A DNA stretch of 64,000 bases, taken from positions 1,178,001 to 1,242,000 of the forward strand of contig CP099514.1 of the NCBI GenBank assembly GCA_025809375.1, written 5' to 3'. The notes below the pieces were generated by a model. It was not told the DNA's origin. It saw only the letters and a program-made list of their open reading frames with translations, and made no database searches. The stretch is from Bacillus zhangzhouensis. Lineage in GTDB: Bacteria; Bacillota; Bacilli; Bacillales; Bacillaceae. Of the stretch, positions 1 to 64,000 are shown piece by piece (position 1 is the first letter of the stretch; the number at the start of each line of letters is the position of its first letter). A program made the translations under genes and the position numbers.

Positions 1-506
1 GCGGGCCTAAAACAGGGACGCTTGACACCTTAACAGATGAAGATTGGATCGAATCATTTCAGCTTCATTTACTCAGCTATATTCGATTATTAAAAGAGGC
101 ATTACCTTATTTGAAAAAACGCGGCGCACGTGTGTTAAATATTGCGTCAATGTCAGTGAAAGAACCGATCCCAGGCTTGATGCTGTCGAATACATTTAGA
201 CCGGCTATAGCCGGCTGGACAAAAACAGCCGCTCAGGAGCTTGCAAAGGATGGTATTTTGATCAATACGTTAGCACCGGGAAAAATTGAAACAGACCGTG
301 TTAAACAGCTGGATAAGCACCGTGCACAAGCAGAGAATCGAACAATTGAAGAAATTAAAGCATTGGCTGAACGGGCGATCCCGATTGGCCGTTACGGACA
401 GCCAGAGGAATTTGCAGCATATGCAGCTTTTCTTTTATCTGAAGCCAATACATATATGACAGGTCAAACACTGATCATTGATGGTGGATTGACAAAGTCT
501 CTTTAA
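1..506 (+). CDS. SDR-family oxidoreductase, 3' part only
   Basis: The reading frame is open from the left edge (first full codon at base 3) and ends at TAA 504-506, so the N-terminal NAD(P)-binding part lies outside the window. The visible part carries an SDR core: an NIAS segment, a GWTK helix and a C-terminal DGG motif near the end of the fold. The canonical YxxxK pair is absent: the aligned positions read S-N-T-F-R. This resembles the atypical FabG-like SDR subgroup that lacks the catalytic tetrad, so neither substrate nor activity can be given. Its stop is 13 bp from the ykwC start, and the ykwC ribosome site overlaps the stop, so the two are probably cotranscribed. Confidence 0.85.
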   Translation, partial: GPKTGTLDTLTDEDWIESFQLHLLSYIRLLKEALPYLKKRGARVLNIASMSVKEPIPGLMLSNTFRPAIAGWTKTAAQELAKDGILINTLAPGKIETDRVKQLDKHRAQAENRTIEEIKALAERAIPIGRYGQPEEFAAYAAFLLSEANTYMTGQTLIIDGGLTKSL

Positions 507-519
507 GGAGGAACAAGTG

Positions 520-1392
520 ATGGCACAAATCAAAACAGTTGGTTTTATAGGAATCGGTGTCATGGGGCGCAGTATGGCAGGACATTTAATGGATGCAGGC
601 TATGAAGTTCTCGTGTATACAAGAACGAAAGCAAAAGCAGACGCATTGATTCAAAAAGGGGCATCATGGAAGCCGGCAGTAAAGGAGATTGCAGAAAGTG
701 CAGATGCTGTCATCACAATGGTGGGATATCCATCGGATGTAGAAGAGGTCTATTTAGGTGAAGACGGGATTGTGGCACATGCCGCGCCTGGTACATATCT
801 CATTGATATGACGACATCGAAGCCTCAGCTTGCAAAAGAAATTGAGTTGAAAGCGAAGGAAAGAGGTGTATTTGCATTAGATGCGCCTGTATCAGGCGGA
901 GACATAGGAGCCCAAAATGGCACGCTGGCCATTATGGTCGGCGGAGAAAGGTCAGCCTATGAAGCCTGTCTGCCGCTATTTGAGCAAATGGGTGAAAACA
1001 TTCAATATCAAGGACCGGCAGGGAGCGGCCAGCATACAAAAATGTGTAACCAAATTGCCATCGCAGCGGGGATGATAGGTGTTGCAGAAGCAATGGCCTA
1101 TGCCAAAAAATCAGGGCTTGATCCAGAGCAGGTGCTCAAAAGCATCACAACAGGTGCAGCCGGCAGCTGGTCTTTATCAAACCTTGCACCAAGAATGCTG
1201 AAAGGCGATTTCGAGCCAGGGTTTTATGTGAAGCATTTTATCAAGGATATGGGCATTGCACTTGAAGAAGCAGAGCTTATGGGTGCAGAAATGCCGGGAC
1301 TCTCACTTGCGAAGTCACTTTATGAGAAGCTGAGCGAACAAGGTGAAGAAAACAGCGGGACACAGAGTATCTATAAATTATGGGTCAAATAA
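520..1392 (+). CDS. ykwC: 3-hydroxyisobutyrate dehydrogenase-like oxidoreductase YkwC
   Basis: Member of the beta-hydroxyacid dehydrogenase family, which oxidises 3-hydroxy acids with NAD(P); the physiological substrate of YkwC is not established. Visible motifs are the GIGVMG dinucleotide loop (residues 11-16), the substrate-loop motif DAPVSGG (from about 121) and the family lysine in GSGQHTK (K174), with N178 four residues later. ATG 520 is preferred to the GTG at 517 because it lies 8 nt after AAGGAGG (505-511). Length is 290 aa, normal for the family. It follows the SDR gene closely and ends at a hairpin and a dispersed repeat. Confidence 0.93.
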   Translation: MAQIKTVGFIGIGVMGRSMAGHLMDAGYEVLVYTRTKAKADALIQKGASWKPAVKEIAESADAVITMVGYPSDVEEVYLGEDGIVAHAAPGTYLIDMTTSKPQLAKEIELKAKERGVFALDAPVSGGDIGAQNGTLAIMVGGERSAYEACLPLFEQMGENIQYQGPAGSGQHTKMCNQIAIAAGMIGVAEAMAYAKKSGLDPEQVLKSITTGAAGSWSLSNLAPRMLKGDFEPGFYVKHFIKDMGIALEEAELMGAEMPGLSLAKSLYEKLSEQGEENSGTQSIYKLWVK

Positions 1393-1394
1393 AA

Positions 1395-1422
1395 AAACTG
1401 CTCCGCCTAGGTGGAACAGTTT
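1395..1422 (+). terminator. Hairpin at the 3' end of ykwC
   Basis: An imperfect palindrome, AAACTGCTCCGCC / GGTGGAACAGTTT, starts a few bases after the ykwC stop. It looks like a terminator stem but has no T-tract directly after it. The repeat at 1424-1590 begins there, and a run of seven T appears only on the far side of that repeat. Confidence 0.6.
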
Positions 1423-1423
1423 G

Positions 1424-1590
1424 CAGCGTGTAAACAAGCCCTCGCACTCGGTGTCAGTCCTCTGCGCTGGTGCTCACGAATGTCCAATTCGCTCCGCGCC
1501 AGCCTAGGGCTGCAAAGGTTTTCTATCACGCTGAAAAGAAGACAAAGGGCTAAAATCAACATCATTTTAGCCCTTTGTCAACAATCTGAG
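1424..1590 (+). repeat. Dispersed structured repeat, copy A
   Basis: About 167 bp, similar to 19162-19329 (same orientation) and to the complement of 31144-31321. It begins CAGCGTG (1424-1430), whose complement CACGCTG recurs at 1527-1533 and would close a stem. Inside is an imperfect hairpin with arms near 1466-1484 and 1488-1506. At the 3' side is a perfect stem, ACAAAGGGCTAAAAT with ATTTTAGCCCTTTGT (1542-1579). It lies between the convergent genes ykwC and ykwD. Reading frames crossing it are not credible genes. Confidence 0.85.
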
Positions 1591-1602
1591 GTTTTTTTGA
1601 TA

Positions 1603-2385
1603 TTATTTTCCGATGAATTGCTGTGTCCAGTAGTTGCCAGATTTCACATAACCAACACCGATATGTGTATAGTTTTTGTTTAAAATGTTCGCTCTGTGGC
1701 CTTCACTGTTCATCCATGCTGTCACAACCTCTTGAGGGGATCTTTGACCTTGGGCAATGTTTTCACCTGCTGATTTATAAGTGATGCCGAATTGCTTCAT
1801 TTGATCAAATGGAGATCCATAAGTTGGGCTTGTATGAGAGAAATAGTTTTTATCTTTCATATCTTGAGATTTTGCGCGAGCAGATTTGCTTAATTTAGAA
1901 TCAACAGAAAGTGCCTTTAAGCCTTGCTTTGCACGCTCTTTATTTGTAAGCTCAACTACTTCTTTCTCAAATGCATTTAAGCTGCTGTCTGCTTTAGATG
2001 CCGCTGTGTCTTTTTGGTCAGCTTTTGTGTTTTCTTTTGCTGGAGTACTTGGTTTAGAAGCAGTTGGTTTTTTCACTGATTCTTGTTTTTGTTCTTGTTT
2101 TGCTTTGTTTACTTCTTTCACTACTTTTGTTCCAGTAACAGGTTGACCGCTTTTGATCAGCTTGTTTAATAGAGCTTCGATCTCTTTTTGATTCGACTTG
2201 CTCAGCTTGTTTACATCTGAAGAGATATGTAATTTTGCTGCTAATATATGAAGATCAATGGCTTGATGCTGTACGTGTATCACTTGTTTCAGGTTAAGCT
2301 CCTTCGCATCAGCTGAATGTCCTCCAGTGAACGTGATGAGTGCAGCAGCTGTCAGCGCTGAAAAAAAGAATGATTTCTTCTTCAT
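1603..2385 (-). CDS. ykwD: Secreted CAP/SCP-domain protein YkwD
   Basis: A 260-aa exported protein. Residues 1-26 form a signal peptide (KKK, hydrophobic core, cleavage likely after SADA). A Lys/Gln/Ala-rich linker follows (about residues 80-135), then a C-terminal CAP domain (PF00188) with NKERAKQG, the SHTSP segment, GENIAQG and HRANILN. CAP domains of this kind occur in many Bacillus surface proteins, with no assigned activity. The start at 2385 is chosen because AGGAGGAGTT lies just upstream and the signal peptide begins there; an upstream in-frame start would add a polar extension. It is divergent from pbpH. Confidence 0.9.
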   Translation of the reverse strand: MKKKSFFFSALTAAALITFTGGHSADAKELNLKQVIHVQHQAIDLHILAAKLHISSDVNKLSKSNQKEIEALLNKLIKSGQPVTGTKVVKEVNKAKQEQKQESVKKPTASKPSTPAKENTKADQKDTAASKADSSLNAFEKEVVELTNKERAKQGLKALSVDSKLSKSARAKSQDMKDKNYFSHTSPTYGSPFDQMKQFGITYKSAGENIAQGQRSPQEVVTAWMNSEGHRANILNKNYTHIGVGYVKSGNYWTQQFIGK

Positions 2386-2721
2386 GTTGTAACTCCTCCT
2401 AAAATCTTTGTTTTGTTTTCTCACAAAAAATCATAACATGAACTTTTTGTTATAAACGTACCAGCATCCTCCATTGACAATGCCAGTTTGTCATTTTTGT
2501 TAAAGTCATCGTAAGAGCCGCTTCATATCAAGGGATAGGGAATTCTTCCATTTAAAGAAAACGACATAAACATACCAAAATTTTAAAGCGTTAGTATATT
2601 TTTTTGCAGATTAGGGATTGACAGCTTTTTTTCACTTGTTTCGCTGTAACAACTATTACAAAAGTGTTACAATAATGAGTGATAATTGTAAAAGATTGAA
2701 AGGATGAGAGGAGCTACATAA
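2386..2721. promoter_or_regulatory. Divergent ykwD-pbpH promoter region
   Basis: 336 bp without a gene. On the plus strand it holds a TTGACA at about 2620 and, near 2650-2675, an inverted repeat TGTAACA...TGTTACA (13-nt gap) followed by TACAAT. No arrangement gives a clean -35/-10 pair, so the exact pbpH promoter is not assigned. Confidence 0.35.
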
Positions 2722-4848
2722 GTGGTTGAGAAACAGCAAAAAGGTGCTGCCGAGCAAAAAAGAATGAAGCGCCGGAACGCCTGGAGAATGAATCTCTTTT
2801 TCTTCGCTGTATTTAGTTTATTTGCTGGACTTGTGATCAAGCTTGGTGTGCTGCAAATCGTCAATGGTGAAGATTATAAAAAGCAAGCTAACCGAACAGA
2901 GGTCAAAACAGCATCATACCCGTCTCCAAGAGGAAAAATGTATGACGCGAGAGGAAGAGTCGTCGTTGATAACGAAAGTGTACCTGCCATCGTTTATACA
3001 TCAGAAAGCGGTGTGAAAGCGAAGGATAAGATTAAGGTAGCAAGAAAACTTGCGACTTATATAAAAATGGATACTGTTTTTTTGAAAGAGCGTGATATTC
3101 GGGATTTTTGGCTGGCGAGCCATCCGGAAGAAGCGGATAAGCTCATTTCAAAAGCGGAGAAAAAGGGAATCGATGCAAAGGATGTCTATCCGCTTCAAGT
3201 AGAGCGTGTCCCAAAGAAAGCAGTCAAGGCGATTGAAAAGGATGCAGAGGAAAAAGCTGTTGCAGCGATCTACCGTAGATTTACAGGCGGATATGCCTTT
3301 GAGCCTCAAATCGTGAAGGCAATGGACCCAAACGAAGAGAAAAAAGAGGACGAAAAAGTTGCTTTACTCGATGAAACAAAAGAATCAAAACAGACTTCAT
3401 CCATGAGCTTGACATATGAAGAAATTTCACTTGTCTCAGAGCATCTTGATGAACTGCCTGGTGTGAACGTCATCAACGACTGGACAAGAAAATATCCGTT
3501 TGAAAAGACTCTTTATCATGTATTCGGCGGCGTGACCACACCAGAGCAAGGAATCATTAAAGAGCGTGAAGATTACTATATGGCAAGAGGCTACTCGCGA
3601 AATGACCGGGTAGGGAAGAGCTATTTAGAATATCAATATGAGGATTTTCTGAACCCAGAGAAAGCGACCGTTCAATATACACAGGTTGGCGGGAAGCTGC
3701 TCGATGAAATCAAGCGGACAGAGGGGCGAAGAGGACTTGATCTTGCGCTGACATTTGATATGGAGCTGCAAAAGGAAGTGGACAAAATCGTCGAATCAGA
3801 GCTTAAATCGGCCAGCGCGAGAAACTATATGATGGATCGTGCCTTTGTCGTCATGATGGACCCTAACACAGGGGATGTTCTCGCCATGTCGGGCAAGAAA
3901 ATGGACGGCAGAGACGTCACAGACTATGCGATCGGAACATTTACGACTCAGTATGAAATGGGCTCTGTTATCAAAGGAGCCACAGTTCTGAGCGGTTATC
4001 AGGACGGGATGCCCCACAACCAAGCCTATATGGATACACCGCTCTATTTTGCAGGAAGTGGTGGAAAGCCAAAACAGTCTTATAAAGTTCTTGGTTGGGT
4101 TAACGACATTCAGGCACTTCAAAAAAGTTCCAACGTCTACATGTTCCAAGTAGCGATGAGAATGGCGGGCATCACCTATCAAAAGGATGGGCCGTTACCT
4201 GCAAGGCCTGAGCACTTACAAAAAATGAGAAACTACTATGCGCAATTCGGTCTTGGCGTAAAAACAGGGATCGACCTGCCGCAGGAATCAAGCGGTATGC
4301 AGACGCATCCTAAGACGGTCGGCGGACTCTTGCTTGATGAAGCAATTGGTCAGTATGACACGTATACGCCGCTTCAAGTTGCGCAATACATGTCGACGAT
4401 CGCTAATGGAGGCAGCCGTATTCAGCCAAGAGTGGTGAAAAGCGTTCATCTTCCAACGAAGAAGGATGAAGTAGGCCCAGTTGTAAAAAAATATGAGCCG
4501 AAGGTGCTCAATACGATTAACAACTCCAAAGCAGATATTGACCGCGTAAAAACGGGACTGAAAATGGTCACATCAACAGGCGGAACTGCCGCTGGCCGGT
4601 TTGGTCAGCATGATGTCGCAGGTAAAACGGGTACAGCACAAACCTTCTACTATGGCGCCAATCGCAGCTGGTGGGGAAATGCCACGTACAATTTAACCTT
4701 TGGAGGATATTATCCTTCTTCTAATCCAAAGGTGGCATTTAGTGTCGTGACACCTTATGTCTCAGATAAAGATCCTGTCATTAAAAACATTCCAAGTAAA
4801 ATTATGGATAGGTATATTGAATTACAAAAGAAATATGAAAAACAATAA
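2722..4848 (+). CDS. pbpH: Class B penicillin-binding protein PbpH (transpeptidase)
   Basis: A monofunctional transpeptidase that cross-links peptidoglycan during cell elongation; in B. subtilis PbpH is partly redundant with PbpA. One N-terminal membrane segment (about residues 28-48) is followed by the dimerisation domain and the penicillin-binding domain. Active-site motifs are all present: S415-VIK (SxxK), S469-S-N471 (SxN) and K635-TG (KTG). The length of 708 aa is normal. The start is GTG 2722, with a GAGAGGAG site 9 nt upstream. A strong terminator follows. Confidence 0.93.
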   Translation: MVEKQQKGAAEQKRMKRRNAWRMNLFFFAVFSLFAGLVIKLGVLQIVNGEDYKKQANRTEVKTASYPSPRGKMYDARGRVVVDNESVPAIVYTSESGVKAKDKIKVARKLATYIKMDTVFLKERDIRDFWLASHPEEADKLISKAEKKGIDAKDVYPLQVERVPKKAVKAIEKDAEEKAVAAIYRRFTGGYAFEPQIVKAMDPNEEKKEDEKVALLDETKESKQTSSMSLTYEEISLVSEHLDELPGVNVINDWTRKYPFEKTLYHVFGGVTTPEQGIIKEREDYYMARGYSRNDRVGKSYLEYQYEDFLNPEKATVQYTQVGGKLLDEIKRTEGRRGLDLALTFDMELQKEVDKIVESELKSASARNYMMDRAFVVMMDPNTGDVLAMSGKKMDGRDVTDYAIGTFTTQYEMGSVIKGATVLSGYQDGMPHNQAYMDTPLYFAGSGGKPKQSYKVLGWVNDIQALQKSSNVYMFQVAMRMAGITYQKDGPLPARPEHLQKMRNYYAQFGLGVKTGIDLPQESSGMQTHPKTVGGLLLDEAIGQYDTYTPLQVAQYMSTIANGGSRIQPRVVKSVHLPTKKDEVGPVVKKYEPKVLNTINNSKADIDRVKTGLKMVTSTGGTAAGRFGQHDVAGKTGTAQTFYYGANRSWWGNATYNLTFGGYYPSSNPKVAFSVVTPYVSDKDPVIKNIPSKIMDRYIELQKKYEKQ

Positions 4849-4853
4849 ACCGC

Positions 4854-4886
4854 AGGGAGCACAGCAGCAGAAAGTGCTCCCTTTTT
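4854..4886 (+). terminator. Terminator of pbpH
   Basis: Perfect stem AGGGAGCAC / GTGCTCCCT with an 11-nt loop, followed by TTTTTG. Confidence 0.85.
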
Positions 4887-4917
4887 GCTGAAAATATGGA
4901 CGTTTCCCTCGATGACA

Positions 4918-4947
4918 GAAGGAAAATACGGGTTTTCTAGCGAATCT
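4918..4947 (+). promoter_or_regulatory. Sigma-H promoter of kinA
   Basis: GAAGGAAAA (4918-4926), 12 nt, then AGCGAATCT (4939-4947). This matches the sigma-H consensus RNAGGAWWW-N11/12-RNNGAATWW except at one of the two final W positions. It lies 58 bp before the kinA start. kinA of B. subtilis is sigma-H dependent, so the match is expected. Confidence 0.75.
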
Positions 4948-5004
4948 TTTTTATACATCATTCTAAGGACAACCCTAAAAAATGAAAAGGAGGGTCGGAC
5001 GACG

Positions 5005-6834
5005 ATGGAACAACAAATGAAAGATTCGAATCAATTGTATTCGAACATTGATTTACATGCCGTTCTTTCTTCTAATGGCCGCTTTCTCTACATTTCTTCC
5101 AACTGTAAGCAGCTTTTACTCTATGAACAAAAGGATTTACTAGGGTGTTTTTTGAAGGACTTTGTTCATACCGAAGATCAATTTCTCGTCGAAAGTTATT
5201 TTTACAATCAGCACATGCTGGAGGTTTGCCACTTTAGACTGCTAAGAAGTGATCTGACAGCTGTATGGATCGAAGCAAGCATTGATTTTGTTGCTTGTGA
5301 TGGGTTAGACAGCGAAGTAAGTAGAGAAATGATCCTGAAAATGAGGGTGCTGGATACTGAGCCTCAAAAGGTAGCATTTCAATCAACATCAAAATTAGCA
5401 GAACAGTCGCTGGGCAGTCTGCCGGCTTTCCAAAATGTCAGTGAAGCTGAACAATTGATTGCCATGCTGCCAAATCCGTTATGTATTACGACTTTAGGGA
5501 AAATTGTGTATGCGAATGATGCGATGCTGCAATTAATGGGGGTAAGTGCAAGAGATGACATGATCGGCAAGTCCGCGTTTGATTTTATTGCTGAAGAGTA
5601 CCATGATATTGTCAGAAGCCGTATAACAAGGCTGCAGCAAGGCCTTCCAGTCGGAATGATTGAACAGATATGGAAGCGTAAAGATGGGAGCAGTATTCAT
5701 ATTGAGGTAAAGTCTTCACCGACGATATATCAAAATCAGCGGGCAGAGCTTTTGCTACTCGTCGACATCTCATCTCGTAAAAAATTCCAAACCGTTCTTC
5801 AAAAAAGCCGGGAAAGGTATCAACTGCTCATTCAAAACTCCATTGATACGATTGCGGTCATCCATGATCACAAATGGGTGTTTATGAATGAATCAGGCAT
5901 TAAATTATTTGAAGCCGAGCATTACGATAAATTAATAGGAAAGGATATTTTTCACCAAATCCATTCCTGTGATCAGCAGAAGGTCAAAAAGAGCTTATCA
6001 CGTATTATTGAAAGAGCATCAGATTCCGAGATTGTCACGATGAGCTGTCATACGTTTAAGCATAAGCTGATTTATACAGAAATGGTATGTATCCCAACTA
6101 CATTCTTTGGAGAAACAGCAGTTCAAATTATTTTAAGAGATATATCCGAACGTAAGCAGACAGAAGAGCTCATGCTCCGCTCTGAAAAATTATCGATCGC
6201 AGGTCAATTGGCGGCTGGCATTGCACATGAAATCAGAAATCCATTGACCGCCATCAAAGGCTTTTTACAGCTCATTAAACCGAAAACAAAAGATCGTGAT
6301 CAATACTTCGAGATTGTTTTCTCTGAGCTGAGCCGAATAGAAATTATATTGAGTGAGCTGCTAATGTTGGCGAAACCGCAGCAAACGTCCTCAATGCAGA
6401 CGCTTGATTTGAAAAAAATCATCAGTGAAGTCACGGCCTTGTTAGAAACACAAGCGAACTTAAATGGCATTTTAATGAACACAAGTGAGATAGAGGAGGG
6501 TCTCCTGATGAACGGAGATCAAAATCAGCTCAAGCAAGTGTTTATCAATTTAATCAAAAATGCCGTAGAATCCATGCCGGACGGAGGAAAGGTAGACATC
6601 ACGGCCAAAGCAGAAAGTGATGGAATACTTGTCACCATTCGTGATGAAGGGGTCGGCATTCCTGAATCGGTGATGAAGCGGATTGGAGAGCCCTTTTTAA
6701 CCACAAAGGAAAAAGGCACCGGACTTGGCCTCATGGTCACATTTAATATTTTAGAAAATCATAACGGGACGATCCGTGTGGATAGTCAGCCTGAAAAAGG
6801 CACCGTATTTCACATCATGTTTCCTGCAAAATAA
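5005..6834 (+). CDS. kinA: Sporulation sensor histidine kinase KinA
   Basis: Cytoplasmic kinase that autophosphorylates on histidine and feeds phosphate to Spo0F, starting the Spo0A phosphorelay. There is no membrane segment. Three PAS-like regions precede the kinase core: about residues 10-120, 140-270 and 275-390. The H-box is GIAHEIRNPLT with H408, and the ATPase boxes are NLIKNAVE, DEGVGIP and GTGLGL. The 609 aa match the usual length of about 606. ATG 5005 is chosen because of AAGGAGG at 4987-4993; the open frame further upstream crosses the sigma-H promoter. Confidence 0.92.
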   Translation: MEQQMKDSNQLYSNIDLHAVLSSNGRFLYISSNCKQLLLYEQKDLLGCFLKDFVHTEDQFLVESYFYNQHMLEVCHFRLLRSDLTAVWIEASIDFVACDGLDSEVSREMILKMRVLDTEPQKVAFQSTSKLAEQSLGSLPAFQNVSEAEQLIAMLPNPLCITTLGKIVYANDAMLQLMGVSARDDMIGKSAFDFIAEEYHDIVRSRITRLQQGLPVGMIEQIWKRKDGSSIHIEVKSSPTIYQNQRAELLLLVDISSRKKFQTVLQKSRERYQLLIQNSIDTIAVIHDHKWVFMNESGIKLFEAEHYDKLIGKDIFHQIHSCDQQKVKKSLSRIIERASDSEIVTMSCHTFKHKLIYTEMVCIPTTFFGETAVQIILRDISERKQTEELMLRSEKLSIAGQLAAGIAHEIRNPLTAIKGFLQLIKPKTKDRDQYFEIVFSELSRIEIILSELLMLAKPQQTSSMQTLDLKKIISEVTALLETQANLNGILMNTSEIEEGLLMNGDQNQLKQVFINLIKNAVESMPDGGKVDITAKAESDGILVTIRDEGVGIPESVMKRIGEPFLTTKEKGTGLGLMVTFNILENHNGTIRVDSQPEKGTVFHIMFPAK

Positions 6835-6860
6835 AAACAACGGCAAGAGAGCCGTTGTTT
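6835..6860. terminator. Bidirectional terminator between kinA and patA
   Basis: Stem AAACAACGGC / GCCGTTGTTT with a 6-nt loop and A/T runs on both sides. It serves both convergent genes and touches the patA stop. Confidence 0.85.
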
Positions 6861-8029
6861 CAATCTAGCGAATGAACGGAACGTTTTTCAAGTACAAATT
6901 GTTCTAGCCGGTCAAGTCCTTCTTTCAGTGTTTCAAGTGAATAAGCATAAGACAGGCGCACATACCCTTCGCCGAGTGGAGAGAAAGCAGAGCCTGGTAC
7001 GACCGCAAGTCTTGTACCTTCTAACAGCTCCATGCAAAAATCAACGGAACTCATCCCAAACGATTCAATGGATGGAAAAATATAAAAAGCGCCAGAAGGT
7101 TTAATCACCGGAAGCCCCATAGAAATGAGCCGATCATATACATAATCGAGTCTTTTCTTATATTGCTCTCTCATGATCAGTGCATCATCCACACCATTTG
7201 TCACAGCTTCAAGTGCCGCTTTTTGTGAGACAGCCGAGGCACAAGACACGTTATATTGATGTACTTTTAATACATGTTTAGCAATTGGAGCTGGAGCAAA
7301 TAAAAAGCCAATTCTCCATCCAGTCATGCTATGAGATTTAGACAGCCCATTGATGACAATGGTCTGTTCTTTTAAGGAAGAGGCAATTGAATGATGCGGC
7401 CGGTCAAATGTCAGTTCGCTGTAGATTTCATCGGATAAAATAAAGATGTCTTTTCCTTCAAGGAGCTGGGCAATTTCTTTCAATTCTTCTTCTAAAAGTG
7501 TGACACCAGTCGGATTTGAAGGGTAAGGAAGAACCACACACTTTGTCTTTTCCGTTAATGCATCCTCAATCAGCTTAGCATTCAATTTAAAGCCCGCATT
7601 CGTTGTGTCAATATGCACGGGCATGGCACCGCACATTCGAATGATTGGTTCATATCCAGGGTATACAGGTCCAGGTAAAATGACCTCGTCGCCTTCTGTC
7701 AAAATGGTCCGAAACGCAGCATCAATTGCTTGACTTGCACCTGTCGTCACAATGATTTCTGACTCTGCATCATAATCAAGATTCATTTTCTTCTTGATAT
7801 AATGCTGGATTGCTTGTCTTAGCTCTAGGAAACCAGCATTGTGAGTGTATGAGGTGAAATTCTCGTCAATGGCTGTTTTTGCAGCTGTTTTGACATGATG
7901 CGGCGTATAAAAATCGGGCTGACCTATCGTCAATGAAACGACATCTTCATATGACGATACGAGATTTGAAAATGTTCGAATGCCTGAAATTTCAATATCC
8001 TTTACTCTTGGATTCAGCAAATGCTCCAT
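6860..8029 (-). CDS. patA: Aminotransferase PatA (N-acetyl-diaminopimelate aminotransferase)
   Basis: PLP-dependent class I/II aminotransferase of 389 aa. In Bacillus, PatA makes N-acetyl-L,L-2,6-diaminopimelate in the acetylated lysine/DAP branch, and dapH and dapL for the neighbouring steps are 18 kb away in this window. The PLP-binding lysine is K231 in LSKSHSMTGWRIG. The cofactor-binding SNPTGV (171-176) and SDEIYSEL (199-206) are also visible. The ATG at 8029 follows AAGGTGATG. Confidence 0.9.
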   Translation of the reverse strand: MEHLLNPRVKDIEISGIRTFSNLVSSYEDVVSLTIGQPDFYTPHHVKTAAKTAIDENFTSYTHNAGFLELRQAIQHYIKKKMNLDYDAESEIIVTTGASQAIDAAFRTILTEGDEVILPGPVYPGYEPIIRMCGAMPVHIDTTNAGFKLNAKLIEDALTEKTKCVVLPYPSNPTGVTLLEEELKEIAQLLEGKDIFILSDEIYSELTFDRPHHSIASSLKEQTIVINGLSKSHSMTGWRIGFLFAPAPIAKHVLKVHQYNVSCASAVSQKAALEAVTNGVDDALIMREQYKKRLDYVYDRLISMGLPVIKPSGAFYIFPSIESFGMSSVDFCMELLEGTRLAVVPGSAFSPLGEGYVRLSYAYSLETLKEGLDRLEQFVLEKRSVHSLD

Positions 8030-8318
8030 TTCTCATCACCTTAAAAATTTATGTTTTTATCCTATTTTACCATTCAATGCATAAATGTCACCTGCGAAAG
8101 GCACTGGATATCGTTATATGTAGTCTATTCTCCTATCTGTCACCGCATGAGTGATATATTGAAGAAAGAGCAACATTTATTATAGCGTAACCTCATGAGA
8201 AAATACAGCTAATGAAGATGATTAGAAAACGGCAAAACTGCGTAAACTCAAAAAACGTGAGAATCAAGTCATGGGAATTGCTTTCATAGACATACGATCT
8301 CCTAAAGGAGGACGATAG

Positions 8319-9203
8319 ATGGAACAAGCAGCGAAGACATCGAAAATCGCGTTTCTATCCGTGCTGAGCAATACATTTGTTGTCATTTTAAAAATCATTG
8401 TGGGTCTATTAACTGGATCTGTTGCGGTTTTATCAGAAGCCATTCATTCGTTTCTAGATTTACTGGCGTCGTTTATTGCATTTATTTCTGTTCGTATTTC
8501 AAGAAAGCCAGCAGATTCTAAACATCCGTATGGACATGGAAAGATCGAAAATATTTCTGGAACGATTGAGACCCTGCTGATTTTCGTTGCTGGCATTTGG
8601 ATTATATACGAATGTGTTCACAAATTAATGCATCCAGATCCAGTCAAGCTGCCCGTGCTTGGCATTGTGGTTATGCTGCTGGGCGCGCTCATCAATTTTG
8701 TTGTATCGAGGATTGTAAGCAAAGAGGCTGAGCGAGTACATTCAGTCGCCATGAAATCAAATGCACTGCACCTGTTAACGGATGTGTATACGTCACTAGG
8801 GGTGGCATTCAGTTTATTGCTTGTGGCATCAACCGACTGGTATTACCTAGATCCTATCATTGGAATGGTTCTGGCCCTCTTTATTATGCGTGAAGCATTT
8901 ATACTCATGAAGGAAGCCTTCCCGCCGCTTGTTGATGCTCGATTAACACCAGAGGAAGAACAATCAATCGAAGCGATTATTCAAGGATTCAGTCAAGAAT
9001 TTATTGAATATCATGACTTTCGAACAAGGCGGTCTGGTGCAGAGGAATATATTGATTTCCATTTGATTGTAGATGGAAAGACAACCATTAAAGATGTTCA
9101 CCAATTATGTGATCGAATTGAAGAGAAGATTCAGCTTGAATTTCCGCATGCGCAAATCTTTATTCATGTGGAACCTGAAAGTGAAAGAAGCTCACAAACG
9201 TAA
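8319..9203 (+). CDS. Cation diffusion facilitator family metal exporter
   Basis: 294 aa with about six membrane helices and a soluble C-terminal domain, the CDF (PF01545) architecture for proton-driven export of divalent metals. The two metal-site motifs are HSFLD in helix 2 and HLLTD in helix 5. Both are HxxxD, the pattern usual in zinc-type CDF proteins, so zinc export is an inference; manganese or iron cannot be excluded. HPYGHGKIE, the conserved loop after helix 2, is present. It starts at ATG 8319 after AAAGGAGG. The 289 bp upstream hold no recognised riboswitch. It is divergent from patA. Confidence 0.88.
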   Translation: MEQAAKTSKIAFLSVLSNTFVVILKIIVGLLTGSVAVLSEAIHSFLDLLASFIAFISVRISRKPADSKHPYGHGKIENISGTIETLLIFVAGIWIIYECVHKLMHPDPVKLPVLGIVVMLLGALINFVVSRIVSKEAERVHSVAMKSNALHLLTDVYTSLGVAFSLLLVASTDWYYLDPIIGMVLALFIMREAFILMKEAFPPLVDARLTPEEEQSIEAIIQGFSQEFIEYHDFRTRRSGAEEYIDFHLIVDGKTTIKDVHQLCDRIEEKIQLEFPHAQIFIHVEPESERSSQT

Positions 9204-9206
9204 AAA

Positions 9207-9243
9207 AGGCGATCAACCTGTTCTGAGGTTGTATCGCCTCTTT
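9207..9243 (+). terminator. Terminator of the CDF gene
   Basis: Stem AGGCGATCAACCT / AGGTTGTATCGCCT (one bulge) followed by CTTT. It may also serve the converging 51-aa gene. Confidence 0.75.
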
Positions 9244-9265
9244 ACGCTTCATCTATGAAATGAAA

Positions 9266-9421
9266 TCAATATCCATAAGCAGTATCGTAGTCTTCATACC
9301 AAGAGATATAAGCTGTGTCATCGTTTGACAAACCATGCTTCATATCTAAAAAATCAGCTTCGCAAATATCTTCAATTACAGTCATTTCGTTGTTCTTTAG
9401 TAATACGACAGTTCCCATCAT
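9266..9421 (-). CDS. Small acidic protein, 51 aa, function unknown
   Basis: A 51-codon frame starting MMGTVVLLKN and ending DTAYGY. It is acidic, has one cysteine (C20) and ends in a Tyr/Asp-rich tail. AAAGAAAGGTG is 3 nt before the first ATG and 6 nt before the second, so either may be used. No family is recognised. It converges on the CDF gene and shares its terminator region. Codon use looks like that of the neighbours, which supports a real gene. Confidence 0.6.
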   Translation of the reverse strand: MMGTVVLLKNNEMTVIEDICEADFLDMKHGLSNDDTAYISWYEDYDTAYGY

Positions 9422-9586
9422 GAACACCTTTCTTTAAAAAATCCTTGCCTATTGTATCATTTGAAGAATCATTGTCAACAGAAGAATGGAAACAAGACGA
9501 AAATATCACAAAATGTTAAAAAATCAGGAGGTAAAAAAATGAGAAGTCCCATAATTTTCACAATTTTTCAGCATTTATTCACATAA

Positions 9587-9615
9587 ATATTTTAGATCAA
9601 ACTAATCTAAAATAT
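9587..9615. promoter_or_regulatory. Perfect 11-bp inverted repeat upstream of the RDD gene
   Basis: ATATTTTAGAT, 7-nt spacer, ATCTAAAATAT. It lies 105 bp before the RDD start, is too AT-rich to be a good terminator and has no T-run. It looks like a binding site for a dimeric repressor, but I do not recognise whose. Confidence 0.55.
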
Positions 9616-9719
9616 ATGTAAAAGTGTAAAGCTGCATTGATCTTGCTATATTCATAGGATATAATTACGAATGATTATAAGAAATTTATAGAAAACATAC
9701 ATAATAAAGGAGAAATAGG

Positions 9720-10262
9720 ATGGAAACCAACATAACAGAACCACACATTCAAGAAAAGAAGCATCCTGAGCTAGCAGGTGTAGGCTATCGTTTTCTTGCG
9801 CACCTTTTGGACGGTATCATTATCGGAGTACCAATTGCTTTTATCATGTTTATTTTGGCGTCAGTCTTTTTTGTCTCTAGCCCAGGGGCAGCAGCGATGC
9901 TAGATGACGGCAGTTATGGCTATTCTTCTACCGTCATCACGGATGAGGAATGGGAAGCTATTATGGGACTGATCTTTTTCTATATAGGGGCAATCTTGAT
10001 GGGTACCGTGGTGACATGGCTTTATTACGCCATTATGGAATCATCAAAATGGCAAGGAACACTCGGGAAGATGGCTCTCGGCATCAAAGTAACAAAAGTC
10101 ACAGGCGAAAAGGTCACATTCGGACGTGCAACAGGCCGCTTCTTTGCAAAAGGCTTCTTGTCTCCGATCTTATATATTGGCTATATCATTGCCTTTTTCA
10201 CAGAGAAAAAACAAGCACTTCACGATTTGATTGCAAGTACCATTGTTGTGAAGAAATCATGA
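9720..10262 (+). CDS. RDD-family membrane protein
   Basis: 180 aa with the RDD domain (PF06271): the Arg (GYRFLAHLLDG, about residue 23) and the Asp pair region in helix 1, then hydrophobic segments near residues 31-55, 80-110 and 140-165, ending LHDLIASTIVV. Most RDD proteins have no defined role; some act in ion exchange or osmotic tolerance. The ATG at 9720 follows AAAGGAGAA. It stands alone between a possible operator and a strong terminator. Confidence 0.85.
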   Translation: METNITEPHIQEKKHPELAGVGYRFLAHLLDGIIIGVPIAFIMFILASVFFVSSPGAAAMLDDGSYGYSSTVITDEEWEAIMGLIFFYIGAILMGTVVTWLYYAIMESSKWQGTLGKMALGIKVTKVTGEKVTFGRATGRFFAKGFLSPILYIGYIIAFFTEKKQALHDLIASTIVVKKS

Positions 10263-10299
10263 AAAAGCACCTCTGCCATATGGTAAGAGGTGCTTTTTC
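10262..10299 (+). terminator. Terminator of the RDD gene
   Basis: Stem AAAAAGCACCTCT / AGAGGTGCTTTTT with an 11-nt loop and flanking A and T runs. Confidence 0.9.
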
Positions 10300-10381
10300 A
10301 TAGATCGCTTGTATGGAAGAGGGGAACAGCACATAAAATAGAATGATAGTGAAAAATGAGGCAGGGAAAGGAGACAATCGA

Positions 10382-11692
10382 TTGAGAACAGGAAAAAAGA
10401 CTGCACAGAAAAAAGGGGCAGGCTTCGGGCTGTTTTTGACAGCACCTGTGTTGGCCTGGGCATTGTATGATTTTGCAAATACGATCTTTTCATCAAATAT
10501 GATCACCATTTTCTTCCCGTTTTACTTGCAGGAAACGATCGGGGACAGTGGGAAAATGGACCAGATTGCAAGTACCTTTATTTCTTATGCAAACGCACTA
10601 GCCAGTTTTTTTCTCGTCATGTTTACACCTTTATACGGAGTGCTGATTGATCGTACAGGAAAAAAGAAACGCTACATTACGGTTTTTACGTTCATATGTA
10701 TTGCTTGTACGGTGTTGATGGGGGTTTTTGCTGGGATTGATTTCTCAAGTGAATGGCTTGGACTGCCTGTTTCTTTAATGGTCGTGGTCACCTTGTTTGT
10801 GATCGCAAAGTTTTTTTATCATTCTAGTCTTGTTTTCTATGACACCATTCTGCCCGATCTTGGGACAAAGGATGAAATCCCACTTATTTCCGGATTTGGT
10901 ATCGCCGTTGGCTATGTAGGAACACTTGTCGGCCTCTCTGTTTATTTACTTGTCGGCAATGACCAATTTTATGAAGCATTTATTCCGACAGCCCTTTTGT
11001 TTCTTCTCCTTTTTCTACCCTTTCTCTTTTTTGTAAAAGATCCTCATCCGCTGCCTCAGCAAGAGAAAAAGGCCTCTTTTTTCAGCGGGTACAAAGAGAT
11101 TGTTCATACGTTTAAAGAGATGAAAAGATACAAGCCAGCTTTTATCTTTATGATCGCCTTCTTTTTTATGAATGATGCCCTACAAACAGCGATTGCGATG
11201 ATGGCTGTTTATGCCAAAATCATCATTGGCTTTACCGCTGGGCAATTTATTTTGCTCTATCTTGTGTCAACCATTTCAAGTATTATTGGCTCCTTTCTGT
11301 TTGGTTATATCACAAAAGCGATAGGGGCAAAGCGCTCGATTACAGTCGTGTCTATTATTTTAATTGTTGCGCTCATCTTGGCTGTGACAGCGGCAACCGA
11401 ATGGGTATTCTGGGTAGCAGGCAGTTTATTTGGAATTTCACTTGGCGCAAGCTGGGGGGCATCACGAATCTTGATTATTGAACTGACACCGAAGGAAAAG
11501 CGAGGACAGTTTTTTGGCCTCTTTGCATTCTCAGGGAAGGTGTCTTCCATTATCGGACCCATCATTTATGGCTCAGTTACGCTGCTGTTTGCAGAGCACG
11601 GAAATCTCGCAAGCCGTCTTGCGCTAGGGTCTTTGCTCATCCTTGCAGCGATAGGGCTTGTGATTCATCAATTCGTTCGAGAGAAAGCATAA
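10382..11692 (+). CDS. MFS transporter, UMF1/YxiO-like
   Basis: About 436 aa with twelve predicted membrane helices. The N-terminal signature [11 protein letters not shown] is typical of the UMF1/Atg22-like family (PF11700), to which B. subtilis YxiO belongs. DRTGKKKR sits in the cytoplasmic loop 2-3. The substrate is unknown. TTG 10382 is preferred because AAAGGAG (10367-10373) lies 8 nt upstream; an ATG at 10343 in the same frame lacks a ribosome site. It ends just before the sigma-D promoter of cheV. Confidence 0.8.
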
Positions 11693-11699
11693 AGAAACG

Positions 11700-11726
11700 T
11701 CAACTTTTTACCTATGCTGCCGATAT
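11700..11726 (+). promoter_or_regulatory. Sigma-D promoter of cheV
   Basis: TCAA (11700-11703), 15 nt, then GCCGATAT (11719-11726), a perfect sigma-D -10 element with a one-mismatch -35 (TAAA). It lies 40 bp before the cheV start, fitting the motility regulon. Confidence 0.75.
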
Positions 11727-11765
11727 AAAAAGTACAATCTTATATTGAAGAATAGAGGGATTTCC

Positions 11766-12674
11766 GTGGCTTTAAACAAACAAGAAATTTTACTTGATTC
11801 TGGTACCAATGAATTGGAAATTGTGAAGTTTGAAATTGGTGCAAATCAATTCGGCATTAACGTCATGAAAGTAAGAGAAATCATTCAGCCGGTTGAGGTG
11901 ACGGTTGTACCGCATTCTCATCAAGATGTAGAAGGGATGATTAGTTTACGAGGCGAGATTTTACCAGTCATCAATCTATTTTCCTTTTTTCATGTCGAGT
12001 CAGATCAGTCAGAACAAGAGAAATATATTGTGACTGAATTCAACCAACGGAAATTTGTGTTCCATACAGGAACGGTATCACAAATTCACCGTGTCAGCTG
12101 GGAAGAGATTGAGAAGCCGACTGCACTCAATCAAGGGATGGACCGTCATTTAACGGGCATCATTAAGCTTGATGAAAAAATGATTTTCCTTCCAGATTAC
12201 GAAAAAATCATTTATGATATTGAATCCGCTTCTGGTGTTGATACGTATCATATGTTTAACGGTGAGAAAGACGAGAGAAGAACAGGGAAGAAGCTGTATG
12301 TCGTTGAAGATTCTCCGCTTCTCATGCGTTTATTAACAAATGAATTAACCGAAGCAGGCTATCACAACATTGTGACCTTTGAAGATGGCAAACAGGCATA
12401 TGATCATGTCATGGACCTTGTCAGCAAAGGAATCAGTGTCACAGAAGAAATTGATATGATTATTACGGATATTGAAATGCCTAAAATGGATGGCCACCGG
12501 CTAACAAAACTGCTGAAGGACAATCCATTAACAAATTCCATTCCGATTCTTATTTTCTCTTCTTTAATCACTGAAGATTTGCGTCATAAAGGGGAAACGA
12601 TCGGTGCAGATGATCAAATCAGTAAACCAGAAATTCATCAGCTGATTGAAAAGGTCGATCATTTTATGATCTAA
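11766..12674 (+). CDS. cheV: Chemotaxis coupling protein CheV
   Basis: Couples chemoreceptors to the CheA kinase and takes part in adaptation through its own phosphorylation. A CheW-like domain (about residues 10-155) is followed by a response-regulator receiver domain (176-302) with acidic residues E181/D182, phospho-acceptor D235 in [12 protein letters not shown] and lysine near FSSLI...SKP. The start is GTG 11766 with AGAGGGA 5 nt upstream, giving 302 aa, close to the B. subtilis 303; the upstream in-frame ATG lacks a site. Confidence 0.93.
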
Positions 12675-12678
12675 ACAA

Positions 12679-12709
12679 AAAACCACTCATGCCGAGTGGT
12701 TTTTTCTGT
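12679..12709. terminator. Bidirectional terminator, cheV and ykyB
   Basis: AAAAAACCACTC / GAGTGGTTTTTT with a 5-nt loop, between convergent genes. Confidence 0.9.
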
Positions 12710-13171
12710 TTAAAAATAGCTTTCCCCGAGTCGTTTGAAGACAGGTTTTGTGTAATGTGATTTTTGTTTTGCGGCGGCAGTTTTTTCTTTTAAACCGACA
12801 TACGTTTGAAGTATTTGCTTTGCTCGGCTTAATGACATATTCGCTTTCGGATTGCGATATGATTGATTTAAATTTCCTAAGTGTGGTAAAAATTCGAAGT
12901 CTTCTTTCGTTGGTGGCAGGTGAAAATAATAATCTCCAATTTCAATCAGCACGTCGGACTGTTGTTGACTATACTTGGGATTGTTAGAGAAATGTAGGCC
13001 CACTTTTCTTCCTTTACCTTCTTGTAATAGTTTTTGCAGCGCACGTTTTTTCAAAAGATAAAGAAACTTGGGGTTTGGTGCGGTTTTAGCATGGCGGTTA
13101 ACAGTATAAATGGCTTTTGCGATGTTTTCTGCTGTAGGTTCTATGTCTTTAGTATGAGCATAATCGTCCAT
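12710..13171 (-). CDS. ykyB: Conserved protein YkyB
   Basis: A 153-aa basic soluble protein recognised by sequence and by its place next to cheV, as in B. subtilis. No function is established. It is rich in Lys/Arg at the C-terminus (KEKTAAAKQKSHYTK) and has no membrane segment or signal peptide. The ATG at 13171 follows AAAGGAGAG. Confidence 0.85.
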   Translation of the reverse strand: MDDYAHTKDIEPTAENIAKAIYTVNRHAKTAPNPKFLYLLKKRALQKLLQEGKGRKVGLHFSNNPKYSQQQSDVLIEIGDYYFHLPPTKEDFEFLPHLGNLNQSYRNPKANMSLSRAKQILQTYVGLKEKTAAAKQKSHYTKPVFKRLGESYF

Positions 13172-13709
13172 TTTTTCTCTCCTTTGTCTTTCGTCTTCCT
13201 GTGCTTAGTATAAATTATACGTTTTTATTAGTAAATTGCAAATAGAGTTATTGTAAAAAGCGATAGGATGTCCATTGTTCTTATTTACAATGGCCATTCA
13301 TGACAGTTCTAAAACGTGTCTGTATATAAAAATGGCAGAATGGGTGTGCAAAGACACTAGTATCTATCGATCATGATTTTTCTTCTATTGGTTTCAGTTA
13401 GAAAGAATCCGGCGCTTTTCATTTTATATATGCTAAAGGTGTCGTATTTTCTATTCTTTTAAACTTACCATTTGCGCTTATCCAACGATTATAAATCGCT
13501 TGCATTTTTGAGCTAATAAATAAGAAGGAGGAGCGTTCAAAAAGAAAGAAGTTCGTACTAGGAGGGAATAATAATTAACTGTTTGAAATATATACTAAGT
13601 GAACTATTAGTTCGTGATAACTACCTATTTAATTAAATGGGTAGCTTCTCAATTTGTATTCATGTTGCGTCTGAAACCCATAGCCGAACATATGGATTAA
13701 CATCATGAT
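13172..13709. other. AT-rich gap of 538 bp without a recognised gene
   Basis: No frame with a credible ribosome site persists. It contains strong Shine-Dalgarno-like strings (AGAAGGAGG near 13524, AGGAGGG near 13561) with no matching frame, a short palindrome GAACTA-T-TAGTTC (13602-13614) and a hairpin CTACC(T)ATTTA / AAATGGGTAG near 13621-13645. This may be the remnant of a lost gene. Confidence 0.5.
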
Positions 13710-13925
13710 TTATTTCTTATGAATAGAATAAGCGCAATAAAAACAACCATTAAAGTTAGTTTCATTCGTCATTTGTTTGGCTTCAGCAATGGCACTATCG
13801 CCAGTCATGTGCAGACCAATCAACGTACGGCTTGCAGCATCACCTAAAAATGCACAATCTTCTGTATGTACAACATACTGTCCTTGATCATCTTTTGAGT
13901 GAATAAAATAATAACTCTTTAGCAT
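13710..13925 (-). CDS. Small cysteine-containing protein, unknown function
   Basis: 71 aa when started at the ATG at 13925, which lies 6 nt after GGAGGTG; a longer start at 13940 is less likely. It begins MLKSYYFIHSKDDQG and contains one central Cys (in DCAFLG) and a C-terminal GCFYCAYS, so three cysteines including CxxC that could hold a metal or a disulfide. I do not recognise a named family. It converges toward ykuC's promoter side and is followed by no clear terminator. Confidence 0.7.
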   Translation of the reverse strand: MLKSYYFIHSKDDQGQYVVHTEDCAFLGDAASRTLIGLHMTGDSAIAEAKQMTNETNFNGCFYCAYSIHKK

Positions 13926-14063
13926 ACTCTTCACCTCCAACCTGACTATCCTACTATAAAACTTCCAAAGATGTAAAGGAATTTTATGAAAAATGTTGTA
14001 AATTTATGCATATTCCTGTATTTGAAAAAAGAAACAATGTGTGAATCATGAAACGGAGCAAAT

Positions 14064-14096
14064 GAAAAAGGACTTTCTTTAAAAGAAGTCCTTTTT
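14064..14096 (-). terminator. Terminator of ykuC
   Basis: AAAAAGGACTTC-type stem with GAAGTCCTTTTT, 7-nt loop, A/T runs on both sides. Confidence 0.85.
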
Positions 14097-14104
14097 CTGT
14101 TCAA

Positions 14105-15382
14105 TTATTGCACTCCCTGACCCTTTAGTTCACGCTGCACGTCTAAGTCGGTAGCTTCTCTGCTGAACTTTGGCAGTGTAATGAAGTAAAAAAGGAAGAC
14201 GAGTAAAATAATTATACCCATTCCGTAATAAATATAAGAAACATTTGTGATGAACTTTGGAAATAACACGGCAATGAAACCTAGCGTCATTGATTGTGCA
14301 AACATGGTGAGCGGATCAACCCACCCTGATACGCGTCCCATCAGACGAGGGTGAACAATTTTCGGGAGCCAGCCGCCAATGACAATGTTGACTGGGCCAA
14401 TGCATGTACCAATGACAAATGATGTGATATAAAACAACCATAATGTATGGGTAGAACCAAGGACAATAATTAAAATACCTGCGACTAGAATTGGAATCGA
14501 CATGAGATAGTGCATCTTTACCTTTTTCGCAAGAACAGAGCCTATTAAGCTTCCAACGAGCAAGCCTGCACCGATCGCAATTGTAAAGAAAGATGTATGC
14601 AGTTCAAAATGGTCCGGTGAAAGACCGTATTTCATTGTAAACATCGGAAGAACGGCAAATGCGCCATTGACTAGACCGAAAACAAAAAAGCCAAAAATTA
14701 AAGAAGCCAATAATTTATTTTTTAAAATATAGAGAATGCCTTCTTTAAAATCTTTCAGAGACGTTTTAATGGTCATGCCTTTCCAGCCTGCTTGTCCATT
14801 TGGCTGACGTGCTTCAATTGGAATGTTGCATGATCGAATGAGAATACCTGAAATAATAAAACTGACTAAATCAATGGTAATGGCACCGTGAAGTCCAATC
14901 GTTTTATACATAATCGCACCGAGTCCAACGCCAAAGACCATAAATAAACTAAACAGCATTTGATTCAAGCCAGCGGCTTTTGCATATTGATCTTTATTTA
15001 AAATGGCCTGAACGAGAGAAGCTTCAGCTGGATAGAAGAACTTCGTAATAGCACTTCGAATAAACAAGATCAAGAAAATAAGTGGCAGTGAATTAAAATA
15101 AATAACGATGAATAATACAATCGTCAGTCCAGCTCGTATCCAATCACAATTCTCTGCGACTTTTTTACGATCAAAACGGTCTGCGACCACACCGACCATA
15201 AAAAAGACAAAGACGGTAGGAAGAGAATACATAAGCTCAGCCAATGTGGCGTATGCGGGCTGATGACTAAAATGGTCGAGCAAATAAAAGGCAAACGCCA
15301 TATTGCCTACTGTTGTCCCCATTTGCGAAGCAAGTGCCGCAAAAAAGAGACGAACAAAATTTCTGTTTTTAAAAATATCCAT
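14105..15382 (-). CDS. ykuC: MFS transporter YkuC
   Basis: 425-aa major facilitator protein with about twelve membrane helices. The N-terminal segment FKNRNFVRLFFAALASQMG and the loop motif DRFDRKK are typical of the enterobactin-exporter-like/drug-efflux MFS branch. The substrate is unknown. The ATG at 15382 follows AAGGAGCG. Its position between ykyB and ykuD is as in B. subtilis. Confidence 0.88.
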   Translation of the reverse strand: MDIFKNRNFVRLFFAALASQMGTTVGNMAFAFYLLDHFSHQPAYATLAELMYSLPTVFVFFMVGVVADRFDRKKVAENCDWIRAGLTIVLFIVIYFNSLPLIFLILFIRSAITKFFYPAEASLVQAILNKDQYAKAAGLNQMLFSLFMVFGVGLGAIMYKTIGLHGAITIDLVSFIISGILIRSCNIPIEARQPNGQAGWKGMTIKTSLKDFKEGILYILKNKLLASLIFGFFVFGLVNGAFAVLPMFTMKYGLSPDHFELHTSFFTIAIGAGLLVGSLIGSVLAKKVKMHYLMSIPILVAGILIIVLGSTHTLWLFYITSFVIGTCIGPVNIVIGGWLPKIVHPRLMGRVSGWVDPLTMFAQSMTLGFIAVLFPKFITNVSYIYYGMGIIILLVFLFYFITLPKFSREATDLDVQRELKGQGVQ

Positions 15383-15451
15383 AAATACGCTCCTTATCCT
15401 GAAGATACCACTTTATATCATATAAAATTTTAACCATTCGTACAATTGATT

Positions 15452-15958
15452 TCATCTATTGGCTATAATGGTCACAGGTGTTCCGTTTGGAACGAGTGAA
15501 GCAAGTTCGATGACATTCTGATTATACATACGAATGCATCCTTTAGAAACAGCTTTACCAATTGAAGACGGGTTATTCGTACCGTGAATGCCATAATGAA
15601 TTTTTGAGAGGCTCAGCCAATAAGCGCCAAAGGGACCTCCTGGGTTTGGCTGTCTGTTGACAATATAATAAGAACCTGTCGGTGTCATATTTAGAATTTT
15701 CCCTGTTGCAATCGGATACGAACGAATAAGCTGTGATCCAGAAAACAAAACGAGACGTTTCGTTGAAAGCGAAACAAAGATGCGGTAAGGGATCGTATTA
15801 GGATCTGGCAAACCAGGGATGATTATCACCTCATTTTGTTCGGGCTCGCGAGTTTGAAGTGACGGATTTGAAGCCTTTAAGGCATCTGTTGTTGTTCGAA
15901 AATCAAGTGCTATAGAAGCAAGGGTTTCCCCACTTTTCACCGTGTATCGCAGCACCAA
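15452..15958 (-). CDS. ykuD: L,D-transpeptidase YkuD
   Basis: A small (about 168 aa) peptidoglycan L,D-transpeptidase associated with spores in B. subtilis. An N-terminal LysM domain (about residues 3-50, YTVKSGETLASIA) binds the wall. The YkuD catalytic domain carries HYGIHGTN and SKGCIRM, whose Cys is the nucleophile. The start is TTG 15958 or the adjacent GTG 15955, after AAAGGAG; B. subtilis YkuD begins at an equivalent point. No signal peptide is visible, as in the known protein. Confidence 0.9.
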   Translation of the reverse strand: MVLRYTVKSGETLASIALDFRTTTDALKASNPSLQTREPEQNEVIIIPGLPDPNTIPYRIFVSLSTKRLVLFSGSQLIRSYPIATGKILNMTPTGSYYIVNRQPNPGGPFGAYWLSLSKIHYGIHGTNNPSSIGKAVSKGCIRMYNQNVIELASLVPNGTPVTIIANR

Positions 15959-16110
15959 AGCACACTCCTTTTACTCAAATAAAGAAAGCGATGATGCCGT
16001 CACTTGACATACAAAATGGACGGAATCAGGCCCAGTCAGGTTTTCCTAACCTTTGTCATGAGAAAAATCTTTGATTATACATATGCAGGAGAGGGCGGGT
16101 TGGTTTCTAT

Positions 16111-16968
16111 TTATACGCCAGATGTAAAGGTAAAAAAGGTTAACTCGGGTTTGGCTAAAAACCGAAGCGGCAGCCGCGTTGTCCCAAGTCTACGGTTGAC
16201 ATAGATACGGTGCTGATCGCTGCCGTATAAACCTTCTACATATGTATGGCCGTAAGGTGCTGTGAGAATTGGGCCATAGAAAGGCAGCTGTACTTGACCG
16301 CCATGCGTATGCCCGGAAAGCTGCAAGTTAATAGGTGTTGTTTTCAGCTCTAAGGCGGCATCAGGCTCATGGACGAGCAGTAACGTAAATAAATCAGATG
16401 ATACTTCCCGTTTGATCAAATCGTAATCAGGCATGCTCATCATGAGATCATCCAGTGAAGCAATCTGAATATGCGCATGATCTTTTTCTAATAGAAACAC
16501 ATCATTTTTACATAATGTAAATCCACAAGCATCCATTGTTTTCTCATAAAGCTCCACGCCAAATGGTCCGTAGTCATGATTTCCATAAATGGCGAGCTTA
16601 CCGAACGGAGCATGAAGCTTATTCAAATAAGCCTTCGCTTTTTCATGCTCTTCAGCGGATGCTTGAAAATCAACGAGGTCACCTGTGAACACAATGAGAT
16701 CTGGAGATGCAGCATTGATTTTCTTGACGATGGCTTCTAAATTCTTCTCAGGAAATGTATTACTCAAATGAACGTCACTAAATTGAGCAATTTTAAATTG
16801 GTCAAACGAAGCTGGTAGTTGACTATCATGAATAGTGAGTGACACGGTATCGATCATGCGTGGCTCAATGTACCTAGCATAGCTATAACCGGATGTGGTC
16901 GTCAAAAGACCGAGAATACTCGCGCCAGCTGCTCCTTTTAAAAACTGCCTGCGGGAAAGATGCTTCAT
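16111..16968 (-). CDS. ykuE: Tat-exported metallophosphoesterase YkuE
   Basis: 285 aa. The N-terminus has a twin-arginine signal (SRRQFLKG at residues 5-12) followed by a hydrophobic stretch. The calcineurin-like phosphoesterase core shows FSDVHLSN, GDLVD, GNHD and GHTHGGQ, the metal ligands of the family. In B. subtilis, YkuE is exported by TatAyCy and attaches to the cell wall. The ATG at 16968 follows AAGGAGT and starts the Tat signal; an upstream in-frame start would bury it. Confidence 0.92.
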   Translation of the reverse strand: MKHLSRRQFLKGAAGASILGLLTTTSGYSYARYIEPRMIDTVSLTIHDSQLPASFDQFKIAQFSDVHLSNTFPEKNLEAIVKKINAASPDLIVFTGDLVDFQASAEEHEKAKAYLNKLHAPFGKLAIYGNHDYGPFGVELYEKTMDACGFTLCKNDVFLLEKDHAHIQIASLDDLMMSMPDYDLIKREVSSDLFTLLLVHEPDAALELKTTPINLQLSGHTHGGQVQLPFYGPILTAPYGHTYVEGLYGSDQHRIYVNRRLGTTRLPLRFLAKPELTFFTFTSGV

Positions 16969-17050
16969 ATAAGACTCCTTTATAAATAAAATTAAGTATA
17001 GCATGATATTTGGATCATCTCCCATATGGTGCACTGGGGGTCAATCATGA

Positions 17051-17083
17051 TATGATAGACAATAATGAATGAATAGTCATTCA
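17051..17083 (+). promoter_or_regulatory. FadR operator and -10 element of fadH
   Basis: TGAATGAATAGTCATTCA (17066-17083) fits the Bacillus FadR consensus TGAATGAMTANTCATTCA and sits just after a TATGAT -10 element (17051-17056), where a bound repressor would block transcription. Long-chain acyl-CoA would relieve this. Confidence 0.8.
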
Positions 17084-17106
17084 AATGACACAAAGGGGGA
17101 GAACAA

Positions 17107-17871
17107 ATGACGACACAAACAGTGATTGTCACAGGGGGATCAAACGGAATGGGAAAGGCGATGGCGACTCATTTGGCACTCGGGGGCTGGAATGTGGTGA
17201 TTACTGGAAGAACAGAAGAGACGCTTGAAACAACTGCAAATGAAATCAAACAGCAAGGTGGTTCGATCGCTTATTTTCTAATGGACGTGCGAAATCCAGA
17301 AGATGCTGACCAAATGGTGAAGTTTGCGGTAGATACATTTGGTGATGTGGATGCACTTATAAATAACGCGGCAGGCAACTTTTTGGTTCCAGCAGAAAAA
17401 TTGTCTCCTAACGGCTGGAAAGCGGTCATTGATATTGTGCTGAATGGTACCTTTTTTTGCAGCCATGCAGTGGGCAATTATTGGATTCGCCAAAAGAAAA
17501 GCGGACGTATGATCAACATGGTCGCCACATATGCATGGGGGGCAGGTGTTGGTGTAGCGCATTCAGCAGCCGCAAAAGCAGGCGTACTGTCGCTTACCCG
17601 AACGCTTGCAGTGGAATGGGGAAAGCAATATCGCATTCGTGTAAATGCCATTGCGCCGGGGCCAATTGAAAGAACAGGCGGTGCTGATAAACTGTGGGAA
17701 TCTGAAGAGGCTGCACAGAGAACATTAGATAGTGTTCCGCTCGGTAGACTGGGCACACCAGAAGAAATTGCAGAGCTTGCGAGTTTCTTATTATCTGAGC
17801 ATGCATCTTATATTAATGGAGATTGTATCACGATGGATGGGGGGCAATGGCTTAACCAATCACCATTTTGA
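17107..17871 (+). CDS. fadH: 2,4-dienoyl-CoA reductase FadH
   Basis: SDR enzyme (254 aa) of unsaturated fatty acid beta-oxidation, reducing 2,4-dienoyl-CoA with NADPH. GGSNGMGKA is the cofactor loop (residues 11-19) and NNAAGNF the SDR motif. The usual catalytic Tyr is Ser in HSAAAK, as known for dienoyl-CoA reductases, which use the retained Lys. In B. subtilis it is ykuF, cotranscribed with ykuG (fadG); here fadG is absent and ykuI follows directly. A FadR box controls it. Confidence 0.9.
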   Translation: MTTQTVIVTGGSNGMGKAMATHLALGGWNVVITGRTEETLETTANEIKQQGGSIAYFLMDVRNPEDADQMVKFAVDTFGDVDALINNAAGNFLVPAEKLSPNGWKAVIDIVLNGTFFCSHAVGNYWIRQKKSGRMINMVATYAWGAGVGVAHSAAAKAGVLSLTRTLAVEWGKQYRIRVNAIAPGPIERTGGADKLWESEEAAQRTLDSVPLGRLGTPEEIAELASFLLSEHASYINGDCITMDGGQWLNQSPF

Positions 17872-17935
17872 AAGACCGTGTAAGACCTGCTTTTGATATG
17901 GTATAATCACATAAAGAGAGAAGCAGGTGATGAAA

Positions 17936-19156
17936 ATGGTCGATCCATTGGATATTTTAACGAATATTGAAGATGTTTTCCCGCACTATCAAGCAATATT
18001 CAGTGCGGAAGAGCAAAAAGTGATAGGCTATGAGATTCTAGGAAGAATGAAGCTTGAATCAGAAACGGTCAGCCTAGGCTCCTTCTTTACGGATTCATCT
18101 ATTCCTGACGAATATAAATTGGAAGTAGATCACAAAGTATTGACGCAAGCACTTGATCTCTTCACAACAGCAGATGACGATTTGCTCATTTTTATTAATC
18201 ATGATGCCAATATCCTCATGCTGGATCATGGAGAAAGCTTTTTAGCACTTTTAAAGGAATATGAAGCAAGGGGCATTCAGCTTAACCGATTTGTTATTGA
18301 GTTTGCAGAGCATACGTTTAACGGCGACATTGAACAGCTATACCATACGTTAACGTATTATCGTACATATGGGATTAAAATCGCCGTCTCAAATATAGGA
18401 AAAGAAAGCAGTAATCTGGACCGGATTGCCTTGCTTTCACCTGATTTATTAAAAATAGATTTACAGGCATTAAAGGCATCGGCTCCATCTCCTTCCTATG
18501 AATATGTCTTGTACAGCATTTCATTGCTTGCGAGAAAAATAGGAGCTGCCTTAATTTATGAGGACATTGAAGCAAATTTCCAGCTGCAGTATGCGTGGAG
18601 AAATGGCGGGAGATATTTTCAAGGGTTCTATCTTCATGAGCCTGCAGGAGAATTAATCGACCGAAGCCACCGAAAAGATCAGCTTAGAGAAGAATTCCAG
18701 CAATTTATTGCCCATGAGAAAAAGAAGCTACAAGCGGTCTACGAACATTCTGAATCATTTTATAAACGAATTCATCAAGCTGTTACGACTTTAAAGAAAT
18801 CGTGCAGTACAAATGATGAGCTCATTCAAAAACTGGCACTTGAACTAACAGATTGCAGCTTTCGAATGTATATGTGTAATGAAGAAGGCTATCAAATCAC
18901 TGGAAATGTGTTTAAAAAAGAAGAAGAATGGCTGTTTCAGCCGGAGTATATAGAAAAAAATTGGAGCTGGCGTCCTTATTTCCTAGCAAATATTCTTCAA
19001 ATGAGAATTACCGGAAAAGGGTTTTTCAGTGATATTTACAGTGATTTAGAAACAGGTGAGCGGATACGTACGTTTTCTTATCCTTTAGAGGGAGATATGT
19101 ATTTGTTTATAGACCTTCCGTTTGCCTATTTATATGAGCAAGATGGCTTAATTTGA
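17936..19156 (+). CDS. ykuI: Degenerate EAL-domain c-di-GMP receptor YkuI
   Basis: About 406 aa: an EAL-type domain (residues 15-245) joined to a C-terminal PAS-like sensor domain. B. subtilis YkuI binds c-di-GMP but has no shown phosphodiesterase activity. Here the EAL signature is YEILGR and the metal-binding DDFG motif reads SNIG, so both aspartates are lost and the domain should only bind, not cut. The start at ATG 17936 follows AGGTGA; ATG 17930 is an alternative. TATAAT at 17902-17907 is the likely -10. Confidence 0.88.
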   Translation: MVDPLDILTNIEDVFPHYQAIFSAEEQKVIGYEILGRMKLESETVSLGSFFTDSSIPDEYKLEVDHKVLTQALDLFTTADDDLLIFINHDANILMLDHGESFLALLKEYEARGIQLNRFVIEFAEHTFNGDIEQLYHTLTYYRTYGIKIAVSNIGKESSNLDRIALLSPDLLKIDLQALKASAPSPSYEYVLYSISLLARKIGAALIYEDIEANFQLQYAWRNGGRYFQGFYLHEPAGELIDRSHRKDQLREEFQQFIAHEKKKLQAVYEHSESFYKRIHQAVTTLKKSCSTNDELIQKLALELTDCSFRMYMCNEEGYQITGNVFKKEEEWLFQPEYIEKNWSWRPYFLANILQMRITGKGFFSDIYSDLETGERIRTFSYPLEGDMYLFIDLPFAYLYEQDGLI

Positions 19157-19161
19157 AGGCA

Positions 19162-19329
19162 CAGCGTGAAAGACAAATCCTCGCATTCGCCCGCAGTCCT
19201 GCGTGCCAGTGCTCACGAATGTACAATTCTTCACTCGTCCTTCCAATACTTCAAACGTTTTCTATTACGCTGAAAAGAAAACAAAAGGCAAAAATGAAGA
19301 TCATTTTAGCCTTTTATCAAGAATCTGAG
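19162..19329 (+). repeat. Dispersed structured repeat, copy B
   Basis: The most diverged of the three copies, directly downstream of ykuI and in the same orientation as copy A. Outer stem CAGCGTG / TACGCTG is kept with a G-U pair, and the 3' hairpin is shortened to about AAAGGC(A)AAAAT / ATTTTAGCCTTT. The 3' edge AATCTGAG matches copy A exactly and runs straight into the terminator at 19330. Confidence 0.75.
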
Positions 19330-19352
19330 CAGCCTTTTAGGCTGTTTTTTTG
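19330..19352 (+). terminator. Terminator after ykuI and repeat B
   Basis: CAGCCT-TTT-AGGCTG followed by eight T. Confidence 0.85.
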
Positions 19353-19376
19353 ATAGAAAAAAGAAATAAAAAATGG

Positions 19377-19405
19377 TTGACAATGAAACTGATAATCATT
19401 ATCAT
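19377..19405 (+). promoter_or_regulatory. fsrA promoter with Fur box
   Basis: TTGACA (19377-19382), 17 nt, TATCAT (19400-19405). The palindrome TGATAATCATTATCA (19390-19404) is a near-perfect Fur box and overlaps the -10 element, so iron-loaded Fur would occlude it. Confidence 0.88.
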
Positions 19406-19411
19406 TTAGTT

Positions 19412-19497
19412 ATAGAGAGAAGCTACTCTCTGTTCCCCAACCCCTCTATCAGATCAAGATCCAAAAAACTTGGCGCTACCCCCGCCAAGTTTTTTTT
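19412..19497 (+). ncRNA. fsrA: Fur-regulated small RNA FsrA
   Basis: A transcription unit of about 86 nt between the Fur-controlled promoter and the terminator stem AAAACTTGGCG / CGCCAAGTTTT plus T-run. It holds no reading frame but has an early stem (AGAGAGAAGCTACTCTCT) and C-rich single-stranded tracts (CCCCAACCCC, CTACCCCC) that would pair with Shine-Dalgarno sequences. Position downstream of ykuI, size, Fur box and C-rich tracts match B. subtilis FsrA, which represses iron-rich enzymes (succinate dehydrogenase, aconitase) when iron is short. The 5' end is inferred from the -10 element. Confidence 0.88.
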
Positions 19498-19586
19498 GTG
19501 CTTCAATCTTTCCCTCCATGCATAGGACAGCCCAAACCCTCCATACATCTTAAGTGATGATAGTTAGACGGTAGGAGGGAAACATT

Positions 19587-20483
19587 ATGATCAAACGTGA
19601 CACGCGGCTGCTCATTGATTTGCCAAGACCAGATCACCCAGATGCAAATGGTGCCGCTGCTGTACAAGAATTACTCGGCGGAAAATTCGGTGAAATGTCC
19701 ACATTAAATAATTACATGTTTCAATCCTTTAACTTTAGAGGAAAACGAAAACTCAAACCGTTTTATGATCTAGTATCCAGTATTACGGCTGAAGAATTCG
19801 GTCATGTTGAGCTTGTGACCACAGCCATCAATCTCATGATTACAGGAACCACCCATGGCGGGGATCCAGATACGACGCCGATGAAGGCAGCTGTCGATAA
19901 ACGAAATACACAGCATTTTATTCAAACAGCCCAAACAGGCTATCCATTTGATTCAATGGCAAAACCTTGGACCGGAGAGAATGTGTTCTCAAGTGGCAAC
20001 CTCATTCTTGATCTTCTCCATAATTTCTTTCTTGAATGCGGCGCACGTACGCACAAAATGCGCGTATATGAAATGACGGACCATCCTACAGCAAGAGAGA
20101 TGATCGGTTATTTACTTGTCAGGGGTGGCGTGCATATTGTGGCATATGCAAAGGCACTTGAAGTAGCTACAGGAGTAGATGTTGGAAAGATGCTGCCAAT
20201 CCCAAATCTCGACAACAAATACTTTGACTCAGCGAGGAAATTTGAAGATCAGAATGTTCATACAAAACTGTACACATTTAGTGATACGGATTACAAAGAT
20301 ATCAATAAAATTTGGAAAGGCAGCCACCCGATTGATGGAAAGCCGCTGACAGTCATTGAGGGCACCCCGCAAGGTGCACCTGTGCCAGATTATAGAGAAT
20401 TACCGGAAGAGTTTGCTCCAGGCATTTCAAAAGAAGATTTTGATGAAATTGCTAAACGGCTGATGAGATCTGCTGGTTTATAA
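19587..20483 (+). CDS. Manganese catalase
   Basis: 298-aa dimanganese (non-heme) catalase that dismutates hydrogen peroxide. All ligand positions of the ferritin-like core are present with the family spacing: E36, E70, H73, E150 and H183. The C-terminal extension (PVPDYRELPEEF) is typical of the family (B. subtilis YdbD and YjqC). It sits between fsrA and ykuJ, where B. subtilis has no gene, so it is an insertion in this lineage. ATG 19587 follows AGGAGGG; no promoter is recognised upstream and transcription past the fsrA terminator is possible. Confidence 0.88.
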   Translation: MIKRDTRLLIDLPRPDHPDANGAAAVQELLGGKFGEMSTLNNYMFQSFNFRGKRKLKPFYDLVSSITAEEFGHVELVTTAINLMITGTTHGGDPDTTPMKAAVDKRNTQHFIQTAQTGYPFDSMAKPWTGENVFSSGNLILDLLHNFFLECGARTHKMRVYEMTDHPTAREMIGYLLVRGGVHIVAYAKALEVATGVDVGKMLPIPNLDNKYFDSARKFEDQNVHTKLYTFSDTDYKDINKIWKGSHPIDGKPLTVIEGTPQGAPVPDYRELPEEFAPGISKEDFDEIAKRLMRSAGL

Positions 20484-20666
20484 AATCATGGTGCATGAGA
20501 TTAGGAAAAAAACTCAAACTAAAAAAACAGATTCTTTTTCTTTTTTTGAATTCAAGAGGAAAAATATCATCTGAGAACACTTTATGGTATGATGCTTTGT
20601 AGGACTTGTGTATAATCAATACGGGTTCATCTTGAGTTGTTTTTTTGAAAGGAGTCTTTTTTTAGA

Positions 20667-20909
20667 ATGTCACAATTAATGGGTATCATTACAAGGCTGC
20701 AAAGTCTTCAAGAGACAGCAGAAGCTGCAAACGAGCCGGCACAGCGTTATTTCGAAGTGAACGGTGAGAAAATTTGTAGTGTGAAGTATTTCGAAAAAAA
20801 TCAAACGTTTGAATTGACGGTTTTTCAACAAGGGGATAAGCCAAATACTTTCCCATTTGACAACATTGATATGATTTCGATTGAGATTTTTGAGCTTCTA
20901 CAATCCTAA
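20667..20909 (+). CDS. ykuJ: Conserved small protein YkuJ
   Basis: 80 aa, nearly identical in my memory to B. subtilis YkuJ (79 aa), a small alpha/beta protein of known fold but unknown role. It begins MSQLMGIITRLQSLQETAE and has one Cys. AAAGGAGT lies about 13 nt before the ATG. It is the first of the ykuJ-ykuK-ykzF-darB group. Confidence 0.9.
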   Translation: MSQLMGIITRLQSLQETAEAANEPAQRYFEVNGEKICSVKYFEKNQTFELTVFQQGDKPNTFPFDNIDMISIEIFELLQS

Positions 20910-21053
20910 GCTGAATCGTATGAAATGTTTTTTCTGAGGATTCCTTTGTTTATTGCGGCCGTATACATGGATCATCATAGATGATGTACAAATGGAAGTT
21001 GATCAATCAGCGCATTTTTCGGATAAGAGACCATTAAAAAGGAGTTTCTTTCT

Positions 21054-21569
21054 GTGAGTGATTCTTTTTTCTACAATCTTTCTGAAGATCATTTAGCGTT
21101 TTCTGATGTCGTCATGAGAATGAAAGACTTTATTCGAAAAGACCCTAGATCCGCCTATGTGTTATCAATTGGTACGGACTCTCAGGTCAATCAAAATGTC
21201 ACAACATTTATGACTGCAATTCATCTCCACCGAATTGGCAAAGGAGCTTGGGGCTGTCTCACACAACAAGTGATCGAGAGACCTGTGCAAAGTCTTAGAG
21301 AAAAAATTTCATTAGAGACAGCGTTTAGCCAAAAGGTATGTGCAGACATCCTTGAGGGGCCTTTAACAGAACTGATGGATTTGCTTCTTCCGTTTGCTAA
21401 GGAAGGGGCAGACCTTCGTTTTGAAGCCCATCTGGATATTGGCAAAAAAGGAAATACGAAAGAGCTGATTCAGGAAATGACCGGAATGATCACAGCTATG
21501 GGAATTGAAGCAAAAATAAAACCCGACTCATATGCAGCATTTTGCTATGCCAATCGATACACAAAATAA
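21054..21569 (+). CDS. ykuK: DUF458 RNase H-like protein YkuK
   Basis: 171-aa member of the YkuK/DUF458 family, proposed to have an RNase H-like fold, with IGTDSQVN (about residues 39-46) as the conserved acidic site. No activity is established. The start is GTG 21054, 9 nt after AAAGGAG. Confidence 0.87.
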   Translation: MSDSFFYNLSEDHLAFSDVVMRMKDFIRKDPRSAYVLSIGTDSQVNQNVTTFMTAIHLHRIGKGAWGCLTQQVIERPVQSLREKISLETAFSQKVCADILEGPLTELMDLLLPFAKEGADLRFEAHLDIGKKGNTKELIQEMTGMITAMGIEAKIKPDSYAAFCYANRYTK

Positions 21570-21608
21570 ATTCCGTCATTTTTCTCCAAACCTTGTCGAA
21601 ACGTGCGG

Positions 21609-21637
21609 TTGACGATTCGTTTCTAGTTCCTTATTCT
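21609..21637 (+). promoter_or_regulatory. Sigma-A promoter upstream of ykzF
   Basis: TTGACG (21609-21614), 17 nt, TATTCT (21632-21637); spacing ideal and five of six -35 bases match. Confidence 0.6.
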
Positions 21638-21718
21638 AGCTGTATAGAGAGGAAGCAGACATTCAAAAGCCTGCTAATCAATATAAAAGCATATATGAAA
21701 CAGGGGGCCTGATGTTGA

Positions 21719-21910
21719 ATGAGCGTCATTGAAAATCGTTTTAATGAAGAAGAGAAAAAGCTATTATTAAACGTATTGCTAAATCAGGAATATGCTGTCG
21801 AATTACTAAGCAGTGAGATCAATGATATAGAATGTGGAACAAAAAATGTCGACGACAATACGTATAAGCAATTGATCACATTGTATGACAGAGTAAGGTT
21901 TGAGAATTAA
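21719..21910 (+). CDS. ykzF: Small protein YkzF
   Basis: 63-aa, acidic, helical protein (MSVIENRFNEEEKKLLL) between ykuK and darB, the position of ykzF in B. subtilis. Function unknown. The ribosome site is weak (AGGGGGC, about 11 nt upstream). A terminator follows 20 nt after the stop. The symbol rests on position and size rather than on a remembered alignment. Confidence 0.65.
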   Translation: MSVIENRFNEEEKKLLLNVLLNQEYAVELLSSEINDIECGTKNVDDNTYKQLITLYDRVRFEN

Positions 21911-21930
21911 TATTGGTTTAACATTCTATT

Positions 21931-21956
21931 AGATACTCGGGCTGAGTATCTTTTTT
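21931..21956 (+). terminator. Terminator of ykzF
   Basis: AGATACTC / GAGTATCT with a 5-nt loop, then TTTTTT. Confidence 0.85.
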
Positions 21957-21970
21957 ATGCAGAAAAAATC

Positions 21971-21981
21971 TTTCGACAAAA
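21971..21981 (-). promoter_or_regulatory. Candidate Spo0A (0A) box upstream of darB
   Basis: TTTCGACAAAA, the complement of a full 0A-box core TTTTGTCGAAA, 74 bp before the darB start. Confidence 0.4.
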
Positions 21982-22054
21982 TTCGTTTTAGTTTATGCTT
22001 ACTCGTAAAGGGGAATGTATGATTGATGATTGAGAGAAAAGAGGTCGAAGAAAC

Positions 22055-22498
22055 ATGATAGAGATAGAACCGACTCAATTGCTTGAGTCAACAGTAGCCG
22101 AGCATATGATTGATGCAGATAAAGTGGCACATGTTCAAATTGGAAATAACCTTGAGCATGCCCTATTGGTTCTAACAAAAACTGGATATACAGCCATTCC
22201 GGTATTAGACGCTTCCTATCATTTACACGGGTTAATTGGAACGAATATGATTATGGATAAAATCTTTGGTTTAGAACGAATTGAATTCGAGAAGCTGGAT
22301 CAGTTGAAAGTTGAAGAGGTCATGCTGACGGAAATTCCAAGACTCAAAACAACAGATCCTGTACTAAAAGGCGTTCACGCTGTGACAAATAATGGATTTG
22401 TCTGTGTAGAAAATGAGGAGCAGGTCTTTGAAGGCATTTTTACTCGACGAGTTGTATTAAAGCGCTTAAATGAAGTCATTCATTCGGCAAAAAAATAA
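22055..22498 (+). CDS. darB: c-di-AMP-binding CBS protein DarB (YkuL/CbpB)
   Basis: 147-aa protein with two CBS domains (about residues 15-70 and 80-140). B. subtilis DarB binds c-di-AMP and, in its apo form, stimulates the (p)ppGpp synthetase Rel and pyruvate carboxylase. The sequence matches closely, including GYTAIPVLD and NNGFVCVENEEQVFEGIFTRR. ATG 22055 follows AGAGGTCGAAGA. Together with ktrC at 54.7 kb it brings two c-di-AMP-linked proteins into this window. Confidence 0.9.
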   Translation: MIEIEPTQLLESTVAEHMIDADKVAHVQIGNNLEHALLVLTKTGYTAIPVLDASYHLHGLIGTNMIMDKIFGLERIEFEKLDQLKVEEVMLTEIPRLKTTDPVLKGVHAVTNNGFVCVENEEQVFEGIFTRRVVLKRLNEVIHSAKK

Positions 22499-22521
22499 GC
22501 TGCATCCCAGCTTATTTTTTT
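22489..22521 (+). terminator. Terminator of darB
   Basis: AAAATAAGCTG / CAGCTTATTTT with a 5-nt loop and a T-run; it overlaps the end of the gene and the -35 of ccpC. Confidence 0.88.
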
Positions 22522-22574
22522 GCCTTCATAAGTTAAAATTTTTATAATGACCATATAGAATAAGAAAAACTTAT
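22520..22574 (+). promoter_or_regulatory. ccpC promoter with CcpC box
   Basis: TTGCCT (22520-22525), 17 nt, TATAAT (22543-22548). ATAAGAAAAACTTAT (22560-22574) is an ATAA-N7-TTAT dyad, the CcpC recognition pattern, just after the start point. This supports autorepression. Confidence 0.65.
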
Positions 22575-22593
22575 AGAGAGAAAGGGGACGCTC

Positions 22594-23475
22594 ATGCAGC
22601 TTCAGGAGTTACATATGCTTGTTGTGCTAAGCGAAGAATTGAATATGAGAAAGGCTTCGGAACGGCTCTTTGTCTCTCAGCCTGCATTATCTCAAAGATT
22701 GCAGACGATCGAAAAGGAATGGGGAACCAAAATCTTTTTTCGTTCACAAAAGGGGCTGACCGTGACTTCAGCAGGTGAACAGATCATTCAATTTGCAAAA
22801 GAGGTGACGGTTGAACAGGATCGAGTGAGAGAACGAATTGATGAACTTGAGGGGGATATTCACGGTACACTCAAGCTAGCGGTGGCGTCAATTATTGGAC
22901 AGCACTGGCTGCCAAAGGTGTTAAAGCGGTATGTCGAAAAATATCCAAATGCCAAGGTGTCACTCGTTACCGGCTGGAGCAGTGAAATGCTCAAAAGCTT
23001 ATATGAAGACCACGTGCACATAGGAATCATCCGTGGAAACCCTGATTGGAAGGGGACAAAGGAATACTTGATGACAGATCATTTATATTTAGTCGATTCC
23101 GTGATCAAGGACGTGGATGAATTAATCAAGACAGAGCGGCCATTTATTCAATTTAAAAGCGACAGCACGTATTATCAGGAAATCCAGCACTGGTGGCACC
23201 AAAAATTTAAAGTATCTCCAAAGCAGACGATTTTAGTGGACCAAATTGAAACATGTAAACAAATGGCCTACCACGGCATCGGCTACGCCATTTTGCCTTC
23301 TGTTACCTTATATGACCATGAAAAAAGTGTTTATAAAACACCGCTTGTTGATGTGAACGGAGAGCAAATCGGCCGTGACACATGGCTGCTAGGCTATGAT
23401 GCGTCTTTTCAGCTAAAACAGGTGCAAGCATTTGTCGGTGTGGTTAAAGAAATGCTTGAGAGCGAGGCAGTGTAA
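22594..23475 (+). CDS. ccpC: LysR-type regulator CcpC of citrate-cycle genes
   Basis: 293-aa LysR protein; in B. subtilis it represses citZ, citB and itself, and citrate is the inducer. A winged-helix DNA-binding domain (residues 1-60, ASERLFVSQPALSQRL recognition helix) is joined to a substrate-binding domain. ATG 22594 follows GAGAAAGGGG. Readthrough from darB and a separate promoter with a CcpC box both appear possible, as in B. subtilis. Confidence 0.9.
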   Translation: MQLQELHMLVVLSEELNMRKASERLFVSQPALSQRLQTIEKEWGTKIFFRSQKGLTVTSAGEQIIQFAKEVTVEQDRVRERIDELEGDIHGTLKLAVASIIGQHWLPKVLKRYVEKYPNAKVSLVTGWSSEMLKSLYEDHVHIGIIRGNPDWKGTKEYLMTDHLYLVDSVIKDVDELIKTERPFIQFKSDSTYYQEIQHWWHQKFKVSPKQTILVDQIETCKQMAYHGIGYAILPSVTLYDHEKSVYKTPLVDVNGEQIGRDTWLLGYDASFQLKQVQAFVGVVKEMLESEAV

Positions 23476-23560
23476 AGTGCCTGATTGTAAGAAGAAGTTG
23501 CTTTTTTAGGATAAGTGCTGTCCTAGATGTTAGACACTATTTGAGGAGCGATTTCACCAA

Positions 23561-23982
23561 GTGAGAACCAAACCGTTCATCAAAATCTCTAAACCGAAAT
23601 GGGGAAATAATTTACGGCCAAGATGGCGTGAACGTTTTGCTCGTCATCTGTCAATGAAGGAACAAAAAGAGACGGTGATAGATGACTTTCTATGGCATTT
23701 ATGTAGCTCAGGAATGGTTGCATGCCTTGAAAAGCTGAAGCGATAGACGCATTTCTTCAACAGCCAAAGCACAAATGTATTGTTTTTTATCAATTTGTGA
23801 ACGAGGCGTATCTTTTCGAAAATGCCAGCTCACTTTCAATCAATGATGTACCATATCTATCTAATGATAAGGATTATAACGATATGTATGTGATGGATTG
23901 GAATGAAAAATGGACATTTGTAATGACGCATGAAACGGACTATGGTCCATATTTTATTCATATAGATGAAACGAGCGAATGA
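23561..23982 (+). pseudogene. DUF4275-family gene with a frameshift
   Basis: Two frames join into one DUF4275-like protein: the first (from GTG 23561: KPKWGNNLRPRWRERFARHL ... HLCSSGMVACLEK) stops at TAG near 23744, and the second frame continues from the same place as AEAIDAFLQQPKHKCIVFYQ and ends DYGPYFIHIDETSE. The switch lies at the run GAAAAG (about 23726-23731), where one added A restores the frame. No canonical slippery site is present, so decay or a sequencing error is more likely than recoding. The ribosome site GAGGAG is rather far (about 14 nt). Confidence 0.75.
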
Positions 23983-24005
23983 TCAAGCCATGATTCTTTC
24001 GACAT

Positions 24006-24042
24006 AAAAAGCCCGCTTTCCAGTTGGAATGAGCGGGTTTTT
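24006..24042 (+). terminator. Terminator after the DUF4275 gene
   Basis: AAAAGCCCGCT / AGCGGGTTTTT with a loop of about 14 nt. Confidence 0.85.
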
Positions 24043-24087
24043 CATTTGGTTATGCTCATCTTGATCAATGTCTTTTCATAAAAATAT

Positions 24088-24146
24088 TTGACAATGAAAA
24101 TCATTATCATTTAAAGTGTACATATAATAATTGAAAATCATTATCA
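24088..24146 (+). promoter_or_regulatory. ykuNOP promoter region with two Fur boxes
   Basis: TGAAAATCATTATCA occurs twice, at 24095-24109 and 24132-24146, exactly 37 bp apart. The first follows TTGACA (24088-24093), with TAAAGT 18 nt further on as the likely -10; a TATAAT at 24123-24128 is an alternative. This fits strong Fur repression of the flavodoxin operon. Confidence 0.85.
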
Positions 24147-24167
24147 TTTAGATGAGGTGACCGATAG

Positions 24168-24644
24168 ATGAAAGCACTAATTGCATTTGCCAGTATGTCT
24201 GGAAATACGGAAGATATGGCAGCGATCTTAAAGCAAACACTTGAAGGAAAAGGGATAGATACAGAGATGATGGAATTTGAAGATACGAACGCAGAAGACC
24301 TTTCTTCATACGATTACGTATTCATTGGTTCTTATACATGGGGTGATGGAGATTTGCCTTATGAAGCAGAGGATTTTTATGAAGAGGTCTCTACTCTTGA
24401 ACTTAGTCACATAAAGGCAGCTGTCTTTGGATCTGGTGATTACAGCTATCCGAAGTTTTGTGAGGCCGTTCATACATTTCATGACATGCTGAAATCAACG
24501 GGTGCATCTGTTTTTCCTGAAACATTAAAAATGGAGCTTGCACCTGATACAGCTGAAGATGTGGCCTGCTGTCAGGAATTTGCAGCGAGCTTTTTAACGT
24601 GGGCCGCTTTGTCTGAGAAACGAGTGGAAAATCATGTTTCATAA
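24168..24644 (+). CDS. ykuN: Flavodoxin YkuN
   Basis: 158-aa short-chain flavodoxin that replaces ferredoxin as an electron carrier (for example to fatty-acid desaturase or cytochrome P450) when iron is scarce. FMN phosphate-loop SMSGNTEDM (residues 9-17) and the ring-binding YTWGDGDLP and SGDYSYPKFC loops are visible. It is first in the ykuN-ykuO-ykuP operon under two Fur boxes; the start follows GAGGTGA. Its end overlaps ykuO by 11 bp. Confidence 0.93.
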   Translation: MKALIAFASMSGNTEDMAAILKQTLEGKGIDTEMMEFEDTNAEDLSSYDYVFIGSYTWGDGDLPYEAEDFYEEVSTLELSHIKAAVFGSGDYSYPKFCEAVHTFHDMLKSTGASVFPETLKMELAPDTAEDVACCQEFAASFLTWAALSEKRVENHVS

Positions 24645-25527
24645 AGGAGCAACGGCCGTTGCTGCATCTAAAAGTGGTGGATACTTTGTTGCTGTAAAAC
24701 GTGAAGGTATTTTTCACTATAGTGTGGAGAGTGGATGGAAGCAGCTTTTTAAGCTCAAGCATAAAATTCATGCCATCAGCTATATTGGCCCTTATTTATT
24801 CGGTGTTGGTGAAAATGGCACAGTGATTAGATCAGGAGATGAAGGCAGTACATGGGCATTATCTTCATTCCCAACAAATGCAGTTGTTTGGTCTATTACA
24901 GGACGCAAAGATGGTTTTGTATGTGCACATGGAAAACATAGTATCTATGTGTCAAATGATTTCGGGATTTCCTGGGAAATTATGAAGCCATTTGCTCATG
25001 TGAATCATCCGCCGGTCATTCGTTCTTTATGTGTTGCAGGTGATCACCTTTATATTGGAACACAGATTCATGAGGTTCACGGAGGAATATGGGTGTATGA
25101 CTTGCAGAGTGAACAGATTTTTCTTTTAAACAGAGAGGAGCACCGAATGACAGCTTCTATGCTGCTCTGTCATGAACATCTTCTTGTTTGTGCATTAGGT
25201 TCAAAAAAAGGCAAAAAAGGATCTGTTCAAATTTTAGATTTACATACAAATATTCTGCATGATATTCAATCACAGGGGTTTGCTAGAGAAGAATCATTTT
25301 TGGATGTATCAGAGGATCATGGCATTGTGTATGTGACCACATCACAAGACGAACACGGATTTTCAAAAGTATATCAACTTGATATTGAGCAAAAAGAACT
25401 CAAATGGTTTGATACGATCAAAGGACACGGTTTTCGTGTAGCCAATCAAAACGAAAACTTTTTCTGTGCGGGTTTATATGAAAGTAAGTTTGTCAGGCCA
25501 TATGAGGAGCCTGCATTGATTCATTGA
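24634..25527 (+). CDS. ykuO: Beta-propeller-like protein YkuO
   Basis: 297 aa with repeated BNR/sortilin-type motifs (SGDEGSTW, SNDFGISWE), suggesting a beta-propeller. The function is unknown; it lies between two flavodoxins in a Fur-controlled operon, so a role in iron limitation is inferred. No signal peptide is seen. The ATG at 24634 lies inside the end of ykuN, implying translational coupling. Confidence 0.87.
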   Translation: MFHKGATAVAASKSGGYFVAVKREGIFHYSVESGWKQLFKLKHKIHAISYIGPYLFGVGENGTVIRSGDEGSTWALSSFPTNAVVWSITGRKDGFVCAHGKHSIYVSNDFGISWEIMKPFAHVNHPPVIRSLCVAGDHLYIGTQIHEVHGGIWVYDLQSEQIFLLNREEHRMTASMLLCHEHLLVCALGSKKGKKGSVQILDLHTNILHDIQSQGFAREESFLDVSEDHGIVYVTTSQDEHGFSKVYQLDIEQKELKWFDTIKGHGFRVANQNENFFCAGLYESKFVRPYEEPALIH

Positions 25528-25543
25528 TAAGGAGGAAGAAAAA

Positions 25544-26002
25544 GTGACAGAAAAGGTTTTATTGGTGTATGCCACGATGTCTGGAAATACAGAAGCGATG
25601 GCAGATTTAATTGAAAAAGGTATAACGGAAGCAGGAGCCAGTGTGGACCGGCATGAAGCGATGGATATTGATGTCGAGCTGCTTAATGATTACTCGCACA
25701 TTATGTTAGGTGCGTATACATGGGGAGATGGCGATCTTCCGGATGATTTTATTGATTTATATGAAGAAATGGAAAAGCTTGATTTAACGGGAAAAGCATT
25801 TGCAGTATTCGGTTCTGGTGATACATCTTACGAACATTTTTGCGGAGCTGTTGACCTAATTGAAGAAAAAGTGAAGGAGCTTGGTGGTGACATTGTCCTG
25901 CCATCAGTTAAGATTGAGCTGAATCCAGAAGGAGAGGAAGAGGACGAATTGATCTCTTTTGGCAGACAATTTGTTCAGCTTCACCAGCAAGAAGCGGGAT
26001 AA
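25544..26002 (+). CDS. ykuP: Flavodoxin YkuP
   Basis: 152-aa second flavodoxin of the operon, with the same landmarks as YkuN: ATMSGNTEAM phosphate loop, YTWGDGDLPDD and SGDTSYEHFCGA. It is more acidic than YkuN (EGEEEDE near the C-terminus). GTG 25544 follows AAGGAGG. Confidence 0.92.
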   Translation: MTEKVLLVYATMSGNTEAMADLIEKGITEAGASVDRHEAMDIDVELLNDYSHIMLGAYTWGDGDLPDDFIDLYEEMEKLDLTGKAFAVFGSGDTSYEHFCGAVDLIEEKVKELGGDIVLPSVKIELNPEGEEEDELISFGRQFVQLHQQEAG

Positions 26003-26020
26003 ACGGTCCCGCTTGTTTTT
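25991..26020 (+). terminator. Terminator of ykuNOP
   Basis: AAGCGGGA / TCCCGCTT followed by GTTTTTATTTT; it overlaps the ykuP stop. Confidence 0.8.
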
Positions 26021-26112
26021 ATTTTCCATTGCGGCGATGACTCTTTCACTTGTCATTAAAACACTCCTTTGGTACAGTAATGAAGTATAAATTAAGAGGA
26101 GGACATACATAC

Positions 26113-26823
26113 ATGAAACAAATGGACGCTAATGAAATTATTTCATTTATTCAAAATAGTACAAAATCAACACCTGTCAAAGTCTATATCAAAGGTGACT
26201 TAGAAGGAATTGAGTTTGGTGAACATGCAAAAACATTCATCACAGGAAACACTGGAGTTGTTTTCGGTGAGTGGAGCGAAATTCAAGAAGCGCTAGCATC
26301 TAACAAAGACAAAATTGAAGATGTTGTCGTGGAAAATGACCGCCGCAACTCTGCAATTCCGATGTTAGATTTGAAAAACATTAAAGCCCGTATTGAACCA
26401 GGGGCAATCATTCGTGACCAAGTTGAAATCGGTGATAATGCAGTCATTATGATGGGTGCTTCTATTAATATCGGTTCTGTGATCGGCGAAGGTACGATGA
26501 TTGACATGAACGTGGTGCTTGGCGGCCGTGCGACAGTAGGTAAGAACTGTCATATCGGTGCTGGATCTGTTCTTGCAGGTGTCATTGAGCCGCCGTCTGC
26601 TAAACCAGTTGTTGTAGAAGATGACGTTGTCATCGGTGCGAACGCGGTTGTTTTAGAAGGTGTGACAATAGGTAAAGGTGCAGTAGTAGCTGCCGGTGCG
26701 ATCGTTGTGAACGATGTAGAGCCTTACACAGTTGTAGCAGGTACACCTGCTAAGAAAATCAAAGACATCGATGAGAAAACAAAAGGTAAGACTGAAATCA
26801 AACAAGAACTGCGTCAGCTTTAA
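26113..26823 (+). CDS. dapH: Tetrahydrodipicolinate N-acetyltransferase DapH
   Basis: 236-aa left-handed beta-helix acetyltransferase; it acetylates tetrahydrodipicolinate in the acetylated DAP/lysine pathway. The C-terminal half shows hexapeptide repeats ([41 protein letters not shown]) and a GTPAKK end motif. ATG 26113 follows GAGGAGGACATAC; the length equals the B. subtilis protein. Confidence 0.93.
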
Positions 26824-26849
26824 TTCATATAATTCGCAGCTGAAGACAA

Positions 26850-26874
26850 AGACGTGGATGAGATATCCACGTCT
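26850..26874 (+). other. Hairpin between dapH and dapL
   Basis: AGACGTGGAT / ATCCACGTCT with a 5-nt spacer and no long T-run; it may be an RNA-processing or partial termination site within the operon. Confidence 0.45.
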
Positions 26875-26905
26875 TATTCGTATAGAAGAAAGGAAGCGAG
26901 TTTAT

Positions 26906-28036
26906 TTGTTAAATCTTGAGCAATTAATATCCATTCGAAGAGATTTACACCAAATCCCTGAGCTTGGTTTCCAAGAATTTAAAACACAAGCGTATCTCAT
27001 TCAGCATCTTGGTGCCTATTCAAAAGATCGAGTTGAAATTGAAACGTGGAGAACTGGCCTTTTTGTAAAAGTGAAAGGGACAAATCCAACGCGCGTATTT
27101 GCTTATCGTGCAGATATGGACGGCCTGTCTATACCCGAGGAAACAGGGTATCCATTTGAATCTCTGCATGAAGGGAAGATGCATGCATGTGGACATGACC
27201 TTCATATGACCATTGCACTTGGTATCATTGATCATTTCGTTCATGAACCGATCAGAGAAGATGTATTATTTATCTTCCAGCCGGCAGAAGAAGGTCCAGG
27301 CGGTGCCGAACCAATGCTTGCAAGTGATGTTTTAAAAAAATGGACGCCAGACTTTATTACAGCGCTGCATATCGCACCTGAATATCCTGTTGGAACAATC
27401 GCTACAAAGCCTGGGCTTTTATTTGCCAATACGAGTGAGCTTGTGATTGAGCTTGAAGGAAAAGGCGGACACGCTGCATATCCTCATTTAGCAAATGATA
27501 TGGTTGTTGCTGCAAGTGCACTTGTAGGTCAGCTGCAATCGGTCATTTCACGTAATGTCGATCCCCTTGATAGTGCAGTCATTACAGTCGGCACGATTAC
27601 CGGCGGAACAGCTCAAAATATTATTGCGCAGCATGCAAAGCTTGACGGTACCATTCGCACGCTTTCGCCAGAGTCTATGGACAAGGTGAGAAAGCGAATT
27701 GAAGCACTGGCAAAAGGGATTGAAATTGGCTACGAATGCAAGGCAACCGTTCAATACCCTTCATCTTATTACGAAGTGGACAATTCAAAGGATTTGACAG
27801 AGGAATTTATGTCATATGTTGCCGAAGAAGGGCTTGCGAATGTGATTGAATGCAGAGAAGCCATGACAGGAGAAGATTTTGGCTACATGCTGAAAAAATA
27901 TCCCGGCTTCATGTTTTGGTTAGGTGTCAATTCAGAATACGGCCTGCACCATGCAAAGCTTCAGCCTGATGAAAACGCGATTGAAATAGCTGTGAATGTC
28001 ATGACTGCTTATTTTAAAAAGCAAGCTGGTGAATGA
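26906..28036 (+). CDS. dapL: N-acetyldiaminopimelate deacetylase DapL (YkuR)
   Basis: 376-aa M20-family metallopeptidase-like deacetylase; it removes acetyl from N-acetyl-L,L-DAP after PatA has acted. Metal-site motifs [17 protein letters not shown] and PAEEGPGGA are present, with EDFGYML further on. TTG 26906 gives the expected length, after AGGAAGCGAG; there is no ATG in a better place. It follows dapH by 82 bp. Confidence 0.9.
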
Positions 28037-28048
28037 ATAATCGAGCTG

Positions 28049-28075
28049 CCTCCTGTACACCTTATGAACAGGAGG
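28049..28075 (+). promoter_or_regulatory. Hairpin covering the ykuS ribosome site
   Basis: CCTCCTGT (28049-28056) pairs perfectly with ACAGGAGG (28068-28075), which is the ykuS Shine-Dalgarno sequence. No T-run follows. Confidence 0.6.
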
Positions 28076-28086
28076 TGTTCTTGATT

Positions 28087-28329
28087 ATGACAAGAATTGG
28101 TGTAGAACCATCTTTATCCGATGTAGAAGAACTATTAAAGCAAAAAGGGTATGATGTTGTACGTATTCAAAATGAACAGCAAATGGATCAATGTGACTGT
28201 TATGTAGTCACAGGACTAGATTCAAATGTTCTTGGCATTTCAGACACAACAACAAAGGCATCTGTTATTACAGCATCAGGGATGACGGCTGATGAAATTT
28301 GCCAAGAAGTAGAACAGCGTGTTCAATAA
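28087..28329 (+). CDS. ykuS: Small conserved protein YkuS (UPF0180)
   Basis: 80-aa protein of the YkuS/UPF0180 family, function unknown. Landmarks are ARIGVE-like MTRIGVEPSLSDVEELL and the CDCYVVTGLDSN segment. ATG 28087 follows AGGAGGTG; TTG 28081 is an alternative start. Its terminator is split by an insertion sequence. Confidence 0.87.
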   Translation: MTRIGVEPSLSDVEELLKQKGYDVVRIQNEQQMDQCDCYVVTGLDSNVLGISDTTTKASVITASGMTADEICQEVEQRVQ

Positions 28330-28335
28330 AACAAG

Positions 28336-28347
28336 AAAAAGAACCGG
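28336..28347 (+). terminator. Left half of the split ykuS terminator
   Basis: AAAAAGAACCGG. Its partner CCGGTTCTTTTT is at 29653-29664, on the other side of the IS element. Confidence 0.8.
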
Positions 28348-28441
28348 TAGATGATGTAGACTAACCTAGTCAAATGGGACATAAAAAAACACCCTTCAAG
28401 TGATACACTTAAACGAAGTGATAATTTGGAGGGTATTTTTT

Positions 28442-28759
28442 ATGAAAAAAAACAGATATTCAGCTGAAATAAAATGGGCGGTTGTGAAAGATAAATTAAG
28501 CGGGCAGTTTACCAATCAACAAATTATGGATAAATATCATATAAAGAATGTATCTCAGATTAAAACATGGATGAAGTGGTATCGAGAAAATCAGTTACAT
28601 CGATTCGATCAGCCAATTGGAAAACAATATAGCTTCGGGCATGGACCTGACAATGTATCCAAAGAGGAAAAAGTAAATAGGCAGATTGAACACCTTAAGA
28701 TGGAGAATGAAATTCTAAAAAAGTATTTGGAGATCGTAGAGGAGTTGAAAAAAGAGTAG
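28442..28759 (+). CDS. IS3-family transposase OrfA
   Basis: 105-aa protein with a helix-turn-helix (FTNQQIMDKYHIKNVSQIKTW, recognition part) and a C-terminal leucine-rich coiled coil (HLKMENEILKKYLEIVEELKK). It binds the terminal repeats. It ends at TAG 28757, just after a run of six A and a G (28748-28754), the classic -1 frameshift window for making the OrfAB fusion. Confidence 0.9.
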   Translation: MKKNRYSAEIKWAVVKDKLSGQFTNQQIMDKYHIKNVSQIKTWMKWYRENQLHRFDQPIGKQYSFGHGPDNVSKEEKVNRQIEHLKMENEILKKYLEIVEELKKE

Positions 28760-28761
28760 CC

Positions 28762-29604
28762 TTGAATTTGGTCGAGAAATTACGGAAGAACTATACAGTA
28801 ACATCTGTCCTAAGTATTTTGCAGATCGCCAGATCGACCTATTATCGCTGGGTATCCGAAGGAATACGTGAAAAATCACAAGTGGAGAAGGCTGTTATTT
28901 CCTTATGTACCGAAACGTCGTTCCGGTACGGCCACCGTAAGATCCGAAAGCTACTTCAGCGCCAATATGATATCAAACGAAACCGAAATACTGTACAGCG
29001 CATCATGCAAAAACACCATCTTCAATGTCGTGTGAAGCGTAAAAGGAAATGGAAATCACAAGGGGAATCTGTCATCATTGCCCCAAATAGATTAAATCGG
29101 AACTTCACCGCAATACACCCGAATTTAAAATGGGTAACCGATATTACTTATATTCAGTATGGACCGAGAACGCTCTACCTTTCGACCATGATGGATTTAT
29201 ACAACAACGAAGTTGTTGCCTATACCCTAGATGATCACCAACAGACATCACTCATATTGGACACATTGAGGGCAGCTTTAGAGAAAAGGAATTCACCTAA
29301 AGGTGTACTTGTGCATTCAGATCAAGGAAGTGTATACAGTTCGTATGCATATCAAAAAGAGCTAGGGGTAAGGAACCTCACAAGCAGTATGTCTAGACGA
29401 GGCAACTGTTGGGATAACGCAGTGATTGAATCATTCCATTCTAGCTTAAAATCAGAGGAATTTATGTTTACAAAGTTCAATTCTATATCAGAAAAAGATG
29501 TCAGACAACGAATCGACCATTACATCAAGTATTATAATGAAGAGCGTATTCAAGAAAAATTAGGCTACCACGCACCAAAAACATTTAGTAGCATGTCAGC
29601 CTAA
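28762..29604 (+). CDS. IS3-family transposase OrfB (DDE integrase core)
   Basis: 280 aa in the -1 frame relative to OrfA, with an HTH_21-like region and an rve integrase core (DDE). Catalytic residues lie in WVTDITY, HSDQGSVYSS and NAVIESFHSSLKSE, all intact. A TTG at 28762 is a possible start, but expression as an OrfAB fusion by -1 slippage on AAAAAAG is more likely: the fused frame reads ...KK-RVALNLVEK. Confidence 0.9.
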   Translation: MNLVEKLRKNYTVTSVLSILQIARSTYYRWVSEGIREKSQVEKAVISLCTETSFRYGHRKIRKLLQRQYDIKRNRNTVQRIMQKHHLQCRVKRKRKWKSQGESVIIAPNRLNRNFTAIHPNLKWVTDITYIQYGPRTLYLSTMMDLYNNEVVAYTLDDHQQTSLILDTLRAALEKRNSPKGVLVHSDQGSVYSSYAYQKELGVRNLTSSMSRRGNCWDNAVIESFHSSLKSEEFMFTKFNSISEKDVRQRIDHYIKYYNEERIQEKLGYHAPKTFSSMSA

Positions 29605-29652
29605 TAAGGGTGTTTTATTCGTGTCTCATTCTCCTATGTCAGTCTAATGATC

Positions 29653-29664
29653 CCGGTTCTTTTT
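29653..29664 (+). terminator. Right half of the split ykuS terminator
   Basis: CCGGTTCTTTTT; with 28336-28347 it would form the original stem. The T-run now follows the IS. Confidence 0.8.
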
Positions 29665-30282
29665 GCTCTTTTTCTATATCGGGTACTTCTTTCATGTTTT
29701 TGCCCAAGATTCGTTCTACCCGCCATGCTCTACTGTTTCGGTTTTCGCTATGATGTTCAGCACAAGAGAAGGGGAACCGAACGCCTCCACGCCGCTTGAG
29801 GACCTTCTCATTTGAGGAGTTTCCTCCCATACCTCATCACAGGCAGCTTGGAGGGCTGTGATCATCTGATCTACATTTTCATCCGGAGATCAACGAGTGT
29901 CTGCATCATCCCTCTTGAATGATTGCTTACATTCAGTATACTGCGATTTGAAATGAAATGAAGGGTGCCGTCAAAATTTCGAAGCTGCGTAGTTCTTAGT
30001 CCAATTTGTTCAACAATCCCAGAAATCGGTCGGATTATAATGAAATAAATCGAGGATCATCACAACTAGAATAAAAATCAATAAGTAGGCGAAAATATTT
30101 AACGTCAGACTTTGCCGTGTCTGAGCTCTTAATAAAGAGACTCCATGCTTTTCAGCGAATGTTGAATAGGCGCGTTTAATCATCGCGTTTTCTATGGCTC
30201 TGACGATAATGTAAATGGTTAGCAAAATCATACTTCTATTCAAGATAATAGAAATCCAATCTACTTGTTGAAATGCTCTCAT
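29665..30282 (-). pseudogene. ykuT: Decayed mechanosensitive channel gene ykuT
   Basis: An MscS-type gene on the minus strand in at least three pieces. The ATG at 30282 opens about 90 codons with two hydrophobic helices. The pore helix and following beta-domain start are deleted around 30010-30020, where the frame jumps to [21 protein letters not shown] second lesion near 29885 shifts to [18 protein letters not shown], and a third near 29724 to VERILGKNMKEVPD. B. subtilis YkuT is about 267 aa with the pore region intact. Loss of the pore makes the product non-functional. Confidence 0.82.
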
Positions 30283-30418
30283 AATCTTCTAAATCATTCT
30301 ATGTATACGCTAAAAGAGAAGCTAATCATTTGTTCCCTTATGCAAGTCATGTTAAACTTTTGATAGGTGGACCAGGAAATGGTGACAAAACGTTAATTAA
30401 ATTTATTATTAATTAATA

Positions 30419-30455
30419 TTGACTAAAAATCGCATAAGTATTATAATTATAATTG
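30419..30455 (+). promoter_or_regulatory. ykuU promoter with PerR-like box
   Basis: TTGACT (30419-30424), 17 nt, TATAAT (30442-30447). TTATAATTATAATTG (30441-30455) matches the PerR consensus TTATAATNATTATAA at 12 of 15 positions and overlaps the -10. Confidence 0.55.
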
Positions 30456-30469
30456 TGAAGTTGTTAACT

Positions 30470-30500
30470 AAATGAGAATTTTAAGTTTTGATTCTCATTT
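30470..30500 (+). other. Inverted repeat in the ykuU leader
   Basis: AAATGAGAAT / ATTCTCATTT, perfect 10-bp arms with an 11-nt gap, about 15 nt after the expected start point. It is either an RNA stem in the roughly 100-nt leader or an operator. Confidence 0.5.
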
Positions 30501-30554
30501 TATATACAGCTATGAAGTCTGTATAAAGATATTATTTTTTGGAGGGATTTACAT

Positions 30555-31097
30555 ATGGCAGAGCGTTTTGTAGGAAAACAAGCTCCACGTTTTGAAATGG
30601 AAGCAGTACTTGCTAACAAGGAATTTGGGAAAGTAAGTTTAGAGGAAAACATGAAGAATGACAAATGGACCGTCCTTTTCTTCTATCCAATGGATTTCAC
30701 ATTTGTTTGTCCAACTGAAATTACAGCAATGAGCGATCGTTATGATGAGTTCGAGGATTTAGATGCAGAAATCATTGGTGTGTCTACTGATACAATCCAC
30801 ACGCATCTTGCTTGGATCAATACAGACCGTAAAGACAACGGTCTTGGTGAATTAAAATACCCATTAGCTGCTGATACTAACCACACAGTATCTAGAGAAT
30901 ACGGCGTTTTAATTGAAGAAGAAGGAATTGCTCTTCGCGGTTTATTCATTATTAACCCAGAAGGCGAACTTCAATACCAAACAGTATTCCACAACAATAT
31001 CGGTCGTGATGTAGATGAGACATTACGTGTTCTTCAAGCATTACAAACTGGCGGACTTTGCCCAGCGAACTGGAAACCTGGTCAAAAAACACTTTAA
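30555..31097 (+). CDS. ykuU: 2-Cys peroxiredoxin YkuU
   Basis: 180-aa AhpC-type peroxiredoxin that reduces peroxides. The peroxidatic cysteine is C52 in DFTFVCPTE and the resolving cysteine C169 in GGLCPANW. ATG 30555 follows GGAGGG. Its high codon regularity suggests strong expression. ykuV, a thiol-disulfide protein, lies downstream, but a repeat element and two hairpins separate them. Confidence 0.92.
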   Translation: MAERFVGKQAPRFEMEAVLANKEFGKVSLEENMKNDKWTVLFFYPMDFTFVCPTEITAMSDRYDEFEDLDAEIIGVSTDTIHTHLAWINTDRKDNGLGELKYPLAADTNHTVSREYGVLIEEEGIALRGLFIINPEGELQYQTVFHNNIGRDVDETLRVLQALQTGGLCPANWKPGQKTL

Positions 31098-31124
31098 TTG
31101 ATAGCTGAAGAAACAAGAAGGTCT

Positions 31125-31145
31125 GGTCTAACTGATGTTAGACCT
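31125..31145 (+). repeat. Left flanking hairpin repeat of element C
   Basis: A 21-bp sequence (stem GGTCTAAC / GTTAGACC, loop TGAT) identical to 31324-31344. It follows ykuU and has no T-run here. Confidence 0.85.
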
Positions 31146-31321
31146 CAGGATTGTTGACAAAGGGCTAAAATGATGTATATTTTAGCCCTTTGTCTTCTTT
31201 TCAGCGTGATAGAAAACCTTTGCAATCTAGGAAGGACGAGCACTGGCGCGGAGCGAATTTGACATTCGTGAGCACCAGCGCAGAGGACTGACACCGAATG
31301 CGAGGGTTTGTCTACACGCTG
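31144..31321 (-). repeat. Dispersed structured repeat, copy C (inverted)
   Basis: Complement of copy A (1424-1590) with high similarity throughout, including the 3' stem with ATTTTAGCCCTTTGT and the closing pair CAGCGTG / CACGCTG. It lies between ykuU and ykuV and is bounded on both sides by the same 21-bp hairpin sequence. There is no reading frame of note. Confidence 0.88.
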
Positions 31322-31323
31322 GG

Positions 31324-31350
31324 GGTCTAACTGATGTTAGACCTTTTTGT
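31324..31350 (+). terminator. Terminator and right flanking repeat of element C
   Basis: The second copy of the 21-bp hairpin (31324-31344), here followed by TTTTTGTTT, so this copy can terminate transcription from ykuU. Confidence 0.8.
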
Positions 31351-31383
31351 TTCGACACATACAACGGATGGAGGCGCTTCATA

Positions 31384-31842
31384 ATGAAATTACGTCAACC
31401 AATGCCAGAACTAACTGGTGCAAAAGAATGGTTAAACGGAGAAGTAACAAAAGAAGATTTGATTGGTGACAAACCAACATTGATTCATTTCTGGTCAGTC
31501 AGCTGTCATCTTTGTAAAGAGGCAATGCCTCAAGTCAATCAATTCCGTGATGAATACAAAGATCAACTAAACGTTGTGGCAGTTCATATGCCTCGTTCAG
31601 AAGATGACCTAGATCTAGAAAAAATCAAAGAAGTTGCGAAAGAGCATGAAATCACGCAGCCAATCTTTGTGGACAGTGATCATCACTTAACAGAAGCCTT
31701 TGAAAACGAATATGTACCTGCATATTATGTATTTGATAAAACAGGTGCTTTGCGCCACTTCCAAGCTGGCGGAAGCGGAATGAAAATGCTTGAAAAACGT
31801 GTCAATCGGGTGCTTTCTGAGTCTGAAAAGGCTGCAGAATAA
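31384..31842 (+). CDS. ykuV: Thiol-disulfide oxidoreductase YkuV
   Basis: 152-aa thioredoxin-fold protein of the TlpA/ResA-like group but without a signal peptide, so cytoplasmic. Active site C41-HLC44 in WSVSCHLCKEAMP. B. subtilis YkuV is a characterised thiol-disulfide protein of unknown partner. ATG 31384 follows GGAGGCGC. A terminator follows at once. Confidence 0.9.
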   Translation: MKLRQPMPELTGAKEWLNGEVTKEDLIGDKPTLIHFWSVSCHLCKEAMPQVNQFRDEYKDQLNVVAVHMPRSEDDLDLEKIKEVAKEHEITQPIFVDSDHHLTEAFENEYVPAYYVFDKTGALRHFQAGGSGMKMLEKRVNRVLSESEKAAE

Positions 31843-31847
31843 ACTTC

Positions 31848-31870
31848 TCCCCCATAAAAGGGGGTTTTTT
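31848..31870 (+). terminator. Terminator of ykuV
   Basis: CCCCC / GGGGG stem with a short AT loop, then TTTTTT. Confidence 0.85.
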
Positions 31871-31875
31871 CATGG

Positions 31876-32311
31876 GCAAAAATAGGCGGCCTATTACACT
31901 AGACGGGTTTTATTTCTAAGAAAAGAGAAAATGAGGGAGTTTATTAAAAAATATCCCTGAAATAAAAAGGTATAACGACCTATTTACATTTTTATTTTGA
32001 AATAAAAATGTAAAGATTTTAACTTTTTACTATTCAGAACGTTTTTGCACAAAAGAAATTTCAGTTAGGTAAAAAACGATATAAATCAGGCAGTATAAGT
32101 GTTTATTCAATTTTTTTACAATTTTTTAAGGTTTATCAAAAGCCTATAGTGGCAATGAAATAGGTGTCGATTTTTTCTCTCTGGTAAAATTTTAGTTGAA
32201 AATACCTATCTGTTAGCAAACTGTAAAATGATAAAAAAATAGTTGATAAAATTAGTTTTGTAATCTAATATTTACTATAGAATATTTTTTATATGATGAG
32301 GGGGAAATCCA
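31876..32311. promoter_or_regulatory. AT-rich rok upstream region
   Basis: About 430 bp, very AT-rich with many A and T tracts and no gene. Such DNA is the preferred binding substrate of Rok, which is known to repress itself in B. subtilis. I cannot assign one promoter with confidence. Confidence 0.5.
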
Positions 32312-32884
32312 TTGTTTAATGAGAGGGAAGCGTTACGTTTACGATTGGAACAATTAAACGAGGCAGAAGTAAAGGTCATACGTGAATATCAAATTGAGCG
32401 AGATGCGATTTATGCAAAATTAAGAGAATTAGACCGTCAAGGAACAGGTCTAGTGTCAGATACAAAAAAAGAAGTACGTACAGAGAGAAAGACGGATTCA
32501 CTGCCTGTATTAGCTGAGCTTGCTGCGCAAGAAATGAGAAGCTACCAGCAGCCGGCACAACCACAATCATCATCTTTAGGAACAGGACAGGTAAACGGTG
32601 CACCTGTAGGTATTCCTGAAGGATCGACAAGACGCAGAAGAGGCACAGCTCGTCCTGGGTCTAAGGCAGCGAAACTTCGTGAAGCTGCGATTAAAACGTT
32701 AAAACGTCATAATGCAGCGATTAAAAGCTCAGAGCTTCAAAAAGAGATCGAAAAAGAGAGCGGTCTTGAAATCCCAAATATGACAACGTTTATGCAAAGC
32801 TTAATTAAAATGTATCCTGAAGTGAAGAAGCCTTATCGCGGACAGTATATTTTAGAAGGCGACATTCATACAGAAGACGAATAA
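32312..32884 (+). CDS. rok: Nucleoid-associated repressor Rok
   Basis: 190-aa DNA-binding protein that represses comK and silences AT-rich, often acquired, genes. The N-terminal coiled coil (residues 1-45) mediates self-association. A Gln/Ser-rich linker leads to a basic segment (TRRRRGTARPG) and a winged-helix-like C-terminal domain (AAIKTLKRHN ... YRGQYILEGD). Start is TTG 32312 after GAGGGGGA. Sequence and position match B. subtilis. Confidence 0.95.
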   Translation: MFNEREALRLRLEQLNEAEVKVIREYQIERDAIYAKLRELDRQGTGLVSDTKKEVRTERKTDSLPVLAELAAQEMRSYQQPAQPQSSSLGTGQVNGAPVGIPEGSTRRRRGTARPGSKAAKLREAAIKTLKRHNAAIKSSELQKEIEKESGLEIPNMTTFMQSLIKMYPEVKKPYRGQYILEGDIHTEDE

Positions 32885-32885
32885 A

Positions 32886-32921
32886 TAAAAAACTGCTGGC
32901 TTTTACGCCCAGCAGTTTTTT
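32886..32921. terminator. Bidirectional terminator, rok and yknT
   Basis: AAAAAACTGCTGG / CCAGCAGTTTTTT with an 8-nt loop between convergent genes. Confidence 0.9.
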
Positions 32922-32931
32922 ATTTCGAGAA

Positions 32932-33849
32932 TTACTTCTTTTGATCAACTGTATAGACAATTTTGCGTTCCTTAGGCAGGTGATCACGCTGTTTTTTGAA
33001 GCTGTCGATTTTGACTGTCATGACCTCTCCATTCCGCTGTACTGCATCGACTTGTTCTTGAAGTGTTTGAACTTGTTCGTTGAGTTTCTTCAAGATCGGT
33101 TCGATTTCTTCTGTTGTTTGCAGGATGCGGTCTCGTGAGAATGGCTGTGTATTTGTTTGTGCTGACTGGTCAATATCAGCAAAATGAGATGCGATCCATT
33201 CTTCACTTTCTGCTAACTGTTTTTGATAGCTTGTGAGTGTTTCGTAAAAAATCGCTTCTTTTGCTTTTTCAATTTGCAGTAATTTCTCTTGTGTTTCATA
33301 AAAACGCTCTTGAAGATGTCTGACGCCTTCCTGTAATACATGGAGCTCTGCGTTTTTATCGCCCAATGTTTGCTGCAGCTTCTCAATCACTGCGGATAAA
33401 GTATTTCCTTTTTTCTCCTCTTTTGCAAGTCGTTTATCTTGATCCTCTATCCGTTCATTTAATTGTTGAGAGGTTTGCTTATATTTGACAACTTTCAAAT
33501 GCAGCCTGTGTTTTTCTTCGGTTTCATTTCTTCTATGATAGGTTTCCTTTTGCAGCATCTCAAGGAGAAGAACAATTTTATGTAACAATTCTGATTTGCT
33601 GTAGGAGAGATCCTGTATTTTTGAGGCAGCATCATGTTGATCATTGGTCATTTCATCCAGTTGTTGTTTTAATTGCGTGAAATCCTTTTTCATCTCATGA
33701 TATTCTTGAGTTAACTTCTTATTTTTAGAATACGTATATGAGGACTGTAAATCAGAGATCATTTGTTGATATTTGGCAGTTTCAGCTTTTAAATATAAAT
33801 TCTCTTGAGATAGATCATGGAATAGGGGAGAAGCATGGCGCCTGTTCAT
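32932..33849 (-). CDS. yknT: Coiled-coil protein YknT
   Basis: 305-aa protein that is almost entirely predicted coiled coil (about residues 10-290, rich in Gln, Glu, Lys and Leu heptads). In B. subtilis, yknT is a sigma-E-controlled sporulation gene of unknown role. ATG 33849 follows AAGGAGG; a longer start at 33870 lies before that site. A GCATACTTT string near 33876-33884 on the minus strand resembles a sigma-E -10 element, with a poor -35. Confidence 0.83.
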   Translation of the reverse strand: MNRRHASPLFHDLSQENLYLKAETAKYQQMISDLQSSYTYSKNKKLTQEYHEMKKDFTQLKQQLDEMTNDQHDAASKIQDLSYSKSELLHKIVLLLEMLQKETYHRRNETEEKHRLHLKVVKYKQTSQQLNERIEDQDKRLAKEEKKGNTLSAVIEKLQQTLGDKNAELHVLQEGVRHLQERFYETQEKLLQIEKAKEAIFYETLTSYQKQLAESEEWIASHFADIDQSAQTNTQPFSRDRILQTTEEIEPILKKLNEQVQTLQEQVDAVQRNGEVMTVKIDSFKKQRDHLPKERKIVYTVDQKK

Positions 33850-33933
33850 CGATAGACCCTCCTTGTTCATATTACCAATAAAGTATGCGAAAAGAGTGCG
33901 ATTAGAACAACCATATCAAAGGAGGATGAGAGG

Positions 33934-34515
33934 ATGCACGTAGTGAATGTGATTTTAGCTGGAGGAGCTTCCAGACGCTTTGGAGTGCCAAAAGCAAGTC
34001 ATATGTATCAAGGGAAACCATTATATGAGCATGTGAAAGAGCAGCTTTTAGAAGGGCAGACTGTCATCATTAGTCATCCATCGCTGCTTCCATTTTTCAA
34101 AGCAAGAGGTGAACAAAGTGTGTGGTTAGATGATGAAGAGGTGCGCGGATGTGGACCGCTTGCCGGCATATATACAGCGATGCAAAAGCAAGAGGCAGAA
34201 TGGTATTTAGTGACGGCATGTGACATGCCTTTCATACGGAAGGAAACAGCGAAAGTATTATCGTCCTATTGCAGCGAGCACGCAGGTGCCATTATCCCGC
34301 TTGTTCAAGGCAGATTACAGCCTTTATTTGCGCTTTATCACTGTCGCTCTCTGCCGTTTATTCGTGCGTGTTTAAAAGAGAATCAATTAGCCGTCAAAGA
34401 TTTGCTTCAAAAGCTGCATGTGCGCATCGTTTCAGAGGAAGAACTGAACATGACATCAAACGAATTTCGTAATATCAATAAAAGAAGCGATTTACCTGAA
34501 AACGGTATGATATGA
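33934..34515 (+). CDS. mobA: Molybdenum cofactor guanylyltransferase MobA
   Basis: 193-aa nucleotidyltransferase that adds GMP to molybdopterin. The N-terminal GTP-binding motif [14 protein letters not shown] and the CDMPF segment are present. It is the first gene of a six-gene molybdenum cofactor operon (mobA-moeB-moeA-mobB-moaE-moaD). ATG 33934 follows AAAGGAGG. Confidence 0.92.
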
Positions 34516-34545
34516 TACATAAAAAACGGTGAGGAGAGAACAGCA

Positions 34546-35562
34546 TTGAATGATCGATATTCAAGACAAATTTTGTTCCCTCCGGTTGGGGAAAAAGGTC
34601 AGCATGCGCTGGCTGAAAGTCATGTTCTGATCGTTGGAGCCGGTGCACTTGGTACCGCCTCTGCGGAAGGGCTTGTCAGATCTGGCATCGGTACGTTGAC
34701 GATTGTCGATCGTGATTATGTGGAATTTTCAAATTTACAGCGGCAGCAGCTGTACACGGAACATGATGCAAAAGCACATGTGCCAAAAGCAGTTGCGGCA
34801 AAAAAACGTCTCGAGCAGATCAATCATGAAGTGACCATATACGCTCTGATTGAAGAGGCAGGCGCGAAGCTGTTAAGGCCGTTATTCCAGAGAGCAGATA
34901 TCGTCATTGATGCAACAGATAATTTTGAGACTAGAATGGTGATGAATGATTTATCGCTAGAAACGAAGACGCCGTGGATATATGGCGCTTGTGTGAGCAG
35001 TCAGGGGATGTATATGACCATACTGCCGGATAAAACGCCATGTTTATCATGTGTGTTTACAGCAATGCCTGTTGGCGGCTTGACGTGTGATACAGCGGGG
35101 ATTATTTCACCTGCAGTTCAAATGGTTTCTGCTTATCAGCAAACAGAGGCACTAAAATATTTAACAGGGCATGAAGATCAAATCCAGCGGAAATTTGTCA
35201 CGTTTGATCTTTGGCAGTCCACATCATTTAAAATGGATGTATCTCGGGCGAAGCAGAAGGATTGCCCAACTTGCGGCACCGCAAGAACCTATCCTTATTT
35301 ACATGATCAGCGCAAAAAAACGGCGGTCCTTTGCGGACGTGATACCGTTCAAATTGTATCAAAGGATTTAGCAAAACTATCATTTCAGCATATGAAAGAG
35401 CAGCTCTCATCTATATGTGAGGTGGAAGTAAACGACTTCTTAATCCATGTACGCTACGAAAAATACCGGATGGTCTGTTTCAAAGGGGGACGAGCATTAA
35501 TCCATGGAACAAATGATGAAAAAGAAGCCAATTCATTACTAGCAAGACTGCTAGGGATATAG
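34546..35562 (+). CDS. moeB: Molybdopterin-synthase adenylyltransferase MoeB
   Basis: 338-aa E1-like enzyme that adenylates the C-terminal GlyGly of MoaD. Nucleotide loop GAGALGTA (about residues 30-37), [13 protein letters not shown], and two Cys pairs (CLSC and CPTC) for zinc are visible. TTG 34546 is 9 nt after GAGGAG. Confidence 0.92.
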
Positions 35563-35574
35563 GAGTGAAGTGTG

Positions 35575-36849
35575 ATGGAAAGACGGCGGCCAATACCAGT
35601 AGAAGAAGCCATAAAGAAAGTCCACCAATACGAAAAACATGGAAAAATTGAATGGGTCCCTTTAAAGGATAGCCTTGGACGGTTTATTGCAGAAGATATT
35701 TTGGCAGACCATGATGTCCCTGCATTTGATCGTTCTCCGTATGATGGCTTTGCACTTCGGGCAGAAGATACAAAAGAAGCGTCAAGCGGACATCCAGTTG
35801 AATTCGAGATCATTGATCATATTGGTGCAGGAATGGTCTCAGCAAAAACCATCGGTCCCTTTCAGGCCATCCGTATTATGACAGGAGCAAAAATTCCAAA
35901 TGGAGCAAATGTCGTCATCATGATCGAACTGACTAAGACTTTCGAAAAAGACGGCAAATCATACATGTCACTGAAAAGACCGCTGAAAAAGGGAGACAAT
36001 ATTTCTCGTCAAGGAGAAGAGGTGCTCAAAGGAAACGTGATGGTCAAAAAAGGAACAGGTGTCACTTCTGGCATCACGGCTCTATTGGCGACATTCGGAT
36101 ATGCGGTAGTGCCAGTTGTTAATAAACCGGTGATTGGCATTATCTCAACGGGCACAGAGCTTCTCCAAGTAAGTGATGCCATGGTGGACGGCAAGATTAG
36201 AAATAGTAATCTTAGTATGGTCTATGCGCAGTTACTTGAAGCCGGAGCTGAGCCGCTTGATTTAGGCGGAGTCTCCGATAATTTTGACAAAAGTTATCAT
36301 GCAGTAAAATCAGCCATGAGCAAGGTAGACATTCTGATCACAACAGGCGGCGTGTCAGTGGGTGATTTTGACTTTCTGCCTGCAATTTATGAAAAGCTGG
36401 GAGCCAAGGTGCTGTTTAATAAAGTAGCCATGAGGCCTGGAAGTGTGACGACTGTTGCTGCAATGCCAAATGGTCAATTGCTGTTCGGGCTTTCTGGCAA
36501 TCCTGCAGCCTGTTTTGTGGGTTTTGAATTATTTGTAAAACCGATCATTTATAAATGGTATATGAAAGAAAATCCGTTTCCTGCTTTTGCTGAGGCGAAA
36601 CTCACACATGATTTTCCAAAAGCCAATCCGTTTACTCGTTTTGTCAGGGCGGCCCTTCAATTCACTGGCAGTCAGATTAGTGTGACTCCGACAGGTCTTG
36701 ATAAATCAAGTGCAGTGACCTCTATTGCAGAGGCTAACTGTTTCATCATGCTGCCTGGGGGAACAAGAGGTTTTCAAGCAGGTGATCAAGTGGGTGTTCT
36801 GTTGTTTCAGCACAAAGGCGGTGGGTCTCCATGCTGGATGACAAATTAA
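35575..36849 (+). CDS. moeA: Molybdopterin molybdenumtransferase MoeA
   Basis: 424-aa enzyme that inserts molybdate into adenylated molybdopterin. PYDGFALR, TGAKIP, the GTELL motif and SVGDFDF of the MogA-like domain are all present. It starts at ATG 35575 (GTG 35572 possible), after AGGAGTGA, 12 bp from moeB. It overlaps mobB by 19 bp. Confidence 0.92.
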   Translation: MERRRPIPVEEAIKKVHQYEKHGKIEWVPLKDSLGRFIAEDILADHDVPAFDRSPYDGFALRAEDTKEASSGHPVEFEIIDHIGAGMVSAKTIGPFQAIRIMTGAKIPNGANVVIMIELTKTFEKDGKSYMSLKRPLKKGDNISRQGEEVLKGNVMVKKGTGVTSGITALLATFGYAVVPVVNKPVIGIISTGTELLQVSDAMVDGKIRNSNLSMVYAQLLEAGAEPLDLGGVSDNFDKSYHAVKSAMSKVDILITTGGVSVGDFDFLPAIYEKLGAKVLFNKVAMRPGSVTTVAAMPNGQLLFGLSGNPAACFVGFELFVKPIIYKWYMKENPFPAFAEAKLTHDFPKANPFTRFVRAALQFTGSQISVTPTGLDKSSAVTSIAEANCFIMLPGGTRGFQAGDQVGVLLFQHKGGGSPCWMTN

Positions 36850-37355
36850 GCATATTACAGGTGGTCGGATATCAAAATAGCGGCAAGACCACGTTGATCG
36901 AAAAACTCTGTCAGCTGGCTGAACGTGAAGGGCTGAAGCTAGGCTGTTTTAAACATCATGGACATGGAGGGAAGCCAGATCGTCTTTTCAAAGAAAAAGA
37001 TACTGATCGATATATTCAAGCAGGTGCATATGCTGCAGGTGTGGAAGGAGAGGGTGAATTTCACTTTTCCATGCAGCACATCACGTTAGAGCAGCTGCTC
37101 AGCATGTGTCAGTATCTTCCATTAGACGCTGTGCTCATAGAGGGGTACAAACAGGCGCCTTATCGCAAAATTGTTTGTGTAAAGAACGAAGAGGAGCTTA
37201 TGGACCTTTCAACTCTTTCCAATATACAAGCAGCTATTTATTTTTCTCAAGAGGATCAATTAATCGAAAATTATCCGTTTCCTGTGTTTTCAGCTTTTGA
37301 TAAGCGCGGGATGACATTTGCTTTTCACTTATTGAAGGGAGGCGGCATGTTTTGA
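36831..37355 (+). CDS. mobB: Molybdopterin-guanine dinucleotide protein MobB
   Basis: 174-aa P-loop GTPase-like accessory protein; Walker A GYQNSGKTTL (about residues 12-21). It supports cofactor guanylylation by MobA. It begins inside the end of moeA and overlaps moaE by 4 bp, indicating tight coupling. Confidence 0.9.
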   Translation: MLDDKLSILQVVGYQNSGKTTLIEKLCQLAEREGLKLGCFKHHGHGGKPDRLFKEKDTDRYIQAGAYAAGVEGEGEFHFSMQHITLEQLLSMCQYLPLDAVLIEGYKQAPYRKIVCVKNEEELMDLSTLSNIQAAIYFSQEDQLIENYPFPVFSAFDKRGMTFAFHLLKGGGMF

Positions 37356-37840
37356 ACGAACTTTTTAAAATAACAAAAACGCCGATTGAGGTAAACGAAT
37401 TGATTCAGCATGTGACGAGACGAAAGGCAGGGGCGATTACGACGTTTATCGGGACGGTCAGAGAATGGACAAACGGCAAGAAAACATTGCGTTTAACCTA
37501 CGAAGCATACATACCAATGGCGGAAAGCATGCTAAGGCAGATTGGACAAGAAATGAAGAAGCGGTGGCCTGACACTAAAGCAGCGATTGTGCACCGGATT
37601 GGGACCCTTGAGATAACGGATATTGCTGTTGTGATTGCCGTTTCGTCTCCTCATAGGAAGGCTGCCTACGAAGCCAATGAATATGCTATTGAACGAATCA
37701 AGGAAATCGTTCCTATTTGGAAAAAAGAATATTGGGAAGACGGAGAGGCTTGGATAGGTGATCAGCTTGAAACAGTTTCATATCCAGAAGGCAAACCTAG
37801 CAATCTTCTTGCAGAGAAAGAAGGTGATCAGCATGATTAA
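37352..37840 (+). CDS. moaE: Molybdopterin synthase large subunit MoaE
   Basis: 162-aa catalytic subunit that converts precursor Z to molybdopterin with sulfur carried by MoaD. The family segments GTVREWTNG and [14 protein letters not shown] and the lysine in [12 protein letters not shown] are present. Start TTG 37352 overlaps the mobB stop; the ribosome site is GGGAGG. Confidence 0.92.
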
Positions 37841-38066
37841 TGTATTATTGTTCGCCGGCCTTGCTGAGAAGGCCGGTAAACAAATAATCATCATTCAAAA
37901 AGATCAAACAACGGTTGATGAGATTAAGATAGAATTACAGGAGGTATATGGTGTTGATGCTGCACAAAACGTAATGGTTGCAGTCAACGAAATATATACG
38001 AGGGAAAATGCTGAAGTGCGTAGCGGGGACACTGTTGCACTCATTCCTCCTGTAAGTGGTGGATAA
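37833..38066 (+). CDS. moaD: Molybdopterin synthase small subunit MoaD
   Basis: 77-aa ubiquitin-fold sulfur carrier ending in the required GlyGly (PPVSGG), which MoeB adenylates. ATG 37833 lies within the last codons of moaE (8-bp overlap). It is the last gene of the operon; a strong terminator follows. Confidence 0.92.
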
Positions 38067-38081
38067 TAGATATTAGAGGAG

Positions 38082-38115
38082 TTGGTTATGGCCACCCGGC
38101 TGTAACCAATTTTTT
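38082..38115 (+). terminator. Terminator of the molybdenum cofactor operon
   Basis: TTGGTTA-TGGCC / GGCTG-TAACCAA with a 4-nt loop, then TTTTTT; it overlaps the end of the convergent Rok-like gene. Confidence 0.85.
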
Positions 38116-38491
38116 ATGTGTGAAAAGTTTGTAGAGGTACTTGGGTGCGATCTTCGTAAATAAAACATCCCCTTCTTGCTTTAGAAATGTGAGGGTCGAG
38201 CTGCTGAATGAGATCATACAATTCGCTGATTCGTCTCACATTGAAATCTGTTTGGGCTTGAAGCTGTTCCTTTAATTCTTTTGTGCTTACAATGCTTCCC
38301 TTTTTCTTTTTAATAATATCTACACATCTTGCAGCGTAGTATATTTTGTCATTAGAAGGTCTGCTTTCTTTCATATCAAGTAATTTGAGTTCATGATAAA
38401 TCGATTCTCTTTCCTTTCGAAAGTATTGCCATGTTTCTTGTTCCTTTTCATACAGTAAAATCAATTTCATTTTCAATTTTTCTCTTAACAT
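38114..38491 (-). CDS. Rok-like DNA-binding protein (second Rok paralogue)
   Basis: 125 aa. The N-terminus (REKLKMKLILLYEKEQETW ... FRKERESIYHELKLLD) aligns with the Rok coiled coil, including the ER(D/E).IY..L..LD pattern, and the C-terminus (KKKKGSIVSTKELKEQLQ ... ARRGCFIYEDR) aligns with the Rok winged-helix domain, including the final R-G-x-(F/Y)-I. It lacks the long Gln-rich linker of Rok. It is short, like plasmid-borne sRok, but its binding properties are unknown. ATG 38491 follows GGAG with 8 nt. Confidence 0.7.
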   Translation of the reverse strand: MLREKLKMKLILLYEKEQETWQYFRKERESIYHELKLLDMKESRPSNDKIYYAARCVDIIKKKKGSIVSTKELKEQLQAQTDFNVRRISELYDLIQQLDPHISKARRGCFIYEDRTQVPLQTFHT

Positions 38492-39006
38492 TCACTTGAC
38501 TCCATTTCCACTATCATTTAACCTACCTCTATTTTACATTATATGAAAAAATAACTTTTGATCAAGTAAAATCCTTTTATTTTTATTTTTTTAATATGAA
38601 AGTATTGATACTAAAGGCTTAGTTGTTCTGTAAAAGAAACCAATCATGGTCCTGTTAACCGGGACTTGTCGAAATTACTAGGATTATTTTAACAAAAAAT
38701 TGTTGTGTCTATCTAAGTCCGTGCAAATCCATAAGAAAAGGATATTTATTCCGAAAAACATATTGTTTTTTTATAAAATGTTTTTAAGTCAGTAAAAGCA
38801 CGTTTCTTGATATGAAGATGGTCGGATCATGAGGTCATTTGAAGGGTTTCAATCGTGAAAAGAGAATAATAGATAAAATTTTTTCTCAATGAAAATAAGA
38901 AAATCAAATGATTGATCACTTATTGGCAATCTTTTGATAAAATAGAAATAAAAAGAGCGTTATTGCGCGTTTGCATACTTGCTTGACATAGAGAGGATGA
39001 CATTCG
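38492..39006. other. AT-rich gap of 515 bp without a recognised gene
   Basis: Long A and T runs and no sustained frame. It holds a TTGTCGAAATT string (about 38667-38677), a partial Spo0A-box match, and no recognisable sigma-W promoter for the yknW locus. I do not see remnants of yknU or yknV, which precede yknW in B. subtilis. Confidence 0.5.
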
Positions 39007-39366
39007 ATGAAAGAAAACATGCAAAAGGCCTACGATCATTGGCATAAGCACAAGAGGAAAATCCAGTTGTTTGGAGGCTTTTATCTTGTGTGCTTATTTT
39101 CACAGTCGTTGTGACTTATTTGTCTGACCTCGCAAATAAGGGAATGTAAGCAGATTTAAGTTTGCCGATACCTGTTGTTTATGTGGTCACGCTCCTTGGA
39201 CGATTATGTCTCATTTGGCAGTCACTTTTTTTCATGTTCCAAAAGACATCACGATGACCTCGTTAAACGCATTCATTCGAAATTCTGGTCCATGGCATGC
39301 GGTGTTAGCCAATATCGATCTATTTGTGATCTGGAATCTTGTTTTAACAGGCTTCTTATTCATCTG
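39007..39366 (+). pseudogene. yknW: Remnant of yknW (Yip1-type membrane protein)
   Basis: After a ribosome site (GAGAGGATG) the frame [18 protein letters not shown] continues into a hydrophobic start, then breaks near 39095-39105 where a shifted frame reads [18 protein letters not shown] third frame from about 39190 gives TIMSHLAVTFFHVPK ... DLFVIWNLVLTGFLFI, a Yip1-like C-terminal part. About 120 codons remain of a protein of about 230. The name rests on position before yknXYZ and on hydrophobicity. Confidence 0.6.
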
Positions 39367-39491
39367 AATTAGGCATATATAACCAACAATTTATTAGGTG
39401 ATTATAGGTATCTTTTATATCTTATCGTTAATTTTTTGAATATGTAGGAACAGCAATTAACATATCAGTAAGCTGGGGGTAGAATGTTTTT

Positions 39492-40598
39492 ATGAGAAAG
39501 AAAATCATCATCGGATCTATTTTAATTATTGTGATTGGACTATTTATTGGATTTAATATTGCGAAAAACCAAGCAGCGCCTGCTTCTACAGCAGTGATTA
39601 AAACAGTCAAGCTCACACCGAAAGAAATCACATCTACGGTGATGACACCCGGGACACTTTCATTCTCTGAAGAGCAGTTCATCTATGAAGAAGGGGAAAA
39701 GGGGGAATTGAAGGAAATTGTTGTGAAAGAAGGAGAAACGGTAAAGGCTGGAACACCGCTTCTTACATATGAAAATAAGGAACTGGAGCTTGAGGAGCAG
39801 CAGCAAGCCCTAGCCGCTGAATCAAGTACACTAAAACTGAAACAATTGCAAAATAGGCTGAGTGAATTAAATGAAAAAAAAGCAGGCGGATCTGACGCTA
39901 ATGCCAAAAGCGAGCGAGATCAGCTTCAATTAGAACTGAAAACGGCTGAATTAGAACAAAAGCAAGCAGAGATCAGTCAAGAAAAAGCAAAGGCGCAGAT
40001 AGAAGATTTAACTGTACATAGTAAAATTGATGGCACAGTGATTTCAATTGAGCAAGAGGCAGGGGCAGGCAAGCCGGAAGAGAGGCAGCCGATCATCCAT
40101 ATTGGTAATGAGAAAAAAATGATTGTGCGGGGTTTGATCTCAGAGTATGATGCCATAAAAATCAAAAAGAAACAAAAAGTAAAGATAACGTCTGATGTTA
40201 TTCGCGGAAAGAGCTGGCAAGGAGTCGTGAAAAAAGTGGGCGCTGTTCCTGTCCAGACAGCAGCCGAAACAACTTCGACCGATCAAACGGTTCAATATCC
40301 TGTTGAAGTTGAGATCAAGGGAAAGAAACCTGAGGCGAAATCTGGTTTTAACATGATCATGGAAATTGAAACAGATAAGCGTCAAGCGCAAACGATTCCA
40401 GAAACAGCGGTAAAAAAAGAGACTGATGGACAATACGTTTATGTTGTTGAAAAAAATGTATTGAAAAAAGTAAAAGTGGTCATAGGGGAAACGTCAGGTC
40501 ATGTTCTTGAAGTGAAAAAAGGTGTCAAGGCAAAGGATCAAATCATTGCTCATCCAACAGATGACATGTATGACGGAATGGAAGTGAATGCTGAATGA
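39492..40598 (+). CDS. yknX: Periplasmic-adaptor-like ABC exporter subunit YknX
   Basis: 368-aa membrane-fusion (HlyD/MacA-type) protein: one N-terminal membrane anchor (residues 5-22), a barrel-lipoyl half (about 50-75 and 175-205), a coiled coil (about 85-165) and a C-terminal beta domain. In B. subtilis, YknWXYZ protects against the SdpC killing toxin. The frame is intact. ATG 39492 has a weak site (GGGGGT, about 13 nt). Confidence 0.88.
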   Translation: MRKKIIIGSILIIVIGLFIGFNIAKNQAAPASTAVIKTVKLTPKEITSTVMTPGTLSFSEEQFIYEEGEKGELKEIVVKEGETVKAGTPLLTYENKELELEEQQQALAAESSTLKLKQLQNRLSELNEKKAGGSDANAKSERDQLQLELKTAELEQKQAEISQEKAKAQIEDLTVHSKIDGTVISIEQEAGAGKPEERQPIIHIGNEKKMIVRGLISEYDAIKIKKKQKVKITSDVIRGKSWQGVVKKVGAVPVQTAAETTSTDQTVQYPVEVEIKGKKPEAKSGFNMIMEIETDKRQAQTIPETAVKKETDGQYVYVVEKNVLKKVKVVIGETSGHVLEVKKGVKAKDQIIAHPTDDMYDGMEVNAE

Positions 40599-41296
40599 TT
40601 CAGCTTTCTAACGTGACAAAAAGCTATGAGGTCGCACACGAAACATTTGATGTATTAAGTGACATGAAACTTGTCATTGAAAAAGGCGAGTATATATCCA
40701 TTATGGGTCCGTCCGGCTCTGGGAAGTCAACATTAATGAATATGATTGGCTGTTTAGACCGTCCGACGAAAGGACAATATCATTTTCAAGGTACAGAGCT
40801 GTCAGCAGCAAAGGATCAAGAGCTCGCGGTGATTCGAAATCAATCCATTGGATTTGTTTTTTAGCAATTTCACCTGCTACCAAGGTTAAATGCGAGGCGC
40901 AATGTTGAACTTCCGATGGTGTACGCTGGGATCAGACAAAAGGAAAGAAAAGAACGTGCGGAATTGGCACTTGAAAAGGTTGGTTTGACAGATCGAATGA
41001 AACATATGCCAAGTGAGTTGTCAGGAGGACAAAAGCAAAGGGTGGCAATTGCACGAGCGATTGTCAATGAGCCTCAGCTTATTTTAGCAGATGAACCGAC
41101 TGGTGCTCTCTACTCAAAAACAAGCTTCTCAATGATGGAACAGTTTACTCAGCTGAATGAGGAAGGGACGACGATTGTGCTTGTCACCCATGAAGAAGAA
41201 ATAGCTGCGTATACAAACCGGACGGTTGTTGTGAAAGATGGACGGCTCGTTGAAGATAGATGGATACAAGGGGACGCTATGAATGAAACTCTTTGA
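40595..41296 (+). pseudogene. yknY: ABC exporter ATPase yknY with an internal amber stop
   Basis: A MacB/LolD-type ATPase frame of 233 codons interrupted by TAG at 40862-40864; the frame is otherwise continuous on both sides. The stop replaces the Q-loop glutamine: the context reads IGFVF-stop-QFHLLP. Walker A GPSGSGKST, signature LSGGQKQR and Walker B LILADEPTG are present, but the D-loop reads ALYS instead of ALDS. ATG 40595 overlaps the yknX stop (ATGA), and the end overlaps yknZ. A CAG-to-TAG change would explain it; the D-loop change suggests further decay. Confidence 0.82.
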
Positions 41297-42476
41297 AAAT
41301 ATCAAAATAGCGCTGGATTCGGTTTTAGCTCATAAATTACGCTCTATTTTAACGATGCTTGGGATTATTATTGGTGTTGGATCAGTCATTGCAGTCGTGG
41401 CGATCGGTCAAGGCGGTGAACAAATGTTAAAAGGATCGATTTCAGGTCCAAACAATACCATTGATATGACATATACGCCTTCAGACGAAGAGTTAAATAC
41501 AAATCCAAATGCATTATTCGAAGCCGCATTTACTGAGGAAGACATAAAAAGCATTAGGACAATCAACGGAGTGCAGCAGGTCGCCTCCTCGACTGCGCAA
41601 GGAATGGAGCTGAGATTTCAAGATACGACAGTTGATGCGACAGTTAACGGTATAAATAAAGGGTATACGGAAGTACATTCATTACAAATTGCAGAAGGAC
41701 AGAATTTAAGAGGTATTGACTTTAGAAGCGGTAGAAGATCTGCTCTCATCTCAGATGGCTTACAAAAAGAACTATTCAACGGAAAAAAGGCATTAGGCGA
41801 ACTGATTTGGATGAACGGACAGCCAGTTGAAGTCATTGGTGTGTTAGCAAAACAGAAAGGGATGTTTTCATTTGGTATGAATGAAATATATGTCCCATTT
41901 GCGATGCTCACCTCCACATTTGGTATGAATGAATATGATATGTTGTCTATTCAAGTCGCACATGCTGATCAAATAAAGGAAGTAGGCGAAAGTGCGGCTG
42001 CCTTATTAAATGAAAATCATCATGCAGAAGATGCTTACGAAATGATCAATATGGAAGAAATCAATGAAGGTATCGGTCAAATAACGTCCATTATGACAAC
42101 GATCATTGGCTCAATAGCCGGGATATCTTTACTTGTCGGCGGCATCGGTGTGATGAATATTATGCTCGTTTCTGTGACAGAGAGGACAAGAGAAATCGGT
42201 ATTCGAAAGGCAATGGGAGCAACAAGGGCTCAAATTCTCGTTGAGTTTTTAATTGAGTCTGTCGTTTTAACACTCATTGGCGGATTGATGGGGATTGCAC
42301 TTGGTTTAGGCGGTGCTTCGCTAGTATCATTATTTGCCGGCTGGCCCTCTCTCGTATCTTGGCAAGTGGTATGTGGAGGTGTACTGTTTAGTATGCTCAT
42401 TGGTATTGTTTTTGGGTTAATTCCTGCGAATAAAGCTGCGGGGCTAGACCCTATTGAATCGCTTAGGTATGAATAA
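41283..42476 (+). CDS. yknZ: MacB-type ABC exporter permease YknZ
   Basis: 397-aa permease with the FtsX/MacB topology: an N-terminal helix (residues 16-40), a large extracellular domain (about 45-270) and three C-terminal helices. The cytoplasmic TREIGIRKAMGA loop is present. Length equals the B. subtilis protein and the frame is intact, although its ATPase partner is broken. Start ATG 41283 lies in the last codons of yknY. Confidence 0.9.
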   Translation: MKLFENIKIALDSVLAHKLRSILTMLGIIIGVGSVIAVVAIGQGGEQMLKGSISGPNNTIDMTYTPSDEELNTNPNALFEAAFTEEDIKSIRTINGVQQVASSTAQGMELRFQDTTVDATVNGINKGYTEVHSLQIAEGQNLRGIDFRSGRRSALISDGLQKELFNGKKALGELIWMNGQPVEVIGVLAKQKGMFSFGMNEIYVPFAMLTSTFGMNEYDMLSIQVAHADQIKEVGESAAALLNENHHAEDAYEMINMEEINEGIGQITSIMTTIIGSIAGISLLVGGIGVMNIMLVSVTERTREIGIRKAMGATRAQILVEFLIESVVLTLIGGLMGIALGLGGASLVSLFAGWPSLVSWQVVCGGVLFSMLIGIVFGLIPANKAAGLDPIESLRYE

Positions 42477-42528
42477 TTCGGAGAAGAAAAAACATACAAA
42501 TGGTTTACATTCGCCTTCATTTCCCATC

Positions 42529-42566
42529 AAAAGCTTTTATGCAAATCGCATAAAAGCTTTTTTTAG
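42529..42566 (+). terminator. Terminator after yknZ
   Basis: AAAAGCTTTTATGC / GCATAAAAGCTTTT with a 5-nt loop and TTT. Confidence 0.88.
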
Positions 42567-42720
42567 TTCCATTGAATGAAATAAACAATGATAGAAATGC
42601 TAATATCATGACTTTCATCTTATTGTCACATATTTTTCAGTTTACAAATGGTACATATAAAGGTAAGATGACCATGGTGAAAGATTTTGATAGTTATTGA
42701 ATGTATTTGATTGTTTTGTA

Positions 42721-42779
42721 TTGATAATGTTGAAAAAAGCGATTACAATAAAGGTGTACACAAAATGAATACGTTTTCA
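42721..42779 (+). promoter_or_regulatory. fruRKA promoter and cre site
   Basis: TTGATA (42721-42726), 17 nt, TACAAT (42744-42749). TGAATACGTTTTCA (42766-42779) matches the CcpA cre consensus TGWAANCGNTNWCA at all but one position and lies 15 bp before the fruR start. Confidence 0.75.
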
Positions 42780-42793
42780 AAAGGGGTGTTCTC

Positions 42794-43551
42794 ATGTTAA
42801 CACCGGAAAGACATCAACTCATTATCGACAGCTTAGAAGAAAATGATGTCATTAAAATTCAGGACTTAACGATGATGACGAATGCGTCTGAATCTACAAT
42901 TAGAAGAGATTTAACAGCCCTTGAAGAAAAAGGATTTCTTAAAAGAGTTCATGGAGGAGCAGCCAAGATTTCGAGTATTCGACTTGAACCAGAGATGTAT
43001 TTGAGAAATCTGCCAAAAACCTTCAAGAAAAGTCATTGGTAGCAGAGGCGGCGGCATCTCTTTTAAAACAAGGCGACTGTATTTATTTAGATGCTGGCAC
43101 AACCACACAGCAAATGATTGAATATATCGATCCAGACCAAGATATTGTCGTGGTGACAAACGGTGTTATGCACATTGAAGCCCTCATGAGAAAAGGCATT
43201 TCCTTTTACTTGATCGGCGGATCAGTGAAACATCGAACAGGAGCCATGGTCGGAGCCGCAGCTTTGACAGCGATGGAAAATTATCGTTTTGACAAAAGCT
43301 TTGTTGGGACAAACGGCATTCATCCCGAGGCGGGTTTTACAACACCTGATCCAGAGGAAGCGCTCATGAAAAAAAAAGCCATGAAACAAGCGAAAAAAAC
43401 CTATATCTTATCAGATGCCTCAAAGTTTGGCGAAATATCGTTTTCAGCCTTTGCTAGTTTACAGGAAGCCACCATTATCACAAACGATGCAAAAGAGGAT
43501 TCATTCGATAATTACCATGAAAAAACAGTTATAAAGGTAGTGAAAACATGA
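42794..43551 (+). pseudogene. fruR: DeoR-family repressor fruR with a frameshift
   Basis: FruR is a DeoR-type repressor of the fructose operon, relieved by fructose 1-phosphate. The first frame gives the full DNA-binding domain (MLTPERHQLIIDSLEE ... KRVHGG). It should continue EKSAKNLQEKS, but that sequence lies in the next frame: one base is missing near 42996-43003 (ATGTATTTGAG). The sensor domain (DAGTTTQQMIEYI, GIHPEAGFTTPDPEE) is then intact to the stop at 43551, which overlaps fruK by 4 bp. A sequencing error cannot be excluded; if real, the operon is derepressed. Confidence 0.75.
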
Positions 43552-44459
43552 TTTATACAGTTACTTTAAACCCATCAGTTGATTACATCGTACACGTAGA
43601 GGATTTTGCGGTCGGCGGTTTAAATCGTTCAACCTATGATCAAAAATATCCAGGTGGTAAAGGAATCAATGTCTCAAGGCTATTAAAACGTCACGGTGTT
43701 GAATCAAAAGCACTTGGATTCATTGGTGGATTTACAGGCAAATATATTCAAGATTTTTTACAGAACGAACAATTACAAACAGCCTTTCACGAGGTGTCAG
43801 AAGATACAAGAATCAATGTGAAACTAAAAACAGGTGAAGAGACAGAAATCAACGGACGCGGCCCATCTATTACTGAAGCACAATTTGAGTCGTTTCTATC
43901 TCAATTTACTTCATTGACTGAAGGAGATGTCGTTGTTTTAGCTGGCAGCATTCCTTCTTCATTACCTCATAACACATATGAGCGTATTGCTGAAGTTTGC
44001 AGTGAGCAAGGTGTAAGAGTTGTTCTTGATATTTCTGGCGAAGCGTTAAAAAAAGCGGCAGACATGAAACCGTTCTTAATGAAGCCAAATCATCATGAGC
44101 TGGGTGAAATGTTTGAGACGAGTATTTCATCAGCAGCAGAAGCAATCCCTTATGGGAAAAAGCTGTTAGAACAAGGTGCTGAACATGTCATCGTCTCCAT
44201 GGCTGGAGATGGCGCCCTCTTATTCAGTAAAGAAGGAATCTATCAGTCCAATGTTCCAAAAGGAACGCTCGTTAATTCAGTCGGGGCAGGGGATTCAGTC
44301 GTTGCGGGGTTTTTAGCGGGCATTTCAAAAGGCCTTTCAATTGAAGATTCATTTAAGCTTGGTGTCACTTCAGGAAGTGCTACAGCATTTTCTGAGGAGC
44401 TTGGCACAAAAGAGCTTGTCGACACCCTGTTACCACAAGTAAAAGTCACACGCATTTAA
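43548..44459 (+). CDS. fruK: 1-phosphofructokinase FruK
   Basis: 303-aa PfkB-family kinase that phosphorylates fructose 1-phosphate to the 1,6-bisphosphate. The PfkB motif GGKGINVSRLL (about residues 38-48) and the ATP-site SVGAGDSVVAGFL (near 244) with the catalytic Asp are present. It overlaps fruR by 4 bp and precedes fruA by 13 bp. Confidence 0.93.
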   Translation: MIYTVTLNPSVDYIVHVEDFAVGGLNRSTYDQKYPGGKGINVSRLLKRHGVESKALGFIGGFTGKYIQDFLQNEQLQTAFHEVSEDTRINVKLKTGEETEINGRGPSITEAQFESFLSQFTSLTEGDVVVLAGSIPSSLPHNTYERIAEVCSEQGVRVVLDISGEALKKAADMKPFLMKPNHHELGEMFETSISSAAEAIPYGKKLLEQGAEHVIVSMAGDGALLFSKEGIYQSNVPKGTLVNSVGAGDSVVAGFLAGISKGLSIEDSFKLGVTSGSATAFSEELGTKELVDTLLPQVKVTRI

Positions 44460-44472
44460 AGGAGGAGTCATC

Positions 44473-46365
44473 ATGAAAATTACAGAACTACTCACAAAGC
44501 ATACCATTAAGCTTCAATTAGACAGCCAGCAGAAAGAAGCCGTTATTGAAGAGCTGGTCACTGTTTTAGATACAGCAGGCAAGTTACATGATAAAGAGGG
44601 CTACAAAGAAGCTGTGATCAATCGTGAAAAACAGAGCTCAACTGGTATTGGCGAAGGAATTGCCATCCCTCACGCTAAAACAGCAAGTGTAAAAGAGCCT
44701 GCCATTGCATTTGGCCGCTCAACTGCTGGTGTAGATTATGAATCACTGGACGGACAACCGAGTCATCTTGTCTTTATGATTGCCGCAACTGAAGGCGCAA
44801 ACAACACGCACTTAGAGGCACTTTCTCGTTTATCCACACTTCTTATGCGTGAAGAAATTCGAAAGCAGCTCCTTGAAGCGGCGACTGAAGATGAAATCAT
44901 TGAGATCATCAATACACATGATCAAGATGATGAAGAAGAAGAGGAAGTTCAAGAGGAGCCAGCTACAGAAGGAAAACCTGCTAAAATTTTAGCGGTAACC
45001 GCTTGCCCGACCGGCATCGCACATACATTTATGGCAGCAGATGCTTTGAAAGAAAAAGCAAAAGAAATGGGCGTTGACATTAAAGTTGAAACAAACGGCT
45101 CTGGCGGTATTAAACATGCCCTTACAGCAAAAGAAATTGAAGAAGCGCCAGCCATCATTGTGGCAGCGGACAAGCAAGTTGAAATGGAACGCTTTAAAGG
45201 CAAACATGTCATTGAAGTCCCTGTAACAGCTGGTATTCGCCGTCCTCAGGAATTGATTGAAAAAGCCATCAATCAAGATGCGCCGATTTATAAAGGTTCA
45301 GGTGGCAGTTCTTCTAAAGACGAAAATGAATCATCTGGCAAAGGAAGAAGCGGATTTTACAAGCACTTAATGAGCGGTGTAAGTAACATGCTTCCATTTG
45401 TTGTCGGAGGCGGTATTCTTGTTGCGATTTCATTCTTCTGGGGGATTAAGTCAGCTGACCCTAATGATCCATCTTTTAATTCATTTGCCGCTGTATTAAA
45501 TGGAATTGGCGGAGATAATGCGCTTGCCTTAATCGTTGCAGTATTAGCTGGATTTATTGCCATGAGCATTGCAGATCGCCCAGGTTTTGCACCAGGTATG
45601 GTCGGCGGATTTATGGCATCAGCAGCAGGTGCAGGGTTTCTAGGCGGACTGATTGCTGGTTTCCTAGCAGGTTACATCGTTGTGCTGCTCAAAAAAGTAT
45701 TCACATTCGTACCGCAGTCACTCGACGGGATTAAACCAGTTCTGCTGTATCCATTGTTCGGTATTTTCTTCACAGGTATTATCATGCATTATATTGTCAA
45801 CACACCAGTGAAAATGGTGATGGACGGATTAACACACTGGCTTGAATCCTTAGGGACTGGAAATCTTGTCTTAATGGGTATTATTTTAGCTGGTATGATG
45901 GCAATTGATATGGGAGGCCCAATTAACAAAGCGGCTTACACATTTGGTCTTGCAATGATTGCTGCTGGCAACTACGCACCGCATGCTGCGATTATGGCAG
46001 GCGGAATGGTTCCACCACTAGGTATTGCACTTGCAACAACGATCTTTAGAAATAAGTTCTCAAAACGTGACCGTGAAGCAGGAATTACATGTTACTTCAT
46101 GGGAGCTGCCTTCATCACTGAAGGGGCGATCCCGTTTGCGGCGGCGGATCCTCTTCGTGTGATTCCTTCAGCTGTTATTGGTGCAGCAGTTGCTGGCGGG
46201 TTAACGGAATTCTTTAGAGTGACGCTTCCTGCACCGCATGGCGGACTATTTGTTTTCTGGGTAACAAATCATCCAGTTCTTTATATCATCAGCATCTTAA
46301 TCGGTGCCGTTGTGACAGCGATTATACTGGGTATTTTGAAAAAACCAGTTCAACAAGAAGCGTAA
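44473..46365 (+). CDS. fruA: Fructose-specific PTS transporter EIIABC FruA
   Basis: 630-aa fused EIIA-EIIB-EIIC that imports fructose as fructose 1-phosphate. The EIIA phospho-His is H67 in GIAIPHAKT; the EIIB phospho-Cys is C178 in TACPTGIAHTFMAA; about eight membrane helices of EIIC fill residues 300-625, with GGPINKAAYTFG. An acidic linker (DDEEEEEVQEE) joins A and B. ATG 44473-frame follows AAAGGAGGAG. Confidence 0.94.
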   Translation: MKITELLTKHTIKLQLDSQQKEAVIEELVTVLDTAGKLHDKEGYKEAVINREKQSSTGIGEGIAIPHAKTASVKEPAIAFGRSTAGVDYESLDGQPSHLVFMIAATEGANNTHLEALSRLSTLLMREEIRKQLLEAATEDEIIEIINTHDQDDEEEEEVQEEPATEGKPAKILAVTACPTGIAHTFMAADALKEKAKEMGVDIKVETNGSGGIKHALTAKEIEEAPAIIVAADKQVEMERFKGKHVIEVPVTAGIRRPQELIEKAINQDAPIYKGSGGSSSKDENESSGKGRSGFYKHLMSGVSNMLPFVVGGGILVAISFFWGIKSADPNDPSFNSFAAVLNGIGGDNALALIVAVLAGFIAMSIADRPGFAPGMVGGFMASAAGAGFLGGLIAGFLAGYIVVLLKKVFTFVPQSLDGIKPVLLYPLFGIFFTGIIMHYIVNTPVKMVMDGLTHWLESLGTGNLVLMGIILAGMMAIDMGGPINKAAYTFGLAMIAAGNYAPHAAIMAGGMVPPLGIALATTIFRNKFSKRDREAGITCYFMGAAFITEGAIPFAAADPLRVIPSAVIGAAVAGGLTEFFRVTLPAPHGGLFVFWVTNHPVLYIISILIGAVVTAIILGILKKPVQQEA

Positions 46366-46370
46366 TGCAG

Positions 46371-46404
46371 AAGAAGCATCGTGAAAAGCGGTGCTTCTTT
46401 TTGT
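46371..46404 (+). terminator. Terminator of fruRKA
   Basis: AAGAAGCATCG / CGGTGCTTCTT with one G-T pair, then TTTG. Confidence 0.8.
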
Positions 46405-46541
46405 TTCATCATCAATGAATTAGGAAAAAATATCTAATTAGATGGTTGTCTTGTGAATTTTTAAATGACATATGATAAAGTAAAGTTATTCAATTCACGT
46501 TTCAAGTCTTTTAGCAGAAAGTCTTAGGAGGAAGCAATATT

Positions 46542-47147
46542 TTGAACGAAGAAAACAAACAAAACGAAAAAGAAATTCAATCTGATGCGAAGCAAGCCAA
46601 AACAAAGAAGAAAAGTTCACTGTTTGAATGGATCAAAGCCATTTTAATCGCACTTGCGCTCGTCTTGCTGATCCGTACGTTTATATTTGAACCGTATGTA
46701 GTGGAAGGAGAGTCAATGGAACCGACACTTCATGATGGGGAAAAGCTGTTTGTCAACAAAACCATTAACTTTTTTGGTGGGGTGAAACGCGGTGACATCG
46801 TGATTATTAATGGAAAAGATGGTCAGAAGATTCATTATGTTAAACGATTGATCGGCCTTCCCGGTGATACGATTGAAATGAAGGATGATACGCTTTACAT
46901 TAATGGCAAAAAAGTAGATGAGCCTTATTTAAAAGAGAACAAGGCGCATGCGAAAGAGTATGAAGTGCATTTAACTGGAGATTTTGGTCCAGTGAAAGTA
47001 CCGAAAAACGATTACTTTGTGATGGGGGACAACAGACTGAATTCCATGGACAGCAGAAATGGACTTGGCCTCATTGAAAAGGATCGGGTTGTTGGGACAT
47101 CAGAATTTGTTTTCTTCCCATTTGGCGACATTCGACGAACTCAATGA
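46542..47147 (+). CDS. sipT: Type I signal peptidase SipT
   Basis: 201-aa membrane protease that cleaves secretory signal peptides. After a charged N-terminus one membrane segment spans about residues 31-47. The catalytic Ser58 (GESMEPT) and Lys101 (IHYVKRLIGLPGD) are in the family motifs, and the last block is GDNRLNSMDSR. TTG 46542 follows TAGGAGGAAGC. SipT is one of the two main peptidases in B. subtilis; other B. pumilus-group signal peptidases may exist elsewhere. Confidence 0.93.
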   Translation: MNEENKQNEKEIQSDAKQAKTKKKSSLFEWIKAILIALALVLLIRTFIFEPYVVEGESMEPTLHDGEKLFVNKTINFFGGVKRGDIVIINGKDGQKIHYVKRLIGLPGDTIEMKDDTLYINGKKVDEPYLKENKAHAKEYEVHLTGDFGPVKVPKNDYFVMGDNRLNSMDSRNGLGLIEKDRVVGTSEFVFFPFGDIRRTQ

Positions 47148-47179
47148 AGCACCTTCCTAGAGGCGAGAGAAAGGTGCTT
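47147..47179 (+). terminator. Terminator of sipT
   Basis: AAGCACCTT / AAGGTGCTT with a loop of 15 nt. Confidence 0.7.
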
Positions 47180-47186
47180 GAACGAG

Positions 47187-47212
47187 CGACCCTTACAGAA
47201 GGGTCGTTTTTA
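47187..47212. terminator. Bidirectional hairpin between sipT and ykoA
   Basis: CGACCCTT / AAGGGTCG with a 3-nt loop and TTTTTAA; its end overlaps the ykoA stop region. Confidence 0.8.
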
Positions 47213-47485
47213 ATTTGGCATGAGCATCGTCACAATGATCACAATCGCTAGAACAGAAGCGAACACAGATCCGGTAATGGCTAAAACGGATCGAAACAAT
47301 CCGATTTTCTGGTTTTCTTTGCCCCGCTTTTGTAAAAAACGTTTGGAAAAGATGTGGACCAGTGTGTAAATGAGGACAAGCCCAATATAAAGGCCGATGT
47401 CCCTCGCATGAAAGCCTGTTGCAGATAAATAAATGCCCATAAAGAAAATCAATAAACAGTATTCCATCAGTGTGAGTAATCTCAA
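47210..47485 (-). CDS. ykoA: Small membrane protein YkoA
   Basis: 91-aa protein with three hydrophobic helices (about residues 6-25, 30-46 and 66-88) and a basic loop (KRFLQKRGKENQK). TTG 47485 follows AAGGAG by 9 nt; the neighbouring ATG frame gives a Cys/His-rich sequence without membrane character and is rejected. Position beside sipT matches B. subtilis; function unknown. Confidence 0.78.
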   Translation of the reverse strand: MRLLTLMEYCLLIFFMGIYLSATGFHARDIGLYIGLVLIYTLVHIFSKRFLQKRGKENQKIGLFRSVLAITGSVFASVLAIVIIVTMLMPN

Positions 47486-47628
47486 ATCGCATGAACTCCT
47501 TCAATCAATCATTCCCGTTTATTATACCATAATGGACAAAAAGCCTTCGTTCTTAGCGAGAGACGTTTCTATCAAACGTTATTCATGTTATACTTCATAA
47601 TGATGAATGAGTGATGGAGGATTAATAA

Positions 47629-49248
47629 ATGATTGCAGTAAATAATGTTAGTTTGCGCTTTGGTGATCGTAAACTATTTGAAGAAGTAAATATTAAATTC
47701 ACTCCTGGCAACTGCTACGGATTAATTGGTGCCAATGGAGCTGGTAAATCAACGTTCCTAAAAATTCTTTCTGGAGAAATTGAGGCTCAAACGGGCGATG
47801 TTCATATGAGTCCTGGTGAGCGTTTAGCGATTTTAAAACAGAACCACTTTGAATACGAAGAGTCTGAAGTGCTAAAAGTCGTCATCATGGGTCATAAACG
47901 TCTATATGACGTGATGCAGGAGAAAGATGCGATCTATATGAAACCTGATTTCTCAGATGAAGACGGGATTCGTGCAGCGGAGCTTGAAGGTGAGTTTGCT
48001 GAATTAAACGGTTGGGAAGCTGAAAGTGAAGCAGCAATCCTATTAAAGGGTCTTGGTATTCCAGAAAGCCTTCAATCGAAGAAAATGTCTGAGCTTGGCG
48101 GTTCTGAAAAGGTAAAAGTACTTTTAGCTCAAGCTTTATTTGGCAAGCCTGACGTTCTTCTTCTCGATGAGCCAACGAACCATTTGGACTTACAAGCTAT
48201 CCAGTGGCTCGAAGAGTTTCTCATTAACTTTGAAAATACCGTCATCGTCGTTTCGCATGATCGTCATTTCTTAAACAAAGTATGTACACATATTGCGGAC
48301 CTTGATTTCGGGAAAATCCAAGTATACGTCGGTAACTATGATTTTTGGTATGAGTCCAGCCAGTTAGCGCTGAAACTAAGCCAAGAAGCAAATAAGAAAA
48401 AAGAAGAACAAATTAAGCAGCTTCAAGAGTTTGTTGCCCGGTTTAGTGCGAACGCTTCTAAATCGAAGCAAGCGACATCAAGAAAGAAATTGCTTGATAA
48501 AATCTCTTTAGATGACATTAAGCCGTCTTCACGTAAATATCCGTATGTTCATTTTGCGCCAGAGCGTGAAATCGGAAATGATGTCCTTCAAGTAGAAGGT
48601 CTATCAAAAACAATTGACGGTGTGAAAGTACTTGATCATGTCAGCTTTATTATGAATCGCGAAGATAAAATTGCGTTCTTAAGCCGTAATGAGCTTGCTG
48701 TGTCCACTTTATTTAAAATCCTTGCTGGTGAAATGGAGCCAGACAGCGGATCATTTAAATGGGGCGTCACAACGTCACAAGCCTATTTTCCAAAAGACAA
48801 TAGTGAATATTTTGAAGGAAACGATGTTGATCTCGTTGATTGGCTTCGTCAATATTCACCGAATGATCAAAGCGAAAGCTTCCTGCGTGGTTTCTTAGGA
48901 CGTATGCTTTTCTCTGGGGAAGAAGTGAAGAAAAAAGCAAGTGTCTTATCAGGAGGAGAAAAGGTTCGTTGTATGTTATCAAAAATGATGCTGTCTGGAG
49001 CGAATATTTTGCTGCTGGATGAGCCAACGAACCACTTAGACCTAGAATCCATTACAGCGCTGAATAACGGTCTCATGAACTTTAAAGGAGCGATGCTCTT
49101 CTCATCTCATGACCATCAGTTTGTTGAAACAGTCGCAAACCGGATTATCGAAGTGACGCCAAATGGCATCGTCGATAAACAAACAACATATGATGAATTC
49201 TTATCAGATCAAGACATCCAAAAAAGAATTCAAGAGCTTTACGCATAA
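47629..49248 (+). CDS. ykpA: ABC-F ATPase YkpA
   Basis: 539-aa soluble protein with two ABC domains, of the YbiT-like ABC-F subgroup that acts on ribosomes. First domain: Walker A GANGAGKST, signature-region LGGSEKVKV, Walker B VLLLDEPTNHLD. Linker helices at about 240-290. In the second domain the Walker A is degenerate (SRNELAVST), while LSGGEKVRC and LLLDEPTNHLD are intact. The same unusual second P-loop is a family feature. ATG 47629 follows GATGGAGG. Confidence 0.92.
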   Translation: MIAVNNVSLRFGDRKLFEEVNIKFTPGNCYGLIGANGAGKSTFLKILSGEIEAQTGDVHMSPGERLAILKQNHFEYEESEVLKVVIMGHKRLYDVMQEKDAIYMKPDFSDEDGIRAAELEGEFAELNGWEAESEAAILLKGLGIPESLQSKKMSELGGSEKVKVLLAQALFGKPDVLLLDEPTNHLDLQAIQWLEEFLINFENTVIVVSHDRHFLNKVCTHIADLDFGKIQVYVGNYDFWYESSQLALKLSQEANKKKEEQIKQLQEFVARFSANASKSKQATSRKKLLDKISLDDIKPSSRKYPYVHFAPEREIGNDVLQVEGLSKTIDGVKVLDHVSFIMNREDKIAFLSRNELAVSTLFKILAGEMEPDSGSFKWGVTTSQAYFPKDNSEYFEGNDVDLVDWLRQYSPNDQSESFLRGFLGRMLFSGEEVKKKASVLSGGEKVRCMLSKMMLSGANILLLDEPTNHLDLESITALNNGLMNFKGAMLFSSHDHQFVETVANRIIEVTPNGIVDKQTTYDEFLSDQDIQKRIQELYA

Positions 49249-49250
49249 CA

Positions 49251-49286
49251 CAGAAAAGACATCCGCATGTGGATGTCTTTTCTGAT
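49251..49286. terminator. Bidirectional terminator, ykpA and ampS
   Basis: CAGAAAAGACATCC / GGATGTCTTTTCTG with a 6-nt loop. Confidence 0.9.
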
Positions 49287-50518
49287 TAAATCGCCCAGTT
49301 TCCATTACGGAAGATCGGTTCGCGTGTCCCGTCTTTAGTGATCCCGTCAATATTCATTTCCTTTGAACCAATCATGAAATCAACGTGTGTAATACTGCTG
49401 TTCACACCTGCTGCATCCAATTCTTCACGTTTCATCTCTTTTCCGCCTTCGATATTAAACGCATATCCGCTGCCAATGGCCAGGTGGTTTGATGCATTTT
49501 CATCGTAAAGTGTATTGTAATAAAGAATATTTGAGTTAGAAATGGGTGAATCATCTGGTACGAGGGCCACCTCACCTAGATAATGCGAGCCTTCATCTGT
49601 TTCAACGAGAGAAGTTAAGATGTCTTCGCCTTCTTTTGCTTTCACATCCACAATCCGGCCATTTTCAAAGGTTAATGAAAATTCATTAATGATATTTCCA
49701 GCATAGCTGAGCGGCTTTGTGCTTGCCACTGTCCCGTTTACACCGTCTTTTTTCGGTACGGTAAAGACTTCTTCAGTCGGCATGTTGGCCATAAACGAGA
49801 CGCCGCGTTCACTTACGCTGCCAGCACCTACCCAAATATGCTGCTCTGGAAGCTCGATCGTTAAGTCTGTGCCCGGTGCTTCATAATGAAGCTTGTGATA
49901 GTGGCGTTCATTGAGTATTTTGACCTTTTCATTTAATGACGCATCGTGCTTTTTCCAAGCCTCAACAGGATCTGCTTGATCAGCGCGTGCGACTTTAAAG
50001 ATTTGATCCCACAATAAAGTGACAGCCTCTTCAAATGTATGATCAGGGAAAATCTTTTTCGCCCATTCTTTAGATGCAGCACCTACGACCGTCCAAGCGA
50101 CTTTGTCAGATTGAACATATTGACGATATGTATGTAGTGCTGAACCAGCAGCTTTTTGCTGTGCAGCGATTTTTTTCGAGTCAATGCCTCGCAAAAGGTC
50201 AGGACTTTCTGACAGGATGGTAATAAAAGCGCCGCCGCGTTTTGCGATGGTTTCCATCATCTGTGCTTCCCATTCTGGGAATTGCTCAAATACTTCCTGT
50301 GGTGCATGTTCATATTTTAAACGGGTGAGAACATCATCACTCCAGCGGATATGTACATTTTTTGCTCCGCGCTCATACGCGTGTTTCGCTACAAGACGAA
50401 CAAGGTGTGCAGATTCAATAAATGCAGATACAACGACTTCCTGCCCCTTTTGTACATTCACGCCGACTTCAACGATGGTCTTAGCATATTGATCTAGTTG
50501 TTTTTCAAATGAACTCAT
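49286..50518 (-). CDS. ampS: Metallo-aminopeptidase AmpS
   Basis: 410-aa M29-family aminopeptidase that trims N-terminal residues from peptides in the cytoplasm. Family segments LTFENGRIVD, GSHYLGEVALVP, the YNTLYDENASNHLAIG stretch and the C-terminal HVDFMIG with metal ligands are present. ATG 50518 follows AAAGGAGGG and gives exactly the B. subtilis length; the open frame upstream adds an unlikely 26 residues. ykpB, found between ykpA and ampS in B. subtilis, is absent. Confidence 0.9.
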   Translation of the reverse strand: MSSFEKQLDQYAKTIVEVGVNVQKGQEVVVSAFIESAHLVRLVAKHAYERGAKNVHIRWSDDVLTRLKYEHAPQEVFEQFPEWEAQMMETIAKRGGAFITILSESPDLLRGIDSKKIAAQQKAAGSALHTYRQYVQSDKVAWTVVGAASKEWAKKIFPDHTFEEAVTLLWDQIFKVARADQADPVEAWKKHDASLNEKVKILNERHYHKLHYEAPGTDLTIELPEQHIWVGAGSVSERGVSFMANMPTEEVFTVPKKDGVNGTVASTKPLSYAGNIINEFSLTFENGRIVDVKAKEGEDILTSLVETDEGSHYLGEVALVPDDSPISNSNILYYNTLYDENASNHLAIGSGYAFNIEGGKEMKREELDAAGVNSSITHVDFMIGSKEMNIDGITKDGTREPIFRNGNWAI

Positions 50519-50600
50519 AAAAAACCCTCCTTTGGTCATGTTCATCATATCAGATTTATGACCGAAAAGGAAAATGGGGAGCACGTTTAAACCCAAAATA

Positions 50601-50627
50601 AAAAAGCCGCTTTCGTGCGGCTTTTTT
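50601..50627 (-). terminator. Terminator of ykpC
   Basis: AAAAAAGCCGC / GCGGCTTTTTT with a 6-nt loop; it overlaps the last codons of ykpC. Confidence 0.88.
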
Positions 50628-50757
50628 AGCGGTTCAGTTGTTTCACAGGCTGTCCATTAGAAGGCGGCATATGTGAAAACGACAGGCTCATTCCTCCTAA
50701 AATAATACCCGTTAAAATGACTGTGACTACGACCCGTTTACCTAAATCAAGCAACAT
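50626..50757 (-). CDS. ykpC: Small membrane protein YkpC, 43 aa
   Basis: A 43-codon frame starting MLLDLGKRVVV and ending VKQLNR. One predicted membrane helix covers about residues 8-28 (VVVTVILTGIILGG), followed by a polar tail. AAGGAGGAAG is 4 nt before the ATG, and a terminator overlaps its stop. Position between ampS and mreBH and size match ykpC of B. subtilis. Too short for most gene finders. Confidence 0.78.
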   Translation of the reverse strand: MLLDLGKRVVVTVILTGIILGGMSLSFSHMPPSNGQPVKQLNR

Positions 50758-50831
50758 GTTCTTCCTCCTTCACGTTTATCCATTTCCCACGATATGATCG
50801 AAATGGCGAAAAAAGAAGTAGAACAAGAAGA

Positions 50832-51839
50832 TTATTTTAAAGTTTTTTGCAATTTGTCGATCACTTCTAATGAACGTCCTGTTCCAATTGCAACAGATTC
50901 AAGTGGATTGGCTGCAATATGGACTGGAACAACAATCTCCTGAGAAAGCCATTCTTGAATCCCATTTAAAAGAGCGCCGCCGCCAGTTAAAATGACACCG
51001 CGGTCTACAATATCCCCGCTTAGTTCTGGAGGGCTGTCCTCTAATGTGGCACGAATCGCTTCTAAAATATGAAGAAGTGATTCTCGCATGGCGCCTTGAA
51101 TTTCATGAGAGACAAGTGTGATCGTTTTTGGCAGGCCTGTCACAAGATCGCGCCCGCGTACTTCTAATGATTCAGGCTCATGCTCAATGAGACCATACCC
51201 AATTTCCATTTTTACCTGCTCGGCAGTCCGTTCGCCGATTAATAGATTATATTTCTTTCTGACAAACGTAATGATATCTTCATCCAACTGATCGCCGCCA
51301 ATTCGGATTGAATGACAAGAGACAACACCGCCAAACGAAATGATCGCAACTTCTGTTGTTCCGCCGCCAATATCGACTACGACGTTCGCAACCGGCTCGT
51401 CTACCGGAAGATCAGCACCGATTGCAGCTGCAACAGGTTCTTCAATTAAATGGACATGTTTTGCTCCGCAGTTTTTCACAGCATCGCTGATAGCGCGGCG
51501 CTCAACAGCTGTTGAACCTGAAGGTGTACATACAACGACAGTTGGCTTTCTAAAGGTAAACCCGATATTTTTTCCTGCTTTTTTCATAATTTGTTTAAGT
51601 AAATCTGTTGTCATATCATAATCAGCGATGACACCGTCTTTCATCGGACGGATCGCAACAATTTTCCCAGGTGTTTTCCCGATCATTTCTTTTGCTTCTG
51701 ATCCGACGGCAAGTACAGTTTTTGTTTCTGTATCGACTGCCACGACGGACGGTTCATTTAAAATAATTCCCTTGTTTTTACTATAAACTAATATGTTAGC
51801 TGTTCCCAAATCAATTCCAATTTCGGCATTTTGAAACAT
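50832..51839 (-). CDS. mreBH: Actin-like cell-shape protein MreBH
   Basis: 335-aa bacterial actin that helps position wall-synthesis and lytic enzymes (LytE) along the cylinder. Phosphate-1 loop [13 protein letters not shown] (residues 7-19), phosphate-2 [10 protein letters not shown] and the adenosine motif [10 protein letters not shown] are present. ATG 51839 gives the usual length; ATG 51851 would add four residues. A string ACCCCC on the minus strand 76-81 bp upstream may belong to a sigma-I promoter. Confidence 0.92.
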
Positions 51840-52118
51840 GTTTTCACCCAATCTCTATTTTTGCTGTTTTAAACAATTTTACATTTAAAAGTTCAGAGGG
51901 TTGATGTCATTTGTGGGGGTTTGTGATGACCTTGAAATGAATCTGTAAAATTCAAGTATCATTTTGACAATCACAATAAATTTTCCCTTTGTTTTTTCTT
52001 TTATTTATGAAAAAAATTTTATAGAGGAGAAACCTTTTTAGAATCTCTTACGTCTACGATATATCAATTGGTGAAAAACAGATTGATCTTGAGCTAATGA
52101 AAGAAAGAGGGAACAAAA

Positions 52119-52397
52119 TTGAAATCTATCGGAGTCGTAAGAAAAGTAGACGAACTAGGACGTATTGTCATGCCAATCGAATTGAGAAGAGCACTTGATA
52201 TCGCTATTAAAGACAGTATGGAATTTTTTATAGATGAAGATAAAATCGTCTTGAAAAAATATCAGCCGCAGGGCGTTTGTCTCATGACTGGTGAGATTAC
52301 ATCAGAGAATCATGAATATGGAAATGGTCAAATTACATTAAGCGCTGAAGGCGCAGAACTGCTGTTAAAAGAGCTGCGAGAAGCTCTTCAGCAGTAA
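52119..52397 (+). CDS. abh: Transition-state regulator Abh
   Basis: 92-aa AbrB paralogue. The N-terminal SpoVT-AbrB DNA-binding domain (residues 1-50: GVVRKVDELGRIVMPIELRR) is nearly invariant, and the C-terminal half mediates multimerisation. Abh tunes biofilm, antibiotic and sporulation genes with AbrB. TTG 52119 follows AGAGGGAAC. It is divergent from mreBH and upstream of kinC. Confidence 0.92.
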   Translation: MKSIGVVRKVDELGRIVMPIELRRALDIAIKDSMEFFIDEDKIVLKKYQPQGVCLMTGEITSENHEYGNGQITLSAEGAELLLKELREALQQ

Positions 52398-52398
52398 T

Positions 52399-52446
52399 CA
52401 AAATAGCCTGCTCTCTACCTTTGTGCTGAGAACAGGCTATTTTTCT
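52399..52446 (+). terminator. Terminator of abh
   Basis: AAAATAGCCTG(CTCTC) / (GAGA)ACAGGCTATTTT with a loop of about 10 nt and TTTTT. Confidence 0.85.
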
Positions 52447-52540
52447 GAAAAAAGTTCCTTAAAAATGCTCCATCTCCCTCAAAAAACAAGTGGAAAATGG
52501 TACAATTGACAAAGAATCTCAGGGCGGCAGGTGGAATCAT

Positions 52541-53851
52541 TTGAACAAAACATATCAAGTGCGGATCATGTTATCTGTTCTTGCATTTATCTTTATCATA
52601 AGCTGGGATTTCTTTTATTATCTAAGCGGCTATCAAATTAAATGGCCGCTCGATCTAGCCTTTACAGTCGTTTTGTTAGCAGGGATTTGGGTTGTTTCAG
52701 GATATGTAGACCGCTTGAATTTACTTGTGTCAGATCTAAATAAGAGAGAAAAAGAAGCACACGAACTGACAGAGCGGCTGAATCGTATTACAGATAACTT
52801 GCAAGAAATCGTCTTTGAAACAGATGAAAAAGGGCAAATCATTTTCTTAAATCAAGCATGGAAACAAATGACCGGCTATGACATAGATGAATGTCTAGGC
52901 ACGATGTACAATCAGTACTTTGATCAAGAAGAAAGAGTTGTTCAGCATTTGTCATCTGTCATCAAAGAGCATAAGGATGCAGGGCGGATCGAACTGCAGC
53001 TTCATCATAAAGAGGGAAAGAAAGTATGGGGAGACGTTCATTATAAGCTCTACTTTGATGAGCAGCATCAGTTTACTGGAGGTATTGGAACAGTTGCAGA
53101 TATTACAAAACAAAAGCTCGCAAAGCTTGAGCTTGAAAAATCAAATCAACAATTGCAAATGCAGGCGCAAAAGCTGGCCGTTGCAGGACAAATAGCCGCT
53201 GGAATTGCCCATGAAGTCAGAAATCCGCTGACCTCAGTAAACGGTTTTTTGCAGCTCATGAAAACACAATATCCGGAAAGAACCGATTATTTTGACATTA
53301 TCTTTTCCGAAATTAAACGGATTGATTTTGTTTTAAGTGAGCTGCTTGTGCTGGCAAAGCCGCAATCGGTCCGTTTTCAAGAAGTTCAGCTTCATGGACT
53401 GTTAGAACAGGTCATTACATTGCTAAAAACCAATGCAGTTCTTTCGAATATTGATCTCAAACAGCCATTTAAAAAACAGGATGCCGGTGTTATTTTAGCA
53501 GACGCTAACCAAATGAAACAGCTGTTCATTAATTTAATCAAAAATGCCATTGAGGCAATGCCTGAAGGCGGCAGTATATACATATCAACAGAAAAAGTGA
53601 TGAATGAATGGAAAATTACCATTCAAGATGAAGGAAAAGGGATGTCTGAAGAGGATATTCAGAAAATATATGATCCTTTCTTCTCCACGAAAACAGAAGG
53701 GACGGGGCTTGGTCTCACCATCTGTGCAACGATTTTAAAAGATCATCACGGTAGGATGGATGTGTCCAGTGAGCTGGGAAAAGGTACAGCATTTCATATC
53801 TATTTACCTGTGTGTCAAAAAAGCAGACAGCAGCAAGGCGAGAGGACGTGA
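52541..53851 (+). CDS. kinC: Membrane sensor histidine kinase KinC
   Basis: About 436 aa. Two membrane helices near residues 10-28 and 37-53 precede a PAS domain (about 85-200), then the kinase core: GIAHEVRNPLT with H224, NLIKNAIE, DEGKGM and GTGLGL. KinC phosphorylates Spo0F/Spo0A and responds to potassium leakage caused by surfactin, favouring biofilm. TTG 52541 is 6-7 nt after AGGTGG; an upstream GTG at 52490 would span a possible promoter. Confidence 0.88.
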   Translation: MNKTYQVRIMLSVLAFIFIISWDFFYYLSGYQIKWPLDLAFTVVLLAGIWVVSGYVDRLNLLVSDLNKREKEAHELTERLNRITDNLQEIVFETDEKGQIIFLNQAWKQMTGYDIDECLGTMYNQYFDQEERVVQHLSSVIKEHKDAGRIELQLHHKEGKKVWGDVHYKLYFDEQHQFTGGIGTVADITKQKLAKLELEKSNQQLQMQAQKLAVAGQIAAGIAHEVRNPLTSVNGFLQLMKTQYPERTDYFDIIFSEIKRIDFVLSELLVLAKPQSVRFQEVQLHGLLEQVITLLKTNAVLSNIDLKQPFKKQDAGVILADANQMKQLFINLIKNAIEAMPEGGSIYISTEKVMNEWKITIQDEGKGMSEEDIQKIYDPFFSTKTEGTGLGLTICATILKDHHGRMDVSSELGKGTAFHIYLPVCQKSRQQQGERT

Positions 53852-53855
53852 TTTC

Positions 53856-54692
53856 ATGACGATGAAAGCTTTATTTGTATATGGGACGCTTCTGCAGCAT
53901 GAAGAGCACCACGAGACGTATATAAAAGATACGAGGCCATTAGCTAAATCAGCTTGGATCAGTGGCAGAATCTATGATACAGGTCATGGATACCCTGCGT
54001 GCGTTCCTGAAGAAAAAAGCACAGTTTATGGAGAATTGTACGAGGTAACCGTAAGCACGCTGAATAAGATAGATGCACTAGAGGAAGGGTATGACAAGCA
54101 GATGGTCGATGTCATGACAGACAAAGGTGTGGTGGAGGCTGTTACATACACTTTACCAAAGCAGAAGGCAACAGCGCTGAAGGAAATTGAGAGCGGCTGC
54201 TGGAAGGAATATAGACTGTGGCAAAAGAAGCCGACATCCTTCTATTATTTTGCCTATGGCTCCTGTATGGATGATGCAAGATTTAAGTTGGCAGATGTCG
54301 ATCATTATTTTAAGCAAATCATCGGCGGCGGTGCACTGAACGGTTTTACAACTAGATTTACATTGGTGAGGCCTGATGGGTCAAGAGCTGATATGGTAGA
54401 AGACGGCGGAGAAACAGAGGGCGTTTTATATGAGGTTCCTTTTGATGCCATTCGATATTTGTACAAACGAGAAGGCGTATATGAGGGCACATATCGTCCA
54501 GCTTTTGTCGATGTCAAAATAGGTGATCAAATATATGCGGACTGTTTAACCTTTCTTGTTCTTCAAAAGAGCGAAGAAATTGCTCCGCCAGGTCATTACC
54601 GCAGTGAAATTGAAAAAGGAGCAGATCTTTACTTAAGTGAAGCGTTCCGCAAAAAAATTCGCTCGCATATGGATTCATTAATCAAACCGTAG
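53856..54692 (+). CDS. ykqA: Gamma-glutamylcyclotransferase-like protein YkqA
   Basis: 278 aa with two tandem AIG2/GGCT-like domains, marked by VYGTLLQHE (residues 7-15) and FAYGSCMDD (about 132). Enzymes of this fold release 5-oxoproline from gamma-glutamyl compounds, but no activity is known for YkqA. The start is 4 nt after the kinC stop; AGAGGACGTGA is the ribosome site, with ATG 53862 as an alternative. Confidence 0.85.
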   Translation: MTMKALFVYGTLLQHEEHHETYIKDTRPLAKSAWISGRIYDTGHGYPACVPEEKSTVYGELYEVTVSTLNKIDALEEGYDKQMVDVMTDKGVVEAVTYTLPKQKATALKEIESGCWKEYRLWQKKPTSFYYFAYGSCMDDARFKLADVDHYFKQIIGGGALNGFTTRFTLVRPDGSRADMVEDGGETEGVLYEVPFDAIRYLYKREGVYEGTYRPAFVDVKIGDQIYADCLTFLVLQKSEEIAPPGHYRSEIEKGADLYLSEAFRKKIRSHMDSLIKP

Positions 54693-54729
54693 TAAAATGC
54701 ATGGTAAGTGAGATAAAAGGAGTCTGAAC

Positions 54730-55398
54730 ATGAAAAAGGAATATGCAGTCATTGGTCTTGGACGTTTTGGCGGAAGTATTTGCAAGGCGCTGAGCGAAGA
54801 AGGACTTGAAGTCATGGCCATGGATATGAATGAAGATCGAGTGAACGAATACGCGAAAATTGCCTCACATGCGGTCATTGGCGATTCGACGGACGAATCT
54901 GTTTTAAAAAATCTCGGTATTCGTAATTTTGATCATGTCATTGTTGCGATTGGCGAAAACATTCAGGCCAGTATTTTAACTACGATCATGCTGAAAGAGC
55001 TTGGCGTCAAAATGGTCACAGTAAAAGCGCAAAACGACTATCATGAAAAGGTACTAAATAAAATTGGGGCTGACCGCATCGTTCATCCAGAGCGGGATAT
55101 GGGCAGACGAATTGCACATAAAATCATCTCCAACAATGTATTAGATTATCTTGAGCTGTCAGATGAGTACAGCCTCATTGAAATCGTTGCCAACAGCAGG
55201 CTTGCAGGACATTCTCTTTTAGATCTCGATATTAGAGCGAGATATGGCATTAATATTGTAGCGATTAAGCGTGGAAAAGAAGTGATCGTTTCGCCGCTCG
55301 CTGATGAAATGATTCAAAAAGAAGATATCCTGATTGTCATTGGGGCAGTAGCTGATATCGGACGCTTTGAAAAACGAGAAATGCAGAACGATAATTAA
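54730..55398 (+). CDS. ktrC: Potassium channel gating protein KtrC
   Basis: 222-aa cytoplasmic octameric ring subunit of the KtrCD potassium transporter. An RCK_N Rossmann domain (residues 1-125, GLGRFGGSI) binds ATP/ADP, and the RCK_C domain (about 135-222) binds c-di-AMP in B. subtilis. ATG 54730 follows AAAGGAG. It is functionally linked to darB in this window. Confidence 0.93.
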   Translation: MKKEYAVIGLGRFGGSICKALSEEGLEVMAMDMNEDRVNEYAKIASHAVIGDSTDESVLKNLGIRNFDHVIVAIGENIQASILTTIMLKELGVKMVTVKAQNDYHEKVLNKIGADRIVHPERDMGRRIAHKIISNNVLDYLELSDEYSLIEIVANSRLAGHSLLDLDIRARYGINIVAIKRGKEVIVSPLADEMIQKEDILIVIGAVADIGRFEKREMQNDN

Positions 55399-55422
55399 AC
55401 ACTCCTGGGCGGGGTGTTTTTT
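55398..55422 (+). terminator. Terminator of ktrC
   Basis: AACAC(T)CC / GGGGTGTT, then TTTTTT. Confidence 0.8.
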
Positions 55423-55571
55423 ATATAATTGTGTACACACGAGGTGGACATGAAAAAGACTGTTTTGTCCTGAAATAACAGCAAAAGTCAATCATTATAT
55501 TTTTCATGCAATTATCACTATTCAGAAATAAAAAACAGTATTTTCATCTGGATGATTTTCTCTAAATGTCA

Positions 55572-55600
55572 TTGACTGGGCAAACAGATTCGTTTACGAT
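55572..55600 (+). promoter_or_regulatory. adeC promoter
   Basis: TTGACT (55572-55577), 17 nt, TACGAT (55595-55600), 39 bp before the start. The preceding gap shows no purine riboswitch. Confidence 0.7.
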
Positions 55601-55639
55601 AAGAAACATTATATTGTTTACTTGGAGGAGGCAGTGTCG

Positions 55640-57370
55640 TTGGATAAGGAGCTTTTCAGACATCAAATTGAGGTAGCTGCAAAGAGAAAAAAAGCAGCCT
55701 TAGTGATTAAACATGCGAAGGTTATGGACGTGTTTAACCAGGAATGGATAGACGCTGATGTCGCTGTTGAAAATGGACAAATAGTAGGGATTGGAGAGTA
55801 CGAGGGAGAACAGGAGCTCGATGCAGCAGGTCAAATGCTTGTACCCGGTTTTATTGACGGCCACGTTCATATCGAGTCCTCTATGGTTACCCCTGCTGAA
55901 TTCTCCAAAGCTGTCGTCCCGCGCGGTGTGACAACTGTCGTAACAGACCCGCATGAAATTGCCAATGTGTCAGGGATCACAGGCATCCGTTTTATGCTGG
56001 AAGAAGCAAGAAAAGCTGCCTTAAATATTTATTTCATGCTGCCATCCTGTGTACCAGCAGTCAGTTTTGAACGATCAGGTGCTGTTTTAAAAGCGAAAGA
56101 TTTAAAGCCTTTGTATCAAGAGAAAGAGGTTTTAGGTCTTGCCGAGGTGATGGATTATGTCGGTGTGGAGCAGGCAGAAGAAGATATGCTTCAAAAGCTG
56201 CTTGATGCTCAAAACGAGAATAAATTGATTGATGGCCATCTAGCAGGCTTAACAGAGCGATTAATAAACGTTTACCGTACAGCAAGTGTCCAAACAGATC
56301 ACGAGGTAACAACAGCCGGGGAAGCCCTTGAACGTGTAAAACGAGGCATGTATGTCATGCTGAGAGAAGGCTCTGTTGCCAAAAACGTGAAAAACGTTTT
56401 ACCTGCTGTGAATGCAAAAAATGCGAGACGCTTTTTCTTTTGTACCGATGATAAACATTTAGATGATTTAATCGCGCAGGGAAGTATTGATGAACAAGTG
56501 CGTATGTCTATAAAAGAGGGATTAGACCCATTTTTAGCGTATCAAATGGGAAGTTTAAACGCAGCAGAGTGTTTTGGCCTCAAAACAAAGGGAGCCATTG
56601 CGCCAGGCTTTGATGCTGATTTTATGCTCGTCTCTGATCTTCATCAAGTAGATATCACCAGCGTATTTATTGCAGGAGAATTGGTGGCGCAGCATGGACA
56701 GTATAAGCCAAATGTCGAAAAGATTGCACCGAGTTCAGCATTATTACAATCTGTTCATACTATAGACGTTCAAGAGCAAGATCTGGCTCTGCCTATCACA
56801 GCTCATCAAAAAATGAATGTGATCCGCATTATTCCGAATCAGCTAGAAACAAAATTAGAACAAATCTCTCCTTCAGAAACGAACGGACAATTCACTAGTA
56901 ATACAGAAAGAGATCTATTAAAAATGGTGCTTGTCGAACGTCATCAAGGCTTATCTGAAATGGGGATAGGGATTGTCAGCGGCTTCGGATTAGAAAAGGG
57001 CGCAATTGCAACAACGGTTGCGCATGATTCTCATAATTTAATTGCGGTTGGCACAAATGATGCTGATATCGTAATAGCCATTAACGCGTTAAAAGAGGCA
57101 GGAGGCGGTTTGGCGGTTGTCAAAGAGGGTCAGTCTCTTCATACCCTGCCATTACCGATCTCTGGTTTATTGTCAGATCAGCCGGCACATCTTGTAAATG
57201 AAAGCCTTCATGCGATCCATGAAGCGTTAAAAGAAACAGGCTTTACTTTAGATTTTAATCCGTTTTTGACGCTGTCCTTCTTGGCACTCCCAGTCATCCC
57301 TGATGTGAAAATGACAACAAAGGGTTTGTTTGATGTCAGAAACTTTGAGCATCTCCCAATTCAATCATAA
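55640..57370 (+). CDS. adeC: Adenine deaminase AdeC
   Basis: 576-aa amidohydrolase-superfamily enzyme converting adenine to hypoxanthine in purine salvage. The metal-site motif DGHVHIESS and a later HDSHN, together with the conserved C-terminal SGLLSD region, are visible. TTG 55640 is preferred because GGAGGAG (55624-55630) is 9 nt upstream and the length then equals the B. subtilis protein; GTG 55634 is too close. Confidence 0.92.
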   Translation: MDKELFRHQIEVAAKRKKAALVIKHAKVMDVFNQEWIDADVAVENGQIVGIGEYEGEQELDAAGQMLVPGFIDGHVHIESSMVTPAEFSKAVVPRGVTTVVTDPHEIANVSGITGIRFMLEEARKAALNIYFMLPSCVPAVSFERSGAVLKAKDLKPLYQEKEVLGLAEVMDYVGVEQAEEDMLQKLLDAQNENKLIDGHLAGLTERLINVYRTASVQTDHEVTTAGEALERVKRGMYVMLREGSVAKNVKNVLPAVNAKNARRFFFCTDDKHLDDLIAQGSIDEQVRMSIKEGLDPFLAYQMGSLNAAECFGLKTKGAIAPGFDADFMLVSDLHQVDITSVFIAGELVAQHGQYKPNVEKIAPSSALLQSVHTIDVQEQDLALPITAHQKMNVIRIIPNQLETKLEQISPSETNGQFTSNTERDLLKMVLVERHQGLSEMGIGIVSGFGLEKGAIATTVAHDSHNLIAVGTNDADIVIAINALKEAGGGLAVVKEGQSLHTLPLPISGLLSDQPAHLVNESLHAIHEALKETGFTLDFNPFLTLSFLALPVIPDVKMTTKGLFDVRNFEHLPIQS

Positions 57371-57379
57371 AAAGAGAGA

Positions 57380-57414
57380 AACCGCATGAGTATCTTGTAT
57401 ATATGCGGTTTTTT
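57380..57414 (+). terminator. Terminator of adeC
   Basis: AACCGCAT / ATGCGGTT with a 13-nt loop, then TTTTT. Confidence 0.85.
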
Positions 57415-57427
57415 AAAATGAATGATG

Positions 57428-57466
57428 AAAAAAAGAGACACAGCCAAGCGGCTTGTGTCTCTTTTT
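57428..57466 (-). terminator. Terminator of rnjA
   Basis: AAAAAAGAGACACAGCC / GGCTTGTGTCTCTTTTT with a 4-nt loop. Confidence 0.9.
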
Positions 57467-57470
57467 GTGA

Positions 57471-59138
57471 TTACACTTCCATAATAATCGGTAAGATCAT
57501 TGGGCGGCGTCTTGTTTTTTCATAAAGGAAAGGTGCAAGGGTATCTGTAATTTCGTTCTTAATTTCAGACCACTGAGTTGTCTTACGTTCCATTACTTTT
57601 TCAAGATGCTTTGAAATTAAATCCTGTGCATCTTTGATAAGGTCTCCAGATTCTCTCATGTAGACAAAACCTCTTGAGATCAAATCAGGCCCAGCAGAGA
57701 TTTTGAATTCTTTCATGTCCATGCTGACGACCACAATGACAAGACCCTCTTCAGAAAGAATGCGGCGGTCTCTTAAAACGATGTTTCCGATATCGCCAAT
57801 ACCGCTTCCATCGATATACACGTTGCCTGATGGAATTTTGCCAGCGATACTTGCTTCGTCACTTTTCAGTGCAAGAACTTCACCGTTATCCATAATAAAG
57901 CAGTTTTCCTCAGGAATGCCGCAATCATTTGCAAGCTTGATATGCGTTTTTTGCATGCGGTATTCACCGTGAATCGGCATAAAGAATTTTGGTTTAATTA
58001 AACGGAGCATGAGTTTTTGTTCTTCTTGTCCGCCGTGACCAGATGTATGAATATTATTAAGCGAGCCATGAATGACCTCAGCGCCTGCACGATAAAGCTG
58101 GTTAATGGTGCGGCTCACGCTAATATTGTTACCTGGGATCGGTGAAGATGAGAAGACAACAGTGTCTCCAGGATTAATGGAAATCTGGCGGTGAGTACCG
58201 TTCGCAATACGAGAAAGGGCTGCCATCGGTTCACCCTGGCTCCCAGTACAAAGAATTGTCACTTTGTTTGCTGGAAGGCGGTTGATTTCATTATGTTCAA
58301 TAAACGTGTTTTTTGGGCATTTAATATAGCCAAGATCTTGTCCAATATCAATAGCAGATTCCATACTGCGTCCAAATACAGCAACTTTTCTGCCGTTGGC
58401 AACAGCAGACTCAATCACTTGCTGAAGCCTGTGAATGTTTGAAGCAAACGTGGCAAAGATGATACGTCCATCGACTTTTCTAAAGATGTCATCAATGCTT
58501 TCACCTACGCGTCTTTCAGACATCGTAAATTCTGGGATTTCACTGTTTGTGCTATCAGATAAAAGACAAAGAACCCCTTCTTTTCCGATCTCAGCCATCT
58601 TGGTTAAATTGGCAGGCTCGCCAACAGGAGTAAAGTCAAACTTGAAATCACCTGTATGTACGATGTTACCCGGAGGTGTCTTGACGACAATTCCATAAGA
58701 ATCTGGGATGCTGTGAGTGGTTCTAAAGAAAGACACAGCAGTTTTTCTAAATTTAATGGTATCTTCTTCTTCAAAAATGTGAAGTTTTGTTTGTCTCAAG
58801 AGACCATGCTCTTCCAATTTATTACGAAGTAGGCCGATTGCGAGTTTGCCGCCGTAAACTGGAATATTTACTTGCTTGAGAAGGTAAGGGATACCGCCGA
58901 TGTGGTCTTCATGTCCGTGAGTGATGAAAAGACCTTTGATTTTATCTTCGTTTTTAACTAAGTACGTATAGTCAGGGATGACGTAGTCAATTCCAAGAAG
59001 TTCATCTTCAGGAAACTTAATACCAGCATCAATTAAAATGATTTCATCTTGAAATTGAACGCCATACGTGTTTTTACCGATCTCGCCTAAACCGCCGAGC
59101 GCAAAAACTGCCGCCTGATCGTTTTTTACAAATTTCAT
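57471..59138 (-). CDS. rnjA: Ribonuclease J1
   Basis: 555-aa essential 5'-3' exonuclease/endonuclease of mRNA decay and 16S rRNA maturation. Metallo-beta-lactamase motif H74-GHED-H79 in [12 protein letters not shown], beta-CASP motif CTGSQGEPM, and the C-terminal domain are complete. ATG 59138 is chosen because GGAG is about 11 nt away and the length matches; it lies 5 nt after the rpoY stop. Confidence 0.95.
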
Positions 59139-59143
59139 TCCTC

Positions 59144-59353
59144 TCATAGCTCCAATACTTTAAAATTTTCACTTTCTCGTTCATAGTCTAAAAAAGCACC
59201 GTCTACAGGCTGAATGAATTCAATGTTGTAGTTATGTTTTTTCAACTTATCGCGTACGTCTCTTTCAGAAACCGCTTCAACGTATAGTGAATCTGTGTGT
59301 TCTCTTACAGGCACCTCAGTAGTACTTGTCTGAAAAAATACCTTATATATCAT
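59144..59353 (-). CDS. rpoY: RNA polymerase epsilon subunit RpoY
   Basis: 69-aa small subunit of the core RNA polymerase in Firmicutes (formerly YkzG), with the YKVFFQ and [16 protein letters not shown] segments. It precedes rnjA in one operon, as in B. subtilis. ATG 59353 follows GGAGAGA. Confidence 0.93.
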
Positions 59354-59433
59354 CTAAATCTCTCCTTAAATACCGTATGTTACACTCGCTTATTCTATTA
59401 TATTAAAAAAACGCGCATAAGAAAAGTCTCTGA

Positions 59434-59468
59434 GAAAAAAGGATCTTCGGCAAATATGCGGAAGATCC
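59434..59468 (-). terminator. Terminator of the 23-codon ORF
   Basis: GGATCTTC / GAAGATCC with a loop of about 12 nt and, on the minus strand, a run of six T. Confidence 0.85.
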
Positions 59469-59470
59469 CT

Positions 59471-59542
59471 TTAAGCAATCGATTTTTTACGAAGCATGTC
59501 CTTCCATTGTCTTCGAATTTTCTTGCGCAGACGACGAAGCAT
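59471..59542 (-). CDS. Putative 23-aa basic peptide
   Basis: Frame of 23 codons, MLRRLRKKIRRQWKDMLRKKSIA being too long to quote in full: it starts MLRRLRKKIRR, carries one Trp (W13) and ends RKKSIA, net charge strongly positive. AAAGGAGG (59552-59559) is 9 nt before the ATG, and the terminator begins 3 nt after the stop. A TATAAT near 59613-59618 on the minus strand gives a promoter. All three elements together argue for a translated small gene, not chance. No family is recognised. Confidence 0.6.
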   Translation of the reverse strand: MLRRLRKKIRRQWKDMLRKKSIA

Positions 59543-59748
59543 CACATGCCGCCTCCTTTCGGGTTGAAGTAAGCTTAAACTGCGTATTCCGGTCTCTCTA
59601 TATACTTGTATTATATGATGTTTCCATTGAATGTTACATGGATATATGTGGGAGTTAGGCACTTACAAAAGGAATTGGTTTCGAAAGAGGTAATCTTTCT
59701 GTATGATGAAAGAGAGTGTGTACATAACAAAGGACAGGAGGGCGAGAT

Positions 59749-60528
59749 ATGAATAAAAAAGTCATCTTCTTTGATATCGATGGTACTTTATATGACCATG
59801 ATAAAAATATACCTGAGTCAACGAAGCGAGCGGTTCATTTATTAAAAGAAAAAGGCCATCATCTCTTTATTGCATCTGGACGTTCTCCTTTTCTGATTCA
59901 GCCCATTTTAGAAGAATTAGGGCTTGACTCATTCATTGCTTATAACGGCCAGTATGTCATGTATGAGGGAGACGTTATTTACGGCAATTCGCTAAAGCAG
60001 GAGCTGATGGAGCGGATTTATGAGACCGCGGATCGTCATGATCATCCGCTTGTTTTTATGGGAGAAAAAACGATGAAGGCGTCTGTGCCGAATCACCCGT
60101 TTATCCATGAAGGAATCGGTACTTTAAAAACAGAGCATCCTGAGTACGATTTGTCTTTCTTTAAAGAAAACGACATTTTTCAAATGCTGTTATTTTGTAA
60201 GGCAGAAGAGGAAGAGCAATATAAGGCATTCTATGAAGAAATTGATCTTGTCAGGTGGCATGAGCTGTCAACAGATGTTCTGCCTAAAGGAGGATCAAAA
60301 GCTGAAGGGATCAAACGAGTCATCGAAAGACTACCTTACGATCAAAAGGATACAATTGCCTTTGGAGACGGACTGAACGATAGAGAAATGATTTCGTTTG
60401 CTGGAATAGGCGTTGCGATGGGAAATGCTGTGAGTGAACTGAAAGCATTGGCTGATTTTGTGACAAAACCAGTAGATGAGGGCGGCATATTGCATGCAGT
60501 GACCCATCTTGGCCTCATTGAAGAATAA
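59749..60528 (+). CDS. ykrA: HAD-family phosphatase YkrA
   Basis: 259-aa Cof-type HAD hydrolase. Motif I FFDIDGTLYD (nucleophile Asp, residues 8-17), Motif II SGRSP, Motif III Lys near GGSKAEGI and Motif IV GDGLNDREM are all present. It probably dephosphorylates a sugar phosphate or FMN-like compound; the substrate is unknown. ATG 59749 follows CAGGAGGG. Confidence 0.9.
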   Translation: MNKKVIFFDIDGTLYDHDKNIPESTKRAVHLLKEKGHHLFIASGRSPFLIQPILEELGLDSFIAYNGQYVMYEGDVIYGNSLKQELMERIYETADRHDHPLVFMGEKTMKASVPNHPFIHEGIGTLKTEHPEYDLSFFKENDIFQMLLFCKAEEEEQYKAFYEEIDLVRWHELSTDVLPKGGSKAEGIKRVIERLPYDQKDTIAFGDGLNDREMISFAGIGVAMGNAVSELKALADFVTKPVDEGGILHAVTHLGLIEE

Positions 60529-60530
60529 AA

Positions 60531-60563
60531 AAGAAGACCCGGCGATCGCCGGGTCTTCTTTTT
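60531..60563. terminator. Bidirectional terminator, ykrA and defB
   Basis: AAGAAGACCCGGC / GCCGGGTCTTCTT with a 4-nt loop. Confidence 0.9.
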
Positions 60564-60566
60564 ATG

Positions 60567-61124
60567 TTATGATCTGCCGATCGCAACAGAGTTTTCTGGC
60601 TCAGCGAATGGCTGATCTTTTTGAATATGATCATAAAACATAATGCCATTTAAATGGTCAATTTCGTGCTGAAAGACAATAGCGGGGAACCCTTTTAGGC
60701 GAATATCAATGTCCTCTCCTTCAAGCGTTGTGGCTTTGACCCTGATTTTTAGATATCGAGGAACAAATCCAGGGATGGCTTCATCAACTGATAAACAGCC
60801 TTCACCAGTAGCTAAATAAGCTCTTTTGACTGAATGACTGACAATACGCGGGTTGAACAGAGCATAGCTGTATTCTTCTCCGTCTTCATCCTCACAGTGA
60901 ACAGCGATCATCCGTTTACTAATATTGATTTGCGGAGCAGCTAATCCAACACCGGGTCTTAGTCCGTATTTTTCAGCAATGTCAGCATCCTGACTGTTTT
61001 TGACGAATTCGATCATGTCAGCTAATTGCTGTTTTTCCTCTTCTGTCGGCGGGAGCTCGACCGCTTCAGCTGTTTGTCTTAAGACGGGATGTCCGTCCCT
61101 TACGATATCATCCATGGTAATCAC
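60567..61124 (-). CDS. defB: Peptide deformylase DefB
   Basis: 185-aa metalloenzyme (Fe/Zn) removing the N-formyl group from nascent proteins. Motifs GVGLAAPQ (58-65), EGCLS with Cys110, and H153-EIDH157 supply the metal and catalytic Glu. The length matches B. subtilis DefB (YkrB), the main deformylase. ATG 61124 has a modest ribosome site. It converges with ykrA. Confidence 0.93.
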
Positions 61125-61194
61125 AAATCTTCACTCCTATTTCCTTTGTATGTAAAGTATATAAAATGATACACAACATATGCAATGAAAGAAA

Positions 61195-61219
61195 GAAGAC
61201 CGGTCCTATGAGACCGGTC
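61195..61219 (-). terminator. Terminator of the YjcZ-family gene
   Basis: GACCGGT / ACCGGTC with an 8-nt loop; the minus strand continues with a T-rich stretch. Confidence 0.75.
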
Positions 61220-61235
61220 AAAGGCTTAAATAGCC

Positions 61236-61433
61236 TTAGCAGCAGCCACCGCCGCCTAAGAATGCTGCGCCAACGATGATTAATAGGATGAAAAGCACAA
61301 CGATTAAAGCGAATGTACGTCCGCCGCCGTATCCGTATCCACCGCCATAACTTGGGTAACAACAGCCGCCGCCATATCCATACCCGTAACCGCCGTATCC
61401 ACCATACATACTTCCATGACTATAATTAGACAT
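61236..61433 (-). CDS. YjcZ-family small sporulation-associated membrane protein
   Basis: 65 aa: a Gly/Tyr-rich N-terminal part with a CC pair, then the YjcZ motif [19 protein letters not shown], one membrane helix, and a GGGGCC end. Proteins of this family (YjcZ, SscA) occur in spores of Bacillus. ATG 61433 follows AAAGGAGGTC. The repeats of GGY/GYGG look like low-complexity sequence but the codons differ, as expected for a real gene. Confidence 0.85.
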
Positions 61434-61642
61434 ACTTTTGACCTCCTTTGGAAATACACTTGGCCTCACAAAAGTGAAGGCGAAGCGTGTAATATAAACT
61501 ATGTATGAATGTACTATTTGTATAGTCATGCGCCTATTGCTTGAAAAAAATCTTCTCCGCCTCATCTGACTGACCTCTTTCCTTGTCACAAACGCCTTTA
61601 AAAATTATAGTGGTATATGGAGATGTAAAGGGGGACCTTGTG

Positions 61643-62311
61643 ATGAGACAGATGAAAAAAAGCATGAAAGCAGGTGCTGCTTTAGCGGGGATATGTACCC
61701 TTTTGCTGGCAGGATGCGGAGGTCAAAGTCCGTTCAATGACATGCAGGATGCAATGAAGAAAATGAGTGAAAAAGAAGCATCCTTCGAAAAAGAGCAAGG
61801 TGCACTGCAAAGCTATGAGAAAAAAGAGCAGAAACTGTATACAAAAATGATTCAAACAACAAAGGACCATACAAAAACAGTGACAAGCCTTTCTGATCAG
61901 GCGTTAGCAGCGGCAGCGAAACGAGAAGAACATTTAAAATCAGAAAAAGACAGCATGGATCAATCGAAAAAAGAATTGAAAACGGTAAAGGAATCTGCTG
62001 GACGATTGCAAGATGCGGAGTTAAAAGAGAAAGCAGATCAAACAGTCAAATCGATCGAGAAACGATATGCATCATATGATCAGCTTTACAAAGAGTATCA
62101 AAAGGCGCTGAAACAAGATCAGCATTTGTACCAATCTTTAAAGAAAAAAGATCTAGGATATAAAGAGCTGAAGTCTAAGCTGAAGACCGTGAATCGTTCA
62201 TATAGCAAAGTCAGAAAAGAAAGTAAGAAGTTCAATCGATATACAGATCAACTGAATGAGCATAAAAAGGCTTTGTATAAAGCAGCAGATCGAGAGTCAA
62301 AAAAGAGCTGA
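61643..62311 (+). CDS. ykyA: Putative lipoprotein YkyA
   Basis: 222 aa. A lipoprotein signal (KKSMKAGAALAGICTLLLAGC, lipobox LLAGC with Cys near residue 26) precedes a highly charged helical body rich in Lys, Glu and Gln, probably coiled coil (about residues 40-220). Known in B. subtilis only as a putative lipoprotein beside pdhA. ATG 61643 follows AAAGGGGGA. The body suggests an extracytoplasmic scaffold or filter, but this is inference. Confidence 0.85.
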   Translation: MRQMKKSMKAGAALAGICTLLLAGCGGQSPFNDMQDAMKKMSEKEASFEKEQGALQSYEKKEQKLYTKMIQTTKDHTKTVTSLSDQALAAAAKREEHLKSEKDSMDQSKKELKTVKESAGRLQDAELKEKADQTVKSIEKRYASYDQLYKEYQKALKQDQHLYQSLKKKDLGYKELKSKLKTVNRSYSKVRKESKKFNRYTDQLNEHKKALYKAADRESKKS

Positions 62312-62330
62312 AAAAAACAGCTCTTTTTTT
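62299..62330 (+). terminator. Terminator of ykyA
   Basis: AAAAAAGAGCTG / CAGCTCTTTTTT with a 7-nt loop, overlapping the ykyA stop. Confidence 0.9.
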
Positions 62331-62333
62331 ATT

Positions 62334-62344
62334 TTTCGACAAAA
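62334..62344 (-). promoter_or_regulatory. Candidate Spo0A (0A) box upstream of pdhA
   Basis: TTTCGACAAAA, identical to the site upstream of darB. It lies about 380 bp before pdhA. Confidence 0.35.
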
Positions 62345-63839
<1,495 letters not shown>

Positions 63840-63842
63840 GCC

Positions 63843-64000
63843 ATGGCGCAAATGACAATGATTCAAGCGATCACTGATGCGTTACGCACAGAACTGAAAA
63901 ATGACGAAAACGTTCTCGTTTTCGGAGAAGACGTTGGTAAAAATGGCGGCGTATTCCGTGCGACTGAAGGATTGCAAAAAGAGTTTGGTGAGGATCGTGT
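63843..64000 (+). CDS. pdhB: Pyruvate dehydrogenase E1 beta subunit PdhB, 5' part only
   Basis: The first 52 codons before the window edge: [18 protein letters not shown], then the [20 protein letters not shown] segment of E1 beta. AAGGAG lies within the last codons of pdhA. Confidence 0.95.

Follow-up and report, generated by a model that had tools for sequence, protein, structure and literature searches.

IS1272 and TnSha1, both of the IS1182 family, target DNA hairpins, often those of transcription terminators, without sequence specificity (Wan 2017, PMC5678879; Furi 2016, PMC4923244). According to the available extracts of both reports, these elements replace or partly delete the hairpin and form no target duplication (PMC5678879, PMC4923244); duplication of the whole stem-loop is drawn by Wan et al. 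as pathway b of a model (PMC5678879). The repeat described here, three copies of which lie in the window (the whole 64,000-nt stretch analysed), resembles IS1272 and TnSha1, as those extracts describe them, in its hairpin targets regardless of sequence, in its putative link to a transposase of the same family and in ends that form stem-loops. It differs in that the stem-loop is duplicated and in that the element carries no transposase. Set against hairpin deletion or replacement by IS1272, the stem duplication found here is therefore a variant of family behaviour that is new relative to these extracts, and a literature search, with most subscription journals outside its coverage, returned no recognised description of this element or of observed IS1182 stem duplication. 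Compared by description, the repeat also resembles BOX, RUP and SPRITE of pneumococcus, likewise short structured intergenic repeats; a term search of the available part of the review covering them found no mention of Bacillus, IS1182 or IS1272 (PMC10969869).

The repeat itself, its IS1182-like ends, its empty sites and the frequent duplication of the hairpin at which it lies are firmly established.

Copies in the window, in the chromosome and across the genus

A sequence search combined with folding recovered three copies of a structured repeat with the pairing that the first-pass annotation had described. The features at the three sites are as follows.

1395–1422, no strand assigned: left stem-loop copy of the terminator after the ykwC-like gene, AAACTG...CAGTTT, without T-tract (in empty-site relatives a single stem-loop stands directly before the T-tract)
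1424–1589, plus strand: element copy 1, classed as an IS1182-type MITE (repeat search, fold)
1592–1598, plus strand: T-tract of the ykwC-like terminator, right of copy 1, without a right stem copy
19162–19328, plus strand: diverged element copy 2, in the ykuI–fsrA interval (repeat search)
19330–19351, plus strand: ykuI terminator stem and T-tract, right of copy 2, without a left stem copy
31125–31144, no strand assigned: target duplication 1 at copy 3, stem-loop GGTCTAACTGATGTTAGACC (flank comparison, empty sites)
31145–31321, minus strand: element copy 3 (repeat search, fold)
31324–31343, no strand assigned: target duplication 2 at copy 3, identical 20-bp stem-loop (flank comparison, empty sites)
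31344–31348, plus strand: T-tract that follows the second stem copy and completes the ykuU terminator (flank comparison, empty sites)

Over ungapped matching pieces, copies 1 and 3 are 95–97% identical and copy 2 is 77–86% identical to either. The element stops at ...CTGA, which corrects the CTGAG end assigned earlier. The two 20-bp copies of GGTCTAACTGATGTTAGACC that bracket copy 3 are absent from the first-pass annotation. At copy 1, the stem is found only on the left, and the right flank reads GG followed by seven T. Each copy directly follows a gene, in agreement with the YkwC-like, YkuI and YkuU-like assignments made before: an NAD-binding dehydrogenase consistent with YkwC precedes copy 1, YkuI (PDB 2bas) precedes copy 2 and an AhpC/TSA peroxiredoxin consistent with YkuU precedes copy 3. 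The absence of a conserved frame is also borne out at the level of ORF coordinates, as ORFs of at least 60 aa over copies 1 and 2 differ in start phase relative to the element and no ORF of at least 60 aa spans copy 3 on its own strand.

The FsrA small RNA (Rfam RF02273, 115.7 bits; 19412–19494) begins 83 nt past copy 2, which places the element between ykuI and fsrA. FsrA is the only match in the window to the curated Rfam models at gathering score; the repeat matches none of these models, and a known Rfam structured RNA family is thereby rejected as its identity. On the strand opposite the element in copy 3, positions 31154–31194 contain matches resembling sigma-70 promoters, together with a hairpin that resembles a terminator and ends in a T-rich tail, and a T-rich stretch also follows the element's 3' hairpin on this strand.

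A search of the 3.28-Mb chromosome to which the window belongs yielded 75 aligned pieces, which collapse by position into at least 40 whole or fragmentary copies; this is a minimum, as scoring covered 40 of 78 candidates. A simple ORF rule assigns 20 of these 40 to gaps between convergent genes, 19 to gaps between tandem genes and one to a gap between divergent genes. Across 61 genomes, the source genome among them, 32 contain a match, namely 31 of the 37 genomes of the genus and one weak case outside it (E 4e-4); five of the 31 (G002, G013, G018, G022 and G032) have weaker matches only, one or two each. None of 50,697 phage records matches, which rules out phage carriage within that collection. 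Of 72,556 plasmid records, four match. One of them comes from B. subtilis; the other three (NZ_CP078511, NZ_CP078512 and CP063894) bear the labels Stutzerimonas or Klebsiella, and we suspect them to be mis-assigned Bacillus DNA.

One genome of the genus (G004) probably links the repeat to a model organism. Its YtvA, RocF and EfeB proteins match solved chains without mismatch, bar one tag residue; these chains are presumably B. subtilis entries, and we take the genome to be B. subtilis. The 14 matches in this genome merge to 10 places, at 0.32–0.74 and 3.11–4.14 Mb of the 4.2-Mb chromosome, all in the origin half. B. subtilis is said to carry a 190-bp repeat in about 10 copies in the origin half, five per side, with relatives in B. 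licheniformis. The 10 origin-proximal places agree with this account, whereas their split of six and four departs from five per side. Judging from chromosomal distribution, the repeat probably belongs to the same family as the 190-bp repeat.

Empty sites and the duplicated target hairpin

At the copy 3 site, six of nine B. pumilus-group genomes are empty and three (L123, L124 and L125) are filled. The empty site in relatives reads GGTCTAACTGATGTTAGACC-TTTTT; in the occupied site the same 20 bp stands on either side of the element, and the T-tract follows the distal one only. The copy 2 site is empty in seven of nine B. pumilus-group relatives and filled in two (L118 and L122), with no left stem seen there. 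Among 14 genus genomes compared at the copy 1 site, which may overlap the nine B. pumilus-group genomes, seven are empty (L186, L187, L192, L193, L196, L197 and L199), six are filled (L188, L189, L190, L191, L194 and L195) and one (L198) is too diverged.

The element is found at stem-loops, mostly those of intrinsic terminators, and the stem-loop is often present twice, once per side. An ungapped direct repeat occurs at both ends of 44 of 67 full-length copies (12 of 26 from the own genome and 32 of 41 from relatives), compared with 0–1 in shuffled left/right pairings (20 shuffles). The 67 copies, 26 of the 40 own and 41 from relatives, were drawn from 152 profile hits by leaving out duplicate own-genome copies (L001–L030), copies lacking an end or enough flank, and repeats; the relatives' loci are best-scoring matches, so the sample favours well-kept copies. 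When gaps are allowed, 52 of 67 lie above the 99% control level (14 of 26 own, 38 of 41 from relatives) and only two above the control maximum; occasional pairing of orthologous sites with one another is the probable reason for so high a maximum. The direct repeat is 16–30 bp long in 42 of the 44 duplications and spans about half a hairpin in the remaining two (L044, 11 bp; L063, 15 bp).

Complete IS1182 elements behave in the same manner: the hairpin is duplicated in 25 of 27 and in none in each of 20 shuffles, the 27 being taken from 40 loci that are themselves a part of the matches. In three of these elements (L093, L095 and L109) the 11–13 bp duplication covers, by eye, only part of the hairpin, and the two exceptions among the 27 (L100 and L102) have hairpins on both sides that are unlike each other. 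Taking the 44 element sites and 25 IS sites together, the centres of hairpin and duplication are no more than 1 nt apart at 63 of 69, compared with 18 of 277 control windows, so that the targets are inverted repeats regardless of sequence, as for IS1272. At 63 of 69 sites the duplicated stem is preceded by an A-tract, followed by a T-tract or both, a figure without a control.

The duplications range from 11 to 30 bp. With the six off-centre sites dropped, Spearman correlations of duplication length with loop, G-C span and full stem are 0.16, 0.22 and 0.31 (p 0.32, 0.18 and 0.05) at 40 MITE sites and –0.21, 0.57 and 0.23 (p 0.33, 0.005 and 0.29) at 23 IS sites. Length is thus at best weakly correlated with hairpin size and is not a simple function of it; what is firm is the symmetry about the hairpin, not exact foot-to-foot cutting.

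Fifteen of the 67 copies, including copies 1 and 2 of the window, show no left/right similarity even with gaps, and 12 of these fall among the 26 own copies; by eye, the stem-loop is kept on at least one side in all of those 12 except L043. Some of the 15 could be replacement events, not decayed duplications. Together with the replacement or partial deletion of hairpins without target duplication by IS1272 of the same family, in the extracts cited (PMC5678879, PMC4923244), these copies would fit stem-loop replacement as the general mode, the flanking duplications being secondary. We consider this quite improbable, since simple replacement would not yield two matching stems, and the loss of the target stem-loop without duplication is not what prevails here: the hairpin is duplicated in 44 of 67 MITE copies and 25 of 27 IS, and the 20-bp duplication at copy 3 can be compared directly with empty sites.

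Several sites bear signs of activity and of re-use of the target. Two copies (L046 and L049) with a similarity ratio of 0.99 and a common internal deletion have different target duplications. In L189 the stem duplicated by a first element houses a second one, whose far end lies beyond the sequence read, and in L194 an IS1182 end, located after the second stem, likewise occupies the duplicated stem. One IS1182 element (L078) lies inside the 3' hairpin of a repeat copy; targets are thus not confined to the terminators of genes themselves. The IS1182 end beside the repeat in L194 (relative G016) continues, by eye, into 16S rRNA-like sequence, a junction that hints at rearrangement or misassembly.

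The Bacillus genus includes naturally competent species, and copies could in principle have spread without transposition, through recombination or gene conversion among terminator regions. Two 60-nt repeat fragments (L069 and L070, at 2666 kb and 223 kb) have identical 60-nt flanks and are in effect one fragment, as recombination would produce; their identical flanks also mean that a larger genome segment may be duplicated. Among the 40 own copies, however, flanks beyond the stem are common only to this pair, those of the other copies look unrelated by eye, and insertion borders are sharp, with the same element bases at start and end (by eye). Spread by recombination is accordingly the least credible of the readings considered, and we hold it to be highly improbable.

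Fold, covariation and the case for an RNA element

Folding predicts the outer CAGCGTG/CACGCTG stem, the imperfect central hairpin and the 3' stem alike. The predicted folding energy is –71.2 kcal/mol for copy 3 (z –10.3) and –68.9 kcal/mol for copy 1 (z –8.0), values reached by none of 200 shuffles in either case. For covariation, 76 distinct copies were reduced to 34 at <95% similarity and 160–190 bp. The G-U pair noticed earlier in the outer stem of copy 2 is real: columns 7 and 120 hold GC in 33 and GU in one of the 34. In the covariation check, 13 of 42 pairs have changed on both sides and 94.7% of cells are paired, neither value being reached by any of 500 shuffles; the tested structure was taken from the copy 3 fold, and related sequences may beat shuffles without structure, relatedness being partly controlled. 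Sliding the structure by 1–3 columns lowers the paired cells to 32–45%, a comparison in which the tested structure has an advantage owing to its derivation from the copy 3 fold.

The covarying pairs are concentrated in the 3' stem (9 of 16), with a further 4 of 10 in the central hairpin, 83.9% of whose cells are paired. The outer and inner stems are almost invariant, and an invariant pair is uninformative. The RNAalifold consensus is without the central long stem. Hairpins are also present at the ends of IS1182 elements, so a covarying 3' stem fits what a transposon end would require. Stem covariation beyond chance therefore fits structure at a transposon end, in DNA, as well as a 3' UTR RNA.

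With empty and occupied sites and at least 40 copies in the chromosome, this covariation contradicts every part of the outcome that the first-pass annotation had set against its own reading, namely three copies only, no covariation and no occupied/empty pairs. The strong folds, the 13 pairs changed on both sides and the position after genes are all compatible with a 3' UTR element selected for RNA function, as an mRNA stabiliser or regulator, whose mobility is long past. Against this reading, the sites vary among species, some hold tandem insertions and one variant has been copied recently; the covariation falls mainly in the 3' hairpin, in overlap with the transposon end; and IS1182 elements likewise have end hairpins. 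Compensatory change in a near-perfect palindrome can also arise through templated repair, which counts against taking the covariation as a mark of RNA function. We therefore regard an RNA element as unlikely, while giving it more weight than replacement or recombination. The earlier alternative of a miniature mobile element or a 3' UTR RNA element stands in its first half, by virtue of the IS1182-like ends and the empty and occupied sites; as to the second, the stems do covary, and nothing found needs an RNA function.

Relation to IS1182 elements and a proposed mode of insertion

The element ends CAGCGTGTAGACAAA and TTTGTCAACAATCTGA resemble the ends of IS1182-family insertion sequences of the genus and match each other at 12 of 17 positions, forming imperfect terminal inverted repeats. 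An IS1182 remnant (L104) has a left end that agrees with CAGCGTGTAGACAAA of the own-genome copy L032 at 15 of 17 positions, the first 15 being identical. In a comparison with an intact IS of G016 (L090), the 5' end of the element shares 14 of 17 positions with each of the two IS ends, and its 3' end shares 15 of 18 with one and 13 of 18 with the other. Two IS1182 transposases scored 474 and 478 bits, the NCBIfam IS1182 cut-off being 270. Among the IS compared, none has both ends identical to those of the element, and the element interior has no similarity to any of three IS tested beyond the ends, which rules out these three as the source of the interior.

At roughly 160–185 bp, the multicopy element is too short to encode a transposase of ~450 aa. 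The own genome contains 11 matches to the IS1182 transposase domain, nine of which belong to near-identical 1.55-kb elements, each flanked by two copies of a stem-loop. The ends of a second IS1182 subgroup, represented by intact elements in G016 (L090 and L107) and by a decayed one in the own genome (L071), are closer to those of the repeat, and from this resemblance we infer that this subgroup is the best-fitting candidate for the helper transposase. Two genomes (G030 and G004) contain the repeat and no IS1182 transposase-domain match, so that any movement in them would lie in the past. From sequence comparison, the best explanation of the repeat is a MITE of the IS1182 family, with putative mobilisation by an IS1182 transposase.

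The decayed second-subgroup element of the own genome (L071, 1300–2950) abuts, at its left end, a truncated repeat copy in inverted orientation, the two being joined through the shared sequence TTTGTCTACACGC. In IS1182 elements such as L090 and L072, a T-rich stretch follows the left-end hairpin, making it terminator-like; a left end of this kind might protect the transposase gene from read-through.

We consider it very probable that the repeat is a MITE whose ends would be recognised by an IS1182-family transposase and which would insert at DNA hairpins (palindromes), mostly the stem-loops of intrinsic transcription terminators. Both strands would be joined at positions symmetric about the hairpin centre, so that gap repair would duplicate the stem-loop. 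Structure-guided strand transfer is likely, and it would take place near the feet of the hairpin, on a hairpin or cruciform. A duplicated stem can be re-used as a new target, as L189 and L194 show. Where the whole stem has been doubled, the A-tract would stay with the left stem and the T-tract with the right stem, leaving a predicted terminator for each strand; as the stem copy before the element has no U-tract, the element is predicted to be carried in the 3' UTR. A more specific proposal, which we hold to be somewhat better than evenly balanced, is that the transposase would read DNA structure and not sequence, the extruded hairpin or cruciform setting the stagger, so that each insertion would clone the terminator, spare the host and re-create the target.

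These results provide an identity and a likely mechanism for a repeat found in 31 of 37 genomes of the genus, probably including a long-known repeat of its model organism. They offer 69 natural insertions for stem-loop duplication, an outcome that the available part of PMC5678879 only drew as a model pathway and that is unlike the published IS1272 result. They further suggest a low-cost way of spreading next to genes, in which the element lands after a gene and would leave a terminator on each side.
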